64,000 nucleotides of DNA, taken from contig SIRU01000051.1 in the NCBI GenBank assembly GCA_004366385.1, positions 1-64,000 on the forward strand, read 5' to 3'. The stretch is from Actinomycetota bacterium (GTDB lineage: Bacteria > Actinomycetota > Thermoleophilia > Gaiellales > Gaiellaceae). Both the position numbers and the translations under genes were made by a program. Numbering within the stretch: the first letter of the stretch is position 1; every line of letters begins with the position of its first letter. Shown here one piece after another: positions 1-64,000 of this stretch. The notes under the pieces are model-generated. The model worked only from the letters and a program-made list of their open reading frames with translations, had not been told where the DNA came from and did not search any database.

Positions 1-2772
1 GCCGTCGCGCTGCTGCGCGCTCCTCACGGCCGCCAGCGCGGTCGCAACGGCGACGCGCGCGCCCACGTCCTCCTCGCCCGCCGCTGCCTCCGCCTGGAGC
101 GCGAGCCGCTCCGCCTCGTCGACCTTGCCGACGCTGGCGAGATGCTCGCCGAGCGCGGCCTGGAGATCCGGGAGCACGCCGACGTCGCCGCGCGAGGCTG
201 TGATCCGGAGCGCCTCGCGCAGGAGCTTCTCGGCCCGCTTCGCATCGCCACGGCGCTTGGCGATCCAGGAGAGCTTGGCGAGCGCCGAGACCACGGCCGG
301 CTCGACGCCGAGCTCGCTCGACGTCGTGCGAACCTCCTCGAGCAGCGTCTCCGCCGCCTCGAGCTCGCCCTTGACCATGAGGAACCACGCGTACGCAAGC
401 GTCGCCCCGACCCGGGCGCGCAGGCTGCCGCTCTCGCCGGCGAGCTCGAGCGCGCGGGTCAGCAGGAGCTCCGCCTCGTCGACCTCCAGCCGGACGATGT
501 GCGTCTGCGCGAGCGCCTGGGCCGCCACCGTCTGCAGGTCCTTGCGCTCGGCCTCCAGCGCGATGGCGTACGCGCGCTCCATGTAGCGGATGAAGTCGGG
601 CATCTCGGTTCGCCAGGCGGCGATGGAGGCCCGGACGACGAGCGCGTCGAAGTACGCCACCGGGTCGTCCCGGCCGTCGAGCAGCTCGAGCGCCTCGTCG
701 ACGAGGCCGCTGGCGGAGACGGGGTCTCCGCTGCGCTTGAGGATCGCCTCCCCGAGCGCGGTCAGCGCGAGTGCCTCGATCACGCGCTCGCCCTGCTCTC
801 GCGCCTGGTCACGGATCTTCACCATCTCCAGCTGCACGGCAGCCCAGTCCTGGAGCCGCCAGGCGCTGCGCGCAGCGACGTACCGCGCGCCGAGCGTGGG
901 TCGCAGCTCCACCGCTCGAAGCCCGAGCGTGCGGGCGGTCATGTACGACTCACGGGCGATCGCGCGCTTCGCAGCCTTGACGAGTGCGACACCCGCCTCC
1001 TGCGCGAGCGCTTCGGGAGGCGAGCCCTCCAGCTCGACGAGGAGCTCGACCGCCTGGTCGAGGTGGTACGCGCGGATCTCGACGAGCTCCTCGCCCGTCC
1101 GCTCCGCGAGCCACTCGGCGAAGCGGGCGTGGTGCTGCGCGCGCGCGTGCTTCGCGAGGCCCCCGTATGCGACCTCGCGGATGAGAAGGTGCTTGAAGCG
1201 GTACGCGGCCTCTCCGGAGATGGACGAGCGTGGCTCGCGGAGCAGGAACTCGCGCTGGAGGAGGTCGTCGACCAGCGCGTCGACGTCCTCGAGGTCGGGA
1301 GCGAGGTGCTCGATCGCTCCGCGCCAGAAGACCCGCCCGATCACGGACGCACGCTGGAGCAGGGCCTTCGCCGGCGGGGAGAGATGGTCGATACGCGCGG
1401 CGATGAGCGCCTGGAGCGTGTCGGGGACGCGCCCGGGGTCGCCGTTCCCGGAGCCGCCCTCGACCAGCATGCGGATGGTCTCCTCGACGAACAGCGGGTT
1501 GCCCTCGGTGCGCTCGAGGAGCTCCTTCGGGAGCGCCGGCGGGATCTCACCGGACGACCCGGCGAGCTGCGCGACGAGCTTCTCGACGAGCAGCTCGCTC
1601 TCCGCCTCGCTGAGCGGCTCCAGCTCGATCGCGGTCGAGCGGACGCGCCCGCCGCCCCAGCCGGGGCGCGTATCCAGGAGCTCGGGGCGCGCGAGGCAGA
1701 GAACGAGGAGCGGCGCGCGAACGTGATCTGCGAGGTGCTCGACGAGGTCGAGCAGCGGCTCCTCGGCCCAGTGGATGTCCTCGAAGAAGAGGACGAGCGG
1801 CTGCACCTCGGCCAGGTTCTGCATGACCTCGCGGGCGGCCCAGGCGATCTCCTGCTGGCTGCGCTCGCCCTCGAGCGCCTCGAGGACGCCAGCCGCGAGC
1901 CCGATCACGTCCGCGATCGCCTCCTCCTCGCAGCAGGCACGCAGCTTCTCGAACGCCTCCTCGAGCGGGTCGTCGTCGGAGATGCCGGCCGCAGCCTTGA
2001 TCATCTCCGCGAGCGGCCAGTACGTGACGCTCTCGCCGTACGGCAGGCAGCGGCCGGAGAGGACGCTCGCGCGCTCGAGGCCGTCGACGAACTCGCGCGC
2101 GAGCCTGCTCTTCCCGACGCCCGGCTCGCCGAAGATCGTGAACAGGTGCGCGCGGCCGTCGCGCACCGTGCGGTTGAACGTGTTCGCGAGCAGCTCGAGC
2201 TCCGCTTCGCGACCGACGAGCGGCGCGCGCGGGCCGAGGGGGCGCGGCGGCCCCTCGAGCGCGCCCATGACCCGCCACGCGCGGAGCGGGCCGTCGAGCC
2301 CCTTCAGCTCGAGCGGCCCGGCGTCCTCGACGACGAGGCTGGACGCGGCCAGGCGGTGGACCGTGGGCCCGACGAGGATCTCGCCGGGGCGCGCGGCCTG
2401 CTGGAGGCGCGCGGCGAGGTTGACGGCCTCGCCCGTGAGGAAGGTCGACTCGGCGTCCTCGACGACGAGCTCTCCGGCCTCGATCCCGATCCTCGCCTCG
2501 AGCTCGAGCTCCGCCACGGCCTCGCGCATCGCGAGGGCGGCGCGCGTGGCGCGCTCGGCGTCGTCCTCGTGCACCTGCGGTACGCCGAAGGCGGCGAGCA
2601 CGGCGTCGCCGGCGAACTTCTCGACGATTCCGCCGTGCAGCGTGACGCAGTGCGAGACGGTCTCGAAGAACCGGTTCACGCGGCGGCGCACGACCTCCGG
2701 ATCCGCACCGGTGACGAGGCTCGTCGAGTTCACGAGGTCGACGAAGAGGACGGTGGCGAGCTTGCGCTCCAT
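1..2772 (-). CDS. Class III adenylate/guanylate cyclase fused to AAA ATPase and TPR-like region (partial, C-terminus cut)
   Basis: The visible 924 codons run off the left edge of the window. Residues 1-170 form a class III nucleotide cyclase domain, with metal-binding aspartates in FVDLVNST near the N-terminus and in KFAGDAVLAAFG. A STAND-like AAA domain follows, with Walker A GEPGVGKSR and Walker B LVLFFEDIHWAEE. The rest is helical, alanine-rich and TPR-like. This architecture is common in actinobacteria as a single-polypeptide signalling regulator that makes cAMP or acts as an ATP-dependent sensor; which activity applies here is unknown. The start is ATG at 2772, where the translation begins MERKLATVLFVD. 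It is divergent from the phosphohexomutase gene, and two palindromes lie in the shared promoter region. The long open frame on the opposite strand is an antisense shadow of the GC-rich codons. Confidence 0.93.
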   Translation of the reverse strand, partial: MERKLATVLFVDLVNSTSLVTGADPEVVRRRVNRFFETVSHCVTLHGGIVEKFAGDAVLAAFGVPQVHEDDAERATRAALAMREAVAELELEARIGIEAGELVVEDAESTFLTGEAVNLAARLQQAARPGEILVGPTVHRLAASSLVVEDAGPLELKGLDGPLRAWRVMGALEGPPRPLGPRAPLVGREAELELLANTFNRTVRDGRAHLFTIFGEPGVGKSRLAREFVDGLERASVLSGRCLPYGESVTYWPLAEMIKAAAGISDDDPLEEAFEKLRACCEEEAIADVIGLAAGVLEALEGERSQQEIAWAAREVMQNLAEVQPLVLFFEDIHWAEEPLLDLVEHLADHVRAPLLVLCLARPELLDTRPGWGGGRVRSTAIELEPLSEAESELLVEKLVAQLAGSSGEIPPALPKELLERTEGNPLFVEETIRMLVEGGSGNGDPGRVPDTLQALIAARIDHLSPPAKALLQRASVIGRVFWRGAIEHLAPDLEDVDALVDDLLQREFLLREPRSSISGEAAYRFKHLLIREVAYGGLAKHARAQHHARFAEWLAERTGEELVEIRAYHLDQAVELLVELEGSPPEALAQEAGVALVKAAKRAIARESYMTARTLGLRAVELRPTLGARYVAARSAWRLQDWAAVQLEMVKIRDQAREQGERVIEALALTALGEAILKRSGDPVSASGLVDEALELLDGRDDPVAYFDALVVRASIAAWRTEMPDFIRYMERAYAIALEAERKDLQTVAAQALAQTHIVRLEVDEAELLLTRALELAGESGSLRARVGATLAYAWFLMVKGELEAAETLLEEVRTTSSELGVEPAVVSALAKLSWIAKRRGDAKRAEKLLREALRITASRGDVGVLPDLQAALGEHLASVGKVDEAERLALQAEAAAGEEDVGARVAVATALAAVRSAQQRDG

Positions 2773-2860
2773 GCGCTGAAGTGTATGAACGAGCTCGGGG
2801 GCCGCGGGAGTCCCGCGGCTCTCGCACACGCGCCCCTGTCCCCAGGTCACGACCCGCGCC

Positions 2861-2883
2861 CCTCGTTACAAGTTGTAACGAGG
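2861..2883. promoter_or_regulatory. Perfect palindromic operator, site 1
   Basis: An 11-bp inverted repeat sits around a single central G. Its core is GTTACAAGTTGTAAC (2865-2879) with extra CCTC/GAGG arms. It lies about 90 bp upstream of the cyclase start and shares GTTACA-N3-TGTAAC with site 2. It is probably the binding site of a dimeric repressor that is not encoded in view. Confidence 0.6.
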
Positions 2884-2931
2884 TGTCTTCCCCCGGCCGA
2901 TGCCCATGGTTGAGGGGGTTCGAGCCCGCTA

Positions 2932-2946
2932 GTTACACCTTGTAAC
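2932..2946. promoter_or_regulatory. Palindromic operator, site 2
   Basis: GTTACACCTTGTAAC repeats the half-sites of site 1, with centres 67 bp apart. It sits 20 bp upstream of the -10 box (2966-2971) of the phosphohexomutase gene, that is over its -35 region. A protein bound here should block or control that promoter. Confidence 0.6.
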
Positions 2947-2979
2947 GAAGTCCAGGCTTCGCGCCTAGAATCCGTCGTC

Positions 2980-4326
2980 GTGCTCGACCCCGCCGCCTTC
3001 AAGGCCTACGACGTCCGCGGGCGCTACGGCTCCGAGCTCGACGAGGACGGGGCCTACCGGATCGGCCGCGGGTACGTGGAGCACTTCGAGCCGCGCACTG
3101 TCGCCGTCGGGCGGGACATGCGGCTGTCCTCCCCGACGATGGCCGCTGCGGTGATCGAGGGCGCGGCCGACGGCGGCGCCGACGTCCTCGACGTCGGGCT
3201 CGTGGGGACGGAGATGCTGTACCACGCGGTCGGCTCGCTCGGGCTCGAGGGCGGGATCTGCGTCACCGCGTCGCACAACCCGGCGGAGTACACGGGGATG
3301 AAGGTCGTCCGCCGAGGCGCGCTCCCAGTCGGCGGCGACACCGGGCTGCTCGACATCCAGGCCCGCGCCGAGGCCGGCTTCGGCCCGGTGGGGCGCCGCG
3401 GCGCGGTGCGCAAGGAGGACGTCTGGCCGAGCTTCGTGGAGAAGGTGCTCTCGTTCGTGGACGTCGACGCGATCGCGCCGCTGCGCATCGTCGTGGACGC
3501 GGCGAACGGGATGGCCGGGGTGATGCTGCCGCCGGTCCTCGAGCGCATCCCGCAGCTCGACGTCGTCCGCTGCTTCTTCGAGCCGGACGGCAGCTTCCCC
3601 AACCACGAGCCGAACCCTCTGCTCCCCGAGAACCGCGAGTTCATCGTGGGCAGGACGACCGAGGAGGGCGCCGACCTCGGGGTCGCGTTCGACGGGGATG
3701 CCGACCGCTGCTTCTTCGTCGACGACACGGGCGAGTTCGTCCCGGGCGACTTCGCGACCGCGCTCCTCGCGGAGGCGATGCTGGAGAAGGAGACGGGCGC
3801 GAAGGTGATCTACGACGTGCGCGCGAGCCGCGCCGTCCCGGAGACGATCGAGCGCGCGGGCGGGATCCCGCTCGTGAACCGCGTCGGCCACGCGTTCATC
3901 AAGCAGCGCATGCGGAAGGAGGACGCCGCATTCGCGGGCGAGGTCTCGGCGCACTACTACTTCCGCGACTTCTCGCAGGCGGACTCCGGCGTCGTGCCGT
4001 TCCTGCTCGTGCTGGAGCTGCTCTCGCGCCGCGGGAGGACGCTCTCCGAGCTGCTCGAGCCGTTCCGCAGCCGCTTCTTCCTCACCGGCGAGATCAACAC
4101 CCCGGTCGACGACGTGCCCCTGAAGCTCCAGGAGCTGAAGGAGCGGTACGCGGCCGAGGGCGGCGCGATCTCTCACCTCGATGGCCTCTCGGTGGACTTC
4201 GACGACTGGCACTTCAACGTGCGACCCTCGAACACCGAGCCGCTCCTGCGCCTCAACCTGGAGGCGCTCTCGCCCGAGCTGATGGCGGAGAAGCGCGACG
4301 AGGTCCTCGAGCTGATTCGCGCCTAG
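2980..4326 (+). CDS. manB: Phosphomannomutase/phosphoglucomutase
   Basis: This 448-aa alpha-D-phosphohexomutase interconverts hexose-6-phosphate and hexose-1-phosphate (Man or Glc) in the cytosol, feeding sugar-nucleotide synthesis. All four active-site loops are visible: the phosphoserine loop TASHNPAEYTG (about residue 97), the Mg loop DGDADRCFF (about 241), the sugar-binding loop GEVSAHYYF (about 321) and the phosphate loop RPSNTEPLLR (about 411). Length is normal for the family. The start is GTG at 2980, 8 nt after TAGAAT (2966-2971), with no Shine-Dalgarno, so the message is probably leaderless. Sugar specificity cannot be told from sequence. The gene could supply the glycosyltransferase operon at 44-53 kb. 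Confidence 0.93.
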   Translation: MLDPAAFKAYDVRGRYGSELDEDGAYRIGRGYVEHFEPRTVAVGRDMRLSSPTMAAAVIEGAADGGADVLDVGLVGTEMLYHAVGSLGLEGGICVTASHNPAEYTGMKVVRRGALPVGGDTGLLDIQARAEAGFGPVGRRGAVRKEDVWPSFVEKVLSFVDVDAIAPLRIVVDAANGMAGVMLPPVLERIPQLDVVRCFFEPDGSFPNHEPNPLLPENREFIVGRTTEEGADLGVAFDGDADRCFFVDDTGEFVPGDFATALLAEAMLEKETGAKVIYDVRASRAVPETIERAGGIPLVNRVGHAFIKQRMRKEDAAFAGEVSAHYYFRDFSQADSGVVPFLLVLELLSRRGRTLSELLEPFRSRFFLTGEINTPVDDVPLKLQELKERYAAEGGAISHLDGLSVDFDDWHFNVRPSNTEPLLRLNLEALSPELMAEKRDEVLELIRA

Positions 4327-4359
4327 ACAACAGCGGACGCCGTTCGTACACTCTGGCAC

Positions 4360-6006
4360 GTGCGGTACCTGCGGCCCGCCCTCGTAGCGGCGGCCGCACT
4401 GGGGATGGGGGGGCTGCTCGTGACGGCAGCCTCGGCGCGGCCCGACGAACGCCCGGTCGGCGACGTCTCGGCGTACGTCGCCGACCTCCGCGAGGCGGCG
4501 CAGCTCGCGACGCAGGCGGCGAACGCCACGGAGTGGCTGGCCGCGAACGACGCGAAGCGCTGCGCGCAGGTGAGCCCGGCCGCGTCCAGGCTCGCCGCGG
4601 CGGCAGCGGCCGCCCGCGACGTCTTCCGCCGCTACCAGCGCGCCCAAACCCGGTTCGGCACGCAGGAGGAGATCAACCTCATCGGTGTCGTCGCGCTCGG
4701 CCTGCGCGAGTCGCGCGCGAGCCTGAAGAAGGTCGCCGGCGAAGCCTCCGGCCCGCTCTCGGCGGCCGAGCAGGCGGCGGCGAAGCGCGAGGTCGGCCTC
4801 TTCCGGCGCTACCTCGCCATTCGGATCGAGGACCGGCTGCGGGTGGAGGGGCTCGCGGAGGTCCTCACCGCCACGAGCTTCAGGGACTTCACGAATCGGG
4901 CCACCGCGGAGCTCTTCCGGCGGCTCCAGAACCGCGCCGAGGCCGAGCTCCGCCGGATCACCGGACTGAGGATCAGGCTCGACGTCCCGATCGGGCGCCA
5001 GATCCGCGACTTCCTCGAGGCCGAGCTCGCCCGGGCGCTCTCGAAGGTCGTTCTCACCGCAGGCCCGGCCGGGATCCTCCTCAACCTCGTCGCCGGGAAG
5101 TTCCTCGATCCGGGCCGGCTGGTCGCGCTCGTCGGCCGCGAGCTGCGCGAAGCGCTCCGGCACAAGGGCGACGTCGAGCGCCGCACGCGCGACTCCATCG
5201 CGGCCCTCGACCGGCTGCGCCGGCCGCTGAACGCCCCCAAGAGCACCCCCGTGAGCAAGGTGCGGGTCGCGGTTCGCAACGCGAAGCGTGCGCTCGGGCA
5301 GACGTCGTTCCTCGAAGGCGACCTCGCCCGCGAGCTCGCCCGCACGGGGAGCGCGGCCCGCAAGGCGGAGCTCCAGCAGCTCCAGGCCGACCTGGAGGCG
5401 AAGAAGAAGGATCTCCAGCGCGCGATCAACCTGGCGACGCTCCGCTTCCTCCTCGACTCGCAGCTCGTGGGCGAGGACTGGGGCGTCGGGGTCACCTATG
5501 CGACGAAGACGATCGCCGAGGCGGAGCGGCTCGCGAAGAAGCTCGGCTGCGCGATCACGCTGCCGAAGCCGCCCGCGAGCGACCCGCCGACGGGGAACAA
5601 CGCCCCGACCTCCGCCGTCTGCAAGCCGTCGACGATCCGCATGGAGTTCTTCTCGAGCCTGGGCGGCAAGCTCGGCGAGTACAACGCGGTCTTCGGCCGG
5701 ATCGAGAAGACCGGCACCTTCTCGCACAAGTGCCTCTGGTTCGTGGAGGGCTCGATGACCACCGAGGCGTTCGTCGTGTTCGTCGAGCGCATCCCGATCG
5801 GGACGCCCGGCGCGCTTCCCTCCGGCAACTGCTCGGGGACGAGGCCGGACTCGCACCCGTTCTACCACTCGAAGAAGCGCCAGCTCTCCGTGAGCGGAGG
5901 CGAGCGGATGATGTTCCAGCGAGCGGTCGCCGGCAACGCGACCGTGCTCAAGGGCGTGCTCGCGGCCGCAGAGGCGGCCGGCGTCGGGAAGCCCTGCCCG
6001 AAGTAG
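4360..6006 (+). CDS. Secreted protein of unknown function
   Basis: 548 aa. The N-terminus has a basic start, a hydrophobic core LVAAAALGMGGLLVTAA and an SARP-type cleavage region, so it is exported. Residues 40-400 are long amphipathic helices rich in Ala, Arg, Glu and Leu, with one hydrophobic stretch near 230-250. A Pro-rich hinge (about 405-420) leads to a C-terminal domain with four or more cysteines (around C424, C458, C490, C546), which fits disulfides outside the cell. No family was recognised. The GTG start follows TACACT (4347-4352) by 7 nt, suggesting a leaderless transcript separate from the mutase gene ending 33 bp upstream. Confidence 0.8.
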   Translation: MRYLRPALVAAAALGMGGLLVTAASARPDERPVGDVSAYVADLREAAQLATQAANATEWLAANDAKRCAQVSPAASRLAAAAAAARDVFRRYQRAQTRFGTQEEINLIGVVALGLRESRASLKKVAGEASGPLSAAEQAAAKREVGLFRRYLAIRIEDRLRVEGLAEVLTATSFRDFTNRATAELFRRLQNRAEAELRRITGLRIRLDVPIGRQIRDFLEAELARALSKVVLTAGPAGILLNLVAGKFLDPGRLVALVGRELREALRHKGDVERRTRDSIAALDRLRRPLNAPKSTPVSKVRVAVRNAKRALGQTSFLEGDLARELARTGSAARKAELQQLQADLEAKKKDLQRAINLATLRFLLDSQLVGEDWGVGVTYATKTIAEAERLAKKLGCAITLPKPPASDPPTGNNAPTSAVCKPSTIRMEFFSSLGGKLGEYNAVFGRIEKTGTFSHKCLWFVEGSMTTEAFVVFVERIPIGTPGALPSGNCSGTRPDSHPFYHSKKRQLSVSGGERMMFQRAVAGNATVLKGVLAAAEAAGVGKPCPK

Positions 6007-6036
6007 CGACCCGCCGGCCTGCGTAGGATCGCAGCC

Positions 6037-6501
6037 GTGGAGGAGACGCTCGAGCTCGGCCGCGTCACCGGGCGGCGGCCGCCGTTCAAGTACTCGGCCC
6101 TCGCGCGCGTGTGGTTCTCGGACACGGACGCGCAGGGGATCGTCTACTACGGCCGCTACCTCCCCTACTTCGACAACGCGCGGACCGAGTACCACCGCCA
6201 CCTGGGCGCGGCGCCCTTCACGCAGGCGGGCGGGGACCTGGTCATGCGCGCGCTCTCGGTCGAGTACCACGCACCCGCGCGCTTCGACGACCTGATCGAG
6301 GCCTTCGTCCGCGTGAAGCGGATCGGGCGGACGAGCATGACCTACGAGTGCGCCGCCTACCGTCTGCCCGACGACGTGCTCATGGTCACCGCCGAGCTGA
6401 CCGTCGTCCTCGTCGACCTCGCCGCGCGGCAGCCGATGCCGATCCCTGACGACATCCGCGAGACCGTGGGCGGGTTCGAAGGCGCGGACCTCGGGGAGTG
6501 A
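6037..6501 (+). CDS. YbgC/4-hydroxybenzoyl-CoA-type acyl-CoA thioesterase
   Basis: A 154-aa single hotdog-fold domain that hydrolyses acyl-CoA thioesters in the cytosol. The motif FSDTDAQGIVYYGRYLPYF (from about residue 27) has the catalytic Asp and the conserved Tyr/Gly turn of the YbgC/4HBT family; EYHAPARFDD is the second family block. Length is typical. GTG at 6037 lies 7 nt after TAGGAT (6024-6029) without a Shine-Dalgarno. It overlaps the next gene through GTGA, so the two are translationally coupled. The substrate is unknown. Confidence 0.88.
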   Translation: MEETLELGRVTGRRPPFKYSALARVWFSDTDAQGIVYYGRYLPYFDNARTEYHRHLGAAPFTQAGGDLVMRALSVEYHAPARFDDLIEAFVRVKRIGRTSMTYECAAYRLPDDVLMVTAELTVVLVDLAARQPMPIPDDIRETVGGFEGADLGE

Positions 6502-6836
6502 GCGGGCCGGTCGAGGCGGTCGAGCGCGTGCTCGCCGAGGGCGGCGAGGCGGACGGTGTCCTGCGCGCGGCCGTTCGTGCGCTCGCGGCCGAGCCCGGGA
6601 TCGCGTCGGCCGCGATCTCGTTCCTCGAGGAGGGCGAGCTCGTCCTCGGCCCGCAGGCCGGTGAACCGGACGAGGCGCGGCGCACACGCGTGCCGGTGCT
6701 CTACGACGGGGTGCCCGTGGGCGAGCTTCGGGTCGACGGCGAGGCCGACCGCGATGCGCTCGAGCGCGTCGCGGCGCTCCTCGCCGACGTCGTGCTCGTC
6801 GGCTGGGACACGGGCGGCGAAGCCTGGGAGCCATAG
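6498..6836 (+). CDS. Small GAF-domain-like protein
   Basis: 112 aa. The order helix (AVERVLAEG), strand (IASAAISFLEEGELVLGPQAG), strand (TRVPVLYDGVPVGELRVDG), helix (ALERVAALLADVVLVGWDT) matches a compact GAF sensory domain with no output module attached. The GTG start overlaps the thioesterase stop (GTGA), so the proteins are made together. The ligand is unknown; it could sense a small molecule or redox state for its thioesterase partner. Assignment to the fold is by eye. Confidence 0.7.
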   Translation: MSGPVEAVERVLAEGGEADGVLRAAVRALAAEPGIASAAISFLEEGELVLGPQAGEPDEARRTRVPVLYDGVPVGELRVDGEADRDALERVAALLADVVLVGWDTGGEAWEP

Positions 6837-7189
6837 AGAGAGACCTGACCTGGGCAAGACCGGCAAGCTCCGGAGTCGACAACCAGACGGCTTCACACCC
6901 CGGCACGACCGACAGCCCGGGCTCCCCACGAAGGGCTGAGCTCTCGCGCGACTGGAATCCCCGCCCGGGGACTCCAGTCGCGCACAAGGATGGGGAGTGG
7001 TGAAGCAACTGCCGCGCGCCCGCCCCGTGAGAGGCGGGACGCGCGGCCCCCTTCCCCTCTCCCCACTCTCATATGTGGTCACGCGAACGGGGGATGCAAT
7101 CCCTCGTCCGAGGTACCCCACCCGAACGGGGGACGATCCCTCGATCGAGTGCGGGTCGTGAGCCGGATGGAGAGAGGCCGAGCGGAGAG
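6837..7189. other. Gene-free convergent region with strong hairpins
   Basis: This is 353 bp between convergent genes. From left to right it holds the 18-bp hairpin at 6946-6983, a second GC-rich hairpin at 7012-7046 enclosed by a possible outer stem (TGGGGAG at 6990-6996 with CTCCCCA near 7058-7065), and two direct repeats starting GAACGGGGGA (7085-7106 and 7124-7143), each able to fold on GGGAT/ATCCC-type arms. No supported coding region was seen. It could be a bidirectional terminator, a long 3' UTR or a small RNA. Confidence 0.5.
6946..6983. terminator. Strong 18-bp hairpin between convergent genes
   Basis: The arms at 6946-6963 and 6966-6983 are complementary except for one A/C pair, which becomes a G-U wobble if the minus strand is transcribed. 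There is no T-run. It is placed 110 bp after the GAF gene and 207 bp after the end of the minus-strand gene. Confidence 0.5.
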
Positions 7190-7894
7190 CTAGAGGCTTG
7201 ATGTGAAAGGGCCCCGGTCGCCGAAGAAGCCGCCGTGCTTCCCGAACGGTTTGCCGCGGAACGAGAGCTCGCCGTTCACGAGGTCGGTCATCCGATCCTC
7301 GAGGCCCGCCTTGAGCTCGGCCGCGCGCTCCTCGGTGAGGCGGCCCTTCTCGACGGCCTCGTCGAGCTTCTTCTCGGCCTCGGTCACGAGCGCGTCGACG
7401 AGCCCGTCGACCGACTTGCCCTCGGCCTTCGCGACGTCGGCGAGCGTCTTGCCCTCACGCAGCTGCTCGCGGAGCTCGGCTTGTGTCAGCCCGAGGTACC
7501 CGGCGGCAGTTTCGAGCTTCCCGAAACGGGCGTGAGGCCCGAAGCCGTGCCCGAAGCCGGGTCCGAAGCCGCCGTGACGGCCGACGCCCGGGAAGATCAG
7601 CGGTGTCTCGCCGGAGTCGATCCGCTCCTTGAGTCGCGCGCCCTGCTCCTCGGTCAGGCGACCGCTCTCGACGGCGCGATCGACCTGGTTCTTCAGCGCC
7701 TGCTTCAGCGCGTCCGACAGGTCGCTCGACTCGACGCCGAGCTGGTCGGCGGCGTCGTCGATGACCGCCTGGCTCTCGCTGCGGGCGTCGAGCGCACGCG
7801 CCGCGGCGATCGCCCCCGCGGCACCGACCGCCATGGCCAGGGCGAGAGCGCCGGCAGCCCCGGCGACGACTTTCCTCTTGGTCGGCGTGTCCAT
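7190..7894 (-). CDS. Exported Gly/His/Phe-rich protein with duplicated helical unit
   Basis: 234 aa. A basic start and hydrophobic segment (about residues 10-32) make a signal or membrane anchor. Two related helical units share the motif RLTEEQ/RAxxLKxxxxx (about residues 77-93 and 188-205). Between them is a Gly/His/Phe-rich linker with repeated GFG and GHG (about 100-125), and a similar GKHGGFFGDRG stretch sits near the C-terminus. The histidines could bind metal. Three 11-bp boxes lie just upstream, and the gene follows the sensor kinase on the same strand, so it is probably a target of that two-component system at the cell envelope. No precise family name was recognised. Confidence 0.8.
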   Translation of the reverse strand: MDTPTKRKVVAGAAGALALAMAVGAAGAIAAARALDARSESQAVIDDAADQLGVESSDLSDALKQALKNQVDRAVESGRLTEEQGARLKERIDSGETPLIFPGVGRHGGFGPGFGHGFGPHARFGKLETAAGYLGLTQAELREQLREGKTLADVAKAEGKSVDGLVDALVTEAEKKLDEAVEKGRLTEERAAELKAGLEDRMTDLVNGELSFRGKPFGKHGGFFGDRGPFTSSL

Positions 7895-7911
7895 GCTCGA
7901 AGGAGACCAGC

Positions 7912-7944
7912 GCTGCCTAAGACGAGGCTGAACGCAGCCTAAGG
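7912..7944 (-). promoter_or_regulatory. Three tandem 11-bp response-regulator boxes
   Basis: On the minus strand three direct repeats lie end to end: CCTTAGGCTGC, GTTCAGCCTCG and TCTTAGGCAGC. The 11-bp period is the spacing used by OmpR/PhoB-family dimers. The same pattern occurs upstream of htrA and just downstream of it. Confidence 0.6.
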
Positions 7945-8027
7945 ACTTTGCAAGGAGTCGTCGTCACCCCGTTGCCACGCTTGCGCCCGCCGACGCGTGA
8001 GGGGTGGCTCCAGGACGCGACGAGACG

Positions 8028-9452
8028 CTACGAGGCGGCGCCTGCGGGCTCGTGCTCGGGCTCGGGCTCGGGGACGGCCTCGGGCTGCCGCGGCGGGCCG
8101 AGGCTGAGGATCATGCGGGTCCCGCCGCCGTCGGCCTGCTCCGCGACGACCTCGCCTCCGTGGGCGTCCGCGACTTGGCGCACGATCGCGAGGCCGAGCC
8201 CCGAGCCGGGCATCCCGCGCGCCGAGCGGGCGCGGTAGAAGCGGTCGAAGACGTACGGGAGATCCTCGTCGGCGATCCCCGGCCCGTGGTCGCGGACGAC
8301 GACGGCGCCGTCCTGGACCGCGAGCTCGACGGTGGCACCGGGCGCACTCCACTTGGCGGCGTTGTCGAGGAGGTTGCCGATCGCACGCTCGATCGTGGAC
8401 GGGACGCCGTGGACGACGGACTCCTCGAGCTCGGCCGTGAACTCGACGCCCGGCCGGTTGCGCCGGACGCGCTCGAGCGCCTCGGCGGCGAGCAGGTCGA
8501 GGCGCACGTCCTCGGGCTGCTCGATCGGCTGCTCGGCGCGTGCGAGCTCGATCAGCTCGGCGATGAGCGTCGTCATCTCTTCGAGCTGCTCGACGACGTC
8601 CGAGAGCAGCCGCGCGCGCTCCTCGTCCGGCAGCTCGCGGTCGCCGGCGAGCACCTCGATGTTCGTGCGCAGGCTGGTCAGAGGGGTGCGGAGCTCGTGC
8701 GACGCGTCCGCGACGAGCTGGCGCTGCGCGCGCGTGGAGTCCTCGAGAGCGCCGAGCATCGAGTTGAAGCTCCCGGCGAGCCGGCTGAGCTCGTCGCGGC
8801 CGCCGACCTCGATTCGCTGCGAGAGATCGCCCGTCTCCGTGACCGTCTCGGCGGTCTCGGTGAGACGGCGGACCGGCGCGAGAGCGGCCCGCGAGACGAC
8901 GAGGCCGAACGCCGCCGCCATGCCCACGCCCGCGAGCGCGATCACGAAGAGGACGAGCTTGATCCGGTCGAGCGCGGTGTCGACCTCCGTCAGCGGCCGG
9001 GCGATCTGCACCGCGAATCCGGGCCCGTAGGCGAAGGCGAGGACGCGGACGTGCGTGCCGTCGAGATCGACGTCCTCGAAGACGGCATCGCCCGGGAGGC
9101 TTCGCGTCGTGAGCTCGCGCACGGCGTCCGAGACCGGCAGCTCGAGGTCTTGGAACGGCTGACGCAGCGTCGAGCCGTCCGAGCGCACGAGCTGGACGAG
9201 CGTGTTCGGCTCGGTGAAACCGGGCCGGATGCCGAGGAACAGCTCGCCGCTCCGGGAGGGGATCGGCTGGAGCGGCGTACGCGCGATCTGCTCCATCCGC
9301 TGCTCGAGCGTCTCGTCGATCTGCGCGCGGAGCTCCCCGCGGACGAGGAAGAACACGAGGATGGACGCGAGCACGACGGCCAGCGCGACGGCGCCGGCGG
9401 CCGCGATCGCGATCCGGGCGCGGAAACTGAGACTGCCGAGGAGGCGGCTCAT
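8028..9452 (-). CDS. HAMP-type sensor histidine kinase (MprB-like)
   Basis: A 474-aa membrane sensor kinase. An N-terminal TM helix (about residues 13-35) is followed by an extracytoplasmic sensor of about 115 residues, a second TM (about 155-175), HAMP, a HisKA domain with the phospho-accepting His in [13 protein letters not shown] (about 250) and HATPase_c boxes [31 protein letters not shown] and [12 protein letters not shown]. Its ATG overlaps the stop of the response regulator (ATGA). The neighbouring HtrA protease mirrors the mycobacterial MprAB-PepD arrangement, which answers envelope stress; the same role here is inference. The protein ends in a Pro/Glu-rich tail. Confidence 0.93.
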
Positions 9453-10141
9453 GACTCCCGCAGCGCGTAGCCGACGCCGCGGACGGTGTGGATCAGCCGG
9501 CTCTTGCCGCCCTCTTCGGTCTTGCGCCGCAGGTAGCCGATGTACACGTCGAGCGAGTTCGAGGACGGCCCGAAGTCGTACCCCCAGACTCGCTCGAAGA
9601 TGATCGAGCGCGTGAGCACCTGACGCGGGTTGCGCAGGAAGAGCTCGAGGAGCGCGAACTCGGTGCGTGTCAGCTCGATGGGATCCCCGGCGCGGTACAC
9701 CTCACGCGTCCCGGTGTCGAGCTCCAGGTCGCCGAAGCGGAGGACGTCCGTGGAGCCCGCTTCCTCGGCCTCGTCGCCGCCGGCCCGACGCAGCAGCGCG
9801 CGCAGGCGGGCGAGGAGCTCGGCGAGCGCGAAGGGCTTCGAGAGGTAGTCGTCGGCTCCCGCGTCGAGCCCCGCGACCCGGCTGTCGATCTCGGCCCGGG
9901 CGGTGAGCATCAGCACGGGGACCTCCATGCCCGCCGCGCGCAGCCGCCGGCAGACCTCGAGCCCGTCGGCGCCCGGCATCAGCACGTCCAGGATCACGGC
10001 GTCGGGCGCAGGCTCGACGCTCAGCCTGCGCAAGGCGTTCTCGCCGTCCTCGGCGAGCTCGACGCGGTAGCCCTCGAGCTCGAGCGCCCGGCGCAGTGAG
10101 TCGCGCACGGCGCGCTCGTCGTCGACGACCAGGATGTCCAT
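9449..10141 (-). CDS. OmpR/PhoB-family response regulator (MprA-like)
   Basis: 230 aa. The receiver domain has DD near residues 8-9, the phospho-acceptor Asp in VILDVLMPG (about 52) and the Lys in LSKPF. The C-terminal winged helix matches Trans_reg_C, ending [13 protein letters not shown] chose ATG at 10141 because it lies 7 nt after a CACAAT -10-like box (10149-10154); an in-frame ATG three codons earlier (10150) overlaps that box. It forms an operon with the downstream kinase. Likely DNA targets are the tandem 11-bp boxes at 7912-7944, 10182-10225 and 11361-11404, including its own divergent promoter region. Confidence 0.93.
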
Positions 10142-10181
10142 CGGCAGCATTGTGCGTGCCGGAACGACCGCAGGGAGGCAG

Positions 10182-10225
10182 TCTTAGCGACTTCTTAGGG
10201 CAGTCTCAGCGAGGATTTAGCGGCT
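10182..10225 (+). promoter_or_regulatory. Four tandem 11-bp response-regulator boxes upstream of htrA
   Basis: Four direct repeats lie end to end: TCTTAGCGACT, TCTTAGGGCAG, TCTCAGCGAGG and ATTTAGCGGCT, 10182-10225, in the 124-bp gap between the divergent regulator gene and htrA. The exact 11-bp period and TCTTAG core are as expected for two OmpR-family dimers. They could control both directions. Confidence 0.68.
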
Positions 10226-10265
10226 GCAGGTGTCATCGCCCATACCCGGTGGAAAGGACCGCCAC

Positions 10266-11366
10266 GTGACCTCGAGCTCCGCACGCCTGACCCTCTTCGT
10301 GGCCGGCCTCGTTGCCGCGCTCGGCCTCGGCATCGGGGTTGGGGCCCTCTCGTACGCCGTGCTCGCCGACGACCCGGCGCCGGTGGCGGCGCCGACCACG
10401 ACCGGCGAGACCCAGCCCGAGCCTGCGCCCGCGACCGCCGAGGGCATGTCGGTCGCCGAGATCTACGAGCGCACGAGCCCGAGCGTCGTCCACATCACGA
10501 CCGGCGCCGGCGGCGGCGGCCGCAGCGCGCAGGGCTCCGGCTTCGTCTACGACGAGAACGGCCACATCGTGACGAACCAGCACGTCGTGGCGGGTGCCTC
10601 GGAGATCAACGTGCGCTTCTCGAACGGGGCTCGCTACCCGGCCACGCTCGTCGGGAGCGACCGGTCGACCGACCTCGCCGTCCTCCGTGTGGATGCGCCC
10701 GACACGTTGCTCCGGCCGCTCGAGCTCGGTGACTCGAGCGACCTCCGCGAGGGCGACCCGGTCGTGGCGCTCGGAAGCCCGTTCGGTCTCGAGGGCACGA
10801 TCACGAGCGGCATCGTGAGCGCGCTGCACCGGCAGATGACGGCGCCGAACAACTTCACCATCAACGACTCCATTCAGACGGACGCCGCGCTGAACCACGG
10901 CAACTCGGGCGGGCCGCTGCTGAACGCCGCGGGGCGGGTGGTCGGCGTGAACGCCCAGATCGAGAGCGAATCCGGAGGCTCGGACGGAGTCGGCTTCGCG
11001 ATCCCCTCGAACACCGTGCGCACGATCGTCTCGCAGATCATCGAGACGGGTCGTGCGGAGCACGCGTACCTGGGCGTGACGCTCGTCACGGTGGAGGACG
11101 GCATCGCCGTCGAGATCGTGCGGGCGGGCACACCCGCGGAGGAGGCGGGGCTGCGCCCGGCCACCGGCAGCAGGCTGGACGGCGGCGTCCAGATCCCCAC
11201 CGGCGGCGATGTCATCGTCGAGTTCGACGGGAAGCGCATGAGGTCGTCGGCGCAGCTCCAGAGCGCGGTCGACGCGAAGCGCCCGGGCGACACGGTGACG
11301 ATCGTCGTGCTCCGGGACGGCAGGCCTCGCGAGGTCGAGGTCACGCTCGCGACGCGCCCTTCTTAG
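10266..11366 (+). CDS. htrA: HtrA/DegP-type membrane-anchored serine protease with PDZ domain
   Basis: 366 aa. One N-terminal TM anchor (about residues 8-30) is followed by a Pro/Thr linker, a trypsin-like protease domain with the His in TNQHVV, Asp in STDLAVL and Ser in GNSGGPLL, and a C-terminal PDZ domain (about 265-360) starting AYLGVTLV. It degrades or chaperones damaged proteins outside the membrane. I chose GTG at 10266 because GGAAAGGA (10251-10258) sits 7 nt upstream as a clear Shine-Dalgarno. It is divergent from the response regulator, with four 11-bp boxes in its promoter, and resembles mycobacterial pepD next to mprAB. Confidence 0.93.
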   Translation: MTSSSARLTLFVAGLVAALGLGIGVGALSYAVLADDPAPVAAPTTTGETQPEPAPATAEGMSVAEIYERTSPSVVHITTGAGGGGRSAQGSGFVYDENGHIVTNQHVVAGASEINVRFSNGARYPATLVGSDRSTDLAVLRVDAPDTLLRPLELGDSSDLREGDPVVALGSPFGLEGTITSGIVSALHRQMTAPNNFTINDSIQTDAALNHGNSGGPLLNAAGRVVGVNAQIESESGGSDGVGFAIPSNTVRTIVSQIIETGRAEHAYLGVTLVTVEDGIAVEIVRAGTPAEEAGLRPATGSRLDGGVQIPTGGDVIVEFDGKRMRSSAQLQSAVDAKRPGDTVTIVVLRDGRPREVEVTLATRPS

Positions 11367-11404
11367 GAGGTTCTTCGGCCGTCCTCAGGACGCCCTCACG
11401 CACC
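11361..11404 (+). promoter_or_regulatory. Four tandem 11-bp boxes overlapping the htrA stop codon
   Basis: TCTTAGGAGGT, TCTTCGGCCGT, CCTCAGGACGC and CCTCACGCACC follow one another with an exact 11-bp period, the first containing the htrA TAG stop. A CATGAT -10-like hexamer (11413-11418) begins 8 nt after the last box. This looks like an activated promoter aimed at the short interval before the cupin gene. Confidence 0.55.
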
Positions 11405-11424
11405 GCTGGTTCCATGATCTCCGA

Positions 11425-11522
11425 TGAGCGCGAGGGCGCTCGGGACGAAAGGAGACGGATGTAGAGCCAGAGGGCAGGACGACACGAGACCCCTTCCGAA
11501 GGCCGCCGCGGGCGGCCTTCGG
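11425..11522 (+). ncRNA. Candidate small RNA under the two-component system, with start-stop codon pair
   Basis: This is the region between a -10-like CATGAT (11413-11418) and a 12-bp, 3-nt-loop hairpin (11496-11522). It contains a strong Shine-Dalgarno AAAGGAG (11448-11454) followed by ATG immediately before TAG (11459-11464), a minimal start-stop. No longer reading frame fits, so it is either a small RNA or a ribosome-stalling leader. The boundaries are predicted only. Confidence 0.4.
11496..11522 (+). terminator. Perfect 12-bp hairpin terminator
   Basis: CCGAAGGCCGCC and its exact complement flank a GCG loop. It ends 13 bp before the -10 box of the cupin gene and separates it from the htrA side. 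There is no T-run. Confidence 0.6.
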
Positions 11523-11547
11523 CGTGCCTGGGGGTAGAGTCGCGCGC

Positions 11548-12189
11548 GTGAGCGAGCGCTGGAAGAGCGTGCGGCTCGACGAGATCGAGCCGATCCCGGT
11601 CGTCGGCGGCACGCTCCTCTGGCGCCCGTTGCGGCGGACGCTCGACATCGGCGCGTTCGGGATCAACGCCTACGTCGCGCCGAAGGCCGGCGACGACGTC
11701 GTCGAGGAGCACACCGAGCGGATGTACGGGCACGAGGAGGTGTACGTGGTGCTCTCGGGGCGCGCGACCTTCACGCTCGACGGGGAGACGCTCGATGCTC
11801 CGGCGGGCACGGTCGTCTTCCTTCGCGACCCGGCGGTGAAGCGCCACGCGCGGGCGGAGGAGGACGGGACGGCCGTGCTCGCGGTCGGCGGCAAGCGCGG
11901 CGCCGCGTACGAGGTCTCTCAGTGGGAGTGGGCGTTCGCGGCCGAGCGCCATCGCGCGGCGGGAGACTTCGACGCGATGGTGGACGAGATCACCGAGGGG
12001 CTGGCGCTGTACCCGGACAACCCGTCGCTGTTGTACGACCTCGGCTGCGCCGAGGCGCTCGCGGGCAGGCTCGACGACGCGCTCGCGCACGTCACGCGCG
12101 CGCTGGAGCAGAGGGCGGAGTGGCGCGAGCGCGCGGAGAACGATCCGGATCTCGAGCAGGTCCGTCGGCTTCCCGGCTGGCCGAGGTGA
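11548..12189 (+). CDS. Cupin-domain protein with C-terminal TPR-like helices
   Basis: 213 aa. The N-terminal half is a single cupin barrel; HTERMYGHEEVYVVLSG matches cupin motif 1 (G(X)5HXH(X)3-4E(X)6G) loosely, and DAPAGTVVFLRDPAVKR fits motif 2. The C-terminal about 80 residues (EWAFAAERHRAAGDF, YPDNPSLLYDLGCAEALAG) form TPR-like helix pairs. GTG at 11548 lies 7 nt after TAGAGT (11535-11540); a GTG at 11524 is in frame but upstream of that promoter, so I rejected it. Function is unknown; the fold suggests small-molecule or metal binding. Confidence 0.85.
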   Translation: MSERWKSVRLDEIEPIPVVGGTLLWRPLRRTLDIGAFGINAYVAPKAGDDVVEEHTERMYGHEEVYVVLSGRATFTLDGETLDAPAGTVVFLRDPAVKRHARAEEDGTAVLAVGGKRGAAYEVSQWEWAFAAERHRAAGDFDAMVDEITEGLALYPDNPSLLYDLGCAEALAGRLDDALAHVTRALEQRAEWRERAENDPDLEQVRRLPGWPR

Positions 12190-12494
12190 GACACGGGGCG
12201 AAGCACGCCTCGCCCGGTGTCGAGCGTGAGTCTGGTACCCGCCGGAGCCGTCTCCACCCGCCGTGTCCTTGGGGAACGATTGTCACCGTCTTTTCACGTC
12301 TCCGCGCACCACCTGTGTGCGGATCGGCGATACGCTGGACAGCGGGTGGAGGGTGGCCGAACGCCCCACCCAGGGTGGGGATTGCACGTTTGACTCGCCG
12401 CGGCTGAGAGCGCACGCGAAGGGCGACTGCGGCGCCTGCACAGGCCGTTGAGGCGAGGGCGGTCTCGCCACCGCCACCGGCTCGCCGCGCCGCG
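12190..12494. other. Gene-free convergent region with hairpins and a dispersed repeat
   Basis: This is 305 bp between the cupin gene and the end of relA/spoT. It holds a 19-nt element CTTGGGGAACGATTGTCAC (12268-12286, repeated at 30000-30018), a TACGCT -10-like box (12331-12336), a perfect palindrome CCCCACCC-A-GGGTGGGG (12364-12380) and a hairpin GGCGAG/CTCGCC (12452-12469) that could end relA transcription. A plus-strand small RNA starting near 12343 is possible but its -35 is poor. No convincing reading frame was seen. Confidence 0.5.
12268..12286 (+). repeat. Dispersed 19-nt element, copy A
   Basis: CTTGGGGA(A/G)CGAT(T/C)GTCAC matches 30000-30018 at 17 of 19 positions. Similarity extends about five bases upstream (GTGTC against ATGTC). 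Both copies lie in non-coding regions rich in palindromes. Confidence 0.5.
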
Positions 12495-14699
12495 CTACGA
12501 GGGCGTCACGCGGTACGCGTCGAAGACCGCGTCGAGGTTTCTCAGCGCGGTGAGCAGCGAGCGGAGCTCCTTCACCTCGCCCACCTCGGCCGTGTACCAG
12601 TTGCGCGCCATCCCGTCCTCGACGACGCCGCCGTACGAGACGATGTTCGCGCCGTGCTCGGCGAACGTGCGCGCGACGTCCTCGAGCAGGCGTGCGCGGT
12701 CCCACGCGTCGACCGAGATCTGGACGAGGAAGCCGGCGGACGCTCCTCCCTCCCACTCGACGCTCGTGAACCGCTCGGGGTTCCGCTGGAGCGCCTTCAC
12801 GTTCGGGCAATCCTCGCGGTGCACCGTGATCCCGCGCCCGAGCGAGATGTAGCCGACGATCGGGTCGCCCGGCACCGGGGTGCAGCACTTCGCGAGGCGC
12901 ACGAGCACGTCCTCGACGCCGGGCACGGTGATCCCGAGCTTCGTGCTCGAGACCGCGGTCTTGGCCTTCGCCGGCTTCGTCGTGATCGCCGGCTCGGCCG
13001 CGACCTCGTCGGTCTTCAGCCGTTGGATGACCTTGTTGACGATCTGGCCCGGCTGGAGCTTCCCCGCACCGAGCGCGACGTAGAAGTCCTCCGCCTTCTT
13101 GAAGCCCGTGTCGCGGATCACCTGAGCGAGCACGCTCGAGCCCTGAATCTTCCGGTACGGCAGCTTCTGCGCCTTCAGGGCCTGGTCGAGGAGCTCGCGG
13201 CCCTTCGCCTCCGTCTCGCCGCGCGTCTCGCGCTGGAACCACTGCCGAATCTTGTTGCGGGCGCGCGAGGAGCGCGCGAGCGTGAGCCAATCGCGCGACG
13301 GCCCCCGCCCCGACTTCGAGGTGAGGATCTCGACGAACTCGCCGTTCGTCAGCCGGTAGTGGAGCGGGACGATGCGGCCGTTCACCTTCGCCCCGACCGT
13401 CCGGTGGCCGACGTCCGTGTGCACGGCGTACGCGAAGTCGATCGGCGTCGCGCCCGACGGGAGCACCTTCACCTCGCCCTTGGGCGTGAAGACGTACACC
13501 TCGTCCGCGAAGAGGTCGGTGCGGAGGTTGCGCATGTACTCGCCCGGGTCCTGCTCCTCCTGCTGCGAGTCCATGAGCGACTTCACCCAGGTCAGCCACT
13601 CGTCGTCGGCCTTCGCGCCGCGGCCGCGCTTGTACAGCCAGTGGGCGGCGACGCCGTACTCCGCCTCCTCGTGCATCTCGCGGGTCCGCACCTGGATCTC
13701 GAGAGGCCTGCCCTCGGGGCCGATCACGGTCGTGTGCAGCGACCGGTAGCGGTTCAGCTTCGGCATCGCGATGAAGTCCTTGAACCGCCCGGGCATCGGC
13801 TTCCAGAGCGAGTGCACGAGCCCGAGCGCGGCGTAGCAGTCCCGCGTGCCCTCCTCCCCGCTCCGCTCGCAGATGACGCGCATCGCGGTGAGGTCGTAGA
13901 TCTCGTTGAACTCGCGGCCGCGCTTCGCCATCTTGTCGTAGATCGAGTACAGGTGCTTCGCGCGGGCGGAGATCTCAGCGGGGACGTCCGCCTCGTGGAG
14001 CTCGTGGGCGAGGATCGTCGCGGCCTTGTCCGCCTGCGCCTCGCGATCGGCCCGCTGGTCGGCCACCATCGCCTTGATCTCCGCGTACTTGCGCGGGTGC
14101 AGCGTCTGGAAGGCGAGGTCCTCGAGCTCCCACTTGAGCGCATGGATGCCGAGCCGGTGCGCGAGCGGCGCGTACACCTCGAGCGTCTCGCGCGCCTTCT
14201 GCGCCTGCTTCTGCTTCGTCTGGTACTCGATCGTGCGCATGTTGTGCAGCCGGTCGGCGAGCTTGATGAGGATGACACGAACGTCCTGCGCCATCGCGAC
14301 GATCATCTTCCGGTAGTTCTCCGCCTCCGCCTGCTCGCGGCTCTGGAAGGAGATCCTCGTCAGCTTCGTGACGCCCTCGACGAGCTGCGCGATCTCGGCG
14401 CCGAACTCACTCCGGATCTCGTCGAGCTCGGAGCCGGTGTCCTCGACGACGTCGTGCAGCAGTGCCGCGGCGATCGTCTGCTCGTCGAGGTGGAGCTCCG
14501 CGCAGATGCGCGCGACTCCGAGCGGGTGGTGGATGAAGTCCTCGCCGGAGCGCCGCGTCTGACCGTGGTGGGCCCGCTCGGAGACCTCGAACGCACGCCG
14601 CAGGAGGCCTTTGTCGACCTCCGGGTTGTAGGCCGAGACCTCGGCGATCAGCTCGTCGACGAGGTGCTCGTGGTGCCTCTTGGCGTCAAGAACGCTCAC
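12495..14699 (-). CDS. relA: Bifunctional (p)ppGpp synthetase/hydrolase RelA/SpoT
   Basis: 734 aa. The HD hydrolase domain (about 25-180) contains HHPLGVA, LLHDVVED and LADRLHNMRT, so hydrolase residues are intact. The synthetase domain (about 230-340) has RYRSLHTTVIGP and EIQVRTREMHEEAEYG. TGS (about 380-440, VFTPKGEVKVLPSGATPIDFAYAVH), a Cys-bearing helical/zinc-finger region (KCCTPVPGDPIVGYIS) and a C-terminal ACT domain follow. It makes and degrades the stringent-response alarmone. I chose GTG at 14699, 6 nt after TACACT (plus coordinates 14706-14711); the longer frame to 14765 would lie upstream of that promoter. Confidence 0.96.
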   Translation of the reverse strand: MSVLDAKRHHEHLVDELIAEVSAYNPEVDKGLLRRAFEVSERAHHGQTRRSGEDFIHHPLGVARICAELHLDEQTIAAALLHDVVEDTGSELDEIRSEFGAEIAQLVEGVTKLTRISFQSREQAEAENYRKMIVAMAQDVRVILIKLADRLHNMRTIEYQTKQKQAQKARETLEVYAPLAHRLGIHALKWELEDLAFQTLHPRKYAEIKAMVADQRADREAQADKAATILAHELHEADVPAEISARAKHLYSIYDKMAKRGREFNEIYDLTAMRVICERSGEEGTRDCYAALGLVHSLWKPMPGRFKDFIAMPKLNRYRSLHTTVIGPEGRPLEIQVRTREMHEEAEYGVAAHWLYKRGRGAKADDEWLTWVKSLMDSQQEEQDPGEYMRNLRTDLFADEVYVFTPKGEVKVLPSGATPIDFAYAVHTDVGHRTVGAKVNGRIVPLHYRLTNGEFVEILTSKSGRGPSRDWLTLARSSRARNKIRQWFQRETRGETEAKGRELLDQALKAQKLPYRKIQGSSVLAQVIRDTGFKKAEDFYVALGAGKLQPGQIVNKVIQRLKTDEVAAEPAITTKPAKAKTAVSSTKLGITVPGVEDVLVRLAKCCTPVPGDPIVGYISLGRGITVHREDCPNVKALQRNPERFTSVEWEGGASAGFLVQISVDAWDRARLLEDVARTFAEHGANIVSYGGVVEDGMARNWYTAEVGEVKELRSLLTALRNLDAVFDAYRVTPS

Positions 14700-14861
14700 G
14701 CGCTCAGTGTACTCCCGGCCTCCGCGCGCTCCTCCGGCGCGGCGAGGAAACCCGCCCCAGTCCACGAATCCCGACGGGTATGCGCTCCGTTCGCCGCTGG
14801 CTCCGCAACCGCCGCGCGCGTAGGCTCGCGCTCGTCATGCGTGACGCCCTCGTCCCGTACG

Positions 14862-14880
14862 CCTGAGGCGCTCAGGCGGC
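14862..14880. terminator. Palindromic hairpin at the recJ stop codon
   Basis: CGCCTGAG-GCG-CTCAGGCG is a perfect 8-bp stem overlapping the recJ stop. It lies upstream of relA on the same strand, so it may separate the two transcripts. There is no T-run. Confidence 0.4.
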
Positions 14881-16755
14881 CCGTGGCAGCACCTCCGCCT
14901 CGCGCGCGAGGAGGTCACGAAACGTCTGCGACTCGAGGAGCTGCCGCCGGCGGCCGGACGTCCCGTTCAGGTCGAGCTCGGCGAAGATCCTCCTCGCCTC
15001 CGGCGTCCACTCGTTCTCGCCGGCCCGCCACAGCTCACCGAGCCGCGCGCGCAGCGGCTCGTAGCCGTCGGGCGTGTCGAAGACCCGACGCACGACGAGC
15101 TGTGGCGCCACCGTCCCGTTCCAGCGGTTCTCCTTCAGTCGACACGCGACGTCGAAGAGGCCCTCGGCGCGCAGCCGGTCGAGCTGCGAGCCCTGCCCGA
15201 ACGCGATCGCGCTGCCCGCGTCCCGGCCGTGCTGCTTGACCCGGAAGCGGAGGTGCTTCCCGTCACCGACGGTCGCGGGCGAGACCGGCTGCGTCCCGGG
15301 GACGAGCAGCGTCACGTCCGGGTTGCCGAGCCCGAACGGCGCGAGGCGGTCGAGCTCGTGCGCGAGGTCGAGTGTCAGGTCCTCCGCCGATACGACAGCG
15401 TCGACCACCGTCACCGGCCACAGGTCTTGCTCGCTCAATGCGGCGTCCGCGTGCGCGGCGAACGCCTCCCTGAACGCGGCCAGCTGCTCGGGGTCGATCG
15501 ACAGCCCCGCGGCCGCCCGGTGGCCGCCGAAGCGCTCGAGGTGCTCCGCGCACGCACCGAGCGCGCCGTGAAGGTCGAAGCGCGAGATCGACCGCCCCGA
15601 TCCTCGCCACGGCCCCTCCTCCTGGCCGGCAATGAGCACGACCGGCCGGTGGAAGCGCTCGACGAGCCGCGAGGCGACGATCCCGATCACGCCCACGTGC
15701 CAGTCCTCGCTCGCGAGCACGTACCCGCGGCGGCGCCGCTCGCGCTCCGGCAGCGCCTCGACCTGCGCCGTGGCCTCGCGCAGGATCCGGTCCTCGACCG
15801 ACTGGCGGTCTCGGTTCAGCTCCTCCAGCTCGCCGGCGAGTTGCTTCGCCTCGGCCGCGTCCTCGGTGAGGATCAGCTCGAGCGCGACGTCCGGACGACC
15901 GAGCCGCCCTGCCGCGTTGATCCTCGGGGCGAGCCGGAAGCCGACCGAGCCGGAGTCGACCGCGGCCGGGTCGACGCTCGCACCTCGCATCAGCGCCCGG
16001 AGGCCCGGCCGCCGGGTGCAGGCGAGTGCCCGGAGGCCGGCCGCGGCAAGCGCGCGGTTCTCGTCCACCAGCGGCACGACATCGGCGATCGTGGCGAGCG
16101 CGACGAGGTCGAGATGCTTTCGCAACGCAGGATGGTCCGCCCCGAGGAGCGCCTCGCCAAGCTTGAAGACCACGCCGGTGCCGCACAGCTCCGGGAACGG
16201 ATACGGGGACGGCCTGGTCGCCACGATCGGGCAGTCGGGAAGCTCGTCGCCCGGCCGGTGGTGGTCGGTGACGATCACCTCGAGCCCGAGCGCCTTCGCC
16301 TCGGCGACCTCCTCGACGGCCGTGATCCCGCAGTCGACGGTGAGCACGAGCCCGATCCCGTCCACCGCGAGCTTCGCGAGCGTGTCGCTGGACACGCCGT
16401 AGCCCTCCTCGAACCGGCTCGGCAGGTGCCAGACCGCGTCCGCGCCCAGCTCTCGCAGGAGGAGCACCGCGAGCGCCGTCGCACAGATCCCGTCGACGTC
16501 GTAGTCCCCGTGGACGCAGATCCGGCGGCCGCCGTCCACGGCCTCGCGGATGCGCTCGACGGCCACCGCCATGTCGCCGAGCAGGAGCGGGTCGTGGCCG
16601 GGAAGCTCGGCGTCGAGGAAGCGCCGCGCAGTCTCGGCCTCCGTGTACCCGCGCCGCGCGAGCACGGCGGCAGTGATCGGGCTCAGCCCGAGCTCGCGCG
16701 CGATCTCGTCGGCCGCGGCCGTGTCGTAGGGGTCGATCGTCCACGTGCCCGCCAC
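14872..16755 (-). CDS. recJ: Single-stranded-DNA exonuclease RecJ
   Basis: A 627-aa 5'-3' ssDNA exonuclease used in recombination and mismatch repair. The DHH domain shows HGDYDVDGICA (about residue 82), LTVDCGIT (about 139), TDHHRPGDELP (about 165) and the later conserved GTGVVFKL; DHHA1 includes GGHRAAAGLSID (about 425), and a C-terminal OB domain follows. Length is typical. GTG at 16755 is 7 nt after TACCGT (plus coordinates 16763-16768) with no Shine-Dalgarno, so it is probably leaderless. relA lies downstream on the same strand but has its own promoter. Confidence 0.96.
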   Translation of the reverse strand: MAGTWTIDPYDTAAADEIARELGLSPITAAVLARRGYTEAETARRFLDAELPGHDPLLLGDMAVAVERIREAVDGGRRICVHGDYDVDGICATALAVLLLRELGADAVWHLPSRFEEGYGVSSDTLAKLAVDGIGLVLTVDCGITAVEEVAEAKALGLEVIVTDHHRPGDELPDCPIVATRPSPYPFPELCGTGVVFKLGEALLGADHPALRKHLDLVALATIADVVPLVDENRALAAAGLRALACTRRPGLRALMRGASVDPAAVDSGSVGFRLAPRINAAGRLGRPDVALELILTEDAAEAKQLAGELEELNRDRQSVEDRILREATAQVEALPERERRRRGYVLASEDWHVGVIGIVASRLVERFHRPVVLIAGQEEGPWRGSGRSISRFDLHGALGACAEHLERFGGHRAAAGLSIDPEQLAAFREAFAAHADAALSEQDLWPVTVVDAVVSAEDLTLDLAHELDRLAPFGLGNPDVTLLVPGTQPVSPATVGDGKHLRFRVKQHGRDAGSAIAFGQGSQLDRLRAEGLFDVACRLKENRWNGTVAPQLVVRRVFDTPDGYEPLRARLGELWRAGENEWTPEARRIFAELDLNGTSGRRRQLLESQTFRDLLAREAEVLPRAA

Positions 16756-16855
16756 ACGAGTGACGGTACGGAGGCGGCCGGACGGCTTCCATGCTCGACT
16801 CCGGCGAGTGTCAAGCGGCAGCGTGACGACTTCGCAACGATCGCTCCACAGGCGT

Positions 16856-17059
16856 CTACGACTCGCGGCGCCGCCGGATCGAGTCGAGCACGATCTTGAC
16901 CCACAGGAGGACGAGACCGACCGTCGCGCCGAGGACGAGGATCGCGATCGGCGCGTAGTACGCCATCTGCTCGAGCGAGTACTTCGTCACCGCCGCCCCG
17001 ACCAGCCACACGGCGAGCACGACCACCGCCATCGCCGCCCAGAGCCGCCGGTCGTTCAC
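16856..17059 (-). CDS. Small membrane protein with two TM helices
   Basis: 67 aa. Two hydrophobic helices (about residues 7-25 and 33-55) are joined by a short polar turn and end in a basic tail RRRRES. No family was recognised. GTG at 17059 follows TACCCT (plus coordinates 17067-17072) by 7 nt. The promoter is back-to-back with that of the 17089 gene, only 29 bp separating the two start codons. It ends 101 bp before recJ starts on the same strand. Confidence 0.75.
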   Translation of the reverse strand: MNDRRLWAAMAVVVLAVWLVGAAVTKYSLEQMAYYAPIAILVLGATVGLVLLWVKIVLDSIRRRRES

Positions 17060-17088
17060 GTCGCGAAGGGTAGTTACGCTGAGACGCG
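17060..17088. promoter_or_regulatory. 29-bp divergent leaderless promoter pair
   Basis: The -10 boxes TACCCT (minus, 17067-17072) and TACGCT (plus, 17075-17080) lie 2 bp apart and each ends 7-8 nt from a start codon. Polymerase could hardly occupy both at once, so the two genes are probably expressed alternately. Confidence 0.55.
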
Positions 17089-17544
17089 ATGCTCGCGGCG
17101 AACTACCGCTCCGGTGACGACTTCGTGGTCGAGTTCCTCGGCCATCGCTTCGAGTTCAGCGCGCACGACTTCTCCGAGCGCGTGACAGCCGCTGCGGTCA
17201 AGCTCGGGCTCGTCGAGTCGAACGACCTCGACGACGACGAGCAGCAGGACCTCGTCGAGCTCGTCGCCGACGGTCGCATCGTGGAGCCGCGCAGCGGCCT
17301 CGGGCTGTACCTCGTGCGCCACTGGGAGCGCCTCTCGCTCGTCGGGGACGAGTCGCTCGTCTACTGGCTGCGCAAGCTCGTCTTCCGCGGCGCCTGGCTC
17401 GACCATCGCGTGAAGGAAGGGCTGCTCGACGTCTCGTGGGAGGACGACACCGGAGACTTCGGCTACGCCGAGCCCGAGGGCGGGCGCACGCTCCTCGAGC
17501 TCGCCCCCGTGCCCTCGTGGCACGAGCTCCAGTACCGCGGGTAG
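17089..17544 (+). CDS. Conserved hypothetical soluble protein
   Basis: 151 aa, acidic, no signal peptide or TM. It begins MLAANYRSGDDFVVEFLGHRF and has mixed alpha/beta character with a charged centre (NDLDDDEQQDLVELV). No domain was recognised. The ATG is 8 nt after TACGCT (17075-17080), so it is probably leaderless. The stop is 3 bp from the stop of the convergent lipoprotein gene. Confidence 0.75.
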   Translation: MLAANYRSGDDFVVEFLGHRFEFSAHDFSERVTAAAVKLGLVESNDLDDDEQQDLVELVADGRIVEPRSGLGLYLVRHWERLSLVGDESLVYWLRKLVFRGAWLDHRVKEGLLDVSWEDDTGDFGYAEPEGGRTLLELAPVPSWHELQYRG

Positions 17545-17547
17545 CCC

Positions 17548-18087
17548 TCAGCCGGTGCAGGGCACGTCGCCCTCGAGGACGCCCTCGGGCGGCGGCGGGA
17601 TCGGAGCGTGTGCGCCCACGAACGGCTCGACCTCGTTCAGCGAGTGGAGAACGTCGAGCGCACGCAGCGGTGAGTCGCGGTTGCTGCCCTGGCCGCGAAC
17701 CACCTTGACCGCCACTCGCTGCGTGAAGAGCACCGGCGCGGTGTCGTGGCTCCCGAGCGGCGCGCCGCGGATCTCGCGCTCTCGCCAGATCTCGTTCTCC
17801 GAGTACTCGAGCAGATGCGAGCAGAGCGGCGAGATCTCGAGCTGCAGCGGAGGCAGGCAGCTGCCGCCGTCGCTCTGATCGCACTCGCCGTAGACGAGCC
17901 TGACCTCCGCGCTCGTCTCGTCGAGGCCGTCGATGCTCTCGAGATCGTGCCCCTCGAACGACTCGCCGAGCCAGTAGACCGGGAAGCGGTCGAACTCCGC
18001 GGCAGCGTCGATCTCGGAGCCTTCGGAGCCGCAGCCGGCCGCGGCGAGCGCCGCGAGGAGGACGGCGAGCGCGAGCGGGCGAGACAC
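17548..18087 (-). CDS. Putative lipoprotein
   Basis: 179 aa. The N-terminus MSRPLALAVLLAALAAAGC is a lipoprotein signal with lipobox LAAAGC, so the mature protein is tethered at Cys19 on the outer face of the membrane. It has further cysteines around residues 69, 77, 89 and 177, likely in disulfides. No family was recognised. It is the last gene of the ruvC-ruvA-ruvB-(105 aa) operon; its GTG lies within a partial REP-like palindrome shared with the stop of the gene before it. Confidence 0.8.
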   Translation of the reverse strand: MSRPLALAVLLAALAAAGCGSEGSEIDAAAEFDRFPVYWLGESFEGHDLESIDGLDETSAEVRLVYGECDQSDGGSCLPPLQLEISPLCSHLLEYSENEIWREREIRGAPLGSHDTAPVLFTQRVAVKVVRGQGSNRDSPLRALDVLHSLNEVEPFVGAHAPIPPPPEGVLEGDVPCTG

Positions 18088-18102
18088 GAGCCTCGCCCCT
18101 AC
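18088..18102. repeat. Partial REP-like element, copy 1
   Basis: GAGCCTCGCCCCTAC (minus: GTAGGGGCGAGGCTC) matches the ends of the copies at 23828-23850 and 55297-55320. The TAG inside it is the stop codon of the 105-aa gene, and the lipoprotein GTG follows at once. Confidence 0.5.
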
Positions 18103-18416
18103 TCGGCCGCGACGAACCCGAACGGCTGCTCGGTGTCCGGGGCCGAGATCTCGATCGTCTTCACGGCGCCGATCGGGACGATGACGCGCCGCGGCTCCTC
18201 GCCTCCGGACCGGTGCGGGACGAACGAGAAGAACCCGAAACCCGGCTCCGGCGTGGCCGCGGCGAGCACGTGGCGGGAGCCGTCGGCCAGCTCGAGCCGC
18301 ACCTCCGCCTGCTCCAAGCCGTGCTCGAGCGCGAACGACGCGACCATGCGGCTGAGGCGGGCGACGAACTCGTCCAGCGGCCCGGCGGCGCCCGGAGTCC
18401 AGATCGCGTGCGACAC
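18099..18416 (-). CDS. Hypothetical protein downstream of ruvB
   Basis: 105 aa, soluble, with no signal or TM. A helical first half (LDEFVARLSRMVASFALEHGL) leads to beta-rich VRLELADGSRHVLAAATPEPGFGFFSFVPH and VIVPIGAVKTIEIS. No domain was recognised. GTG at 18416 lies 3 nt after the ruvB stop, so it is co-translated with ruvB. Its stop is supplied by the REP-like element at 18088-18102. Confidence 0.75.
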   Translation of the reverse strand: MSHAIWTPGAAGPLDEFVARLSRMVASFALEHGLEQAEVRLELADGSRHVLAAATPEPGFGFFSFVPHRSGGEEPRRVIVPIGAVKTIEISAPDTEQPFGFVAAE

Positions 18417-18419
18417 CGC

Positions 18420-19430
18420 CTAGAAGAGCCCGTCCGCCGACCCGGCCGCCCCGATGTGCTCTCTCCCGAGCGCCGTGATCACGCGCCCACGCGGTGTCCG
18501 CTGGAGGAAGCCGAGCTGGAGGAGGTACGGCTCGTACACGTCCTCGATCGTATCCGGCTCCTCGCCGAGCGAGACCGCGAGCGTGGACAGCCCGACCGGG
18601 CCGCCCTCGAACTTGTGCGCGATCGCGGAGAGGAGCTCGCGGTCGGTGCGCTCGAGGCCGGCCTCGTCCACCTCGAGCAGCTCGAGCGCCTCGCGCGCGA
18701 TCTCGAGCGTGACGGCGCCGTCGTGACGCACCTGCGCGACATCGCGGACGCGCCGGAGGATGCGGTTCGCGACCCGCGGCGTCCCGCGCGCGCGCGACGC
18801 GATCTCGTCCGCCGCCTCCCCATCCGTCTCGACCTCGAGGATCCGCGCCGAGCGGGAGACGATGGTCGTGAGCTCCGCGTGCTCGTAGTAGCCGAGGCGG
18901 AAGGTCATGCCGAAGCGATCGCGAAGCGGCGTCGTCAGCAGGCCGGTGCGCGTGGTCGCGCCGACGAGCGTGAACGGGGGCAGGTCGAGGGTCAGCGTCC
19001 TCGCCCCCGCGCCCTGGCCGACGACGATGTCGAGCCGGAAGTCCTCGAGTGCCGGGTACAGGATCTCCTCGATCGCGCGGTTCACGCGGTGGATCTCGTC
19101 GATGAAGAGGACGTCGCGCGCGTCGAGACCGGTGAGGATCGCGGCCATGTCGCCCTTCCGCTCGAGCGCCGGGCCGGCGACCGTGCGCAGGCCGACGCCG
19201 AGCTCCTCGCGGACGATCCCGGCGAGCGTCGTCTTCCCGAGCCCGGGCGGGCCGACGAGGAGGACGTGGTCGAGCGCCTCGCCGCGCGCCTTCGCGGCCT
19301 CGAGCGCGATCGCGAGTTGCTCCTTCGCGCGCTCCTGGCCGACGAAGTCGGCGAGCCTCCGCGGGCGCAGGGTCTGCTCGACCTCCTCGTCGCCCTCCTG
19401 GAGCGCCGGGGCGAGGAACTGCGAGCTCAT
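18420..19430 (-). CDS. ruvB: Holliday junction helicase motor RuvB
   Basis: A 336-aa AAA+ motor that drives branch migration with RuvA. Walker A is [10 protein letters not shown] (about residue 60), Walker B FIDEIHR (about 110), sensor 1 GATTRTG (about 156), with the C-terminal winged-helix sequence ...[18 protein letters not shown]. Length is normal. ATG at 19430 overlaps the ruvA stop by 4 nt. Confidence 0.97.
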
Positions 19431-20011
19431 GCGGCCGCGGCCCCCTTGAGCGCTTCGCGCACCCGCTCCTCCGGCGGGAGCTCAGGGTCGGTCGCGGCCA
19501 GCGCGGTCTCGGCCTCGATCACGGAGTAGCCGAGCTCGACGAGCGCGTCGCGCGCGACGACGTGAGCCGACGTCGGAGCGCCCGGCAGCGACGGCAGCGC
19601 GACCACGTCCTCGCTCGCGAGCTTCTCCTTGAGCTCGAGCACGATGCGCTCGGCAGTCTTCTTCCCGATGCCGGGGATGGCCTGGAAGCGCGCCGGGTCG
19701 CCGACGACGATCGCGCGGCGCAGCTCGGCCGCGGGCGCGCTCGAGACCACCGCGAGCGCGACCTTCGGCCCGATGCCGTTGACGCCGAGCAGCTGGACGA
19801 AGAGCTCGCGCTCGGCCGCGTCCGCGAAGCCGTAGAGCTGGAGCACGTCCTCCCGCACGTGCAGGTACGTCTCGAGCGTCACCTCGGAGACGCCCTCCCC
19901 CAGCCGGAGGGCGCTGGGGGTCGCGGCGACCAGGTAGCCGACGCCGCCGACGTCGACGACGAGCCCGTCGAGCGTCCGCCCCGCCGGGGCTCCCCGCAGG
20001 CGCGAGATCAC
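19427..20011 (-). CDS. ruvA: Holliday junction DNA-binding protein RuvA
   Basis: 194 aa. An OB domain (residues 1-62) precedes the tandem helix-hairpin-helix region ([17 protein letters not shown] and [18 protein letters not shown]) and the C-terminal domain III that contacts RuvB ([14 protein letters not shown]). GTG at 20011 overlaps the ruvC stop (GTGA), which fixes the start. The longer frame upstream is a shadow of ruvC. Confidence 0.97.
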
Positions 20012-20496
20012 CCTGCCGCCTCCAGCAGCGGGGGTGCGAGCGCGTGGCAGATCGCGACCGCGAGCGCGTCCGCGACGTGGTCGTTCACGGGCTCCGCCTC
20101 GAGCGCCAGGATCACCTTCACCATCCGCTGCATCTGCCCTTTCTCCGCGCGGCCGTAGCCGCAGACCGCCTGCTTGACGCGGGCCGGCGCGTACTCCGCG
20201 CAGTCGACCCCGGCGGCGGCCGCCGCGACGAGCACGGCGCCGCGCGCCTGACCGACGGAGAGCGCGATGCGGGCGTCGGCTCCCACGTAGGACTCCTCGA
20301 GCGCGACGGCGTCCGGCGCGTGCTCCGCAACGAGCTGCCGGACGCCCTCGAAGATCGTGAGCAGCCTGGCGTCGAGCCGCTCCCGCGCGGACGTCCGCCA
20401 GCACCCGGAGACCACCTCCCGGAGGCGCCCGTCGCTTTCGTGGACGATCCCGTACCCGCACGCAGCCGTCCCTGGGTCGATGCCGAGGACCTTCAC
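20008..20496 (-). CDS. ruvC: Holliday junction resolvase RuvC
   Basis: A 162-aa RNase H-like endonuclease that cuts Holliday junctions. The first catalytic Asp is in GIDPGTAACGYG (residue 6), the second acid in ALEESYVG (about 68), and the C-terminal Asp pair in NDHVADALAVA (about 141). GTG at 20496 follows TACCTT (plus coordinates 20503-20508) by 6 nt, so the operon message is probably leaderless. It is the first gene of ruvC-ruvA-ruvB-105 aa-lipoprotein. Confidence 0.97.
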   Translation of the reverse strand: MKVLGIDPGTAACGYGIVHESDGRLREVVSGCWRTSARERLDARLLTIFEGVRQLVAEHAPDAVALEESYVGADARIALSVGQARGAVLVAAAAAGVDCAEYAPARVKQAVCGYGRAEKGQMQRMVKVILALEAEPVNDHVADALAVAICHALAPPLLEAAG

Positions 20497-20571
20497 GGAG
20501 GGAAGGTAGAGACGGCCTCGGACGGCTTCCGGAGCCGGGCTACCCGGCCCGGCTCCGGCGGCCGCGACGCA

Positions 20572-21054
20572 TCAGCAGTTCTCCGTCGTCCACTGCGAGA
20601 CGTTCTGGGAGGCCTCGGTGATCTCGGCCTGGTTCAGCGACGAGACGGCCGCCTGGATCTTCGCGAGATCCTCGGCGTCCGGGATCTCGTTCGGCTCGAG
20701 GTCGATCTCGCCGAGCGCCTCGGCGTACTGCGCGTAGGCCTCGGCGAGCACCTGGATGTCGTCCCGGATCTCGGCCGGCGCCTCGCCGGCGAACCGCTCG
20801 AGCAGCCCCTGCACCTCCTCGGAGTCGGCGTCGGTGCCTCCGGCCGCGGCGAACGCGTTGCCCAGCGCCGTGTACGCCGCGACGAGCTCGGCGCACTCGT
20901 CGTCGCCGAAGACCTCGGACCCATCGGTCGTCGTCTCGTTCGTGGTCGTCTCGGTGACGGTGTCCGTGTCGGCCGCCGTCTCGTCGTCTCCGCCGCCGCA
21001 CCCGGCCCCCGCGAGCGCCAGCAGGAGAACCACGGCAATCGTCAGCACGCGCAC
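20572..21054 (-). CDS. Putative lipoprotein with acidic/Thr linker
   Basis: 160 aa. The signal peptide ends in lipobox LAGAGC, followed by a GGGDDE and Thr/Asp/Glu-rich spacer (about residues 20-48). The helical domain (about 50-155) ends QWTTENC, with a terminal Cys that may pair with the Cys in DDECAELV. I chose GTG at 21054 because AAGGAG lies 5 nt upstream. No family name is certain; such proteins are common extracytoplasmic components in actinobacteria. Confidence 0.8.
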   Translation of the reverse strand: MRVLTIAVVLLLALAGAGCGGGDDETAADTDTVTETTTNETTTDGSEVFGDDECAELVAAYTALGNAFAAAGGTDADSEEVQGLLERFAGEAPAEIRDDIQVLAEAYAQYAEALGEIDLEPNEIPDAEDLAKIQAAVSSLNQAEITEASQNVSQWTTENC

Positions 21055-21121
21055 GTCCTCTCCTTCCTCTCGATCCCCTCGACGACGCGGGACGGTAGCA
21101 CCGTCGCGCGCGACGCGTGGC

Positions 21122-23047
21122 TCAGGCGAGATGGCGGGAGAAGAAGCCCGTGATCGCGTCGTAGCAGCGCACGCGGTTTCCGAGCTTGAGCACGTCGTGG
21201 CCCTCGTCCTCGAAGACGAGGTACTCGACGTCCTTGCCGAGCCCGCGGAGCTCCTCGACGAGGTCGGCCGACTCCGGCTCGACGACACGCGGGTCGTTCC
21301 GGCCCTGGATCACGAGGAGCGGCGCCGTGATGTCGCCGATCTTCGTGCGCGGCGAGCGCTCGACGAGGAACTCGCGATCCTGCTCCGGGTCGCCGAGGGC
21401 GAGCGCGAAGTACGGCTTCCACGTCTCCGGGATCCGCTCCATGAACGTGATCAGGTCGTACGGGCCGAACATGTCCACTGCCGCCCGCCAGAGCTCCGGG
21501 TGCCGCGACGCGAGCATCAGCGTCATGTAGCCGCCGTACGAGCGCCCGACGACGCCCGCGCGGGACGTGTCGACACCGTCGTCGTTCGGGAGCACCTCGG
21601 TCATCGCGTGCACGTGGTCGAGCCGGTCGAGCCCGCCCCAGTCCCTGTCCACGCGCTTCGTGTAGTCGAGGCCGTAGCCCGTGGAGCCGCGCACGTTCGG
21701 GACGAAGACGGCGAAGCCCTCGAGCGCCAGGATCTGGATCAGCGGCATCGAGAACCACGCGAAGTTCGGGCGCTCCTGCCCCTGCGGGCCGCCGTGCACG
21801 TAGTAGACGAGCGGCCGCGGGCCCTCGTAGCCGAGCTCGGGGGACGGCCGGTAGATCCGCGCCGACACGCGCAGCCCGTCGTGGGACTCGAACGACGCAT
21901 CCTCGCCCGCGGACAGGAGCTCCGGCGCGATCCCGAGCACGCGCTCGCGCGTCCTGCGCGCCGGCGGCGTGTCCTTCGCCAGCACCCAGAGCTGCGTCGG
22001 GTCGGTGGCGGTGCAGAACGACAGCGCGTACCCGCCGCTCTCCTCGTCGTGGTGGAGCCCGTGCAGGATGCCGCCCGCGAGCGGCTCCCGGCCGACCAGC
22101 ACGCGCTCGACCTCGAGCGCGCGGCCGTCCTCGTCGAAGCTCGCCTCGTACGCCCACGAGCAGCCGTCGATGTTGTAGGTGAGCGCGTAGCGCAGGCCCT
22201 CGAGATGCGCGATGCGCTCGAGCTCGCCCTCTCCCTCGTGCCCGACGCCGGAGACGGAGACCCGCTCGAGCTCGCCGGAGCCGCTGAGATCGATGTAGCC
22301 CGGGGTGCCCGCATCGTCGAACGCGGTCGTCGAGAGCAGGATCCCGCGCCCGCTGACGGTGACGTGCGTGGAGCCGACGCCGGTGAGCGGGTAGTCCTTC
22401 CCCGGCTCGCGCTCGTCGATCGGCGTCCCGTGCAGCAGCGCGCGGTTGCCGTCCGCGTCGAGCTCGTAGAGCACGACGTCGCCCATCGTGTAGCCGTCGC
22501 CGAGGAAGACGCGCGAGTGGTCGGGGCTCCACGCGGCCACGTACGCGCCGAACGGGCTGGAGCCGATCTCCTCCGCCTCCCCGGTCCCGAGGTCGACGCG
22601 CACCGCGAACATCAGCGACTCCTCGCGCGACTGAGCGTGGAAGTAGCCGATCGCGCTCGCCGGGTCGACGTCGACGAGGCTCGAGCGCCGCCCGCGGAAC
22701 GCCTCCTCCGAGAGCGGTTCCGGGAACCCGCCTGCGAGCGGGAGCACGTACGGCTCGTAGTTCTCGTCGCCGTCCGCGTCGATCATGACCACGATCCGGT
22801 CGAGCTCCGGGAGCGCCCAGAAGGGGCGGCCGCCGACGAGCTCGGGGTTCTGAAGCGCGAGCTGCGGCGGGAGCAGCGGCTCCGGCACGCCGCCCTCCGC
22901 ATCCATGGCGTACAGGCTCAGATGCCCGGAGAGGTTGGAGATGAAGTAGAGGCGCCCGGCGGTCAGCTGCGGCTCGACGAAGAGGCGCGCGGAGAGCAGC
23001 GACTCGATCCGCCTGGCTGTGAGGCTCGACTCGGCAGTGACGGCCAC
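21122..23047 (-). CDS. S9 family prolyl-oligopeptidase-like serine peptidase
   Basis: 641 aa, no signal peptide. The N-terminal about 380 residues are beta-propeller-like (repeated strand blocks such as GRLYFISNLSGHLSLYAMD). The C-terminal alpha/beta hydrolase has the nucleophile Ser in VVGRSYGGYMTLML, the Asp in IQGRNDPRVV and the His in EDEGHDVLK, with the family motif YYVHGGPQGQ. It should cleave short peptides in the cytosol. It starts with GTG 4 nt after the yebC stop, so it is the last gene of pdxS-pdxT-yebC-S9. Confidence 0.92.
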   Translation of the reverse strand: MAVTAESSLTARRIESLLSARLFVEPQLTAGRLYFISNLSGHLSLYAMDAEGGVPEPLLPPQLALQNPELVGGRPFWALPELDRIVVMIDADGDENYEPYVLPLAGGFPEPLSEEAFRGRRSSLVDVDPASAIGYFHAQSREESLMFAVRVDLGTGEAEEIGSSPFGAYVAAWSPDHSRVFLGDGYTMGDVVLYELDADGNRALLHGTPIDEREPGKDYPLTGVGSTHVTVSGRGILLSTTAFDDAGTPGYIDLSGSGELERVSVSGVGHEGEGELERIAHLEGLRYALTYNIDGCSWAYEASFDEDGRALEVERVLVGREPLAGGILHGLHHDEESGGYALSFCTATDPTQLWVLAKDTPPARRTRERVLGIAPELLSAGEDASFESHDGLRVSARIYRPSPELGYEGPRPLVYYVHGGPQGQERPNFAWFSMPLIQILALEGFAVFVPNVRGSTGYGLDYTKRVDRDWGGLDRLDHVHAMTEVLPNDDGVDTSRAGVVGRSYGGYMTLMLASRHPELWRAAVDMFGPYDLITFMERIPETWKPYFALALGDPEQDREFLVERSPRTKIGDITAPLLVIQGRNDPRVVEPESADLVEELRGLGKDVEYLVFEDEGHDVLKLGNRVRCYDAITGFFSRHLA

Positions 23048-23051
23048 GCGA

Positions 23052-23807
23052 CTAGGAGGCTACCGCTTCGAGGACCGCCTCGGGGATGTCGAAGTTCGCG
23101 TACACGTCCTGCACGTCGTCGGACTCCTCGAGGCCGTCGACGAGCTTCATCACCTGGCGCGCGATCCGCTCGTCTTCGATCGCCACCGTCGTCTTCGCGA
23201 CCATGGAGAGCTCGGCCGAGTCGACGGTCATCCCCGCGGCCTCGATCGCCTCGCGCACGGCGGTCAGCGTCTCGGGCGCGCTCGAGACGACGAAGCTGGA
23301 GCCGTCCTGCTCGACGTCGTCTGCGCCCGCGTCGGCGGCGACGAGGAGGAGCTCCTCTTCGTCGACGCCGTCGGCCGGCACGAAAACGATGCCGCGCCGC
23401 TCGAACTGCCAGGCGACCGCGCCGGTCGTGCCGAGATTGCCGCCGTGCTTCGTGAACAGGTGGCGCACCTCCGAGGCCGTGCGGTTGCGGTTGTCCGTGA
23501 GCGTCTCGACGAGCACGGCGACGCCCTCCGGGCCGTAGCCCTCGTACACGACCGTGTCGTAGCCCGAGCCCTCCGAGTCGGCGCCCGACCCTTTCGCGAT
23601 CGCGCGCTCGATGTTGTCCTTCGGCATCGAGTACGAGCGCGCCTTCTCGATCGCGTTCTGGAGCGCGAGGTTGCCGGCCGGGTCGGGCCCGCCCTCCCGC
23701 GCGGCGACGATGATCGCGCGCGAGAGCTTCGAGAACAGCTTCCCGCGCTTCGCGTCGGCCGCGCCCTTCTTGTGCTTGATCGACGACCACTTGCTATGCC
23801 CCGACAC
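23052..23807 (-). CDS. yebC: YebC/PmpR-family regulatory or translation factor
   Basis: A 251-aa cytosolic protein. The N-terminal signature GHSKWSSIKHKKGAADAKRG is intact, followed by NIERAIAKGSG and YEGYGPEGVAVLVE, both typical of the family. Family members act as transcriptional regulators, and some relieve ribosome stalling at proline runs. The GTG start has GGAGGAGATCC upstream as Shine-Dalgarno and overlaps the end of pdxT by 14 nt. Confidence 0.96.
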   Translation of the reverse strand: MSGHSKWSSIKHKKGAADAKRGKLFSKLSRAIIVAAREGGPDPAGNLALQNAIEKARSYSMPKDNIERAIAKGSGADSEGSGYDTVVYEGYGPEGVAVLVETLTDNRNRTASEVRHLFTKHGGNLGTTGAVAWQFERRGIVFVPADGVDEEELLLVAADAGADDVEQDGSSFVVSSAPETLTAVREAIEAAGMTVDSAELSMVAKTTVAIEDERIARQVMKLVDGLEESDDVQDVYANFDIPEAVLEAVAS

Positions 23808-24408
23808 GGATCTCCTCCTTGCCGTTCGTAGGGGGGAGGCTTGCCTCGCCCTCGTGCGCCTGCGCGCGAACCATTTCCAGGAACCGCTCGTGCACCCGCG
23901 TGTCGTCGGTCAGCTCGGGGTGGAAGCTGGCGAGCAGCAGCCGCCCGTCGCGCACGAGCACCGGCTCGCCGTCGAGCTCGCCGAGCACCGAGACGCCGTC
24001 TCCGAGCGCGCGGATGCGCGGCGCGCGGATGAAGACACCGCGCAGCGGCTCCGCCTCTCCGGCGAGGTCGACGTCCGCCTCGAAGCTCCTGACCTGCCGC
24101 CCGTAGGCGTTGCGGTCGACCGACAGGTCGGCGAGGCCGAGGTGCTCGCGGTCGAGGACGATCATTCCCGCGCAGGTGCCGAGGATCGGCCCGGCGAACC
24201 CGCAGATCGCCTCGTCGAGCCGGTACAGCTCCGCCAGCCGCACGATCGTCGTCGACTCGCCGCCCGGGAGCACGAGCCCGTCGAGCCCGTCGAGCTGGCT
24301 CGGCACCCGCACCTCGACGACCTCGGCGCCGAGCGCGCGCAGCACGCGCGCGTGCTCGCGGAACGCGCCCTGGAGCGCGAGGACGCCGATGTTCAGCGGG
24401 GCTGACAC
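23794..24408 (-). CDS. pdxT: Pyridoxal 5'-phosphate synthase glutaminase subunit PdxT
   Basis: 204 aa. This class I glutamine amidotransferase gives ammonia to PdxS for vitamin B6 synthesis. The nucleophile Cys is in GTCAGMI (about residue 80), the oxyanion turn GGEST (about 47) and the His/Glu pair in SFHPEL (about 173). GTG at 24408 is 10 nt after the pdxS stop. The C-terminal sequence EGEASLPPT is encoded by a REP-like palindrome (23828-23850) and nearly matches the tail of the kinase ending at 55357, so it is probably an acquired extension. Confidence 0.95.
   Translation of the reverse strand: MSAPLNIGVLALQGAFREHARVLRALGAEVVEVRVPSQLDGLDGLVLPGGESTTIVRLAELYRLDEAICGFAGPILGTCAGMIVLDREHLGLADLSVDRNAYGRQVRSFEADVDLAGEAEPLRGVFIRAPRIRALGDGVSVLGELDGEPVLVRDGRLLLASFHPELTDDTRVHERFLEMVRAQAHEGEASLPPTNGKEEIRVGA
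23828..23850. repeat. REP-like palindrome inside the pdxT 3' end, copy 2
   Basis: On the plus strand it begins GTAGGGGGGAGGCTTGCC and can fold GAGGC-(T)-GCCTC. It matches copy 3 (55297-55320, reverse orientation) apart from two substitutions. Read in the pdxT frame it gives GEASLPPT. Confidence 0.6.
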
Positions 24409-24418
24409 GACGGGACGT

Positions 24419-25345
24419 CTACCAGCCGCGGGCTTCGAGCCGCTCGGCCTCGGGGATCGAGGCGGCTGAGATCCCCACCATCGGCTGCCCGAGGCCCGTG
24501 GAGACGTCGGCGAGCACCTTCGGGTCGTCGAAATGCGTCGTCGCCTCGACGATCGCGCGTGCGCGGCGCGACACGTCCTCGATCCAGCCGTCGCGGTCGA
24601 GCACCGCGTCGCGGCCCGACTTGAAGATCCCGGAGCCGACGAAGACGCCGTCCGCGCCGAGCTGCATGCAGAGCGCCGCGTCCGCAGGGGTCGCGATCCC
24701 GCCCGCGGTGAACGTGACCACCGGCAGCCGCCCGTTCTCGGCGACCCAGCGCACGAGCTCGTACGGCGCGCGGTGCTCCTTCGCGGCCGCATGGAGCTCG
24801 TCCACGCGCAGCGAGCCGAGCGCCCGGATCGCGCCGAACACGGCCCGCATGTGCGTGACCGCGTTCACGATGTCGCCCGTCCCGGCCTCGCCCTTCGTCC
24901 GGATCATGGCCGCGCCCTCGGAGATGCGCCTGAGCGCCTCGCCGAGGTTCGTCGCGCCGCACACGAACGGCACCGTGAAGCCCCACTTGTCCACGTGGTG
25001 CTCGACGTCCGCGGGCGTCAGCACCTCGGACTCGTCGATGTAGTCGACCTCGAGCGCCTCCAGGATCTGCGCCTCGGCGAAGTGGCCGATGCGGCACTTG
25101 GCCATGACCGGGACGGACACGGCCTCCTGGATCTCCTTGATCTTGAGCGGGTCGGCCATGCGCGCCACGCCGCCCTCCTGCCGGATGTCGGCCGGCACGC
25201 GCTCGAGCGCCATCACCGCGCACGCGCCCGCCTCCTCGGCGATCCGCGCCTGGTCCGCGTCGATTACGTCCATGATGACGCCGCCCTTCAGCATCTCCGC
25301 GAGACCGGTCTTGACGCGCAGCGTGCCGCGCTCGTGCTGGCTCAT
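24419..25345 (-). CDS. pdxS: Pyridoxal 5'-phosphate synthase subunit PdxS
   Basis: A 308-aa (beta/alpha)8 lyase that condenses ribose-5-phosphate, glyceraldehyde-3-phosphate and ammonia into PLP. The family blocks [41 protein letters not shown] and FVGSGIFKS are intact, and catalytic lysines are present in the expected strands. The ATG is 6 nt after TAGACT (plus coordinates 25352-25357), so it is probably leaderless. It heads the operon with pdxT, yebC and the S9 peptidase. Confidence 0.97.
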
Positions 25346-25585
25346 GGCCGGAGTCTAGCCGCGCGACTTTTCCCCGGTCCTGTGGAAGACGACGACGGAC
25401 TTCTCCGAAATTGCGGCTTTCCCCCTGTGGAAATCACCTGGAAACGCTCGCAATCGATCGCACGATGTGGAACAGATACCCGCTACCGGCGCGACTCCTC
25501 TCCCCGCAGGCGATGAGCCTGGCCCGAAGTTGCGCCGCAGTGACAGACGGCCCGCCCACCCGGGCCGTTTGTCTGTTGTGCGTCA

Positions 25586-25617
25586 GATCGGAACTTCGCT
25601 AGAGCGAAGTTCCGATC
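25586..25617. repeat. Perfect 15-bp inverted repeat
   Basis: GATCGGAACTTCGCT and its exact complement flank AG. The arrangement CGGAA...CTAG...TCCG followed by CGCGCGAAG recurs imperfectly after the second RNA copy (29810-29850), so it may be a mobile hairpin family. Confidence 0.55.
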
Positions 25618-25643
25618 GCGCGAAGAGCAAAGGACCTGAAGGC

Positions 25644-25719
25644 GGCCGGCTTGCGCCGGCCGCGGTCGCAGCATCCCGACAGCGCCGCGGTCCGGCCGGC
25701 TTGCGCCGGCCGCGGTCGC
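25644..25719. repeat. Two direct copies of a 26-bp hairpin repeat
   Basis: The 26-bp unit at 25644-25669 is repeated exactly at 25694-25719. Each holds the hairpin GGCCGGC-TTGC-GCCGGCC followed by GCGGTCGC. The pair lies directly after the peroxiredoxin stop in its reading direction and probably stabilises or ends that message. Confidence 0.65.
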
Positions 25720-25737
25720 TCCGCCCAGAGAGTCGCG

Positions 25738-26400
25738 TCAGCCTGTCGGCTGGTCGACGATCCTGATGTACGGCTTCGGCTCCTCCCAGCCGTCCGGCCA
25801 CAGCTCCTTCGCCTCGTCGTTCGAGACCGAGCCGGCGATGATCACCTTCTCGCCGTTGCGCCAGTTCACCGGCGTCGAGACCTTGTGGGTCGCCGTGAGC
25901 TGGAGCGAGTCGATCACGCGCAGCACCTCGTCGAAGTTGCGGCCCGTGGTCATCGGGTAGACGAGGACGAGCTTCACCTTCTTGTCCGGGCCGATCACGA
26001 AGACGTTTCGCACGGTCTGGTTGTCGGCCGGCGTGCGCGCCTTCGGGTCTCCCTCGACGTCTGCCGGGAGCATCCCGTAGAGCTTCGAGACGTTGAAGTC
26101 GGCGTCGCCGATGATCGGGTAGTTGGGCGCGGCGCCCTGCGTCTCCTCGATGTCGGCCGCCCAGCCCTCGTGGTCGCCCGTCGAGTCGACGGAGAGCCCG
26201 ATGATCTTCACGTTGCGCCGGTCGAACTCGGGCTTGATCTTCGCCATGTACCCGAGCTCGGTCGTGCACACGGGCGTGTAGTCCTTGGGGTGCGAGAACA
26301 ACACCGCCCACGAGTCGCCGATCCAGTCGTGGAACTCGACCGTCCCCTCGGTGGTCTCGGCCGTGAAGTCCGGTGCCGTGTCGCCCAGCTTCAGTGTCAT
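25738..26400 (-). CDS. 1-Cys peroxiredoxin (Prx6 type)
   Basis: 220 aa. The peroxidatic Cys45 lies in DYTPVCTTE. The long C-terminal extension with VSTPVNWRNGEKVIIAGSVSNDEAK is typical of Prx6/AhpC2-type enzymes that reduce H2O2 and alkyl hydroperoxides in the cytosol. Other cysteines are lacking, so it is 1-Cys and needs an external reductant. ATG at 26400 has GGGAGGAGG 4 nt upstream. It overlaps a short upstream reading frame by ATGA, so translation may be coupled to that leader. Confidence 0.94.
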   Translation of the reverse strand: MTLKLGDTAPDFTAETTEGTVEFHDWIGDSWAVLFSHPKDYTPVCTTELGYMAKIKPEFDRRNVKIIGLSVDSTGDHEGWAADIEETQGAAPNYPIIGDADFNVSKLYGMLPADVEGDPKARTPADNQTVRNVFVIGPDKKVKLVLVYPMTTGRNFDEVLRVIDSLQLTATHKVSTPVNWRNGEKVIIAGSVSNDEAKELWPDGWEEPKPYIRIVDQPTG

Positions 26401-26528
26401 CCTGCCTCCTCCCGGAGCTGCCGCCCCATCGATGATTCGCGGGCGCGCCGAAGCGCCTGCTGGTCGATCCCAAACGCTGCCGCCCGCGCGGGTGTTCCTT
26501 TGCGCGGGGGGATCCCGAACGCGAGCAT
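26397..26528 (-). CDS. Possible 43-aa leader peptide coupled to the peroxiredoxin gene
   Basis: The frame starts MLAFGIPPRKGTPARAAAFG, has GAGGAG 3 nt before its ATG (26528), and its TGA overlaps the peroxiredoxin ATG. The peptide is basic, with no domain. Chance frames of this size are common at this GC content, so the case rests on the Shine-Dalgarno and the exact ATGA junction. Confidence 0.35.
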   Translation of the reverse strand: MLAFGIPPRKGTPARAAAFGIDQQALRRARESSMGRQLREEAG

Positions 26529-26590
26529 GCACTCCTCTCGCCGCTGTGTCGTTCGCGGACACGACACCGAGAACGTCACAGCCGTGACAG

Positions 26591-26664
26591 TGGGCCCGCC
26601 TGGACTCGAACCAGGGACCAACCGATTATGAGTCGGCTGCTCTGACCAGCTGAGCTACGGGCCC
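26591..26664 (-). tRNA. tRNA with CAU anticodon (probably Ile2, or elongator Met)
   Basis: The minus strand folds into a full cloverleaf. The acceptor is GGGCCCG/CGGGCCC, the D arm GCTCAGCTGGTCAGAGC, the anticodon stem GCCGA/TCGGT with loop CTCATAA (anticodon CAT), and the T arm CCTGG-TTCGAGT-CCAGG. The discriminator is A and CCA is not encoded. CAU tRNAs with this ACTCATAATCG...TTGGTC pattern resemble tRNA-Ile2, which needs lysidine at C34; elongator Met cannot be excluded by eye. Confidence 0.9.
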
Positions 26665-26729
26665 TCGGGCGGCCAGCGTAACCGACGGTTCCGGCGGGCC
26701 CGCCTCCCCCGCTGCTGACAGAATGTCGC

Positions 26730-27188
26730 TTGGCCGTGAAGACCTTCCAGTTCGAGTCCCAGCTCCGCACCGCCGGCGGGCTCACCGTCACCGACATCAC
26801 CGAGGACGTCGCCGAGGCCGTGCGTCAGAGCGGGATCACGGACGGGATCTGCTCCGTCTACTCGCCGCACACGACCTGCTCCGTCCGGGTGAACGAGTGG
26901 GAGCGCGGCTTCCTCGAGGACTTCGCGCTGCTCCTGAAGCGCCTCGTGCCGAGCGAGCACTACTACGCGCACGACGACTGGGACCGGCGCACGGAGAACG
27001 TCTGCGAGGAGGACATGGAGATCGGGAACGGCCACGCGCACTGCATGTCCATGCTCCTCGGGCCTGCGGGCGAGTCGATCCCGGTGCGTGACGGCGAGCT
27101 CGCGCTCGGGCAGTGGCAGCGCGTGCTCTTCCTCGAGCTCGACCGCGCACGCGACCGCCGCTGGCTCGTTCAAGTCGTCGGCGTCTGA
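26730..27188 (+). CDS. YjbQ-family (UPF0047) protein, secondary thiamine-phosphate-synthase-like
   Basis: A 152-aa single-domain cytosolic protein. The family landmarks are VYSPHTTCSVRVNE (His-Thr-Thr and the Asn-Glu pair), GNGHAHCMSMLLG, and the C-terminal LGQWQRVLFLELDRARDRRWLVQVVG. Some members show weak thiamine-phosphate synthase activity; the true role is unsettled. The start is uncertain: TTG at 26730 is 5 nt after CAGAAT (26719-26724), and GTG at 26736 is two codons later. Confidence 0.9.
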   Translation: MAVKTFQFESQLRTAGGLTVTDITEDVAEAVRQSGITDGICSVYSPHTTCSVRVNEWERGFLEDFALLLKRLVPSEHYYAHDDWDRRTENVCEEDMEIGNGHAHCMSMLLGPAGESIPVRDGELALGQWQRVLFLELDRARDRRWLVQVVGV

Positions 27189-27200
27189 CCGAGCGCCGCT

Positions 27201-27551
27201 CTAGGAGGGCTCGACGACACGCTCTTCGCCGGCGGAGTCGGCGCGGAGGCGTCGATGGATGACCGCTGCGACCGCCAGAACGACGCCCAGCTGCACGAGA
27301 CCGGCTACGAGCGACCCGAGGTGCAGGACGCGCCCGCCAACGTCCCAGGTGAGGACACCAACCCACTCGGAGAGAGCGTAGGGAGCGAAGAAGTTGGGAC
27401 CGGGCCCCTCGTCGCCGAGCCCGTAGAGGAGGCCCGAGACGACTGCGGCGACACCCTCGGCAACCTGGATGAGCGCCCAACCGAGAGCGAGCGCGAGAGC
27501 GAGAGTGACGAGGGTGAGGTCACGCAAGAGACGATCGACCGCGTCGCGCAT
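27201..27551 (-). CDS. Hypothetical membrane protein
   Basis: 116 aa. Two strong TM helices (about residues 12-45, LVTLALALALGWALIQVAEGVAAVVSGL, and about 80-102, LGSLVAGLVQLGVVLAVAAV) flank an outer loop. The tail is charged. No family was recognised. ATG at 27551 has GGAGAAGG 9 nt upstream. It follows the SDR gene on the same strand by 59 bp. Confidence 0.7.
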   Translation of the reverse strand: MRDAVDRLLRDLTLVTLALALALGWALIQVAEGVAAVVSGLLYGLGDEGPGPNFFAPYALSEWVGVLTWDVGGRVLHLGSLVAGLVQLGVVLAVAAVIHRRLRADSAGEERVVEPS

Positions 27552-27610
27552 CGCAGCGGCCTTCTCCGACGTCTCGCAGAACCCTCCTGGTCGGGCGCGG
27601 AGTCGACGCC

Positions 27611-28384
27611 CTACTCTGGGGTGACGTAGGCCGCGGTGATGCCGCCGTCGACCGTGAACGCCGCGCCGTTCACGAACGACGACTCGTCGCTGGCGAGGAA
27701 GAGGGCCGCGTTCACGATCTCCCGCGGCGTGCCGAGACGGCCGGTCGGCCAGTGCGCCTGCCGGCGCGCGAACGCCTCCGGGTCGCCGCCGTAGATCGCG
27801 AGCAGGAGCGGCGTCTCCACCGGGCCCGGGCAGAGCGCGTTCACGCGCACGCCGCGCCGCGCGAACTGCACGGCGAGCTCTCGCGACATCGAGAGCACCG
27901 CGCCCTTCGACGCCGTGTACGAGATCTGCGAGGTCGCGGCCCCGAGCAGCGCGACGAACGAGGCGACGTTGATCACCGAGCCGCCGCCGCGCTCCAGCAG
28001 GTGCGGGATCCCGTGCTTGCAGCAGAGGAAGACGCCCTTCGTGTTCACGTCCTGCACGCGCTGCCACGCCCCCACGCTCGTGTCGAGCACGGACTGGTCG
28101 TCGGCCGGCGAGATGCCCGCGTTGTTGTAGAGCACGTCGATCCCGCCGAAGCGCTCCGCCGTCTGGGCGTACATCGAGCGGACGCCGGCCTCGTCGGCGA
28201 CGTCCACGCCGATAGCGAACGCCTCGCCGGAGCAGAGCGACACCGTCTCCTCTGCGAGCTTCGCGTCGACGTCCGCGGCGCAGACCTTCGCGCCCTCGCC
28301 GGTGAAGACGACCGCCGCCTCGCGGCCCATCCCGCCGCCCGCGCCGGTGATCACGCAGACCTTCCCGTCGAGCCTGCCGGCCAC
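27611..28384 (-). CDS. Short-chain dehydrogenase/reductase
   Basis: A 257-aa classical SDR. The NAD(P)-binding motif TGAGGGMGR (about residue 13), acidic [10 protein letters not shown] positions suggesting NAD preference, NNAG (about 88), catalytic Ser in NVAS, and the Tyr/Lys in YTASKGAV are all present. The C-terminal PGPVETPLL and SSFVNGAAFTVDGG are family-typical. The GTG start is 2 nt after the stop of the 60-aa gene, so they are co-translated. The substrate is unknown. Confidence 0.93.
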   Translation of the reverse strand: MAGRLDGKVCVITGAGGGMGREAAVVFTGEGAKVCAADVDAKLAEETVSLCSGEAFAIGVDVADEAGVRSMYAQTAERFGGIDVLYNNAGISPADDQSVLDTSVGAWQRVQDVNTKGVFLCCKHGIPHLLERGGGSVINVASFVALLGAATSQISYTASKGAVLSMSRELAVQFARRGVRVNALCPGPVETPLLLAIYGGDPEAFARRQAHWPTGRLGTPREIVNAALFLASDESSFVNGAAFTVDGGITAAYVTPE

Positions 28385-28386
28385 GG

Positions 28387-28569
28387 TCAGAGCCCGCGAC
28401 TCTCCCGCAGCCGCCAGATGCCGTACACCAGCCAGGCGAACACCGGCACCAGGATCAGCGCGGCGATCCACAGCACCTTCCCCGCAGTGGTGAGCGCCGG
28501 GTTCCGCAGGACGTCGGCCGCGAACGCGACCGTCAGCGCGACGTAGATGATCCCCAGAGTCCAGTACAC
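28387..28569 (-). CDS. Small PLDc_N-type membrane protein
   Basis: 60 aa with two TM helices (residues 4-22 and 32-52). The sequence NPALTTAGKVLWIAALILVPVFAWLVYGI matches the phospholipase D N-terminal (PLDc_N) domain found as stand-alone small proteins in actinobacteria. GTG at 28569 is preceded by AGAGGAGAGAC. It sits between the amidotransferase and the SDR genes in one operon. Function is unknown. Confidence 0.85.
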   Translation of the reverse strand: MYWTLGIIYVALTVAFAADVLRNPALTTAGKVLWIAALILVPVFAWLVYGIWRLRESRGL

Positions 28570-28596
28570 GTCTCTCCTCTCTTGTCGCCGCAGTCG

Positions 28597-29313
28597 TCAG
28601 GCTCTCGTGCGGGACGCGCGATACGCGCGCGCCTCGTCGACGAGCGTCTCGAACAGGGCCTGATCCTCTCCCATCTCGGGATGCCACTGCACGCCGAGCA
28701 CGAACCGGCGTGACGTGTCCTCGATGCCCTCGAGCGTCCCGTCTGCCGCCCACGCGCTCTCGACGAGCCCGTCGCCGAGACGGCCCACGCCCTGGTGGTG
28801 GTGCGACGTGACCTTGCCGCGCGCGCCCACGATCGCCGCGAGCCGCGTCCCCTCCCGCACCTCGACGGGGTGCTCGGCGAACTGACCCGGCACGCGTCGA
28901 TGCTCCTGGTGGCCGACCGTCTCCGGGAGGTGCTGGACGAGATCGCCTCCGCGCGCGACGTTGAGGAGCTGGAAGCCGCGACAGATCGCGAGGGTCGGCA
29001 GGTCGCGCTCGAGCGCCGCGGCGAGGAGCGCGAGCTCGGCCGCGTCGCGACGAGCCTGCGGCGTGTCCGTCTCCGGGTGCGCCTCGGCGCCGTACAGCGC
29101 CGGGTCGACGTCCGCCCCGCCCGAGAAGACGACCCCGTCGAGCGCGTCGAGGGTCTCGTCGACGCCGTCCTCGCTCGGCGGCACGAGCACCGGCCGGCCG
29201 CCGGCGCGCTCGACCGCGTCGACGTAGTCGAGCGGGACGAGCGCGGCTGGGAGGCGCCAGACGCCCCACGTCGCCTCCTGCGCGTACGTCGTGATCCCGA
29301 TCACCGGCCGCAC
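28597..29313 (-). CDS. Class I glutamine-amidotransferase-like hydrolase (PuuD/gamma-Glu-GABA hydrolase family)
   Basis: 238 aa. The nucleophile Cys is in LAICRGFQLLNVA (about residue 108), with VTSHHHQGV (about 170) and the catalytic His-x-Glu in VLGVQWHPE (about 210), as in PuuD, which cleaves gamma-glutamyl-GABA. GTG at 29313 is 7 nt after TAGGTT (plus coordinates 29321-29326) with no Shine-Dalgarno. A longer frame to 29394 lies upstream of this promoter and was rejected. It is the first gene of the amidotransferase-PLDc_N-SDR operon, perhaps for catabolism of a gamma-glutamylated amine. Confidence 0.92.
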   Translation of the reverse strand: MRPVIGITTYAQEATWGVWRLPAALVPLDYVDAVERAGGRPVLVPPSEDGVDETLDALDGVVFSGGADVDPALYGAEAHPETDTPQARRDAAELALLAAALERDLPTLAICRGFQLLNVARGGDLVQHLPETVGHQEHRRVPGQFAEHPVEVREGTRLAAIVGARGKVTSHHHQGVGRLGDGLVESAWAADGTLEGIEDTSRRFVLGVQWHPEMGEDQALFETLVDEARAYRASRTRA

Positions 29314-29382
29314 GCGCGGCAACCTAGCCCATCGCCGAGCACGACGCGCCCAATTTGCGAGGAATTTCGTTCCTGAGGGGTC

Positions 29383-29411
29383 TTGAACGGACATGTCCGT
29401 TGCCGTAGATT
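29383..29411 (+). promoter_or_regulatory. Consensus promoter of RNA copy 1 with 16-bp palindromic operator
   Basis: TTGAAC (29383-29388), a 17-bp spacer and TAGATT (29406-29411). The perfect palindrome AACGGACATGTCCGTT (29386-29401) covers the end of the -35 and most of the spacer. AATTTGCG lies 23 bp upstream of the -35 and is conserved at all three copies. Confidence 0.75.
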
Positions 29412-29417
29412 TCCGCG

Positions 29418-29559
29418 TGCGCCGAGCACGGGGCGCCGGTAGGTCGAAGCCCCCCGAGGAGCACTACGCGGCAGCGGAAGGCTCGTCGGGAAGGTGGACG
29501 AAAGCGTTCCCGGCTCGGCGAACTCTTGTGGCTGGGCCCTTCGGGGCCCGGCCCTTTTT
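29418..29559 (+). ncRNA. Structured RNA, copy 1, with intrinsic terminator
   Basis: Transcription should start at about 29417-29418. The closing helix CGCCGAG (29420-29426) pairs with CTCGGCG (29514-29520). Inside, CGAGCACGG and the 3' block GTCGGGAAG..GGACGAA.GCGT..CCCGGCTCGG match copies 2 and 3, while the 5' interior has diverged. A 10-bp stem with UUCG loop and five U residues (29530-29559) ends the RNA, for a total of about 142 nt. It has no credible reading frame and no match to a family I know. Confidence 0.65.
29530..29559 (+). terminator. Rho-independent terminator of RNA copy 1
   Basis: A GGGCCC-TTCG-GGGCCC core extended by four pairs (one G-U), followed by five T. This is the best intrinsic terminator in the window. 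Confidence 0.85.
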
Positions 29560-29655
29560 CTCTCCAGGGCCACCAGAGCATGCAGGCCTGGCCGCAGCCT
29601 GACCCTGTGCGAAAGGAAAAGATCGCAATTTGCGACAAGTCTCGCGGAGGGGGTC

Positions 29656-29684
29656 TTGACGGCCTCCTCGAGCCCCCCTAGAGT
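29656..29684 (+). promoter_or_regulatory. Consensus promoter of RNA copy 2
   Basis: TTGACG (29656-29661), a 17-bp spacer and TAGAGT (29679-29684), six bases before the first paired base of the RNA. AATTTGCG lies 21 bp upstream of the -35. Confidence 0.75.
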
Positions 29685-29690
29685 CCCGCG

Positions 29691-29793
29691 TGCACCGAGT
29701 ACGGAGCGCCGGAGGTTGATGGCTCTCCGAGTGGCAGCCGCTTCGGCGGCGGTCAGTCGGGAAGCCGGACGAAGGCGTCACCGGCTCGGTGCA
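29691..29793 (+). ncRNA. Structured RNA, copy 2
   Basis: 103 nt. The perfect 9-bp closing helix is TGCACCGAG (29691-29699) with CTCGGTGCA (29785-29793). An inner stem GGAGC...GGTTG/CAGCC-GCTTC is kept against copy 3 (CAACC-GCTCC) by compensating or wobble pairs. The loop ATGGCTCTCCGAGTGG and the block GGTCAGTCGG are nearly identical in copy 3. The predicted start coincides with the first base of the helix. Downstream hairpins at 29796-29809 and about 29811-29835 may end it, but without a T-run. Confidence 0.65.
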
Positions 29794-29999
29794 CTTCTTT
29801 GTGCGCAAAGGAGCGGAATCGGCTAGCGGCGAGTCCGCTCCGCGCGAAGGGAGACCCCTCCACGGGGTGCCCGGGCAGCTCACCCCGTCGAGGTGTGAAG
29901 TCGGCTGGTTGTCCGGGTAGGCGCTCGAACCGCCCCGGGCTGCGCTCGCTGTCGAGGTAACGCGACTGCCGGCGGCCGCTGCGCCGGGCGGCCATGTCT

Positions 30000-30018
30000 C
30001 TTGGGGAGCGATCGTCAC
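30000..30018 (+). repeat. Dispersed 19-nt element, copy B
   Basis: CTTGGGGAGCGATCGTCAC, the partner of 12268-12286. It is preceded by GGCCATGTC, a word repeated at about 30033 and 30049. Confidence 0.5.
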
Positions 30019-30051
30019 ACACTCGGCACACGCGGCCATGTCGCGCGCGGC

Positions 30052-30078
30052 CATGTCCAGGGTCGGACCCTGGACATG
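30052..30078. repeat. Perfect 13-bp-arm palindrome between RNA copies 2 and 3
   Basis: CATGTCCAGGGTC and its exact complement surround one G. The outer CATGTCC/GGACATG half-sites resemble the operator of RNA copy 1. The rest of 29850-30150 has no gene. Confidence 0.6.
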
Positions 30079-30176
30079 TCGCAGGAGAACGACCGGCACG
30101 GAATTGTCACGAGGGTGCGCTCGACGCCTGCGCACGGGACGCACGGAATTTGCGTGAGATTTCCCCGGACGGGTGC

Positions 30177-30205
30177 TTGACCGCGGCGCGCGACTCGCCT
30201 AGTGT
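30177..30205 (+). promoter_or_regulatory. Consensus promoter of RNA copy 3
   Basis: TTGACC (30177-30182), a 17-bp spacer and TAGTGT (30200-30205), again six bases before the RNA helix. AATTTGCG lies 22 bp upstream of the -35. Confidence 0.75.
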
Positions 30206-30211
30206 CGTCCC

Positions 30212-30313
30212 TGCACCGAGCACGGAGCGTCGAGGTTGATGGCCCTCCGAGTGGCAACCGCTCCGGCGGAGGTCAGTCGGAGACGCCGGACGAGGCGCCA
30301 CCGGCTCGGTGCA
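30212..30313 (+). ncRNA. Structured RNA, copy 3, upstream of the MFS gene
   Basis: 102 nt. The closing helix TGCACCGAG (30212-30220) pairs perfectly with CTCGGTGCA (30305-30313). The inner stem is GGAGC, bulge GTCGA, GGTTG, loop ATGGCCCTCCGAGTGG, CAACC, GCTCC, followed by GGC and GGAGGTCAGTCGG. It ends 65 nt before the MFS start. It may act alone or, by read-through, as the 5' leader of that gene, though the MFS start has its own -10 box. Confidence 0.65.
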
Positions 30314-30378
30314 TTTCTCTTCTCGGACACGTCCGCTCGAGGCACGGCCGGAACGGACGGCCCGCATATCCTGGCCGC

Positions 30379-31527
30379 GTGCGCCGGCTCGTCGTCCTCG
30401 TCAGCTCGATCGTCTTCGTCGACGCGCTGCTCTTCACCGCGCTGACGCCGCTCGTCCCGGAGTTCGCGGCCCAATTCGGGCTCTCGAAGTCCGGCGCCGG
30501 CCTGCTCCTCGGCGCCTTCGGGGCGGGCGCGCTGCTCGGCGGCATCCCCGGCGGGCTCGCTGCCGCGCGCTTCGGCCCGAAGCACGCCGTCGTCTGGGGG
30601 CTCGTCCTGCTCGGGATCTCGAGCCTCGCGCTCGCACTGGCCGAGAGCGCCCTGACGCTCGGGCTCGCGCGCTTCGTGCAGGGCTTCTCGAGCACCGTGA
30701 CCTGGGCCGGCGCGCTCGCCTGGGCCACGAGCACGGCCCCGCGCGCGCAGCGCGGCCAGATGATCGGGACCGCCTTCGGCGCCGCGGTCGCAGGCGCGGT
30801 CGTCGGCCCGATGTTCGGCGGGATCGCCGAGGCCGTGGGGATCCGAGCCTCGTTCACGGCCGTGGCGCTCATCGCGTTCACCTTCGCCGGGCTATCCGTC
30901 CTCGCGACGGCCGCGCCCACGGAGCCGCTGGAGCTGGCCGGGCTCCGGCGCGCACTCCGCGACCGCCGCTTCCTCGGCGGCCTCTGGCTGAACACGCTGC
31001 CCGCCCTCCTCTTCGGGACGCTCGTCGTCCTGGCGCCGCTCGCGCTCTCCGACGCCGGCTGGACGACGCTCGCGATCGGCGCCGCCTTCTTCGCCGCGGG
31101 CGCCGTCGAGGTGGTCATCAACCCGGTGCTGGGACGCATCACCGACCGGCGCGGGCGGCGCCTTCCGATCCGCGTGGCGCTCGTCGCCTCCATCGCCGTC
31201 GCGGCCGCGCTCGCCGTCTCGTCGGAACCGGTCGCGATCGCCGTTCTCATCGGCGCGGCGGCGATCGCCTTCGGCAGCCTGTATACCCCGGGGATGGCGC
31301 TCACCTCGCATCGAGCCGACTCCACGGGTCTCGCCCAGGGCCTCGCCTTCGGGATCATGAACAGCGCCTGGGCGCTCGGCGCGCTCGTCGGCCCCTCGCT
31401 CGGCGGCGCGCTGGGCGACGCCCGGGGTGACGCGGTTCCGTATCTCCTCGGCGCGGTGCTGTGCGCGCTGACGCTCGCCGCGACGCTCCGCCCAGCCGGA
31501 CGGGAGGTGCGGACGCATGAAGCGTGA
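30379..31527 (+). CDS. Major facilitator superfamily transporter
   Basis: 382 aa with about 12 TM helices in two halves. The MFS A-motif appears as GGLAAARFGPKHAVVWG (loop 2-3, about residue 55) and again as GRITDRRGRRLPIRV (loop 8-9, about 253). Probable exporter of drugs or small molecules in the inner membrane. GTG at 30379 is 6 nt after TATCCT (30367-30372), without a Shine-Dalgarno; the longer in-frame extension to 30202 runs through RNA copy 3 and was rejected. It overlaps the methyltransferase by 11 nt. Confidence 0.9.
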   Translation: MRRLVVLVSSIVFVDALLFTALTPLVPEFAAQFGLSKSGAGLLLGAFGAGALLGGIPGGLAAARFGPKHAVVWGLVLLGISSLALALAESALTLGLARFVQGFSSTVTWAGALAWATSTAPRAQRGQMIGTAFGAAVAGAVVGPMFGGIAEAVGIRASFTAVALIAFTFAGLSVLATAAPTEPLELAGLRRALRDRRFLGGLWLNTLPALLFGTLVVLAPLALSDAGWTTLAIGAAFFAAGAVEVVINPVLGRITDRRGRRLPIRVALVASIAVAAALAVSSEPVAIAVLIGAAAIAFGSLYTPGMALTSHRADSTGLAQGLAFGIMNSAWALGALVGPSLGGALGDARGDAVPYLLGAVLCALTLAATLRPAGREVRTHEA

Positions 31528-32110
31528 GCGCTGGAACGAGCGCTACTCGCAGCCCGGCCTCCTGTGGAGCGCGCGACCGAACCGGTTTCTCGTCGGCGAG
31601 GTCTCGGACCTCCCGCCGGGACGCGCGCTCGACCTCGCGTGCGGCGAGGGCCAGAACGCACTGTGGCTCGCGGAGCGCGGATGGCAGGTCGTCGGCGTCG
31701 ACTTCTCCGACGTCGCGATCGCGAAGGCGCGAGAGCGGGCGGCGCAGGAGGAGCTCGCCGTCGAGTTCGCGCTCGCAGACCTGCTCGAGTACGCGCCGGA
31801 GCCCGAGGCGTTCGACCTCGTCCTCCTCCTCTACTTCCACCTGCCGCTCCACGAGCTCCGCGTCGTCCTCGCACGCGCCGCAGCGGCCCTCGCGTCGGGC
31901 GGCACGGCCCTCGTCATCGGCCACGACCGCACGAACGTCGACGAAGGCGTCGGCGGCCCGAGCGACCCGGCGATCCTGTACACGCCCGACGAGATCGCCG
32001 CCGAGCTCCCCGGGCTCGAGATCGAGAAGGCCGAGCGCGTGTACCGCGACGTCGCCGACTCGCCCCGGCCGGCAATCGACGCGCTCGTCCGCGCCCGCCG
32101 GGCCGCCTAA
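31517..32110 (+). CDS. Class I SAM-dependent methyltransferase (TehB-like)
   Basis: 197 aa. It begins WNERYSQPGLLWSARPNRFL, as in TehB/thiopurine-type methyltransferases. Motif I is ALDLACGEGQNALWLAERG (about residue 38), the acidic loop GVDFSDVAIAKA (about 63), and motif IV FDLVLLLYFHLP (about 104). It is cytosolic. The ATG lies inside the end of the MFS gene, so both are co-translated and may act on one compound (modify and export). Its TAA stop overlaps the TAG of the convergent KhtT gene in the shared CTAA (32107-32110). Confidence 0.88.
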   Translation: MKRERWNERYSQPGLLWSARPNRFLVGEVSDLPPGRALDLACGEGQNALWLAERGWQVVGVDFSDVAIAKARERAAQEELAVEFALADLLEYAPEPEAFDLVLLLYFHLPLHELRVVLARAAAALASGGTALVIGHDRTNVDEGVGGPSDPAILYTPDEIAAELPGLEIEKAERVYRDVADSPRPAIDALVRARRAA

Positions 32111-32610
32111 CTCTCGAACGGGCCCTCGGCCAGCCGCCGGCGGAAGTCCCGGAACTGCCCCGCCTTGCCGACGGCCACCAGCGTGTCCCCTTGCTGGATG
32201 ACGTCCTCGGGTCGCGCGCCGCTGACCGGCTCCGGCTCGCGCAGGATCGCGATCACCGTCACGCCCGTCTGGGCGCGAAGCTGGGACTCCGCGAGCGTCC
32301 GCCCGATCGCGGGGCTCGTGTCGGGGACCGGCACCCACTCGATGTGCAGCTCGCCGAGCGCCATTTCCAGCTCCTCGACGATCTTCGGGCGCTCGTACGC
32401 CCCGCCGACGATCGCGCCCAGCTGCCGCGCCTCGTCGTCGTGAAGCTCGATGACGGCTGTGGGCTCGTCGTCGTCGCCGCGCCGGTAGAAGTAGATCTCC
32501 CGCTGGCCGTCGTTTCGCATGATCACCGCCACCCGCCCGCCCTGCGCGGTCCGGAACGCGTACTTGACGCCGACGCCGGGAAGGCGTGTCTCGCGAAGAT
32601 CGACTGGCAT
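32107..32610 (-). CDS. khtT: KhtT-like regulatory subunit of a K+/H+ antiporter
   Basis: 167 aa, soluble. The N-terminal about 75 residues form the small regulatory domain, and residues 80-165 a TrkA_C (RCK-C) domain (AIGRTLAESQLRAQTGVTVIAILRE ... GDTLVAVGKAGQFRDFRRRL). It gates the antiporter in response to cytosolic ligands; in Bacillus KhtT this is c-di-AMP and pH. It starts in TGATG overlap with the antiporter stop. Confidence 0.9.
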   Translation of the reverse strand: MPVDLRETRLPGVGVKYAFRTAQGGRVAVIMRNDGQREIYFYRRGDDDEPTAVIELHDDEARQLGAIVGGAYERPKIVEELEMALGELHIEWVPVPDTSPAIGRTLAESQLRAQTGVTVIAILREPEPVSGARPEDVIQQGDTLVAVGKAGQFRDFRRRLAEGPFES

Positions 32611-33791
32611 CAGGCCTCCGCGCCCAGTCTACGGGCCGGGAAGAGGATGCGACCGAGCCGCTTCGACTCCTTCATCAGCACGATGCCGACGGTCGCGGTC
32701 GCGAGGACGTAGAGGCCTGCGAACGCCACGAGGTCGGTGCGGTCCTGCGCGTCGAGGGCCGGGTTCCCGGAGGCGAGCTGGGCGAGGATGATCGTGAACT
32801 CGCCGTGGGCGACGAGGGCGATGCCGGCGTTGAAGCTCTGCCGCTGCGTGAAGCCGCCGATCCGCCCCGCGACCATCCCGGTGACGACCTTGCCGACGAG
32901 CGTGAGCACCACCGCGAGCGCGACCAGCCAGCCCACGTCCCCGATCGCGCCGACGTCGATCGAGAGCCCGAACACGAAGAAGAAGAGCGCGGCGAAGACG
33001 TCCCGGAAGCTGAAGAAGCGATCCTCGATCTGCTCGCGGACCGTCGTCTCGGAGAGGACGATCCCCGCCATGAGCGCGCCGATCGCCTCCGAGAGGCCGA
33101 GCTCGTCCGCGATCGCGGCCATCCCGACGAGGAACCCGAAGACCGCGAGCAGGAAGATCTCGAGCGGCAGCCGGTCGAGCAGCCGGTCGAGGGGGCCCGT
33201 GAGCCAGCGCGACGCCGCCAGGCCCGCGGTGATGAAGCCGAGCGCCTTCGCGAGCAGGACGAGCGTCTCCGACACCTCCCCTCCTCCGGCCGCCGCGTAG
33301 CCGAGCATGAGCGCGACGACGATGTCCTCGAACACGAGGATCGCGAGCACGAGGTCGGTCTCGTCGTCGCCGAGGCGGCGGAAGTCGATCAGGCCCTTGA
33401 CCGCGATCGCGCTCGACGACACGTAGATGCACGCGGCGAGCACGAGCGCGGCCGGCGAGAGGCCGAAGGCGGCGATCCCGACCACCAGCCCGAGGCCCGC
33501 GTTCGCGACGAGGTCGACGCCGCCGCCGATCCCGACGTGGCGCCCCGTGCGCGTGAGGCGCCCGTGCGTGAACTCGAGGCCGAGGAAGAAGAGGAGGAAG
33601 ACGACGCCGAGCTCGGCCACGAAGTCCGTGACCTCGGACTGCCGGATGAAGGAGAGCTCCTTGGGCTCGTTCGGTCCCAGGAGGAGCCCGGCCAGCAGGT
33701 AGGCGGGGATCGCGGAGAGCCCCAGCCGGCGCGCCACGAGGCCGAGGCTCGCCAGCAGCGCGATCGTGACGGCGAGCTCGGCGAGGCTCAT
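32610..33791 (-). CDS. khtU: CPA2-family K+/H+ antiporter (KhtU/KefB-like)
   Basis: 393 aa with about 12-13 TM helices throughout. Conserved CPA2 stretches include GLSAIPAYLLAGLLLGP, LGVVFLLFFLGLEF, SSSAIAVKGL and ILVFEDIVVALML. There is no C-terminal RCK-N domain, which fits the separate KhtT subunit. It should expel K+ (or another monovalent cation) in exchange for protons. ATG at 33791; the previous gene on the strand ends 38 bp upstream. Confidence 0.93.
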   Translation of the reverse strand: MSLAELAVTIALLASLGLVARRLGLSAIPAYLLAGLLLGPNEPKELSFIRQSEVTDFVAELGVVFLLFFLGLEFTHGRLTRTGRHVGIGGGVDLVANAGLGLVVGIAAFGLSPAALVLAACIYVSSSAIAVKGLIDFRRLGDDETDLVLAILVFEDIVVALMLGYAAAGGGEVSETLVLLAKALGFITAGLAASRWLTGPLDRLLDRLPLEIFLLAVFGFLVGMAAIADELGLSEAIGALMAGIVLSETTVREQIEDRFFSFRDVFAALFFFVFGLSIDVGAIGDVGWLVALAVVLTLVGKVVTGMVAGRIGGFTQRQSFNAGIALVAHGEFTIILAQLASGNPALDAQDRTDLVAFAGLYVLATATVGIVLMKESKRLGRILFPARRLGAEA

Positions 33792-33829
33792 CGCCCACCA
33801 TTCTCACGGCTGCGGCCGCGTCGGCTCGT

Positions 33830-34366
33830 CTACGCGGCGAGCACGGCCCGCTCGAGCAGCGGCGGGAAGCGCTCGAGGATCCAGCGCTCGTCGAACGGCG
33901 GCAGGCGATAGTCGCGACCGTTCACGAGCACGTGCTCGCCCGTCGCCGGGTCCATCGGGAGCCGCGACTCGACCGGGTACCAGCGGTTGTGCCGGTCGAC
34001 GAGGTCGTTCACCTCGGAGAAGTCCCAGGCCGCGGCCAGCTCGCGCCAGCGGTTCCCGAACGACTCCGCATCGCCCTCGCACTCGCCCGCGAGCGCCCGC
34101 CACGCCTCGGCCAGGCGCTCCTCGTGCGCCGCGGCCTGCGCCTCGACGACGCGCAGGCGGACCATGTACGCGAGCGGGCCGCGGGCCGCGGCGAGATAGG
34201 AGTCCGCGGCCGGCCGGAAGTTGCGCAGGCGCAGACGAGTCGGCTTCCCGCGCTGCGGTGCCGACCGGAGGTCCTCTTCGAGCCCGGCGAGCTGGCGCCG
34301 GTCGCGCGGCGTCTCCGCACGTGAGACGCCCTGGCGCAGGATCGCCTCGCGCTCGGCCTTCTCCAT
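33830..34366 (-). CDS. Hypothetical soluble protein
   Basis: 178 aa. Helical and charged N-terminal half (MEKAEREAILRQGVSRAETPRDRRQL), then a helical centre and a C-terminal domain with DLVDRHNRWYPVESRLPMDP and DERWILERFPPLL. No domain was recognised. ATG at 34366 is 7 nt after TGTAAT (plus coordinates 34374-34379), so I rejected the longer frame to 34537. Confidence 0.72.
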   Translation of the reverse strand: MEKAEREAILRQGVSRAETPRDRRQLAGLEEDLRSAPQRGKPTRLRLRNFRPAADSYLAAARGPLAYMVRLRVVEAQAAAHEERLAEAWRALAGECEGDAESFGNRWRELAAAWDFSEVNDLVDRHNRWYPVESRLPMDPATGEHVLVNGRDYRLPPFDERWILERFPPLLERAVLAA

Positions 34367-34394
34367 GGCCGGCATTACAGCGGCGGGGAAGCGG

Positions 34395-34784
34395 CTACGG
34401 GCGGCCGAGCACGCGGTCGACCCAGGAGCGGCGCCCGTGAGCGTCGTCCTGCCCGGGCACGGGCTCCAGGCCCGGCTCCGGCGCCGGCTCGGGCTCCGGG
34501 TCGCGCGCGTCGGGCCGACGCTGCGGCTCCGAGCCACGTGCGGTCTCGGCGACCGCAGCGCTCGCGTGGCGCACGTCAGCTGTTGGAGCGGACGGCTGAG
34601 CAGGCGGCTCGGTCGGCGGCGGTTCGTCGGACCGCGTCGCGTCCTCCGCCGTGGCGCCCTCGGCGACGAGCAGCGCCTGGTCGCCGAGGCGCTCCTTCAG
34701 GCGCGCGAAGTCGCCGCGGATGGCCGCGCGCATGTCGTCGAGGTGACTCTCCTCGCGCACGAGAGAGCGTTCACGACGGGCCAC
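34395..34784 (-). CDS. Hypothetical protein with Pro/Glu-rich low-complexity tail
   Basis: 129 aa. The first about 40 residues look like an amphipathic helix (ERSLVREESHLDDMRAAIRG); the rest is low-complexity Pro/Glu/Ala, ending RSWVDRVLGRP. GTG at 34784 has GGGAGG 6 nt upstream and starts 20 nt after the CAP gene stop, so they form an operon. It may be disordered; function unknown. Confidence 0.6.
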   Translation of the reverse strand: MARRERSLVREESHLDDMRAAIRGDFARLKERLGDQALLVAEGATAEDATRSDEPPPTEPPAQPSAPTADVRHASAAVAETARGSEPQRRPDARDPEPEPAPEPGLEPVPGQDDAHGRRSWVDRVLGRP

Positions 34785-34803
34785 GAGAGTCCTCCCGCAG
34801 GGC

Positions 34804-35385
34804 CTATCGCGGCGCGCCGAAGGTCGCCGTCCAGACGACGGACGCCCGGTTTCCGAGCAGGCCGTCGGCGCGCACGGGCGCTGCCCCGACGTGCCGGAAG
34901 CGCGGCCCGAGCATGTTCGCGCGGTGGCCCGGCGAGCGCAGCCAGGCGGAGACGACGTCGCGGGCGCTGACCCGGCCCCACGGCCCCGCGTACAGGTTCT
35001 CGCCCACGATCGAGTAGCGGTAGCCCGCCTGCCGGAACGAGGACGTGAAGTCCGAGCCGCAGGGCGTGTGCGAGAAGTCGCCACACGACGCGACGCGCTT
35101 GCCCTTGAGCGCCGCCGCCCGCGTGAGCGCCGGCGAGTGCCCGAGCCGCGAGCGGCCCTCGCGCGCCCGCGCATAGTTGACGAGGCATGCGACCGCGCGA
35201 ATCTGCGCCTCGGCGGATGCGCGCGGGCTCGCGGAGCCCGGGCAGGCCGAGGCGGGAGCGAGGAGACCCGCGGACGACAGTCCCCCTCCGGCTGCCGAGC
35301 CGGCCACGACGAAGGCCGCGAGCGCCGCGGCGAAGAGCGCCGCGAGCGCGGTCCGCGCAGTCACCGGAGTGGCTCTCGCCTCCAC
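34804..35385 (-). CDS. Secreted CAP-domain (SCP/PR1-like) protein
   Basis: 193 aa. A signal or anchor (about residues 8-33, TARTALAALFAAALAAFVVAG) is followed by a CAP fold: LVNYARAREGRSRLGHSPALTRAA, GENLYAGPWG, and SAWLRSPGHRANMLGPRFRHVG hold the usual His/Glu pairs. Several cysteines suggest disulfides. GTG at 35385 is 6 nt after TACGGT (plus coordinates 35392-35397); the upstream extension to 35451 was rejected. The role is extracellular and unknown. Confidence 0.9.
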   Translation of the reverse strand: MEARATPVTARTALAALFAAALAAFVVAGSAAGGGLSSAGLLAPASACPGSASPRASAEAQIRAVACLVNYARAREGRSRLGHSPALTRAAALKGKRVASCGDFSHTPCGSDFTSSFRQAGYRYSIVGENLYAGPWGRVSARDVVSAWLRSPGHRANMLGPRFRHVGAAPVRADGLLGNRASVVWTATFGAPR

Positions 35386-35476
35386 CGACGCACCGTACGA
35401 GCGGTGCCTGCGGCGAGGCGTGCCCCCGATGGGGGACGCGGGATGCCTCACCGTGTGAACCTGCCCCTCGCCAGGG

Positions 35477-36538
35477 TCACTCGCGCGACCCTACCACCCC
35501 CTCGGGACGGTGCGTGCGCCAGGTGGCGGCCGAGAGCAGCCCGAGCGCGAGCGTCGGCAGCACGGTGAGCGCGCGGTAGAGCAGCGTCGCGGCGACGGCT
35601 CCCGCGTTCGGGGCGCCGAACGCCACGAGAGCTCCCGTGAGCCCGAGCTCGACGAAGCCGACCCCTCCCGGCGTCAGCGGCAGCGCGCCGAGCACCCGCA
35701 CGAGTGCCCAAGCGGCGAAGGCCTCGACGAGCGAGACCTGCCCCGCGTCGACGCCGACCGAGCGCAGGCAGGCGACGAAGAGCACGAAGACCGTGAGGTG
35801 GCCGGCGAGGGTCGCCAGCGTGAGCACGTGCCAGCGGCGCCGGAGCAGGCCGAGGGCGCTCGACCGGAAGCGCACGAGGCCCTCTCCCGTCCAGCGGACG
35901 TCGTCGCGTCGGAAGAGCCTGCCGATACGGCGGGCGACGCGCGCGACGAGGTCGCCGATCCGCCGCGCGTAGGACTCGCTCGAGAGCGCGAGCGCGAACG
36001 CCGCGACCGCGACCACGAGGACCACGACGCCGATGACCGCGGCGGTCTGGAGCGCCGCGTGCTTCTGGTTCGCGGATGTCAGCAGCGCGAGCGCGACGAT
36101 CGGGAACGCGAGGTTCGCAAACTGGTTCCAGACCCCGGTGACTGCGACCGCGAGCGCGACCTGGGAGCTCCGGAACCCCCAGGAGCGCAGCATCGCGTAC
36201 GAGCCGGCGACGCCGACCGCCGCGCCTGCCGGCGACACGATCGTGAGCGCGGTCGCCGCCTGTGTGAACACCATCCCCCGCCGGTAGCCGAGCCCTGGGA
36301 GCGCGGCCATCCACGGCGGCGGGAAGGTGGCCAGGTTGAGGAGCGTCGCGCCCGCGAGCACGAGCGCCTCCTCCCAGCCGAGCTCCCGGATCACGGCCCA
36401 GACGTCGCGGTAGTCGGCGATCCGCGGGAGCACGAAGACGAAGACGGCCGCGACGACGATCGCGGTCGCGACCCCGCCGAGGAGGCGCCTCCGGCTCCTC
36501 CCGAGGCCTCGTCTGGGAGCGGGCGGCTCAGCGGCCAT
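35477..36538 (-). CDS. UPF0104/lysylphosphatidylglycerol-synthase-TM-like membrane protein
   Basis: 353 aa with about eight TM helices. It matches the UPF0104 flippase-like fold: LLNLATFPPPWMAALPGLGYRRG, SPAGAAVGVAGSYAMLRSWG, and ALPLTPGGVGFVELGLTGAL with the conserved PGGVGxxE. No synthetase domain is attached. It probably moves or modifies a lipid. The ATG is 6 nt after TAGGTT (plus coordinates 36545-36550). Confidence 0.88.
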   Translation of the reverse strand: MAAEPPAPRRGLGRSRRRLLGGVATAIVVAAVFVFVLPRIADYRDVWAVIRELGWEEALVLAGATLLNLATFPPPWMAALPGLGYRRGMVFTQAATALTIVSPAGAAVGVAGSYAMLRSWGFRSSQVALAVAVTGVWNQFANLAFPIVALALLTSANQKHAALQTAAVIGVVVLVVAVAAFALALSSESYARRIGDLVARVARRIGRLFRRDDVRWTGEGLVRFRSSALGLLRRRWHVLTLATLAGHLTVFVLFVACLRSVGVDAGQVSLVEAFAAWALVRVLGALPLTPGGVGFVELGLTGALVAFGAPNAGAVAATLLYRALTVLPTLALGLLSAATWRTHRPEGVVGSRE

Positions 36539-36613
36539 CGGCGGAACCTAGCGCGGTGCGGGCCGGGGGCACGGCGAGAGCGGGCTGCGCTGTCCGACTC
36601 TGCTGTCCCCGCC

Positions 36614-37693
36614 CTACGGAAGGCGCGGGGCCAGGAACGTCCCGAGCGCGAGCGCGGCGAGCAGCAGCACCCCCGCCCCTCCGACGAGCAGGAACGTGAT
36701 CTCGCTCTCCCCCGGCTCGCGCCCGAGCTTCGAGCCGAGGCTCTCGTACGCCATCTCCAGCGCCTCGGCCGAGCGCGCCTCCGAGAACTCGCCGCCCGTC
36801 ATCTCTGCGATCTCGCGCAACGTCTCGGGGTCGGGCGGCACGGGGATGAGGTTCGAGCCGCTGTCGTCCGGAGGCCCGAACCCGGGGCCGAGGCTGCCGC
36901 GGTCGATCACGCCCTCGGGTGTCCCCAGGGCGATCGTGTACACGGGGAAGCAGGCGTCGCGCGCGAGCGCCGCGCCCTCGAGCGGCTGGAGGATCCCGCG
37001 CGTCTGCGCGCCGTCGGAGAGGAAGAGGATCGAGACCGGGCTCCCCTCCTCGCACGTCGCCGCCTGGATGAGATGCCGGGTCTCCGAGCCCGCGGCGATC
37101 TCCTTGCCCTCGGGAGGATCCTCCTGCTCGATCGCCGTCTTGCCGAGATCGACCGCCGTCTGGAGCGCGTCGCCGATCGCCGTGCCGCCGAAGACGACGT
37201 ACGTCTCGATCGCCTCCAGGGCGGTCTCGACGAGCTCCCGATCCTTGGTCGGCGGCGTCGCCACCTGAGCCTCGCCCGCGAACACGACGAGGCCGACGTT
37301 CAGGCGGCCGGGGACGTCGTCGAGGAAGGTGCGGATCGCCTCCTGCGCGGCCCCGAGCCTCGTCGGCTCGACGTCCTCGGCCTGCATCGAGCGCGAGGTG
37401 TCGACGACGAGGATCACCGTCGCGCGCTCCTTCAGGAGCATGCGCTCGACGTGCGGGCGCGCGAGCGCGACGAGCAGCACGGCGAGGGAGAGCGCGACGA
37501 GCAGCGGCGGGACGAGGCGCGGCCACGACCTCGCAGGCACGACGCTCGCGAGCACGTCGAGGTTCGGGTAGCGAACCGCGTAGCGGGCGCTTCTCCGCTC
37601 GGACACGCGCCAGAGCGCGACGGCCCCCGCGAGGACGACGAGCGAGAGCAGGAGCCACGGGCTCTGGAAGCTCAGCCCGTTCAGCCCGCTCAT
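36614..37693 (-). CDS. BatA-like von Willebrand factor A membrane protein, paralogue 2
   Basis: 359 aa. An N-terminal TM pair (about residues 10-28 and 60-80) precedes a vWA domain (about 90-290) with MIDAS DTSRSMQAED and later Thr/Asp ligands; the C-terminal TM is at about 332-352. It is a close relative of the protein at 38400-39362. The ATG overlaps the stop of the secreted-protein gene by 4 nt. Last gene of the MoxR operon. Confidence 0.9.
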   Translation of the reverse strand: MSGLNGLSFQSPWLLLSLVVLAGAVALWRVSERRSARYAVRYPNLDVLASVVPARSWPRLVPPLLVALSLAVLLVALARPHVERMLLKERATVILVVDTSRSMQAEDVEPTRLGAAQEAIRTFLDDVPGRLNVGLVVFAGEAQVATPPTKDRELVETALEAIETYVVFGGTAIGDALQTAVDLGKTAIEQEDPPEGKEIAAGSETRHLIQAATCEEGSPVSILFLSDGAQTRGILQPLEGAALARDACFPVYTIALGTPEGVIDRGSLGPGFGPPDDSGSNLIPVPPDPETLREIAEMTGGEFSEARSAEALEMAYESLGSKLGREPGESEITFLLVGGAGVLLLAALALGTFLAPRLP

Positions 37694-38403
37694 CGCGCCC
37701 TCGAGCAGACCGCGTGGACCTGGACGAGCGCGCGCACGCCCCCGAGCTCGGCGTCGCCGCGGACGCGCACCACGACGCGGCCGCCCGCGACCGACCGGCG
37801 GCCGGAGACGCCGGCGACGAGACTCGAGGACGGAGGCTGTCGCGTGTCGAAGGCGAACGCGTGGGACGCGCCGACGAGCCGCTCACCGGCGAGGCAGCCC
37901 TGCCTCACGGTCGAGGTCCCCGGCCGCACGCGCACGGTCTTCACGCGCCGGGTCGTCGGCTGCCCGGGCGGGAACACTGCCGGAGCGGCGGCGGACGTCG
38001 GCACGCGCGCTCCGCCGCCGGCCGACGGCATGCAGCCGACGAACGGCTTGAAGGTCGGAGCGCGCGGGGTGACCCCGACGAACACGCCGGTGAAGACCAC
38101 CGAGCGCGCGGTCGAGATGCCCGGGTTGACGGGGCTCCCGAGCGTCCCGAGGAAGCCGACGTCGATCGCGCGCTGGCTGAGCCTGGCGTCGAGCCCGCCC
38201 GCGACGTGCCGCGCCGGGCAGGTGACCTGGTACTCGACCCGCGGGCGCACGGGCCCGGTTGCCGCGGGCACGACGACCCACGGCCCGGCGACGGGGACGC
38301 ACACCTGGAGCCCCTGGCACTCGTTCGCACCGGCCGCGGGAGCGGCGACCGCGAGCACGACGACGAGCGCGGCCGCTGCGGCGACCCAGCGCGCCCGCGT
38401 CAC
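37690..38403 (-). CDS. Secreted Cys-containing protein between two VWA genes
   Basis: 237 aa. A signal peptide (residues 1-26, ending AAPAAGA) is followed by a beta-rich domain with cysteines near 29, 34, 60, 124, 169 and 232. Repeated strands such as STARSVVFTGVFVGVTPR and RRVKTVRVRPGTSTVRQ suggest a beta-sandwich. No family was recognised. It overlaps both neighbours by 4 nt, so it is made in step with the VWA proteins and may be their extracytoplasmic partner. Confidence 0.8.
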   Translation of the reverse strand: MTRARWVAAAAALVVVLAVAAPAAGANECQGLQVCVPVAGPWVVVPAATGPVRPRVEYQVTCPARHVAGGLDARLSQRAIDVGFLGTLGSPVNPGISTARSVVFTGVFVGVTPRAPTFKPFVGCMPSAGGGARVPTSAAAPAVFPPGQPTTRRVKTVRVRPGTSTVRQGCLAGERLVGASHAFAFDTRQPPSSSLVAGVSGRRSVAGGRVVVRVRGDAELGGVRALVQVHAVCSRAR

Positions 38404-39362
38404 GGGACCCTCCGGAAGAGGAAGGCCGAGAAGACGCCTCCCAGCAGGAGCAGCCCGGCGGCCCCGCCGGCGACGAGATCCGTGATCTCCCGCGAGACCT
38501 GGCGGGTCCCGAGCCGCGAGCCGAGCTCCTCGTAGACCGTCCGCAGGCCCTCGTCGTCGAGCGCGGTGAAGAACTCGCCGCCGGTGGCGGACGCGAGCTC
38601 CCGGAGCGTCTCCGGGCTCGGCGGAACCTGGATGATCCGCGTGAAGCCGCCGGGCAGCTCCTCCCGCACGACGCCCTCCGGCGTTCCCACGAGCACGGTG
38701 TGCACGGGGATCCCGAGCTCCTTCGCCGACGCCGCGGCGTCCACCGGGTCGACGCGCCCGCCGTCGCGGAGCCCGTCGGAGAGGAGGAGGATCGTGCGGG
38801 GCGGCGTCTCCCCGTCGTCCGTCCGCACCTCCCTGCCGAGCTCGAGCGAGAGCGCGACCGCGTCCCCGATCGCCGTCCCCTCGCCGGGCGCGAGCGTGTC
38901 GAGCGCGGTGCGGACGAGGTCGCGGTCGTCGGTCGGCGCGACGCCCACCACCGCGCGCGTCGCGAACGAGACGACGCCGACGCGGAACTTCTCCGGCACC
39001 TCGTCGAGGAACGCGTTGGCGGCGACACGCGCTGCGTCGAGGCGCGTCGGCTCGACGTCGTCGGCCTTCATGGAGCGTGAGACGTCCATGGCGAGGATCA
39101 CCGTCGCCTCCTCGCGCTGCACCGAGACGGTCGCGTGCGGCCGGGCGACGCCCACGATCATCGCGGCAAGTGCGACGAGCAGCACCGCGAGCGGCAGGTG
39201 GCGGAGCGCCCCGGGCGAGCGGTCGACGACGTTCGGCAGCAGGTCGGGGCTCCCGAAGGCCGCCTGGGCGCGGACGCGCCGACGCTCCGACCACGCGTAC
39301 AGCGCCACGAGGAGCGGCAGCGCGAGCAGCGCCAGCAGAACGGCGGGCCAGGTGAACGTCAC
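38400..39362 (-). CDS. BatA-like von Willebrand factor A membrane protein, paralogue 1
   Basis: 320 aa. TM helices at about 5-22 and 55-75, a vWA domain with intact MIDAS DVSRSMKADD (about 92), and a C-terminal TM (about 295-315). It is similar to the protein at 36614-37693 along its length, so the two arose by duplication. GTG at 39362 overlaps the DUF58 stop (GTGA). Partners of MoxR ATPases of this type act in metal insertion, stress or envelope maturation. Confidence 0.9.
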   Translation of the reverse strand: MTFTWPAVLLALLALPLLVALYAWSERRRVRAQAAFGSPDLLPNVVDRSPGALRHLPLAVLLVALAAMIVGVARPHATVSVQREEATVILAMDVSRSMKADDVEPTRLDAARVAANAFLDEVPEKFRVGVVSFATRAVVGVAPTDDRDLVRTALDTLAPGEGTAIGDAVALSLELGREVRTDDGETPPRTILLLSDGLRDGGRVDPVDAAASAKELGIPVHTVLVGTPEGVVREELPGGFTRIIQVPPSPETLRELASATGGEFFTALDDEGLRTVYEELGSRLGTRQVSREITDLVAGGAAGLLLLGGVFSAFLFRRVP

Positions 39363-40297
39363 GGCCGCCTCCGGCGCAAGAAGGTGACGAGCGTGCGCAG
39401 CCAGTCTCCCGAGGTCGAGAGGACGACGTGCCGCACGCCGGCCGACGCGAGGAGCCGCCGGACCTCCGCGCGCTCCTCCTCGGCGGCCGCGGCGAAGCGC
39501 TCGCGCAGCCGCCTGCTGCGCGTGTCCACCCGGAGCTTGCGGCCGGTCTCGGGGTCGACGAGCCAGAGGAGGCCGACGTTCGCGAGCTCCTGCTCGCGCG
39601 GGTCGCGCACCTCCACCGCGACGACGTCGTGGCGGCCGGCGAGCTCGAGGAGCGGCCGGCGCCAGTCGCGCGGACCGCGGAAGTCGGAGACGAGCACGAC
39701 GAGGGAGCGCTGCCGAGCGAGACCGCCGACTCGCCCCAGCGCGTGGGCGAGCGCGTCGTCTCCCGGCACGCGGGCGTCTCCCTCGCGCTCGCCGCGCAGC
39801 GCCGCGAGCAGCCCGACGAGGCCTGCGCGGCCCTGGGTGGCGGGCAGCGTGTGCCGTTCGGCGCCGCCGAACGTCGCGACGCCGAGCCGGTTCCCGCGGC
39901 GCGTCGCGAGGTGCCCCAGCGCGATCGCGACGCCTTCCGCGACGTCGGCCTTGCGCCGCTCGGCGGTGCCGAACTCCATCGAGGGCGACGTGTCGAGCGC
40001 GAGCCACGTCACGAGCACGCGCTCCGCCAGGTCGACGCGCACGTGCGGCTCGTTCGTCCGGGCGCTGACGTTCCAGTCGATGCGGCGCACGTCGTCCCCG
40101 GGGACGTACGGCCGGATCATCGCCAGCTCGGCGCCGGGGCCGAGCAGATTGGAGCGGAAGTCCCCCGCGAGCAGCCCTTCCATCCGCCGGGTGATGGAGA
40201 CGTCGAGCGCGCGCAGCAGCCCCTCGGGCATGGCGCCCGGCCCGGGGCGGCTCGGGGTCGGGCGGCGGAGGAGCGCGCTCGCGGAGCTCGAGCTCAT
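39359..40297 (-). CDS. DUF58 protein of the MoxR operon
   Basis: 312 aa, without TM. The DUF58 core RPYVPGDDVRRIDWNVSARTNEPHVR (about residue 60) is intact and is followed by a degenerate vWA-like fold (LALDTSPSMEFG). It sits between moxR (its start is 5 nt after the moxR stop) and the first VWA gene. An in-frame ATG at M23 is a possible alternative start. Confidence 0.92.
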   Translation of the reverse strand: MSSSSASALLRRPTPSRPGPGAMPEGLLRALDVSITRRMEGLLAGDFRSNLLGPGAELAMIRPYVPGDDVRRIDWNVSARTNEPHVRVDLAERVLVTWLALDTSPSMEFGTAERRKADVAEGVAIALGHLATRRGNRLGVATFGGAERHTLPATQGRAGLVGLLAALRGEREGDARVPGDDALAHALGRVGGLARQRSLVVLVSDFRGPRDWRRPLLELAGRHDVVAVEVRDPREQELANVGLLWLVDPETGRKLRVDTRSRRLRERFAAAAEEERAEVRRLLASAGVRHVVLSTSGDWLRTLVTFLRRRRP

Positions 40298-40302
40298 TCG
40301 GC

Positions 40303-41367
40303 TCAGGCCGCGCTCACGCGGGCGAGGTCGATGTGCGGCGCCGGCACTGCGGCGAGCACCTGGTCGAGGATCGCGTCCGAGCTCACCTCCTCGGCGAGCG
40401 CCTGGTACGAGAGGACGAGCCGGTGCCGGAGGGCGTCCTTCGCGAGCGCCTGGAGGTCCTCCACGAGCGCGTACTCGCGGCCCCGGACGAGCGCGAGCGC
40501 CCGGGCGCCCTGCACGAGGCTGATCGGGCCGCGTGGGCTCGCGCCGTACGCGATGTACTGCTCGAGCTCGGGGAGGCCGTGCGCGGCGGGCGCGCGGGTC
40601 GCGGTCGCGATGTCGACCGCGTAGCTCACGAGCGACGGGTCGGTGTAGATCTCGGTCGCCGCCCGCTGCAGCGCAGCGAGGTCCTCGAGCGACAGCGCCT
40701 GCCGGAGCTCCGGCGCGTCGACGAGCTGGCGCTGGACGACCGTCAGCTCCTCGTCGTGGCTCGGGTAGCCGATCACCACCTTCAGCATGAAGCGGTCGAT
40801 CTGCGCCTCCGGGAGCGGGTAGGTGCCCTCGGACTCGATCGGGTTCTGCGTGGCCATGACGAGGAAGGGCTCCGGAACCGGGAAGGTCTCGTGGCCGATC
40901 GTGACCTGGTGTTCTTGCATGACCTCGAGGAGCGCGGACTGCACCTTCGCGGGTGCGCGGTTGATCTCGTCGGCGAGCAGGAAGTTGCAGAAGACGGGGC
41001 CGAGCTCGGTGTCGAAGGTGCCGTCGCCGGCGCGGTAGATCCGGGTGCCGACGAGGTCGCTCGGCACGAGATCCGGCGTGAACTGGACGCGCGCGAACGT
41101 CCCGCCGAGGACGCCGGCGGTCGTCTTGATGGTCAGCGTCTTGGCGAGGCCGGGGACGCCCTCGATCAGCAGGTGCCCCTGCGCGAGCAGGCAGACGACG
41201 ACGCGCTCGAGCATCGCGTCCTGCCCCGCGATCACGCGCCTGATCTCGAACAGCGCCTGCTCCAGCTGCTCCTTCGCCTCCATCGGGGTCGGGGTCGACG
41301 ACGACGGCGGCGTCGCCTCCCTCGGGGTCGGCGTCGCGGCCGCCCCGCTCGACGTGTCCTCGCTCAC
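40303..41367 (-). CDS. MoxR-family AAA+ ATPase
   Basis: 354 aa. After a Ser/Pro/Thr-rich N-terminus (about 30 residues) comes the AAA+ core: Walker A IEGVPGLAKT (about 71), Walker B LLADEINRA (about 134), sensor 1 ATQNPIE (about 177), with the C-terminal lid. It should act as a chaperone-like motor for the DUF58/VWA proteins downstream. The GTG start has GAGGAG about 8 nt upstream. First gene of a five-gene operon. Confidence 0.95.
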   Translation of the reverse strand: MSEDTSSGAAATPTPREATPPSSSTPTPMEAKEQLEQALFEIRRVIAGQDAMLERVVVCLLAQGHLLIEGVPGLAKTLTIKTTAGVLGGTFARVQFTPDLVPSDLVGTRIYRAGDGTFDTELGPVFCNFLLADEINRAPAKVQSALLEVMQEHQVTIGHETFPVPEPFLVMATQNPIESEGTYPLPEAQIDRFMLKVVIGYPSHDEELTVVQRQLVDAPELRQALSLEDLAALQRAATEIYTDPSLVSYAVDIATATRAPAAHGLPELEQYIAYGASPRGPISLVQGARALALVRGREYALVEDLQALAKDALRHRLVLSYQALAEEVSSDAILDQVLAAVPAPHIDLARVSAA

Positions 41368-41475
41368 CTACGGCTCCTCTCTCCCGTGAACGGACATACG
41401 TAAGCAGACGAACCTGAGCCTCGGGTAAGAGCGCCGGCCTTCTTCACGCAGACGCAGCGGACGCGGTCGTACGCG

Positions 41476-42201
41476 CTACCGACGCTGCACGCCCATCGTG
41501 ATCGAGCCGACGTAGCCCGAGCCCGACTTCCGGAGCGTCAGCGTCGAGCGCCTGCCGCCGTTGCGGTAGATGCTGTCCGCGGCGTTCCGCGTCGTCCGCC
41601 GCGGCCGGCGCGAGTACGGCCGGGTGCGGTACACGCGGTCGGTCAGCGCGTCCGGGAAGTAGAGCTGCCCCGTGTGCACGACGTTCCCGCTGACGTGGAC
41701 CATGACGTGCACGTGCACCGTGCGGCCCGGGTACCAGCCGGGATAGATCGTCCTGAAGAGCGCGAGCCCCTTCGCGTTCGTGCGCTGGATGCCGCGCAGG
41801 AAGCGCTTCGCCGACGTCCCCTGCACGGTCGTCCCCGAGTACACCCCGCCCGCGTCGCAATGCCAGACGTCGACCGCGGCGCCCTTGATCGGCTTGCACG
41901 TGGAGACGTCGAGGACGGTGAGGCGCAGCGTCAGCGGGACGCCACGCTTCCCCTCGGTGATGTCGCGACGGACTTTGTGGTCGTCGAGGTAGTACGGTCC
42001 TTCGGTCTGCTCGGGCGCCAGCACGCAACTGACGAGGCCCGCGGAGACGGCCGCGGGCCCGCTCTCGGCTGCGTCCGCCTCGTCGCCCAAGAGCTCCCTC
42101 GCCCCCGCGCCGGCGCCGAGCGCGGCCGCCGCGAGCCCACCGAGCCTGACCAGCGCGCTCCTGCGGCTGAGCGCGGAGTCGCGCGTCGGTGTCTCGTCCA
42201 T
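41476..42201 (-). CDS. Tat-exported intradiol-dioxygenase-like protein
   Basis: 241 aa. A twin-arginine signal SRRSALVRLGGLAAAALG (about residues 12-30) is followed by a domain like protocatechuate 3,4-dioxygenase: APEQTEGPYYLDD, GVPLTLRLTVLDVSTCKPIKGAAVDVWHCDAGGVYSG, FRTIYPGWYPGRTVHVHVMVH. Iron-ligand candidates are present: Tyr in GWYPGR and the two His in HVHVMVH. Secreted members are common in soil bacteria; their substrates are unclear. The ATG is 7 nt after TACGCT (plus coordinates 42209-42214). Confidence 0.9.
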   Translation of the reverse strand: MDETPTRDSALSRRSALVRLGGLAAAALGAGAGARELLGDEADAAESGPAAVSAGLVSCVLAPEQTEGPYYLDDHKVRRDITEGKRGVPLTLRLTVLDVSTCKPIKGAAVDVWHCDAGGVYSGTTVQGTSAKRFLRGIQRTNAKGLALFRTIYPGWYPGRTVHVHVMVHVSGNVVHTGQLYFPDALTDRVYRTRPYSRRPRRTTRNAADSIYRNGGRRSTLTLRKSGSGYVGSITMGVQRR

Positions 42202-42286
42202 GCCGGAGAGCGTACGACGCCGACCTGAGAAGCGGCTGAGAGCCGCGGAGGGATTCCGCGTGGAGGCCCGGCAGTACGATCGCGCG

Positions 42287-43198
42287 GTGACAGCCACACC
42301 GGCGATCGAGACCGTGGGTCTCTGCAAGACGTACGGCGGAAAGGTGCGCGCGCTCGTCGACCTCGATCTCCGCGTCGAGCGCGGCGAGGTGTTCGGCTAC
42401 CTCGGCCCGAACGGCGCGGGCAAGTCGACGACGATCCGCCTCCTCCTCGACCTCATCCACCCGACCGAGGGCCGCGCGGCGCTCCTCGGGCTCGAGACGC
42501 GGTCGCAGGGCGTCGAGGCGCGCCGGCGCGTGGGCTACCTGCCCGGAGACCTCCGCCTCCCGGACCGGCTCACCGGTGCCGAATTCCTGGGCTCGCTCGC
42601 GCGGCTGCGCGGGCACGTGGACGAGGCGCGACGGGACGAGGTGAGCGCCCGGCTCGGTGCGATCCTCGACCGCCCGCTGCGCCACCTCTCCAAGGGCAAC
42701 CGCCAGAAGATCGGGCTCGTGCAGGCGTTCATGCACCGCCCCGAGCTCGTCGTCCTCGACGAGCCCACCGCCGGGCTCGACCCGCTGCTCCAGGGCGAGG
42801 TGCGTGCGCTGATGCGCGAGGTCGCCGCGGAGGGCGGAACCGTGTTCCTCTCCTCCCACTCGCTCGACGAGGTGCAGCACACCGCGGACCGGGTCGGGAT
42901 CATCCGCTCGGGCCGGCTCGTGGACGTGGACTCGGTCGCGGGGCTCCGCTCGCGCTCGCTTCGTCGCGTGCGGGTCGCGTTCGCGAACGGCGTGCCGCGC
43001 GAGCGCTTCGACCGGATCGAGGGCGTGCGCGTCGTCGAGGAGCAGGCCTCGCTCGTGCGGCTGCTCGCCCCCGAGACCGCGATGGACGGGCTCGTGAAGA
43101 CGCTCGCGGAGCACACGATCGTCGACCTCGTGTCCGAGCCCGCCGACCTCGAGGAGATCTTCCTCGAGCTCTACCGGGAGGCCGACGGTGCCGGTTGA
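42287..43198 (+). CDS. ABC transporter ATP-binding protein
   Basis: 303 aa. Walker A LGPNGAGKST (about residue 39), signature LSKGNRQKIG (about 134), Walker B LVVLDEPTAGLD (about 154) and the H-loop SSHS are intact. The C-terminal about 80 residues match the DrrA-type regulatory tail. GTG at 42287 is 6 nt after TACGAT (42275-42280), so the longer frame to 42200 was rejected. It is paired with the permease, overlapping by 11 nt. Confidence 0.95.
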   Translation: MTATPAIETVGLCKTYGGKVRALVDLDLRVERGEVFGYLGPNGAGKSTTIRLLLDLIHPTEGRAALLGLETRSQGVEARRRVGYLPGDLRLPDRLTGAEFLGSLARLRGHVDEARRDEVSARLGAILDRPLRHLSKGNRQKIGLVQAFMHRPELVVLDEPTAGLDPLLQGEVRALMREVAAEGGTVFLSSHSLDEVQHTADRVGIIRSGRLVDVDSVAGLRSRSLRRVRVAFANGVPRERFDRIEGVRVVEEQASLVRLLAPETAMDGLVKTLAEHTIVDLVSEPADLEEIFLELYREADGAG

Positions 43199-43991
43199 GC
43201 TCGCCGTCGGCGCGCTACGCGACTCGCGGCGCGGGATCGCGGCCTGGTGTGTCGGCGTCGCCGCGTACGTGGCGATGGTGGCTGCGATCTACCCCTCGGT
43301 CGAGACGTCGCCCGAATTCAACGAGCTGGTCGAGCGCTACCCCGAGGTCCTGAAGTCGCTCTTCGGCATCGTCGAGGGCGGCGACATCACGTCCGGCCCG
43401 GGCTTCGTCGACGTCGAGCTGTTCAGCTTCATGCTGCCGCTACTCCTCCTCGTGCTCGCGATCGGGTACGGCGCGCGCACGCTCGCCGGGGAGGAGGACG
43501 CGGGCCGGCTGGAGCTGCTGCTCGCGTACCCGCTCAGGCGCCGAGCCTCGGTGGTCGCGAAGGGCGCGGCGCTCGCGGCGCAGATCGCAGTGGTCTCGGT
43601 CGCCGGCTGGGCGACCCTGCTCGTGATCGACCCGCTGGTCGGGCTCGCCCTCGACTTCGGCAACCTGTGCGCGGCGTTCGTCGGCGTCGCCGTCCTCGCC
43701 CTCTTCCACGGCTGGCTGGCGCTCGGCGTGGGCGCGGCGGTGCCGAGCCGGGCGCTCGCGATCGCCGTGCCCGCCGGTGCCGCGGCCCTGGGCTACCTCG
43801 TCAACGGTCTGCACGACCTCGCGGGCTGGCTGGCGCCGTTCCGGTTCGTGTCGCCGTTCTGGCTCGTCGGCTCTTCCCCGCTCCAGACCGGAATCGACGC
43901 CGCCGGCACGCTCGTCGTGCTCGCCGCTGCCGTCGTCGTGCTCGCCGGCGGGGCGCTGCTCCTCGAGCGCCGCGACCTCCAGACGCCGTAG
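43188..43991 (+). CDS. ABC-2 type transporter permease
   Basis: 267 aa with six TM helices: about 18-40, 82-98, 120-140, 155-175, 185-205 and 240-258. The cytosolic loop LAGEEDAGRLELLLAYPLRRR, before TM3, is typical of ABC-2 exporters. With the ATPase it probably exports a drug, lipid or polyketide-like compound. Its stop is immediately adjacent to the stop of the convergent phosphotransferase gene. Confidence 0.9.
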   Translation: MPVELAVGALRDSRRGIAAWCVGVAAYVAMVAAIYPSVETSPEFNELVERYPEVLKSLFGIVEGGDITSGPGFVDVELFSFMLPLLLLVLAIGYGARTLAGEEDAGRLELLLAYPLRRRASVVAKGAALAAQIAVVSVAGWATLLVIDPLVGLALDFGNLCAAFVGVAVLALFHGWLALGVGAAVPSRALAIAVPAGAAALGYLVNGLHDLAGWLAPFRFVSPFWLVGSSPLQTGIDAAGTLVVLAAAVVVLAGGALLLERRDLQTP

Positions 43992-44972
43992 TCAGGCGAG
44001 CAGCGCGTCGCACCGCCGCGGGACGGCGCCGAGCTCGGCGAGGAGGAAGCCCGAGCGTTCCTCCCAGCCCTTCCCCGGGCGGTGCTTGGAGGCGAGCACG
44101 AGCAGCGTCCAGACGATGCTGAACGACCAGTGGTACTCGAGCGTCGCGAGCGCGAAGCGGCTCGAGCGGAGGTACTCGCGGACGAAGGCCTCGCCCGCGG
44201 CGTCGACGTCCTCGGGAACGCGGCCGCGGCGCTTGCCCGCGTTCCAGCGCAGGCGATGGAGGAGCTCGCCCGCGTCCTTCGCCGGATCGGCCAGCGCGGC
44301 GCGATCGAGGTCCACCGCCGTCACGGAGCCAGGTGCCACGTACACGTGCTCGGCCGAGAAGCGGCCGTGGGTCGGCGCCCGTTCGGCGCCGGCCGCCACA
44401 CGTGACCAGCGCTCGGCGAGGACGTCGAGCAGCGCGCGCACGACCTCCTCGAGCTCGGGCCGGACGGCGGTCGCGGCAGCCGCCCGCCGGGCGAGCCGGA
44501 GGACGCCTTGCGCCTCGTCCTCGCTCGCGCCCGGGTCGGCCCCGGAGCCGTGGAGCGCGGCGAGCCAGCGCCCCGCGGCGCGAAAGCCCTCGAGCGAGCC
44601 GGACGGCGGCGCCTCCAGCTGCTCGCCCTCGGCGGCGGACAGGACGAGCACCCCGTGGTCGGGAAGGAGCCCGAGCGGCTCTGGCACGAGGTGCGGCGCG
44701 CGGCCGAGGCCGCCCGCCCACAGGCGCCGGTGGATCTCGTGCGCGGCCACGGCGGATGCGACCTCCGGGTAGAGCTTCGCGAAGGCGCGCTCTCCGCCCG
44801 GGAACGCGATCTCCGCCACGAGCCGACCGTCCGGGCGGCGCCGGCGCACGAGGGTGGACGGCGGCGGCTCCAGAGGCCGCGGGTCGTCCCTCGCCATGAG
44901 TGGCCAGATCGCCTCGCGCACGAAGCTCGCGTCCTCGAGCAGCGAGAGCGGTGCGCCGACCGTCGTGGTCAC
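43992..44972 (-). CDS. Phosphotransferase-family (APH-like) protein with degenerate catalytic loop
   Basis: 326 aa. An N-lobe (AEIAFPGGERAFAKLYPEVASAVAAHEIHRRL, with the Lys in AFAKLY) and a helical C-lobe follow the aminoglycoside-phosphotransferase fold. The catalytic loop reads HGRFSAEH (about residue 204) where active enzymes have HGD....N; both the catalytic Asp and the metal-binding Asn are replaced. DLDRAAL fills the DFD/metal position. It is probably a pseudokinase. Last of the seven overlapping genes; its start overlaps the upstream stop by 4 nt. Confidence 0.82.
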   Translation of the reverse strand: MTTTVGAPLSLLEDASFVREAIWPLMARDDPRPLEPPPSTLVRRRRPDGRLVAEIAFPGGERAFAKLYPEVASAVAAHEIHRRLWAGGLGRAPHLVPEPLGLLPDHGVLVLSAAEGEQLEAPPSGSLEGFRAAGRWLAALHGSGADPGASEDEAQGVLRLARRAAAATAVRPELEEVVRALLDVLAERWSRVAAGAERAPTHGRFSAEHVYVAPGSVTAVDLDRAALADPAKDAGELLHRLRWNAGKRRGRVPEDVDAAGEAFVREYLRSSRFALATLEYHWSFSIVWTLLVLASKHRPGKGWEERSGFLLAELGAVPRRCDALLA

Positions 44973-45769
44973 GCCGCCGCCGCCTCCAGCAGCAGGGCCT
45001 CGGCGTGGATGCAGGCGAGCCGCAGCCGTGCCAGCAGGCGGCAGCGCTCGAGCAGTTCGGGGTCGAGCTCCGAGACGGACTCGTAGCCGGAGAGGAACGC
45101 CGACCTCGCCGCGGACAGGTCGTGGCCTGCGCGCAGCTCGAGCAGGTCGAGGTGCGCGAGGAGGTTGCCGACGTCGAGCTCCGAAGGCCCGAGGGCCGCG
45201 TCGTCGAGGTCGATGAGCGCGACGCGCTGCCCGAGCAGCACCTGCTCCTCGTACAGGTCGCGATGGACGACCGTCTCGGACTCCCAGGCGTCGCCGAGCG
45301 CCGGGAGCGCGTCGCGGACGCGGGCCCCGATCTCGCGCGGCACGCCGGCGGCCCGGTCGACGAGGACGCCGAGCTCGTCCTCGACACGATGCGGCTCGAG
45401 CGCCGCGGGCTCGCGGCGACGCCAGGCCCGGTGCCACCCCGCGATCGCCCTGCCCGCCCGGCTGCACTCGCGCTCGTCTCCCGCGAGGACTGGCACGCGC
45501 AGCGGCGTCCCGGACAGGTCGGTGAGCACGAGCATGCGTCGGGCTGGGTCGACGGCGAGCACCCTTGGGACCTCGGGCTCGTCGGGCGCGCCGTCGGCGA
45601 GCGCCGCGATCCGCTCCGCAACTCGGGTCACTCGGCTCGAGCGGTACAGCTTCACGATCGCGCTCCCCTCCGGCCCCGTCGTGCGGAGCGTGAGGCGGCG
45701 CCCCGGCTTGTGCTTGAGCTCCTCGAAGCTCGCCGGGCTCCCGACGCACCGCTCGACGACGCGGTTCAC
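44969..45769 (-). CDS. Phosphotransferase-family (APH-like) protein
   Basis: 266 aa. The Lys is in SAIVKLYRSSRV (about residue 41), the catalytic loop HRDLYEEQ (about 170) and the metal motif LIDLDDAALGPSELD. The catalytic Asp is intact; Gln takes the usual Asn place, as in maltokinases, so it may be active on a sugar or other small hydroxylated molecule. GTG at 45769 overlaps the sulfotransferase stop by 4 nt. Confidence 0.85.
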   Translation of the reverse strand: MNRVVERCVGSPASFEELKHKPGRRLTLRTTGPEGSAIVKLYRSSRVTRVAERIAALADGAPDEPEVPRVLAVDPARRMLVLTDLSGTPLRVPVLAGDERECSRAGRAIAGWHRAWRRREPAALEPHRVEDELGVLVDRAAGVPREIGARVRDALPALGDAWESETVVHRDLYEEQVLLGQRVALIDLDDAALGPSELDVGNLLAHLDLLELRAGHDLSAARSAFLSGYESVSELDPELLERCRLLARLRLACIHAEALLLEAAAA

Positions 45770-46737
45770 GCCGCTCCGGCCGCCACCGCCTGCGACCACG
45801 CGCGCGGAAGGGGCCGCCCGCGAGCGAGCACCTCGCTCGCGAACGCCATGCGGACCCGCTCCGCGCGCGCTTCCTCTCCCCGGGCGACGGATCCCGTCGC
45901 ACGCTCGTAGCCGAGCTCGTCGAGGAGCTCGCCGGCCGCGGCCTCGAAGCGGGCGATCTCCTCCCGCGGGAGCTGCGCCCTCCACGTCCGCAGCCCCGGG
46001 GTGACCGGACGCCACGCGCGCTTCGCGTCCAGCCCCGGCTCGTCGCGCACACGCCCCTCGTGGAAGCGCAGCATCGCGTCGTCGTAGGGCAGATCGAGGA
46101 ACGTGCACAGCCGCTCGCACTCCTCCTCGGGCGCTGCCACCAGCGACTCGTAGCGCACCTCGTGGCACAGGCCCGGCTCGAGCTCGCCCGCCCCCTCGAG
46201 CCCGAGCCGGGTGTACCACTCCCACCACACCGCGACCGTGGTCACGGGGTCCCGATCGAACGTGGAGAAGCCGGTCGCGTCCTTCCGCCAGTCGAGCACG
46301 GACAGGCACACGTCGCGCCCGTCGCGGATGATGTGCGCGAAGCGCGCGGACGGCCACAGCTCGTGCAGCAGCGGCAGGTAGCGCACGAACCCGGGCGTCT
46401 TGTCGCCGGCGTGCGGCTTCCCGTGGCGCCCGGCGTACAGGTCGTACAGCCGCGTGCCGAAGTCGGCGAACGAGAGCCGCTCGCCGGGGGCGAGCAGGCC
46501 CTCGAGGTCCTCCTCGCGGAGCGCGAGCCGCTCCATCCGGAACGGATCGGCGCCCAGGCGCTCGACCAGCTTCGGCATGACGTAGCCGTCCTCGGTGAGC
46601 CCGCGGCGGAACTCGAACGTGCGCGCGAGCCAGCGCGTGCCTCGCGCGACCGCGAGCTGCGGGTGCGCGTCGGCGAGCCGGCGGAGGAGCGTCGTCCCGG
46701 AGCGAGGGCAGCCGACGAGGAAGACGTACGGGTTCAC
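45766..46737 (-). CDS. PAPS-dependent sulfotransferase
   Basis: 323 aa. The 5'-phosphosulfate loop FLVGCPRSGTTLL is at residues 6-18, the 3'-phosphate motif HIIRDGRDVCLSVLDWRKD at about 138, followed by a C-terminal helical region. It should transfer sulfate from PAPS to a hydroxyl or amine of the product of this operon. GTG at 46737 overlaps the ABC-kinase stop by 4 nt. Confidence 0.93.
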   Translation of the reverse strand: MNPYVFLVGCPRSGTTLLRRLADAHPQLAVARGTRWLARTFEFRRGLTEDGYVMPKLVERLGADPFRMERLALREEDLEGLLAPGERLSFADFGTRLYDLYAGRHGKPHAGDKTPGFVRYLPLLHELWPSARFAHIIRDGRDVCLSVLDWRKDATGFSTFDRDPVTTVAVWWEWYTRLGLEGAGELEPGLCHEVRYESLVAAPEEECERLCTFLDLPYDDAMLRFHEGRVRDEPGLDAKRAWRPVTPGLRTWRAQLPREEIARFEAAAGELLDELGYERATGSVARGEEARAERVRMAFASEVLARGRPLPRAWSQAVAAGAA

Positions 46738-49667
46738 GAGACCTCCTCCGCGGCCGCGAGCATGGCGCCGACACGCTGCGGCCAGTCGGGCTCGAAGTAC
46801 CGGAACGGCCGCGCGGAGCGCCGGAGGATGCAGGTCGCCAGGTACCAGGAGAGCGCGGGGGGCTTCGAGCCGTAGCCTTCGAGGAGGGCGTCGAGAACGC
46901 CACGGGCCCGTTCGAGCGCTCGGTCCTCGCCCAGCACGACGTAGGCCGCGTACGTCGCGAGGTCGAGCGCGGCCGGCGCACGGCAGAGGCCGTCGAAGTC
47001 GACGAGCGCGAGCCGGTCCCCCGAGGCCAGGAGCTGCCGCGAGTTGAAGTCCCCGTGCGCGGTCACGAGCGGGACGCCGTCCGGGAGCTCCCGGGCGAGG
47101 CGGCCGAGGAGCGACTCCGCGCGCCGCCCGAGCGCGTCGGAGAGCGCGGCGATCAGCCCGGCGGTCGCCGCCGCTGCCTTGAGCTGCACGCCGGGCGGAG
47201 CGGCGGGAAGCGGGCAGGGATCCGACGCGTGCAGCTCCGCGAGCAGCCGGCCCGCCGCCTCGGCTGCTTCGTCCGGGCGCGGCTGCCGGCCGGACAGGTG
47301 GCGCTGCACCGTGACCTTCCGCGACGCGAGCACGCCGCCCGGCCCGGGCGACGGGACCCCGTGCAGCCGACCCGACGCGCGCAGCCCGTGGGCCGCCGCC
47401 GAGAACTCGTCCTCCTTGGCGTAGAACTTGACCACGTCCCCCCCGACGCGCACGACGGCACGCCGCCGCGGCTTGTACGCGAGCACCGTCTCGCTCACCC
47501 ACTCGGGGTCGACCAGCGCCCCCGCGGCCTCGAGCTCGGCGCGGACGAGCGAGCGCGGCTCGGCGAGCGCCGGGATGGAGAGGTCGAGCGGGAACCACTG
47601 CACGAGCGCGCCGATCTCCTCGTCGTAGCTGAGCGAGGCCCGCGCGGGCACGTGCGGGTGCGCGAGCCACGCGAGCGCGAGGCTCTCCGGCTTGCGCGCG
47701 CGGCGGGCGAGGTAGTCGCGCGCGGCGGTCATGGCGATCGCGTCGTGGCGGCGGCCGTCGTCGAGGCCGACGTCGTAGTGCACGACGATGTTCGTCGCGG
47801 GCTTGTAGCGCAGGTAGCGGAGGCGAACGTCCGTGAGCTCCGCGGCGCCGCCGAGCGTCTCCGCGAGCCTCGGCGCCATCGCGTCGGCGTCGAGCAGCGT
47901 CCGCAGGCTCGGCAGCGCTCGATCGCGCGGTACCGGAGGGAGAGCCGGTCGGCGCGGCGGAGCCTCCCCGCCTCCCTCCGAGTCGTACGCGACCCGCCCG
48001 TCCTTCACCGCGACCGTGCGGTCGGCGAGCGCGGCGAGCTTCGGCGAGTGCGTGATCAGGATCACGGTGCGGCCGCGCATCAGCCGCTCGAGGCCGGCGA
48101 GCAGCTCGTCCTCGCTCTCCTCGTCGAGACCGGTCGTCGGCTCGTCGAGCACGAGCACCGGCGGGTCGCGGAGGAGGGTGCGCGCGACCGCGAGCCGCTG
48201 CTTCTGCCCGCCCGAGAGCCCCTCGCCCCGCGCGCCGAGCACGGTCTCGTATCCCTGGGGCAGGCCCTCGACGAACTCGTGCGCGCCCGCCGCCTGCGCG
48301 GCCGCGACGATCTCCTCCTCGGAGGCGCCCTCGACGCCGTACGCGATGTTCTCGGCGACGGTGGCGGTGAACAGGATCGGCTCCTGGAGGAGCAGCCCGA
48401 CCTGCTCGCGCAGCCAGTCGAGCGAGCAGTCGCGGACGTCGCGGCCGTCGATCGTGACCCTTCCCGCCTGCGGGTCGTAGAAGCGCGCGAGGAGGGCGGC
48501 CACCGTGGACTTCCCGGCGCCTGACGGCCCGACGAGGCCGATCCGTGCGCCCGGCGGGATCTCGAGCGAGACGTCGCGGAGCACCGGGTGCCCGGGCTCG
48601 TAGGCGAACGTGACGCCCTCGAGCGCGAGCGCGCCGCCCGCCCGCTCCCCGCGATACGCGTCCGGCTTCTCCTCGAGCGCCTCGCCGGAGGCGAGGATCT
48701 CGGCGATCCGGTCGGCGCGGACGAGCGCCCGCGTCACGCGCGTCGCCTGCCGCGCGAGGTCGCGCATCGGGCGGGAGAGGCGCTTCGTGTACGCGACCAT
48801 GACCACGAGCTCGCCGGCCGTGACCGCGCCCACGGAGACGCGGAGCACGCCGACGACGAGCACCGCCGCCGTCCCCACCGCGCCGATGAGGTCGATGAGC
48901 CGCGCGTAGCGCGTCTCGATCCGGTACGCCTCGATCCCGGCCTCGCGCCGCTCTTCGCTCTTGTGCCGCAGCTGCTCGTGCTGATGGCGCTCGGTGCCGA
49001 GCGCCTTCACCTCGCGGATCGCGCCGAGCGTCTCGGTCGTGAGCGCAGCGATCTCGCCCTCCCGCTGCCGCTGCCGGCGGGCCGCGGCCTTCAGGCGGCG
49101 CCGGTTGCGCATCGCGGCGACGGCGAGCGCGGGCGCGATCGCGAACGCGGTGAGCGCCAGGACCGGGTCGATCCACACCGCGACGACCAGCATCCCGGCG
49201 AGCAGCAGCACGGACGAGACGACGGTCCCGAGCGACTCCGAGAAGATCCCGCCGACCGCGTGCACGTCGCTCGTCACGCGCGTGACGAGGTCGCCCGCGG
49301 GCCGCTTCGCGTGGTACCCGAGCGAGAGCCGCTGGAGCTCGGCGTGCGCCTCCAGCCGGAGGTCGTGCGAGATCCGCTCGCCCGCGCGCTTCAGCTTGAG
49401 GTCCGCGACGTACGTCGCGATCCCGTCTACGAGCGCGATGAGCACGACGAGGCCGGCGACGCCCGCGAGCAGCCAGAGGTCGCGGCTGTCGAGGGCGAAG
49501 CCGCCCGGCCCTCCCGCCTTCGCGATCAGGGCGTTCACCACGAGCGCGAGCGGGAGCGGGCGTGCGAGGTCGGCGGCCGCAGCGACGCCGGTCGTCACGG
49601 CGACGACCGCGAGTGGGCGCCACTCCTTGCGGACGTACGGGACGAGGAGCCTCGCGCCGGGGCTCAC
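46734..49667 (-). CDS. ABC exporter (TMD-NBD) fused to a C-terminal phosphotransferase domain
   Basis: 977 aa. Residues 1-320 form the six-TM exporter domain. The NBD (about 340-570) has Walker A GPSGAGKST (about 380), Q-loop LLLQEPILFT, signature LSGGQKQR (about 483), Walker B VLVLDEPTTGLD (about 507) and H-loop THS, all intact. After a Pro/Arg linker, residues about 600-977 form an APH-like kinase: RYLRYKPATNIVVHYDV, catalytic loop HGDFNSRQ (about 871, Gln for Asn), and LVDFDGLCRAPAALDLA. The frame is open throughout, so this is a real fusion, not a frameshift artefact. GTG at 49667 overlaps the upstream stop. Confidence 0.9.
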   Translation of the reverse strand: MSPGARLLVPYVRKEWRPLAVVAVTTGVAAAADLARPLPLALVVNALIAKAGGPGGFALDSRDLWLLAGVAGLVVLIALVDGIATYVADLKLKRAGERISHDLRLEAHAELQRLSLGYHAKRPAGDLVTRVTSDVHAVGGIFSESLGTVVSSVLLLAGMLVVAVWIDPVLALTAFAIAPALAVAAMRNRRRLKAAARRQRQREGEIAALTTETLGAIREVKALGTERHQHEQLRHKSEERREAGIEAYRIETRYARLIDLIGAVGTAAVLVVGVLRVSVGAVTAGELVVMVAYTKRLSRPMRDLARQATRVTRALVRADRIAEILASGEALEEKPDAYRGERAGGALALEGVTFAYEPGHPVLRDVSLEIPPGARIGLVGPSGAGKSTVAALLARFYDPQAGRVTIDGRDVRDCSLDWLREQVGLLLQEPILFTATVAENIAYGVEGASEEEIVAAAQAAGAHEFVEGLPQGYETVLGARGEGLSGGQKQRLAVARTLLRDPPVLVLDEPTTGLDEESEDELLAGLERLMRGRTVILITHSPKLAALADRTVAVKDGRVAYDSEGGGEAPPRRPALPPVPRDRALPSLRTLLDADAMAPRLAETLGGAAELTDVRLRYLRYKPATNIVVHYDVGLDDGRRHDAIAMTAARDYLARRARKPESLALAWLAHPHVPARASLSYDEEIGALVQWFPLDLSIPALAEPRSLVRAELEAAGALVDPEWVSETVLAYKPRRRAVVRVGGDVVKFYAKEDEFSAAAHGLRASGRLHGVPSPGPGGVLASRKVTVQRHLSGRQPRPDEAAEAAGRLLAELHASDPCPLPAAPPGVQLKAAAATAGLIAALSDALGRRAESLLGRLARELPDGVPLVTAHGDFNSRQLLASGDRLALVDFDGLCRAPAALDLATYAAYVVLGEDRALERARGVLDALLEGYGSKPPALSWYLATCILRRSARPFRYFEPDWPQRVGAMLAAAEEVS

Positions 49668-50746
49668 GCCGGCACCGCCGGCTGGAGCCGCTGCGCGAGC
49701 GAGAGGATGCGGCGGGCACGGTGGTCCCACGTGTGGTGGGCTGCGACGAGGGCCCTGCCCCGTGCTCCGAGCCGCGCCCGCCGCGACGGGTCCGCGACCA
49801 GATCGCGGACCGCCGCGGCGAGCGCAGCCGGATCACCCGGCGGCACGTGTGCCGCGTCGTTCACCCCCACCACCTCGCGGACGCCCGGGATCGCTCCCGC
49901 GACGACCGCGAGCCCTGCCGCCAGGTACTCGAAGAGCTTCAACGGTGAGAAGTAGCCGGGCGCGTCGGCTGCGTACGGCGCCAGCCCGATCGACGCGGTC
50001 GCGAGGAGCGCTGGCACCCGCTCGTGCGGCACCGCGCCGGTCACCTCCGCCCCGGCCGCCTCGAGCGCCGCTCGCCCCGGCCCGTCACCGACCACGAGCA
50101 GCGGCGGCGCCTCCTCCCCCAGGCGCCGCCAGCACTCCGCGATCGTCTCCACGCCGTGCCACGGACGGAGCGCGCCCAGGAACACGCAGCGGGGCTCGCG
50201 CACGGTCGACGGCTCCGGGAAGCGGGCGAGGTCGACGGCGTTCGGCAGCACCTCGACGTTCTTTGCCCCGCGCGCCCGCGCGTGAGCGGCGAGCGGCCCG
50301 CTGACGGCCAGAACGACGTCGGCGCTCGAGAGCACGACCCGCTCGAGCCGCTCGGCCTCGTCCGGCCTCTCGAGCGTCCGGTAGCGCGCCGCCTCCTCGA
50401 CGAGGGGCGCGTTGAGCTCGACGAGATGCGGGATCCCCAGCCGGCCGGCGGCCGTCGCGCCCGCGGCCGTGTGCAGCGAGAAGCGCTCGTAGAGAACGTC
50501 TGTCCCGAGCTCGCGGAGCCGCTCCTCGAGCCGGTCCGCGAGCGCGGCGTCCGTCGCGTCCGCCGGCAGAGGATCGACCTCGACGCCCTCCGGAGGCCGG
50601 CCGTCGCGGGCGACCGTACGCGGCAGGAGCACGACCTCCGCGCCGGCACGTGCCAGCGCGGCAGCGACCTCCGCGACGTGGACCGCGGCGCCCTTGCTCC
50701 CGCCGAGCGGGATCCCGCGGTCGGCGCAGAGGTATGCGACCCTCAT
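49664..50746 (-). CDS. Glycosyltransferase (GT-B, GT4-like), second in strand order from the fusion
   Basis: 360 aa. The N-terminal Rossmann half has GGSKGAAVHVAEVAAALARAG (acceptor side); the C-terminal half has LGALRPWHGVETI, VGDGPGRAALEAAG and the nucleotide-sugar site APGYFSPLKLFEYLAAGLAVVAGAI, with the GT4 E(x)7E-like pattern weakly kept. No signal peptide; it acts at the cytosolic membrane face. ATG at 50746 overlaps the stop of the previous gene (ATGA). Confidence 0.92.
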   Translation of the reverse strand: MRVAYLCADRGIPLGGSKGAAVHVAEVAAALARAGAEVVLLPRTVARDGRPPEGVEVDPLPADATDAALADRLEERLRELGTDVLYERFSLHTAAGATAAGRLGIPHLVELNAPLVEEAARYRTLERPDEAERLERVVLSSADVVLAVSGPLAAHARARGAKNVEVLPNAVDLARFPEPSTVREPRCVFLGALRPWHGVETIAECWRRLGEEAPPLLVVGDGPGRAALEAAGAEVTGAVPHERVPALLATASIGLAPYAADAPGYFSPLKLFEYLAAGLAVVAGAIPGVREVVGVNDAAHVPPGDPAALAAAVRDLVADPSRRARLGARGRALVAAHHTWDHRARRILSLAQRLQPAVPA

Positions 50747-51969
50747 GCGGCGGCCTCCGCGAACAGCCCGCGCAGAGCGACCACGTTCGCCTCGAGCGAG
50801 AAGCGCTCCTCCACGTGTGCGCGCGCTCGAGCGGCAACTGCGTCCGCGAGGTCGCGGTCGGTGAGGAGCCGCTCGAGCGCGTCGGCGAGCGCGACCGGGT
50901 CGCGCTCCGGCACGAGGAGCCCCGTCTCCTCGTGCACGACGAGCTCCGCGATGCCGCCGACCGGCGTCGAGACGACCGGGGCGCCGAGCGCCATGGCCTC
51001 GAGGAGCGAGGTGGGGAGCCCGTCGCGGTCGCCGGTGGAGACGACCACGCAGGGAAGACACACGGCAGACGCGCGGCGGTAGAGCGGGAGCACGCGCTCC
51101 TGCGGAAGCGCGCCGTGGAAGGTCGCGTCGAGGCCGCGCTCCCTCGCGAGCCGTTCGAGCTGCCCGCGGAGCGGCCCGTCGCCGGCCAGCTCCAGCCGGA
51201 CGGCCTCCCCCCGCTCCGCGAGCAGCCCGCAGGCCTCGACGAGATCGTCGAGACCCTTCTTCTCCACGAGCCGCGCGACCGCGAGCACCAGCCCCGGGAC
51301 GCGGACCTCGCCGTTCGGCGCGCCGAGCCGGCGCAGGTCGGCCGAGTTCCGGACGACCTCGACGCGGGCGCGCTCGTCGAGGAGCGACCCGAGGTACGTG
51401 CGGTTCGCCTCGCTCACCGTCGCGACGAACTCGGCCTCCCCCAGCTTCTGGCGCAGCCGCTCCGGGTGCGCCTGCCGGTGGTAGATGTCCTTCGCGTGCG
51501 CGGTCACGCTGTACCGCGGGCCGCCCATGAGGTGCGCGAGGTTGGCGAGCCGCGCGGCGGCCGTCGCGAAGTGCGCGTGGGCGTGCTCGACCTCCGCTGC
51601 CTCGAGCTCGTGGCGCAGCACGGTCGCCTGGAGCAGCCGCCGCCAGGCGAGCACCTGGCGCCGCGTCCGGAGCGCGACGCCCGCGGCGGCAAGCCAGCCG
51701 CGCGGGCCCGTCCGCAGCGCGGCCGCGAGCGCGCGGGAGGTGCGCACCGGCTCGCGGAGCGGGCGGTGCGGCAGGTAGACGACGCGCGCCCGGAGCCGCC
51801 GCAGGAACTCGTGCTCGAACGGCTCGTCGGGACGGCTGATCGCGAAGATGGTGACGTGCTCGCCCTGGCGCTCGAGCTCGAGCACCTCGGCCGCGACGAA
51901 CGTCTCCGAGAGCCGCGGGAAGCGCTTCAGCACGTACCCGAGCCGGCGTGCTGCACGCGTCTCGCTCAT
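50743..51969 (-). CDS. Glycosyltransferase family 4 protein
   Basis: 408 aa. It begins GYVLKRFPRLSETFVAAEVLELERQG, a block typical of exopolysaccharide GT4 enzymes. HAHFATAAARLANLAHLM and SVTAHAKDIY follow, and the donor site DGLPTSLLEAMALGAPVVSTPVGGIAELV has the full E(x)7E motif. It should add a sugar to a lipid- or glycan-linked acceptor. The ATG overlaps the upstream stop by 4 nt. Confidence 0.94.
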   Translation of the reverse strand: MSETRAARRLGYVLKRFPRLSETFVAAEVLELERQGEHVTIFAISRPDEPFEHEFLRRLRARVVYLPHRPLREPVRTSRALAAALRTGPRGWLAAAGVALRTRRQVLAWRRLLQATVLRHELEAAEVEHAHAHFATAAARLANLAHLMGGPRYSVTAHAKDIYHRQAHPERLRQKLGEAEFVATVSEANRTYLGSLLDERARVEVVRNSADLRRLGAPNGEVRVPGLVLAVARLVEKKGLDDLVEACGLLAERGEAVRLELAGDGPLRGQLERLARERGLDATFHGALPQERVLPLYRRASAVCLPCVVVSTGDRDGLPTSLLEAMALGAPVVSTPVGGIAELVVHEETGLLVPERDPVALADALERLLTDRDLADAVAARARAHVEERFSLEANVVALRGLFAEAAA

Positions 51970-53249
51970 GCGGCGCGCACCACCGTGCTCTTCGCTGCCT
52001 CCGCCAGCAGGCACTCGGCGGCCGTCGCCGCTCCGTCGAAGCCGAGCGCGCGACGGGCCGCGCTCGCGAGCTCCCGCCGCGAGCGCGCGAGGGCGACCTC
52101 GATCTCGCGACGCAGCGTCTCGGCGTCGAGGAGGTCGGGCTCGACGACCTGGAGGAGCCCCAGGCCGCGGAACGCGCTCGCACGGATCAGCTGCTCGCGG
52201 CGAGGGACGATCCGAGGCACGCAGACTGCCGGCGTGCCGCGCACGAGCACCTCGGCGAGCGTGTTGTAGCCGCCCATGCACACGACGGCGTCCACGACGC
52301 CGAACCAGCGCTCGAGGTCCGGGACGAACCGACGCACGGCGACGCCCGCCGCGTCCGCACGGCCACGGAGCTCGTCGGCCTCGCTCTCCGAGAGCTGCGG
52401 GCCGGCGATCGCGAGCGCCTCCCAGGGCGCGCCGGCGGAGGCGTCCACGAACGCGGAGAGGACGGTGCGGCCGTCCTCCCCGCCGCCGGTGGTGGCGAGC
52501 ACCACGGGCCGGAGGCCCGTGCGCTCCGACCGCCGCGGGCGCCGGGCGGAAGCATCGCGTGCGGCGACCGGCACGGTCACGTAGCCGCAGTAGCTCGAAC
52601 GGCGCTCCAGCTCCGCCGGGAGCGCGGAGAAGCGGAGCGTGTCGAACACGCGCCGGCTCCCGTACACGAGCACGCGCCCGTAGTGCTCGAGGACGAGGCG
52701 CGTCAGCTGGGACGTCCACTCCGCACGGACTGCCGCCGGCTCGTCGAGGACGTCGCGGAGCCCGAGCACCGCCCGCCCGCCGAGCTCGTGCAGCCGGGTG
52801 AGCGCGACGCATAGCTCACCGCCGACGCCGAGCGGCTGCTTGTCCACGAGGAGCACGCTCGGCCGGAAGCTCTCGACCGCGGCGCGCAGCAGCCCGGCGC
52901 GCAGCTCGGTCAGCTCCGGCGCCGGGATCGTCAGCCGCCGCGGCGTGTACCGGCCGTTCCCGACCTTCCGCATCGCCGGCAGGCGCATCAGGTCGACGCC
53001 GTCGGGCACGCCCAGCGAGTCCGCGTGCTCGACGCTCGTGGCGAGGATCACCGACGCGTCCGGGCAGCGCTCGACCAGCGCGCCAGCGATGGCGAGGTTC
53101 CGGCGCACGTGGCCGAGGCCGAGCGCGTCGTGCGAGTACAGGAGAAAGCGCGGCGCTTCGAGCCCGCCCGAGCCTCCCCCCTTCGGCCTCGTCGTCGGCC
53201 CGCTGGTCGCCTCTCCCGGCCGTTCACCAGCGATTGACGAGACGGTCAC
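51966..53249 (-). CDS. MurG-like glycosyltransferase
   Basis: 427 aa. After a Gly/Pro-rich N-terminus of about 35 residues, FLLYSHDALGLGHVRRNLAIAGAL is the MurG/WecB-like acceptor loop. LATTGGGEDGRTVL and VCMGGYNTLAEVLVRGTPAVCVPRI...EQLIRA is the UDP-sugar site of the GT28 type. The start is uncertain: GTG at 53249 lies 9 nt after GAGACT, and longer frames reach 53375. It is the first gene of the seven-gene operon, so its promoter controls the set. Confidence 0.88.
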   Translation of the reverse strand: MTVSSIAGERPGEATSGPTTRPKGGGSGGLEAPRFLLYSHDALGLGHVRRNLAIAGALVERCPDASVILATSVEHADSLGVPDGVDLMRLPAMRKVGNGRYTPRRLTIPAPELTELRAGLLRAAVESFRPSVLLVDKQPLGVGGELCVALTRLHELGGRAVLGLRDVLDEPAAVRAEWTSQLTRLVLEHYGRVLVYGSRRVFDTLRFSALPAELERRSSYCGYVTVPVAARDASARRPRRSERTGLRPVVLATTGGGEDGRTVLSAFVDASAGAPWEALAIAGPQLSESEADELRGRADAAGVAVRRFVPDLERWFGVVDAVVCMGGYNTLAEVLVRGTPAVCVPRIVPRREQLIRASAFRGLGLLQVVEPDLLDAETLRREIEVALARSRRELASAARRALGFDGAATAAECLLAEAAKSTVVRAA

Positions 53250-53607
53250 ATCACCGCAAGTCTCTCGCGGCTTGTTGAGACGAACATGAGTCGAGCGTGA
53301 AACTGTTCTCATGACGGTCGACTGCAGGAAAGCGAACGAGGACGTGGCGGCGGCCACAGATGACGGACGTGTCACCGAACTGTCAGGGAGTGGTCATTCG
53401 CGCCCTTCGCCCGACCGTGAGAGAACTCTCACGCTGTGCTCACCGCGCGTACGCTCGGAGCAGGAAGAATCCCCGCAGAGGAACACAATCGGCGCACGGC
53501 AGAGGGATGAGCAGGTGGAACCGCGACTCGGACGACGCAACGACATGGACACGGCCGGCTCGTCATCCGGCGAGCGACGGTAGGGCAGCGCGGGACGGGG
53601 GCGGCAC
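53250..53607. other. Divergent regulatory region
   Basis: 358 bp between the glycosyltransferase operon and the second two-component system. It contains the perfect hairpin CGTGAGAG-AA-CTCTCACG (53416-53433), two CTCAC words exactly 11 bp apart (53428-53432, 53439-53443) ending 6 bp before TACGCT (53450-53455), and a similar TTCTCATGA farther left (about 53308). This looks like an autoregulated promoter giving a leader of roughly 145 nt. No supported gene was seen. Confidence 0.5.
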
Positions 53608-54270
53608 GTGCCGAGACGCATCCTCGTCGTAGAGGACGAGACCCGCATCCTCGACTTCCTCGCGCGCGGTCTCGCCGCCGACGGCATGGTCGTCGACTGG
53701 GCACAGACCGGCCCCGACGCCGTCAAGCGCGCGCTCGGGAGGCAGTACGACCTGGTGCTCCTCGACCTCGTCCTCCCCCAGCTCAACGGGCTCGCGGTGC
53801 TCGAGCGCGTGCAGGAGCGGAAGCCCGAACTGCCCGTCATCGTCGTCTCGGCGCGCGGCGACGTGGCGACGAAGCTGAAGGCGTTCGAGCTGGGCGCGCG
53901 CGACTACGTCGAGAAGCCGTTCTCGCTCGACGAGCTCCTGGCGCGGATCAAGGTGCACCTCGTGCGGCCGCTGGCCTCGAACGTCGTGCGCGCGGGGGAC
54001 CTCGAGCTCGACTACACGACGCGCGAGGCGCGGCTCGGCGACACGCGCGCGCTGCTCTCCGACCGCGAGTTCCGGCTCCTCGGCTACCTCGTCGAGCACG
54101 CGGGCGAGGCGGTGAGCCGCGAGCGGCTCCTGTCCGAGGTGTGGGGATACGGCTTCGACCCCGGCTCGAACGTCGTCGACGGGTGCATCAGGCGCATCCG
54201 GCGGCGGCTCGGGTCCGAGTCGCCCATCGAGACGGTGCGGAATGTCGGGTACCGGGTCGCAGCAGGTTAG
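53608..54270 (+). CDS. OmpR/PhoB-family response regulator
   Basis: 220 aa. The receiver has EDE at 9-11, the phospho-acceptor in LVLLDLVLPQLNG (about 52) and Lys in VEKPF (about 102). The winged helix (about 128-218) ends IETVRNVGYRVAAG. The start is GTG, preceded by GGGACGGGGGCGG. It overlaps the kinase by 29 nt. The 11-bp-spaced CTCAC words upstream are candidate self-binding sites. Confidence 0.94.
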   Translation: MPRRILVVEDETRILDFLARGLAADGMVVDWAQTGPDAVKRALGRQYDLVLLDLVLPQLNGLAVLERVQERKPELPVIVVSARGDVATKLKAFELGARDYVEKPFSLDELLARIKVHLVRPLASNVVRAGDLELDYTTREARLGDTRALLSDREFRLLGYLVEHAGEAVSRERLLSEVWGYGFDPGSNVVDGCIRRIRRRLGSESPIETVRNVGYRVAAG

Positions 54271-55357
54271 GCGGATCCGCCTCGCCTGCCTCGGGCTGGT
54301 GGCGCTGAACGTCGCCGCGCTCGCGCTCGTGACCGGCTGGGAGACGGCGCCGATCCACGTGCTGCTGATCGTGGCGGTGAGCGCGTACGCGATCCACCCA
54401 CCGCGGAAGATCCCGCCCAGGGACGCCGTCGGCTTCGGCCTCGCGCTCACGCTCGCCACCATCGGCAACGAGCTCCTCGAGGGCGTCGAGCCGATCAACG
54501 ACGTGTACGAGGCCTGGCTCATCGTCTTCCTCCTCGTCGGGCTCGGCTGGCTCGCGATCCGGCGCGCGCAGACGGCGACCGCGCTCGAGGAGCTCGCCGC
54601 CGAGCGCGAAAAGCTCCTCCGCCGCCAGGAGCGCCTCATGTACGACCTCTCGCACGAGCTGCGCACGCCCGCGACGATCGCACGCGGCCACCTGGAGCTG
54701 CTCCGCCGCTCCGGCGGCCCGGAGGCGCAGGCCGCGCACATCGCGCTCGACGAGCTCGCCCGGATCGACCGCATCGTCGAGCGCCTCGTCCTGCTCGCGC
54801 GCGCCGAGCGCGGCAGCCTCGTCGAGATCGGCGAGATCGACGTCCTGCCGTTCCTCGAGGACGTCGTCCTCCGCTGGTCGGAGACCGCCGAGCGCTCCTG
54901 GCGGCTGGGCGAGGTGCCCGGAGGCGGGCTGCGCGCCGACCCGGATGCGCTGCGGATCGCGGTCGACGCCCTGCTCGAGAACGCGGTCAAGTACACGGAG
55001 GTCGGCGACTCGATCGAGGTCGGGGCGCGCGCGGACGGGGACAGCCTCGTCATCGAGGTCGCCGACTCCGGGCCGGGCGTGCCGCTGGACGCGGCGGAGT
55101 CGATCTTCCAGCGCTCGTCGCGCTCGCGCGAGGGGGCGCGCCCGGGTCTCGGGATCGGGCTGGCGATCGTGGACGCGATCGCGACCGCGCACGAGGGCTC
55201 CGTCACGCTCGAGCCGTCGGCGAGCGGCTCGCGCTTCGCGCTCCGGCTCCCCGGCTTCGAGCCCTCGGAGCTCCAGGGCGAAGACGGGAGCACCGAGGGC
55301 GAGGCGAGCCTCGCCCCTACGGCGGGAGCGGCTCGACGAGCGCGACCGCCTTCGTGA
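54242..55357 (+). CDS. Sensor histidine kinase with REP-derived tail
   Basis: 371 aa. Three or four hydrophobic segments in residues 12-105 with almost no outer domain suggest membrane or intramembrane sensing. HisKA has DLSHELRTPATIARGH (about 138), and HATPase_c has LLENAVKYTE, DSGPGVPLDAAESIFQ and GLGIGLAIVDAIA. The tail EGEASLAPTAGAARRARPPS is encoded partly by the REP at 55297-55320 and runs 41 bp into the convergent thioesterase gene, so the original stop has probably been lost. Confidence 0.93.
   Translation: MSGTGSQQVRRIRLACLGLVALNVAALALVTGWETAPIHVLLIVAVSAYAIHPPRKIPPRDAVGFGLALTLATIGNELLEGVEPINDVYEAWLIVFLLVGLGWLAIRRAQTATALEELAAEREKLLRRQERLMYDLSHELRTPATIARGHLELLRRSGGPEAQAAHIALDELARIDRIVERLVLLARAERGSLVEIGEIDVLPFLEDVVLRWSETAERSWRLGEVPGGGLRADPDALRIAVDALLENAVKYTEVGDSIEVGARADGDSLVIEVADSGPGVPLDAAESIFQRSSRSREGARPGLGIGLAIVDAIATAHEGSVTLEPSASGSRFALRLPGFEPSELQGEDGSTEGEASLAPTAGAARRARPPS
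55297..55320. repeat. REP-like palindrome inside the kinase 3' end, copy 3
   Basis: Read on the minus strand it begins GTAGGGGCGAGGCTCGCC. In the kinase frame it encodes GEASLAPT; in the other direction its TAG is the stop of the acyl-ACP thioesterase. Confidence 0.65.
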
Positions 55358-56045
55358 CCCCTGCGACCTCGAAGGCGAGCGCGAGCGTGCCGTCGCGCCG
55401 CGACTCGGCGAGCTCGACCTCGTCGCCGAGGTCGAGCGGGTGCCGGTAGTCGAGGCGCGCGCGGAACGGGCTGCGCGGATCGAGCGCGCCCGCGAGTCGC
55501 TCCTCGACCGGATGCCAGTAGGCCGCGTTGTTGACGTGACCGAGCACGTCGAGGTCGGTCGCCCGCAGCGGCCACGGGAGGCGCGTCGAGCCCGGCGGCG
55601 GCCCGGGCAGCTCGAGGCGCGTCGAGATCGCGCGACCGCGCGTCGACTCGGCGTACGGGCCGAAGTCGTCGATCCGCTGCGGCCGCTGGTCGGGGCCGAG
55701 GTGGATCCACACGCTGTCCAGCTCGACGCGGCCGCCGCAGTCGCCCGCGAGCGACATCCGCCGCGCGGCCGCGAGCGACGCGCGGCCGCTCGACCACGTC
55801 GTCAGCTCGACGCGGTCGTCCTCGACCGGTGCGGCCAGGACCTCGATCCGGATCGAGCGCACGACCCAGAGATGGTCGGGCGCGCCCCAGCCCGTCTCGT
55901 CGACGTCGTCGCTCGCGACGTCCTGGAGGTAGCGCGCGATCGCATCCAGGCGCAGGCGGCCGTCCGGCCCGCGGTCGGAGAGCCGGATGCGCCGGCTCGC
56001 GCGGAACGTCCTGCCGGCGGAGGGAAGCGGGACGAGCGGTTCCAG
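55317..56045 (-). CDS. Acyl-ACP thioesterase (two hotdog domains)
   Basis: 242 aa. The N-terminal hotdog contains RRIRLSDRGPDGRLRLD and ARYLQDVASDDVDETGWG. The C-terminal hotdog contains LRATDLDVLGHVNNAAYWHPVEE, the FatA/FatB catalytic Asn-His region. It releases fatty acids from ACP. No ATG, GTG or TTG fits the full first domain; CTG at 56045 is 7 nt after TAGGCT (plus coordinates 56053-56058) and gives the complete domain, so a CTG leaderless start is likely. A start at 55862 would delete half of domain one. The stop is in the REP copy 3. Confidence 0.88.
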   Translation of the reverse strand: MEPLVPLPSAGRTFRASRRIRLSDRGPDGRLRLDAIARYLQDVASDDVDETGWGAPDHLWVVRSIRIEVLAAPVEDDRVELTTWSSGRASLAAARRMSLAGDCGGRVELDSVWIHLGPDQRPQRIDDFGPYAESTRGRAISTRLELPGPPPGSTRLPWPLRATDLDVLGHVNNAAYWHPVEERLAGALDPRSPFRARLDYRHPLDLGDEVELAESRRDGTLALAFEVAGVTKAVALVEPLPP

Positions 56046-56063
56046 GCCGATCAGCCTACGGCG

Positions 56064-56546
56064 TCAGGCGAGGTCGAGCGTCATGCGGCCGAGCCCGTCC
56101 CCGGGCTCGTGGTCGACGTACCCGAGGCGCTCGTACAGCCGCTTCGCGGGGTTCTCCGGCTCCACGCTGAGCGAGACGCGCGCGACGCCCGTGCGGCGGC
56201 CGTGCTCGTGCATCGCCTCCATGAGCGCCCGTCCGATCCCGCGGCCGCGTGCGTCGGCGACGACGGCGATCGCGAGCTCGGGCGTCTCCTCGTCGACGAA
56301 GCCCTCCCCGTGCGCCTCCTCGGTGAAGAGACGCCACCAGACGGCGCCGACAGCACGCCCGTCCTCCTCGGCGACGAAGCCCGCGTCGCCCGCGCGACCC
56401 CAATCCCGGTGGAAGACGACAACCTGGGGGTGCCGCAGGACGAGCCGCCGCGGGGGGAACCACCAGCGGTCGCGCCAGTCGAGCGCGGCGTAGAGCATCT
56501 CGCGCAGGAACGGCAGGTCGTCGCCGGTGAGCTCGCGGATCGTCAC
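56064..56546 (-). CDS. GNAT-family N-acetyltransferase
   Basis: 160 aa. It begins MTIRELTGDDLPFLREMLYAALDW. Acetyl-CoA motif A IAVVADARGRGIGRALMEAMHEHG (about residue 92) has the Q/RxxGxG/A pattern, and motif B VSLSVEPENPAKRLYERLGY is intact. The substrate is unknown. The ATG overlaps the upstream small gene (ATGA). Confidence 0.93.
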   Translation of the reverse strand: MTIRELTGDDLPFLREMLYAALDWRDRWWFPPRRLVLRHPQVVVFHRDWGRAGDAGFVAEEDGRAVGAVWWRLFTEEAHGEGFVDEETPELAIAVVADARGRGIGRALMEAMHEHGRRTGVARVSLSVEPENPAKRLYERLGYVDHEPGDGLGRMTLDLA

Positions 56547-56752
56547 GCGGGGCCCTCCTCGGCAGGGGCGACCACGCCGAGCACGCCGAGCACGCCGTGC
56601 CGGCGCGCGCCCGTCCCGTGATCCTCGCGCTCGGCGAACGCGGCGATCAGGTCGCGGAGGCGCGTTTCGAGCGGGCGGACGAGCTGGTCGCGCAGCGGGT
56701 CGCGGAGCGCGGCGACGGCGGCAGGATCCTCAAGTCGTGGCTCGGAGGCCAC
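56543..56752 (-). CDS. Small helical protein coupled to the GNAT gene
   Basis: 69 aa from GTG at 56752, which follows AAGCCT by 6 nt. The sequence LRDPLRDQLVRPLETRLRDLIAAFAERE looks like one amphipathic helix; the C-terminus is Gly/Val-rich. The same frame continues upstream through a palindromic repeat and is not credible there. The evidence is the codon pattern and the ATGA junction. Confidence 0.45.
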   Translation of the reverse strand: MASEPRLEDPAAVAALRDPLRDQLVRPLETRLRDLIAAFAEREDHGTGARRHGVLGVLGVVAPAEEGPA

Positions 56753-56993
56753 GACTGGAGGCTTCTCCAACGCAGTGCCCGCGGTCAAGCGGCCGTCAAG
56801 ATAAAGATCGGTGTCAGACACCGGCTTCGTCAAGACGCAGTCGTGAAAAGAGTGCGACAACTCGTCCACAGCCGGGCTCGCCGTCTCGCAGTGTCGGTGC
56901 GGCGACGACGGAACCGGACGTGTCCTTCCGCGCAGCGGCGGCCCCACCGCCGAAAGGCGGTGTCTGACACCGGTTCTCCCGGTTCTCACACGG
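56753..56993. other. Intergenic region with a REP doublet
   Basis: 241 bp between the small gene and the end of the esterase gene, both on the minus strand. It contains the two palindromes listed separately and nothing else I can support. Confidence 0.45.
56809..56973. repeat. Pair of GGTGTC-N-GACACC palindromes
   Basis: CGGTGTCAGACACCGG (56809-56824) and CGGTGTCTGACACCGG (56958-56973) differ only in the central base and lie 149 bp apart in the same orientation. Similar palindromes are common near REP-associated or IS200-like transposases, but none is in view. Confidence 0.65.
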
Positions 56994-57635
56994 CTACGGC
57001 AGCGTCGTCGCGAGCCAGGCGGCCGCGGCGCGCGCGTGCGCCGGGTCGATCGAGTGCGCGACGTCGGACTCGTGGTACTCGACCTCCACCCCGCCTGCCT
57101 CGAGCAGCTCCCGCGCCCGGCGGGCGAACGCGACCTCCATGACCGGGTCGCTCCGGCCGTGCGCGACGAACGCGCGCAACCCCTCCCGCCCCGCGAGCGA
57201 CGGCTCCCAGCCCTCCACCACCGGCACGAAGCCCGAGAACGCGAGGATCCCCGCGGGCGCCGGCCGCCCTCGACCGAGCCCGAGCGCGTAGCTCATCACC
57301 GAGCCCATCGAGAAGCCGCCGAGCACCGTCTGTTCCGGGCCGAGCCCCGTCTCCGCCCAGATCCCGTCGTGGAACGAGGCCAGCGCCTCGAGCGCCGCGT
57401 GGAACGTCTCGGGGTCGGGGTAGCCGACCCGCGGCACGACGTACCAGTGGTGGCCCGGCCAGCCCGGCAGCGCCAGCGGCGCCCGCGGCGCGACCACGTG
57501 CAGCCGCCGCTCCGGGTCGAGCGCGTCGCCGAGCGGGAGCAGGTCGCGCTCGTCCGCCCCGCGCCCGTGGTGGAGAACGAGGAGGCCTGCGGCCTCGCCC
57601 TCCGCGGGCCGCTCGAGCGTGACGAGCGAGCTCAT
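56994..57635 (-). CDS. Alpha/beta-hydrolase esterase (phospholipase/carboxylesterase family)
   Basis: 213 aa. It begins with LLVLHHGRGADERDLLPLGDAL, the oxyanion region of carboxylesterase YpfH/Est-type enzymes. Ser is in LGGFSMGSVMS (about residue 113), Asp in AHGRSDPVME (about 160) and His in DVAHSIDP (about 192). It is cytosolic. The ATG is 6 nt after TAGGGT (plus coordinates 57642-57647). Confidence 0.93.
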   Translation of the reverse strand: MSSLVTLERPAEGEAAGLLVLHHGRGADERDLLPLGDALDPERRLHVVAPRAPLALPGWPGHHWYVVPRVGYPDPETFHAALEALASFHDGIWAETGLGPEQTVLGGFSMGSVMSYALGLGRGRPAPAGILAFSGFVPVVEGWEPSLAGREGLRAFVAHGRSDPVMEVAFARRARELLEAGGVEVEYHESDVAHSIDPAHARAAAAWLATTLP

Positions 57636-57749
57636 CGCCCCACCCTACGCACCGCCCCCCGGAGCCGGCGCTGCCACTCGAGCTTGGACCAGCTGCCGAC
57701 ACGTGCGATCAAGTAGGGTCGGCGCTCCGTCCCCTCGACCGAGACTCGC

Positions 57750-59102
57750 GTGAGCCACTCCCCCCACGAGCGAATCGCGGACCTGCTGCCCGCCCTGAAG
57801 GCGGATCTCGCGCGGCTCGTCGCCATCCCCTCCGTGTCGGCGCCCGGGTTCCCCGAGGAGACCCGCGCCGATCTCAACCGCTGCTTCGACGCGCTCCTCC
57901 CGCTGCTTCGCGACGCCGGTGTCCAGAAGCTCGGCTCGCTCGAGCTCCCGGGCACGGCGCCCGTGCTCACCGGCGAGATCCCCGCGCCCGCCGGCGCGCC
58001 GACCGTGCTCCTCTACGGCCACTACGACGTCGTGCCTGCGGGTGACGAGTCGAAGTGGGACACGCCGCCGTTCGAGGCGGTGGAGCGAGACGGAGCGATC
58101 TACGGCCGCGGCGCCGCCGACTCGAAGTCGAACATCCTCGTCCACGTCGGCGCCCTCCGCGCCTGGGACGGGCGGCCTCCGGTGGGGATCAAGATCCTGA
58201 TCGAGGGGCAGGAGGAGGTCGGGAGCCCGCTCGAGGACCCGGCTGCGCTCATACCGTTCGTCGCGGACGCGATGCTCGTGGCGGACGGCGGCAACATCCG
58301 TCCGGGCGTGCCGTCGCTCACGGTCGGCCTCCGCGGGGACGCCGTCGTCACCGTCGAGACGAGGACGCTCGCGAGCGCGAAGCACTCGGGCCAGTTCGGC
58401 GGGGCGGCGCCCGACGCGCTGATCGCCCTGCTGCACGGGCTCGCCTCCTTGCACGACGAGCAGGGCGATGTCGCCGTCGCGGGCCTCCGCCGCGACGCAT
58501 GGACGGGCGCCTCCTGGACCGACGACGAGTTCCGGCAGCTCGCGGAGATCGAGGACGCGCTCCCGTTCCTCGGCTCCGGCCCGCTCGCCGACCGGGTCTG
58601 GTCGGGCGCCGCGATCACCGTCACCGGGATCGACGTCGCGGACGTCGACGACGCCATGAACGCCGTGTCGCCGTACGCGCGAGCGCGCCTCAACGTGCGC
58701 GTCCACCCCGAGCAGGAGGCGGCTCAGGCGCAGGCGGCCGTCATCCGGCATCTCGAGGAGCTGCGCCCGTTCGGGATCCCGCTCCGCGCGACCGCAGGCG
58801 CGACCGGCGACGGCTTCGCGGCGTCGACCTCGGGCCCGGCCTACGAGGCCGCGTTCGCCGCGTTCGGCCGAGCCTGGGGGAGCGAGCCGCAGCTCATCGC
58901 GACCGGCGGCTCGATCCCGCTCGTCAAGGCGCTGTCCGAGGCCGCGCCGGAGGCCGAGATTCTCCTCTACGGGACGACGGACGGCTTCGCGAACATCCAC
59001 GGCCCCAACGAGCGCGTGCTGGTCGACGAGCTCGAGCGGGCCGTGCTCGCCGAGACCGTCTTCTTCCAGGAGTACGCCGACCGAGCGAAAGGACGACGAT
59101 GA
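57750..59102 (+). CDS. M20-family metallopeptidase (dipeptidase)
   Basis: 450 aa. Zinc ligands and catalytic residues are visible: GHYDVVPAG (His and first catalytic Asp), GRGAADSKSN (bridging Asp), EGQEEVGS (general-base Glu and ligand Glu) and the C-terminal HGPNERV (His). A lid dimerisation domain occupies about 190-330. It hydrolyses dipeptides or acyl-amino acids. GTG at 57750 has no Shine-Dalgarno. ATGA overlap with the transporter gene suggests that it uses peptides brought in by it. Confidence 0.94.
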   Translation: MSHSPHERIADLLPALKADLARLVAIPSVSAPGFPEETRADLNRCFDALLPLLRDAGVQKLGSLELPGTAPVLTGEIPAPAGAPTVLLYGHYDVVPAGDESKWDTPPFEAVERDGAIYGRGAADSKSNILVHVGALRAWDGRPPVGIKILIEGQEEVGSPLEDPAALIPFVADAMLVADGGNIRPGVPSLTVGLRGDAVVTVETRTLASAKHSGQFGGAAPDALIALLHGLASLHDEQGDVAVAGLRRDAWTGASWTDDEFRQLAEIEDALPFLGSGPLADRVWSGAAITVTGIDVADVDDAMNAVSPYARARLNVRVHPEQEAAQAQAAVIRHLEELRPFGIPLRATAGATGDGFAASTSGPAYEAAFAAFGRAWGSEPQLIATGGSIPLVKALSEAAPEAEILLYGTTDGFANIHGPNERVLVDELERAVLAETVFFQEYADRAKGRR

Positions 59103-60655
59103 GCGACGAGCACGCCGCCCCGCCCGACCCCGAGCCCGACGAGCAGAAGGGGTTCCAGTTCCCGAGCACGATGACGGTGCTCGTCGCCGTCACGTTCGTC
59201 GTCTGGATCGCGGCGTTCCTCATCCCGGCCGGGCAGTACGCGCGCGACGACGAGGGCGTCCCCGCCCCCGGCACCTACCGGCAGGTCGACTCGCCGCAGG
59301 GCTTCGACGAGCGGGTGGAGGACTTCTTCCTCGCTCCCGTCAACGGCCTGTACGGGATCCAGGACCCGGCGACCGGCTTCGTGCAGCCGTTCGGCGTCGG
59401 CACCCTGTTCGGCGCGGTCGGCGTGTTCGCGTTCGTGCTCGCGATCGGCGCGTTCATGACGATGGTGCTTGCGACCGGCGCGCTGGACGTCGCGATCGGG
59501 CGGCTCGCGTACGCGGTGCGCGGGCGGCCCTGGCTCGTGATCGTCGCGGTGATGGCGCTCTTCTCGCTGCTCGGGACGACGATGGGCTGGGCGGACGAGA
59601 CCCTCGGCTTCTACGCGCTCCTCGTGCCGCTCCTGCTCGTGCTCGGGTACGACCGGATGGCGGTGGCGGGGATGATCATCGCCTCGACGACGGTGGGCGC
59701 GATGGCCTCGACCGTGAACCCGTTCTCGATCGGCGTCGCCAGCGAGTTCGCCGACGTGGGGATCGGCGACGGCATCGGCCTGCGCTGGATCGGCTGGTTC
59801 GTGCTCACGGCGATCACGATCGCGTACGTCGTCCGCTACGCGGAGCGCGTGAAGGCCGACCCGGCGCGCTCGCTCGTGGGCTTCCGCCCCGAGGACTCCG
59901 CGCTCGTGGAGAAGGAGCAGTCGGCCGCGGACCTGACGCTCACCGGCCGCCAGAAGGCCGTGCTCGTGATCACCACCTTCAGCTTCGCGCTGCTCGTGTT
60001 CTCGGTGATCCCGTGGGAGTCGATCATCAATGTCGAGCTCCAGACCGACCCGTACACGCACGAGGCGATCGTCGAGGACTTCTGGTGGAGCCTCGGCTGG
60101 TGGTTCCCGGAGCTGACCGCGCTCTTCCTCGTGTCCACGGTCGTCGTCGGGCTAGTCGCGGGCTTCGGCGAGCGCGACATCACCGGGAACATCGCGCGCG
60201 GGTTCGGCGACTTCATCGGCGCTGCGGTCGCGGTCGTGCTCGCCCGCGGCGTCACCGTGATCCTCAACAACACGCAGACGATCGACACGATCCTGAGCTG
60301 GATGGAGGACGCCGTCAGCGGCACCTCGGCGGTCGGGTTCACGACCGTCGTCTTCGTGATCAACACGGGGATCGCGTTCGTCATCCCCTCGTCGTCCGGG
60401 CACGCGACGCTCGCGATGCCGCTGCTCGCCCCGCTCGGCGACTTCGCCGACGTGAGCCGGCCGCTCGTCGTGACGGCGTGGAGCTGGGGTGCCGGGGTGG
60501 CGCGGTTCATCACGCCGACGAGCGCGGTCGTCATGGCCGGGATCGCACTGGCGGGCGTCCGCTACGACCGGTGGATCCGGTTCATGCTCCCGCTGATGGG
60601 GCTCCTCGCCGCCGCCTGCATCGTGATGCTCGGTGCGGCCGCGCTCCTCGAGTGA
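59099..60655 (+). CDS. YfcC-family (DcuC-like) transporter
   Basis: 518 aa with about 12 TM helices. The N-terminus MTVLVAVTFVVWIAAFLIPAGQY...GVPAPGTY, AIGAFMTMVLATGALDVAIG, LGTTMGWADETLGFYALLVPL and the C-terminal IPSSSGHATLAMPLLAPLGDF are YfcC hallmarks. The family is thought to carry amino acids, peptides or dicarboxylates. ATG at 59099 overlaps the peptidase stop, so the two work together. Confidence 0.93.
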   Translation: MSDEHAAPPDPEPDEQKGFQFPSTMTVLVAVTFVVWIAAFLIPAGQYARDDEGVPAPGTYRQVDSPQGFDERVEDFFLAPVNGLYGIQDPATGFVQPFGVGTLFGAVGVFAFVLAIGAFMTMVLATGALDVAIGRLAYAVRGRPWLVIVAVMALFSLLGTTMGWADETLGFYALLVPLLLVLGYDRMAVAGMIIASTTVGAMASTVNPFSIGVASEFADVGIGDGIGLRWIGWFVLTAITIAYVVRYAERVKADPARSLVGFRPEDSALVEKEQSAADLTLTGRQKAVLVITTFSFALLVFSVIPWESIINVELQTDPYTHEAIVEDFWWSLGWWFPELTALFLVSTVVVGLVAGFGERDITGNIARGFGDFIGAAVAVVLARGVTVILNNTQTIDTILSWMEDAVSGTSAVGFTTVVFVINTGIAFVIPSSSGHATLAMPLLAPLGDFADVSRPLVVTAWSWGAGVARFITPTSAVVMAGIALAGVRYDRWIRFMLPLMGLLAAACIVMLGAAALLE

Positions 60656-60691
60656 CCCCGGACGGCCGCGCCGCCGGCCCGTGACGCGACC

Positions 60692-61369
60692 GTGAGCCCC
60701 ACGACCATCACGTTCCTCGTCCTCGCGGCGACCGTGGCCGTCTTCGTCTGGGACCGGATCCCGGTCGCGATCGTGGCGCTCGGCGTCGCACTCTCGCTCT
60801 GGGCGACGGACGTGCTCACGCTCGAGCAGTCGCTCGCCGGGTTCGGCGACCCCACGGTGATCTTCATCGCGTCGCTCTTCGTGGTCAGCGAAGGGCTCGA
60901 CGCGGCCGGAGTGACGACGTGGGCGGGGCAGCAGCTGCTCGCGCAGGCCGGGGAGAGCCGGGCGCGGCTGCTCGTCCTGACGATGCTGCTCGTTGCCGCG
61001 GCGACGGCGCTGATCAGCGTGAACGGGGCCGTCGCCGCGCTCCTGCCGGTCGCGGTCGTGACCGCCGGCGTGTTCCTGGTCACGACCGCCCTCGGGCAGC
61101 TGATCAGCAACATGGCGACCGCGCTCATCGTGATCCCGGTCGCGGTCTCGGCGGCCGCAGAGCTGGACGTGTCCGCGAAGCCCGTCCTGATGGCGGTGGC
61201 GGTCTCCGCGGCGGCCGCGTACCTGACCCCGGTGGCGACGCCTGCGAACCTCATGGTCATGGGGCCGGGCGGCTACCGCTTCGGCGACTACTGGCGGCTC
61301 GGCCTGCCGCTCCTCCTGCTCCACGGGCTCGCGGCGGTGCTCCTCGTCCCCCTGATCTGGCGGCTGTGA
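60692..61369 (+). CDS. Shortened SLC13/ArsB-type transporter (internal deletion)
   Basis: 225 aa with about seven TM helices, against 400-600 aa for typical family members. The N-terminus (WDRIPVAIVALGVALSLWATDVLTLEQSLAGFGDPTVIFIASLFVVSEGL) and C-terminus (ISNMATALIVIPVAVSAA ... YLTPVATPANLMVMGPGGYRFGDYW) are canonical. They join at about residue 115, with the middle (a scaffold repeat and any TrkA_C domains) missing in frame. It could work as a dimer or be decaying. GTG start at 60692; the stop overlaps the next gene by GTGA, so it is still co-translated. Confidence 0.85.
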   Translation: MSPTTITFLVLAATVAVFVWDRIPVAIVALGVALSLWATDVLTLEQSLAGFGDPTVIFIASLFVVSEGLDAAGVTTWAGQQLLAQAGESRARLLVLTMLLVAAATALISVNGAVAALLPVAVVTAGVFLVTTALGQLISNMATALIVIPVAVSAAAELDVSAKPVLMAVAVSAAAAYLTPVATPANLMVMGPGGYRFGDYWRLGLPLLLLHGLAAVLLVPLIWRL

Positions 61370-62229
61370 CGGAGCGCGGCTCACGGATCGCGACGCTCCG
61401 CGCGCGGGCGGAGGAGCTGCGCGACGAGCTCGAGCGGCGCTACGGCGACCTGCCCGCCGTCGGCCTCGCGGTGGACGTCCTCCGGCGAGATCGCACGATC
61501 GCGGGCGGCGAGCTCGCCGGAGCGCTCGCGTACCGGCTGTTCCTGTGGTTCCTGCCGTTCGTGCTCGTGCTCGTGGGCGGCCTGGGCGTGTACGCGGAGC
61601 TCCAGAACGAGAGCCCCGCGGAGATCGCCGACCGCGTCGGGCTCGCAGGCCTGATCGTGGCGTCGGTGGCCGAGGCGGCGAGCAGCGGGGCGCGCTGGTA
61701 CGCGATCCTGATCGGCGTCCCGATCCTCCTCTACGTCACCCGCACGTTCCTGCGCACGCTCGGCGCCGTGCACCGGCTCGCCTGGAGGCTCGAGCCGCAC
61801 CGCGGGCTGTTGACGCCGGCGAACGTGCTGCTCTTCCTGGCGGCGATGGTCGCCTTCGTCGCCGTCGGCGGGCTCTTCACGACGAACGTCGGCGCGCCCG
61901 ACTGGTCGTGGCTCGTCGTGCTCCCGGCGATCGTGGTCGCTCGCGGCGCGATCTGGCTCGCCGTCTCGGCCCGGCTGCCGCGCGCGGAGGCCCCCTGGAC
62001 CGCGCTCGCCCCCGGCGCCGCCCTCGTCGGAGTCGGCTTCCTCGGCGTGAACGTGTTCACGGTCGTCGCGATCGACTGGATCGTCGAGAGCCGCGCCGAC
62101 GCGTACGGGGCATTCGGCGTCGCGGCCGCGGTGCTCTTCAGCCTCTGGATCGCGAGCCGCGTGCTCGTCCTCTCCGCCGTGCTCAACGCGACGCTCTGGG
62201 AACGAGAAGCGGAAGCGGAGCACGAGTGA
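61366..62229 (+). CDS. YihY/BrkB-family membrane protein
   Basis: 287 aa with six TM helices. The family block TIAGGELAGALAYRLFLWFLPFVLVLVGG (about residues 45-75) and the C-terminal AYGAFGVAAAVLFSLWIASRVLVLSAVLNA are intact. The function is unproved (older RNase BN label is wrong). GTG at 61366 overlaps the upstream stop, and its own stop overlaps the next gene. Confidence 0.92.
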   Translation: MTERGSRIATLRARAEELRDELERRYGDLPAVGLAVDVLRRDRTIAGGELAGALAYRLFLWFLPFVLVLVGGLGVYAELQNESPAEIADRVGLAGLIVASVAEAASSGARWYAILIGVPILLYVTRTFLRTLGAVHRLAWRLEPHRGLLTPANVLLFLAAMVAFVAVGGLFTTNVGAPDWSWLVVLPAIVVARGAIWLAVSARLPRAEAPWTALAPGAALVGVGFLGVNVFTVVAIDWIVESRADAYGAFGVAAAVLFSLWIASRVLVLSAVLNATLWEREAEAEHE

Positions 62230-64000
62230 GGGTCTTCGCCGCTCCCGCCGGGCAGCCCCGGGCGCGCCGCGCGACCGACCTCGTGCTGCTCGCCTTCGCG
62301 CTCGCGGGGCTCGCCGTCGCGATCGCCGCGTACCCGCCCTCGTCCTTCGAGCTCTCGCTCGAGCGGCTGCTCGCGAGCGTCCCCTCCTGGCTCGACCCGG
62401 TGTGGGAGGCCCTCGCCGACCTGCTCTGGGTCTGGGCGCTCGCCCTCGTTCTCTTCGCGCTCGCGCGGCGGCGGCTCGTGGTCGTCGGGCAGGCCGTCGC
62501 GTCCGTCGCCGTCGCCGTGCTGCTCGGGCTCGCCGCCGCCCGGCTCGCGCTCGGCGGCTGGCCGGACGTGACGGCCGCCGTCCTCGGCGGCGACCGTGGC
62601 CCGCGCTTCCCGAACGTGCGCGTCGCGGAAGCGGCGGCGGTGATGGTCACCGTGGCGCCCCACCTCGTCCGCCCGCTCCGCGTGGTCGACCGCTGGGTGC
62701 TCCTGCTCGGGGCGACCGGGGCGATGATCGTGGGCGGGGCGACGCCGTTCGGCACCGTCGCGGCCGTCCTGACCGGCGCCGCGGCGGCCGCGATCGTCCG
62801 GCTGGCCTGGGGCACGTCCGTCGGGAGGCCGGGGCTCGGGGACGTCGCCGCCGGGCTCGCGCACCTAGGCGTCGACGCGCGAGGCCTGGACGACGCCGAG
62901 CGGCAGGTCAAGGGCGTCTACCACGTCCGCGCGGTCGACGCGAGCGGCGCGCGGCTGCTCGTGAAGGTGTACGGGCGCGACGCGTACGACAGCCAGCTGG
63001 TCGCGAAGCTCTGGCGGAGCCTGTGGTACCGGGGCGAGGGGGTCTCGCTCGGGACGGGGCGTCTCCAGGCCGCCGAGCACGAGGCGTTCGTGACCCTGCT
63101 CGCCCGCAACGGAGGGGTTCCGGCGCCGGAGGTGGTCACCGCCGCGGCAACGCTCGAGGACGACGCGCTGCTGGTGCTGCGCGGGGACGTGCGCCCCCTC
63201 GCCGAGCTGGATCGGTCCGAGGTGGACGACGAGCTGCTGCACGGCGTGTGGCATGCCCTCGACCGGCTCGGGTCGCTGCGGATCGCACACCGTCAGCTGG
63301 ATCCGACGACGGTCGTGCTCGCCGACGGAGAGCCGGGGCTCACCTCGTTCGGTGCCGCCACCGTGGCCCCCGACGAGCACGGGCTCGCGACCGACCGCGT
63401 CCAGCTGCTGCTGACGACCGCGGCGCTCGCCGGCGCCGAGCGCGCCCTGGCGGCCGCCGAGGGCGCGCTGGGGCGAGACGAGCTCGTCTCCCTCCTCCCC
63501 TACGTGCAGGCCGCGGCGGCGACGCCGACGCTCCGCCGGGCGCTGAAGGAGGCGGAGATCGACGTCGACGACTTCCGCGACGAGGCGGCGGCCGCGCTCG
63601 GCGTGGAGGCGCCGGAGCTCGCGAAGCTTCGCCGCGTCTCGCCGCGCTCGGCGATCCAGATCGCGCTGCTCGCGCTCGCCTCGTACGCGATCCTGACGGC
63701 GGCGGGCGGCGTCGACTGGGACGAGGTGTCGTCGACCGTGGCCGACGCCTCGTGGGCCTGGATCGTCGTGGCGTTCCTCGTCGCCCAGCTCCCACGCGTG
63801 TCCCAGGCGGTCGCCACGCTCGGCTCGGTCCCGGCGAGGCTGCCGCTCGGGCCCGTGTACGCGATGCAGCTCGCGACCGGGTACATGAACGTGGCGCTGC
63901 CGTCGAACCTCGCGCGCCTCGCCGTCAACATCCGCTTCTTCCAGCGCCAGGGGCTCTCGGCGCCGACGGCCGTGGCCTCGGGCGCGATCGACTCGTTCGC
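62226..64000 (+). CDS. UPF0104 membrane protein with internal kinase-like domain (partial, C-terminus cut)
   Basis: 591 codons are visible to the right edge. Five or six TM helices fill residues 18-215. A kinase-like domain (about 220-430) has KGVYHVRAVDASGARLLVKVYGRD and LLVLRGDVRPL, then HRQLDPTT (about 354) and SFGAATV where HRD....N and DFG would be expected; both are altered. Then UPF0104 TM helices begin (about 478), with YMNVALPSNLARLAVNIRFF. It is probably a lipid flippase or modifying protein with a regulatory pseudokinase. GTG at 62226 overlaps the YihY stop. Confidence 0.88.
   Translation, partial: MRVFAAPAGQPRARRATDLVLLAFALAGLAVAIAAYPPSSFELSLERLLASVPSWLDPVWEALADLLWVWALALVLFALARRRLVVVGQAVASVAVAVLLGLAAARLALGGWPDVTAAVLGGDRGPRFPNVRVAEAAAVMVTVAPHLVRPLRVVDRWVLLLGATGAMIVGGATPFGTVAAVLTGAAAAAIVRLAWGTSVGRPGLGDVAAGLAHLGVDARGLDDAERQVKGVYHVRAVDASGARLLVKVYGRDAYDSQLVAKLWRSLWYRGEGVSLGTGRLQAAEHEAFVTLLARNGGVPAPEVVTAAATLEDDALLVLRGDVRPLAELDRSEVDDELLHGVWHALDRLGSLRIAHRQLDPTTVVLADGEPGLTSFGAATVAPDEHGLATDRVQLLLTTAALAGAERALAAAEGALGRDELVSLLPYVQAAAATPTLRRALKEAEIDVDDFRDEAAAALGVEAPELAKLRRVSPRSAIQIALLALASYAILTAAGGVDWDEVSSTVADASWAWIVVAFLVAQLPRVSQAVATLGSVPARLPLGPVYAMQLATGYMNVALPSNLARLAVNIRFFQRQGLSAPTAVASGAIDSF

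Follow-up and report, generated by a model that had tools for sequence, protein, structure and literature searches.

Three tandem sequences in the genome of an actinobacterium of the family Gaiellaceae almost certainly represent a real and previously uncatalogued RNA family, about 110-130 nt in length. All three lie on the + strand, in the 1 kb gap that separates a gene for a PuuD-like C26 peptidase (- strand) from an MFS transporter gene (+ strand), within a stretch of 64,000 nucleotides that was analysed as a whole and is hereafter called the window. Comparison with homologous sequences showed (i) a predicted long bulged hairpin, conserved through extensive compensating change, (ii) a sigma-70-type promoter for each gene, placed such that transcription would start at the base of the hairpin, and (iii) a palindrome at about -61, the tandem copies appearing as old paralogues kept as separate transcription units. 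Since the family is near-universal in Gaiellaceae and each copy has its precise promoter, a conserved RNA control system is probably at work in these organisms. The best explanation of the whole, which we hold with about even confidence, would be an independently transcribed, activator-driven, structured RNA that is specific to its order and acts in trans by binding protein. Gaiellales abound in soil and are for the most part uncultured actinobacteria; in the searchable literature, no study of small RNAs in Gaiellales or Gaiella was found.

RNA copies, promoters and flanking genes in the window

The coordinates of the array are given in Table 1. The original prediction of three tandem structured-RNA copies was borne out by a covariance model (R1), built from a MAFFT alignment of 38 sequences (A2), which recognised all three. 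Copy 1 is of type 1, with the conserved GUA/GAA internal loop and a GGCA apical loop, while copies 2 and 3, which share 89% identity, are of type 2: they have lost the AGUA side, carry AGGUUGAUGG, and end in UUCG and UCCG apical loops, respectively. Compared with shuffled sequences, the fold energy is far lower for copies 2 and 3 (z scores in Table 1) and only slightly lower for copy 1 alone (z -1.7). A fourth copy of the same genome lies outside the window (C30:105957-106069). A coding function of the copies is opposed by insertions and deletions whose lengths are not divisible by three, and by the pattern of compensating changes in homologues.

Table 1. Features of the array and of its flanks (positions in the window)
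Feature	Position	Strand	Evidence or remark
RNA copy 1	about 29417-29528	+	covariance model R1, 112.3 bits, E 2.2e-20
RNA copy 2	about 29690-29800	+	R1 111.2 bits; fold z -6.8
RNA copy 3	about 30211-30320	+	R1 95.2 bits; fold z -6.1
Copy 1 promoter, TTGAAC - 17 bp - TAGATT	29383..29411 (-35 29383-29388, -10 29406-29411)	+	sequence, alignment
Copy 2 promoter, TTGACG - 17 bp - TAGAGT	29656..29684 (-35 29656-29661, -10 29679-29684)	+	sequence, promoter scan
Copy 3 promoter, TTGACC - 17 bp - TAGTGT	30177..30205 (-35 30177-30182, -10 30200-30205)	+	sequence
Palindromic upstream site, copy 1, CCCAATTTGCG	29349..29359	+	1 mismatch to CGCAAWTTGCG
Palindromic upstream site, copy 2, CGCAATTTGCG	29624..29634	+	exact CGCAAWTTGCG
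Palindromic upstream site, copy 3, CGGAATTTGCG	30144..30154	+	1 mismatch to CGCAAWTTGCG
Palindrome form, presumed activator site, CGCAAATTGCG			
Predicted intrinsic terminator, copy 1, GGCTGGGCCCTTCGGGGCCCGGCC + T tract	29530..29559	+	
Gamma-glutamyl-type peptidase C26 (PuuD-like) gene	28597..29394	-	Pfam PF07722 1.7e-66
MFS transporter gene	30202..31527	+	Pfam PF07690 5.6e-43

Direct reading of the sequence agrees with the claim that every copy is preceded by TTGANN, 17 bp and TAGNNT, the -10 element ending 6 bp before the first base of the helix as originally counted and 5 bp before the start given by the model; the promoter scan returned 1 site against 0.0 expected. The AATTTGCG word, said to stand 21-23 bp above the -35 element, was found 23, 21 and 22 bp above it in copies 1, 2 and 3, with the correction that it is one arm of a palindrome, CGCAAWTTGCG, of the kind typical for activator sites.

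In this 70% G+C DNA the output of the ORF finder overlaps everything, and the MFS ORF as listed overlaps RNA copy 3. The true start of the C26 peptidase gene is probably near 29317, ahead of the copy 1 promoter, and for the MFS gene a start near 30380 is more likely; a TATCCT motif stands 7-8 nt before it, which would give the gene a leaderless-looking arrangement with a promoter of its own. The motif is seen at this distance from the start codon in the window (30365-30385) and downstream of the copies of loci L094, L103, L104 and L108, hence in several relatives; TAGGATCGNNNNATG precedes other starts, and together these observations suggest that leaderless transcripts may be common in the group. 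It is very improbable that copy 3, or whichever copy comes last in an array, serves as a 5' leader regulating the MFS transporter: the last type-2 copy does lie just upstream of a same-strand MFS gene in several genomes, but most homologues lie at other places or have a convergent gene as their next neighbour, a TATCCT precedes the MFS gene itself in several genomes, and a U-rich tract ends each copy.

Between copies 2 and 3 (30052-30078), we noted, among GGCCATGTC repeats, an inverted repeat whose two 13-bp arms match perfectly across a single nucleotide, CATGTCCAGGGTC-G-GACCCTGGACATG. A sequence near recR, CCAGGGTCAGACCCTGGACA (L208:644-670), resembles it, which suggests a short repeat dispersed in the genome.

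Conserved fold and core

The conserved fold is a single bulged hairpin, in which a closing helix of 11 pairs and a helix of 3 pairs lead to the core internal loop; three further short helices and a tetraloop complete the structure. In the sequence-only alignment A2, 97.1% of cells are paired, against 25-36% with the partners slid by 1-3 columns, and the observed covariation was reached by none of 500 shuffles. With other families included, the corresponding figures are 96.7% and 25-34%, the covariation score is 0.414 against 0.164 in shuffled alignments (0/500), and two-sided changes occur in 27/29 pairs (429 cells, and 94 in shuffles). In alignment A7 the support for pairs derives in large part from fitting the sequences to the model, which was not done for A2. 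G-U pairs are tolerated. In one other family (f3) the outer closing helix has been rewritten, for example as CGCCGTCG / CGACGGCG, with pairing kept. The homologues have strongly covarying helices, as the original prediction anticipated, and this secondary structure backed by compensating changes is that of an independent RNA family.

The closing helix CACCGAG/CTCGGTG had been correctly proposed at the outset. The inner stems GGTTG/CAACC and GGAGC/GCTCC, put forward as compensating, are not helices of the conserved fold and give way to other, covarying pairings; GCTTC/GCTCC belongs to the apical hairpin. Two further candidate pairings were discarded. The RNAalifold register of helix 2 (columns 19-20 with 108-109) was replaced by one that pairs better (18-20 with 106-108), and a local terminator hairpin in the 3' arm, CACCGGCTCGGTG, was not kept; because copies with CTCGGCG leave the local partner of this hairpin unadjusted, it is the long-range closing helix that represents the conserved pairing. 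A run of U follows the closing helix and is itself followed by GGUCC in 53/101 copies, also in another family (e.g. L034:3673, L085:1028, L169:1501); being complementary to the invariant core GGAC, GGUCC is a candidate pseudoknot or termination element. A separate observation concerns the g9 genomes (L167:1501-1722), where a single promoter precedes two RNA units joined directly head to tail, each with a closing helix of its own.

Nearly all four-base apical loops are GNRA (GGAA, GCAA, GCGA, GUGA, GAGA) or UNCG, and copies devoid of a four-base loop have an 18-31 nt extension of the apical hairpin. AGUAG is present on the 5' strand of the core in 82/130 copies, always together with GACGAAA on the 3' strand (82/82). 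In these 82 copies the AGUA/GAA core bears what reads as a sarcin-ricin-like (bulged-G) loop signature. Beneath the GNRA cap lies a second UA/GAA loop, the bulged G of which varies. On account of the GNRA/UNCG tetraloops and of the strict AGUAG/GACGAAA co-occurrence, the loops have the look of structural elements and not of antisense seeds.

These features bear on two other readings. A base-pairing (antisense) small RNA with additive copies, like the Qrr or LhrC RNAs, would agree with the multiple copies, their own regulated-looking promoters and the intrinsic terminators; we regard it as unlikely, because no conserved single-stranded seed is exposed, and moreover the apical loops are tetraloops, the best-conserved unpaired bases belong to an internal loop made of two strands, and the U-rich tail varies. 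A decoy of the ribosomal sarcin-ricin loop, which would bind a translation GTPase or a ribosome-targeting nuclease, draws on the AGUA/GAA loop of type 1 across families and on the second UA/GAA loop; it is less probable still, given that the bulged G of the second loop varies, that type-2 copies lack AGUA, and that the motif is common in many unrelated RNAs.

Distribution, genomic context and promoters across the order

A BLAST search with copy 2 against 103 genomes of the family Gaiellaceae recovered full-length homologues, many of them in tandem. With R1, copies were detected in 97/103 Gaiellaceae genomes, in 10 genomes of the order's other families, and four times in the window's own genome (including the C30 copy); with R2, a model made from 130 sequences, they were detected in the same proportion of Gaiellaceae (97/103) and in 11 genomes belonging to three further families of the order. 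The homologues are always full length and number 1-6 per genome. An even phylum sample of 396 genomes yielded five matching genomes, all within the window's order, and the covariance search found none among the others of that sample; the filters are stricter in large searches, which could therefore overlook distant relatives. The 3' strand motif occurred in records named as Gaiellaceae, Gaiella, Thermoleophilia or uncharacterised Actinomycetota bins, and in two bins labelled otherwise: in the Synergistaceae-labelled one R1 finds no copy, and the Burkholderiales-labelled one is probably a labelling or binning matter. Judged from these searches, the family appears specific to the Gaiellales-type order of Thermoleophilia. 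Its presence in 94% of family genomes, in 1-6 copies whose promoter is preserved down to single bases, implies that it has an important role, be it regulatory or in housekeeping.

Most genomes have one copy located between a sigma-70 gene of housekeeping type and apt, the latter accompanied by a MerR-family gene and an unknown gene; uppP often intervenes. At this ancestral locus the RNA has a convergent gene downstream and, as a rule, a divergent one upstream, so that it is not a leader. The same locus bears on the possibility of a second, lineage-specific RNA polymerase-binding RNA, 6S-like in function, that would mimic duplex DNA and regulate the housekeeping holoenzyme. Such an RNA would fit the long hairpin of promoter-like size, the predicted transcript start at the hairpin base, and the adjacency of the ancestral copy to two sigma-70 genes, or its separation from them by uppP only, in many genomes. 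We consider it improbable, to about the same degree as antisense action, as the genome has a separate 6S-like RNA (RF00013, E 6e-8, 45.6 bits, cut-off 46.4), the hairpin has no large asymmetric central bubble, its internal loops being short, structured and purine-rich, and the other copies are not near sigma genes.

Other members of the genus, and a second genus (g10), also have the array of the window (type 1, type 2, type 2) between the PuuD-like gene and the MFS gene. Each of the genome's four copies has its nearest relative in the corresponding copy of another species, and a single clade (17 tips, support 0.92) unites the type-2 copies of the window's genus and of g10. The copies are thus old paralogues; a recent repeat expansion, which the original prediction had likewise dismissed, was rejected, since the copies group with orthologues of other species and not with their neighbours. 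A DNA-level or mobile repeat (MITE-like or cruciform) in place of an RNA gene would account for tandem copies rich in inverted repeats, yet has next to no probability: synteny is kept across genera, different species share orthologous copies, promoters stay in register, G-U pairs are tolerated and the tetraloops are typical of RNA. A plasmid-borne element was also rejected, nothing relevant having been found in the plasmid collection.

Promoter statistics were compiled for the 100 copies with full upstream sequence. The spacer measures 17 bp in 79, 16 bp in 9 and 18 bp in 8 of them, the -10 element ends 5 nt (87 copies) or 4 nt (10 copies) before the model start, and the palindrome is matched at 9 or more of its 11 positions in 92, with its centre at -60 to -63 in all but one. 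A centre at about -61 corresponds to the class I activator position. The promoter is thus kept in about 90-97% of the 100 copies, which supports the original view of an unrecognised structured RNA with its own promoter at each copy. The combined promoter pattern was present in 83/103 genomes, with 0 matches in the reversed control. The window's genome contains three exact palindromes, at copy 2, at the C30 copy and in a C42 region upstream of a short ORF. Sites with at most one mismatch number 12, 8 of which are not at RNA copies, about the control number (10).

The same promoter layout also precedes a small Cys-rich ORF in some genera and an intergenic hairpin between recR and asd in the window's genus, from which we infer that the regulon of the presumed activator is small, with these RNAs as prominent members. 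Weak model hits near such non-RNA promoters were attributed to chance (E 0.28 or worse). The recR-asd case (L208:1500-1605; G000:C51:16227 on) has the palindrome and promoter before a perfect hairpin of about 40 nt (CACTGAACCGGC...GCCGGTTCAGTG), with similar promoters in other genus members (G030, G031, G032, G038), and may represent a further small RNA or attenuator belonging to the same regulon. The Cys-rich ORF (e.g. MSKTTKATCDDCYFRRAGLCALSPETPCPTF), near position 1501 of L211, L212, L213, L229 and L231-L234 (genera g2 and g9), lies downstream of a gene for a PDZ/Lon-like protease and may belong to the same regulon. At about -89, a conserved GGAAATGTGGAYAA element stands at a fixed distance (e.g. 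L086:6609, L098:1347, L107:1681) and reads on the other strand as a DnaA-box-like TTRTCCACA; it is found mainly at copies adjoining the sigma-70 gene and is possibly the divergent gene's promoter.

Proposed mode of action and comparison with known RNAs

In the mechanism that we propose, a dimeric activator would bind the palindrome in class I position (about -61) and switch on all copies together, their number raising the RNA dose. The transcript would start at the hairpin base and end in the U-rich tract or at a following terminator, such as that of copy 1. The RNA would then act in trans through a protein bound at its rigid core, made of the AGUA/GAA sarcin-ricin-like loop, the GGACGAAAG strand and the GNRA/UNCG-capped stem; this protein would be modulated or sequestered, with no base-pairing to mRNAs. 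We infer the protein partner solely from the conservation of the loops, and protein binding as the mechanism stands, in our judgement, at an even chance. More tentatively, and with a probability clearly below that, a near-universal, order-wide RNA regulator with a dedicated activator could form a global circuit unrelated to CsrA, Hfq and 6S, possibly working via the housekeeping transcription machinery (the ancestral copy lies beside sigma genes) or by sarcin-ricin-loop mimicry. The covariance model, consensus promoter and palindrome make the binder, the activator and the targets of the RNA directly testable questions.

The original statement that no known RNA family matches was confirmed: Rfam 15 gave no match at gathering thresholds for the three window copies and nothing near threshold up to E 10, and for eight homologous loci from four families it matched only an unrelated tRNA. 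Known RNAs (5S, SRP, 6S, tRNA) were rejected accordingly. Nor is a CsrA sponge likely, since CsrA is absent from this genome and from 96/103 family genomes; it is present in 7/103, against 97/103 for the new RNA.

RsmX/RsmY/RsmZ and CsrB are multi-copy RNAs with their own promoters, a palindromic upstream activating site and a small dedicated regulon. The new RNA resembles these GacA-driven, CsrA-sequestering RNAs in its several unlinked or tandem copies, in having a promoter at each copy together with a shared palindromic upstream site, and in its presumed small dedicated regulon; the likeness is one of architecture only, as the palindrome differs and a single rigid hairpin takes the place of repeated ANGGA loops. 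Papers on the RsmX/RsmY/RsmZ and CsrB systems include PMC2375449 and PMC7911923. The proposed mode of action recalls RsmY/RsmZ-CsrB or 6S RNA in outline, although the new RNA is a member of neither family. With 6S RNA (RF00013) it shares a long bulged hairpin and a terminal closing helix, but it is shorter (about 110 against about 180 nt), has no central bubble and no Rfam match, and the genome's sole 6S candidate is another gene (C12:8983-9142, L146), whose score just under the cut-off suggests that the 6S RNA of this lineage may escape standard annotation. Bacterial SRP RNA (RF00169/RF01854) resembles the new RNA in the length of its hairpin and in its GNRA-type cap; the two are linked neither by sequence nor by a model match, and the genome's sole SRP match lies elsewhere (C51:9170-9269; RF00169 78.2 bits, large SRP 151.6 bits). 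5S rRNA is comparable in length, closing helix and loop E motif, whereas the new RNA has no three-way junction, and RF00001, included in the scanned library, did not match the copies. The sarcin-ricin/bulged-G (loop E) 3D motif, to which AGUA opposite GAA in the core internal loop is likened by its sequence signature, is a module of many RNAs and not a family. Overall, the family is new, and its general kind, the multi-copy, activator-driven, structured small RNA, is known.
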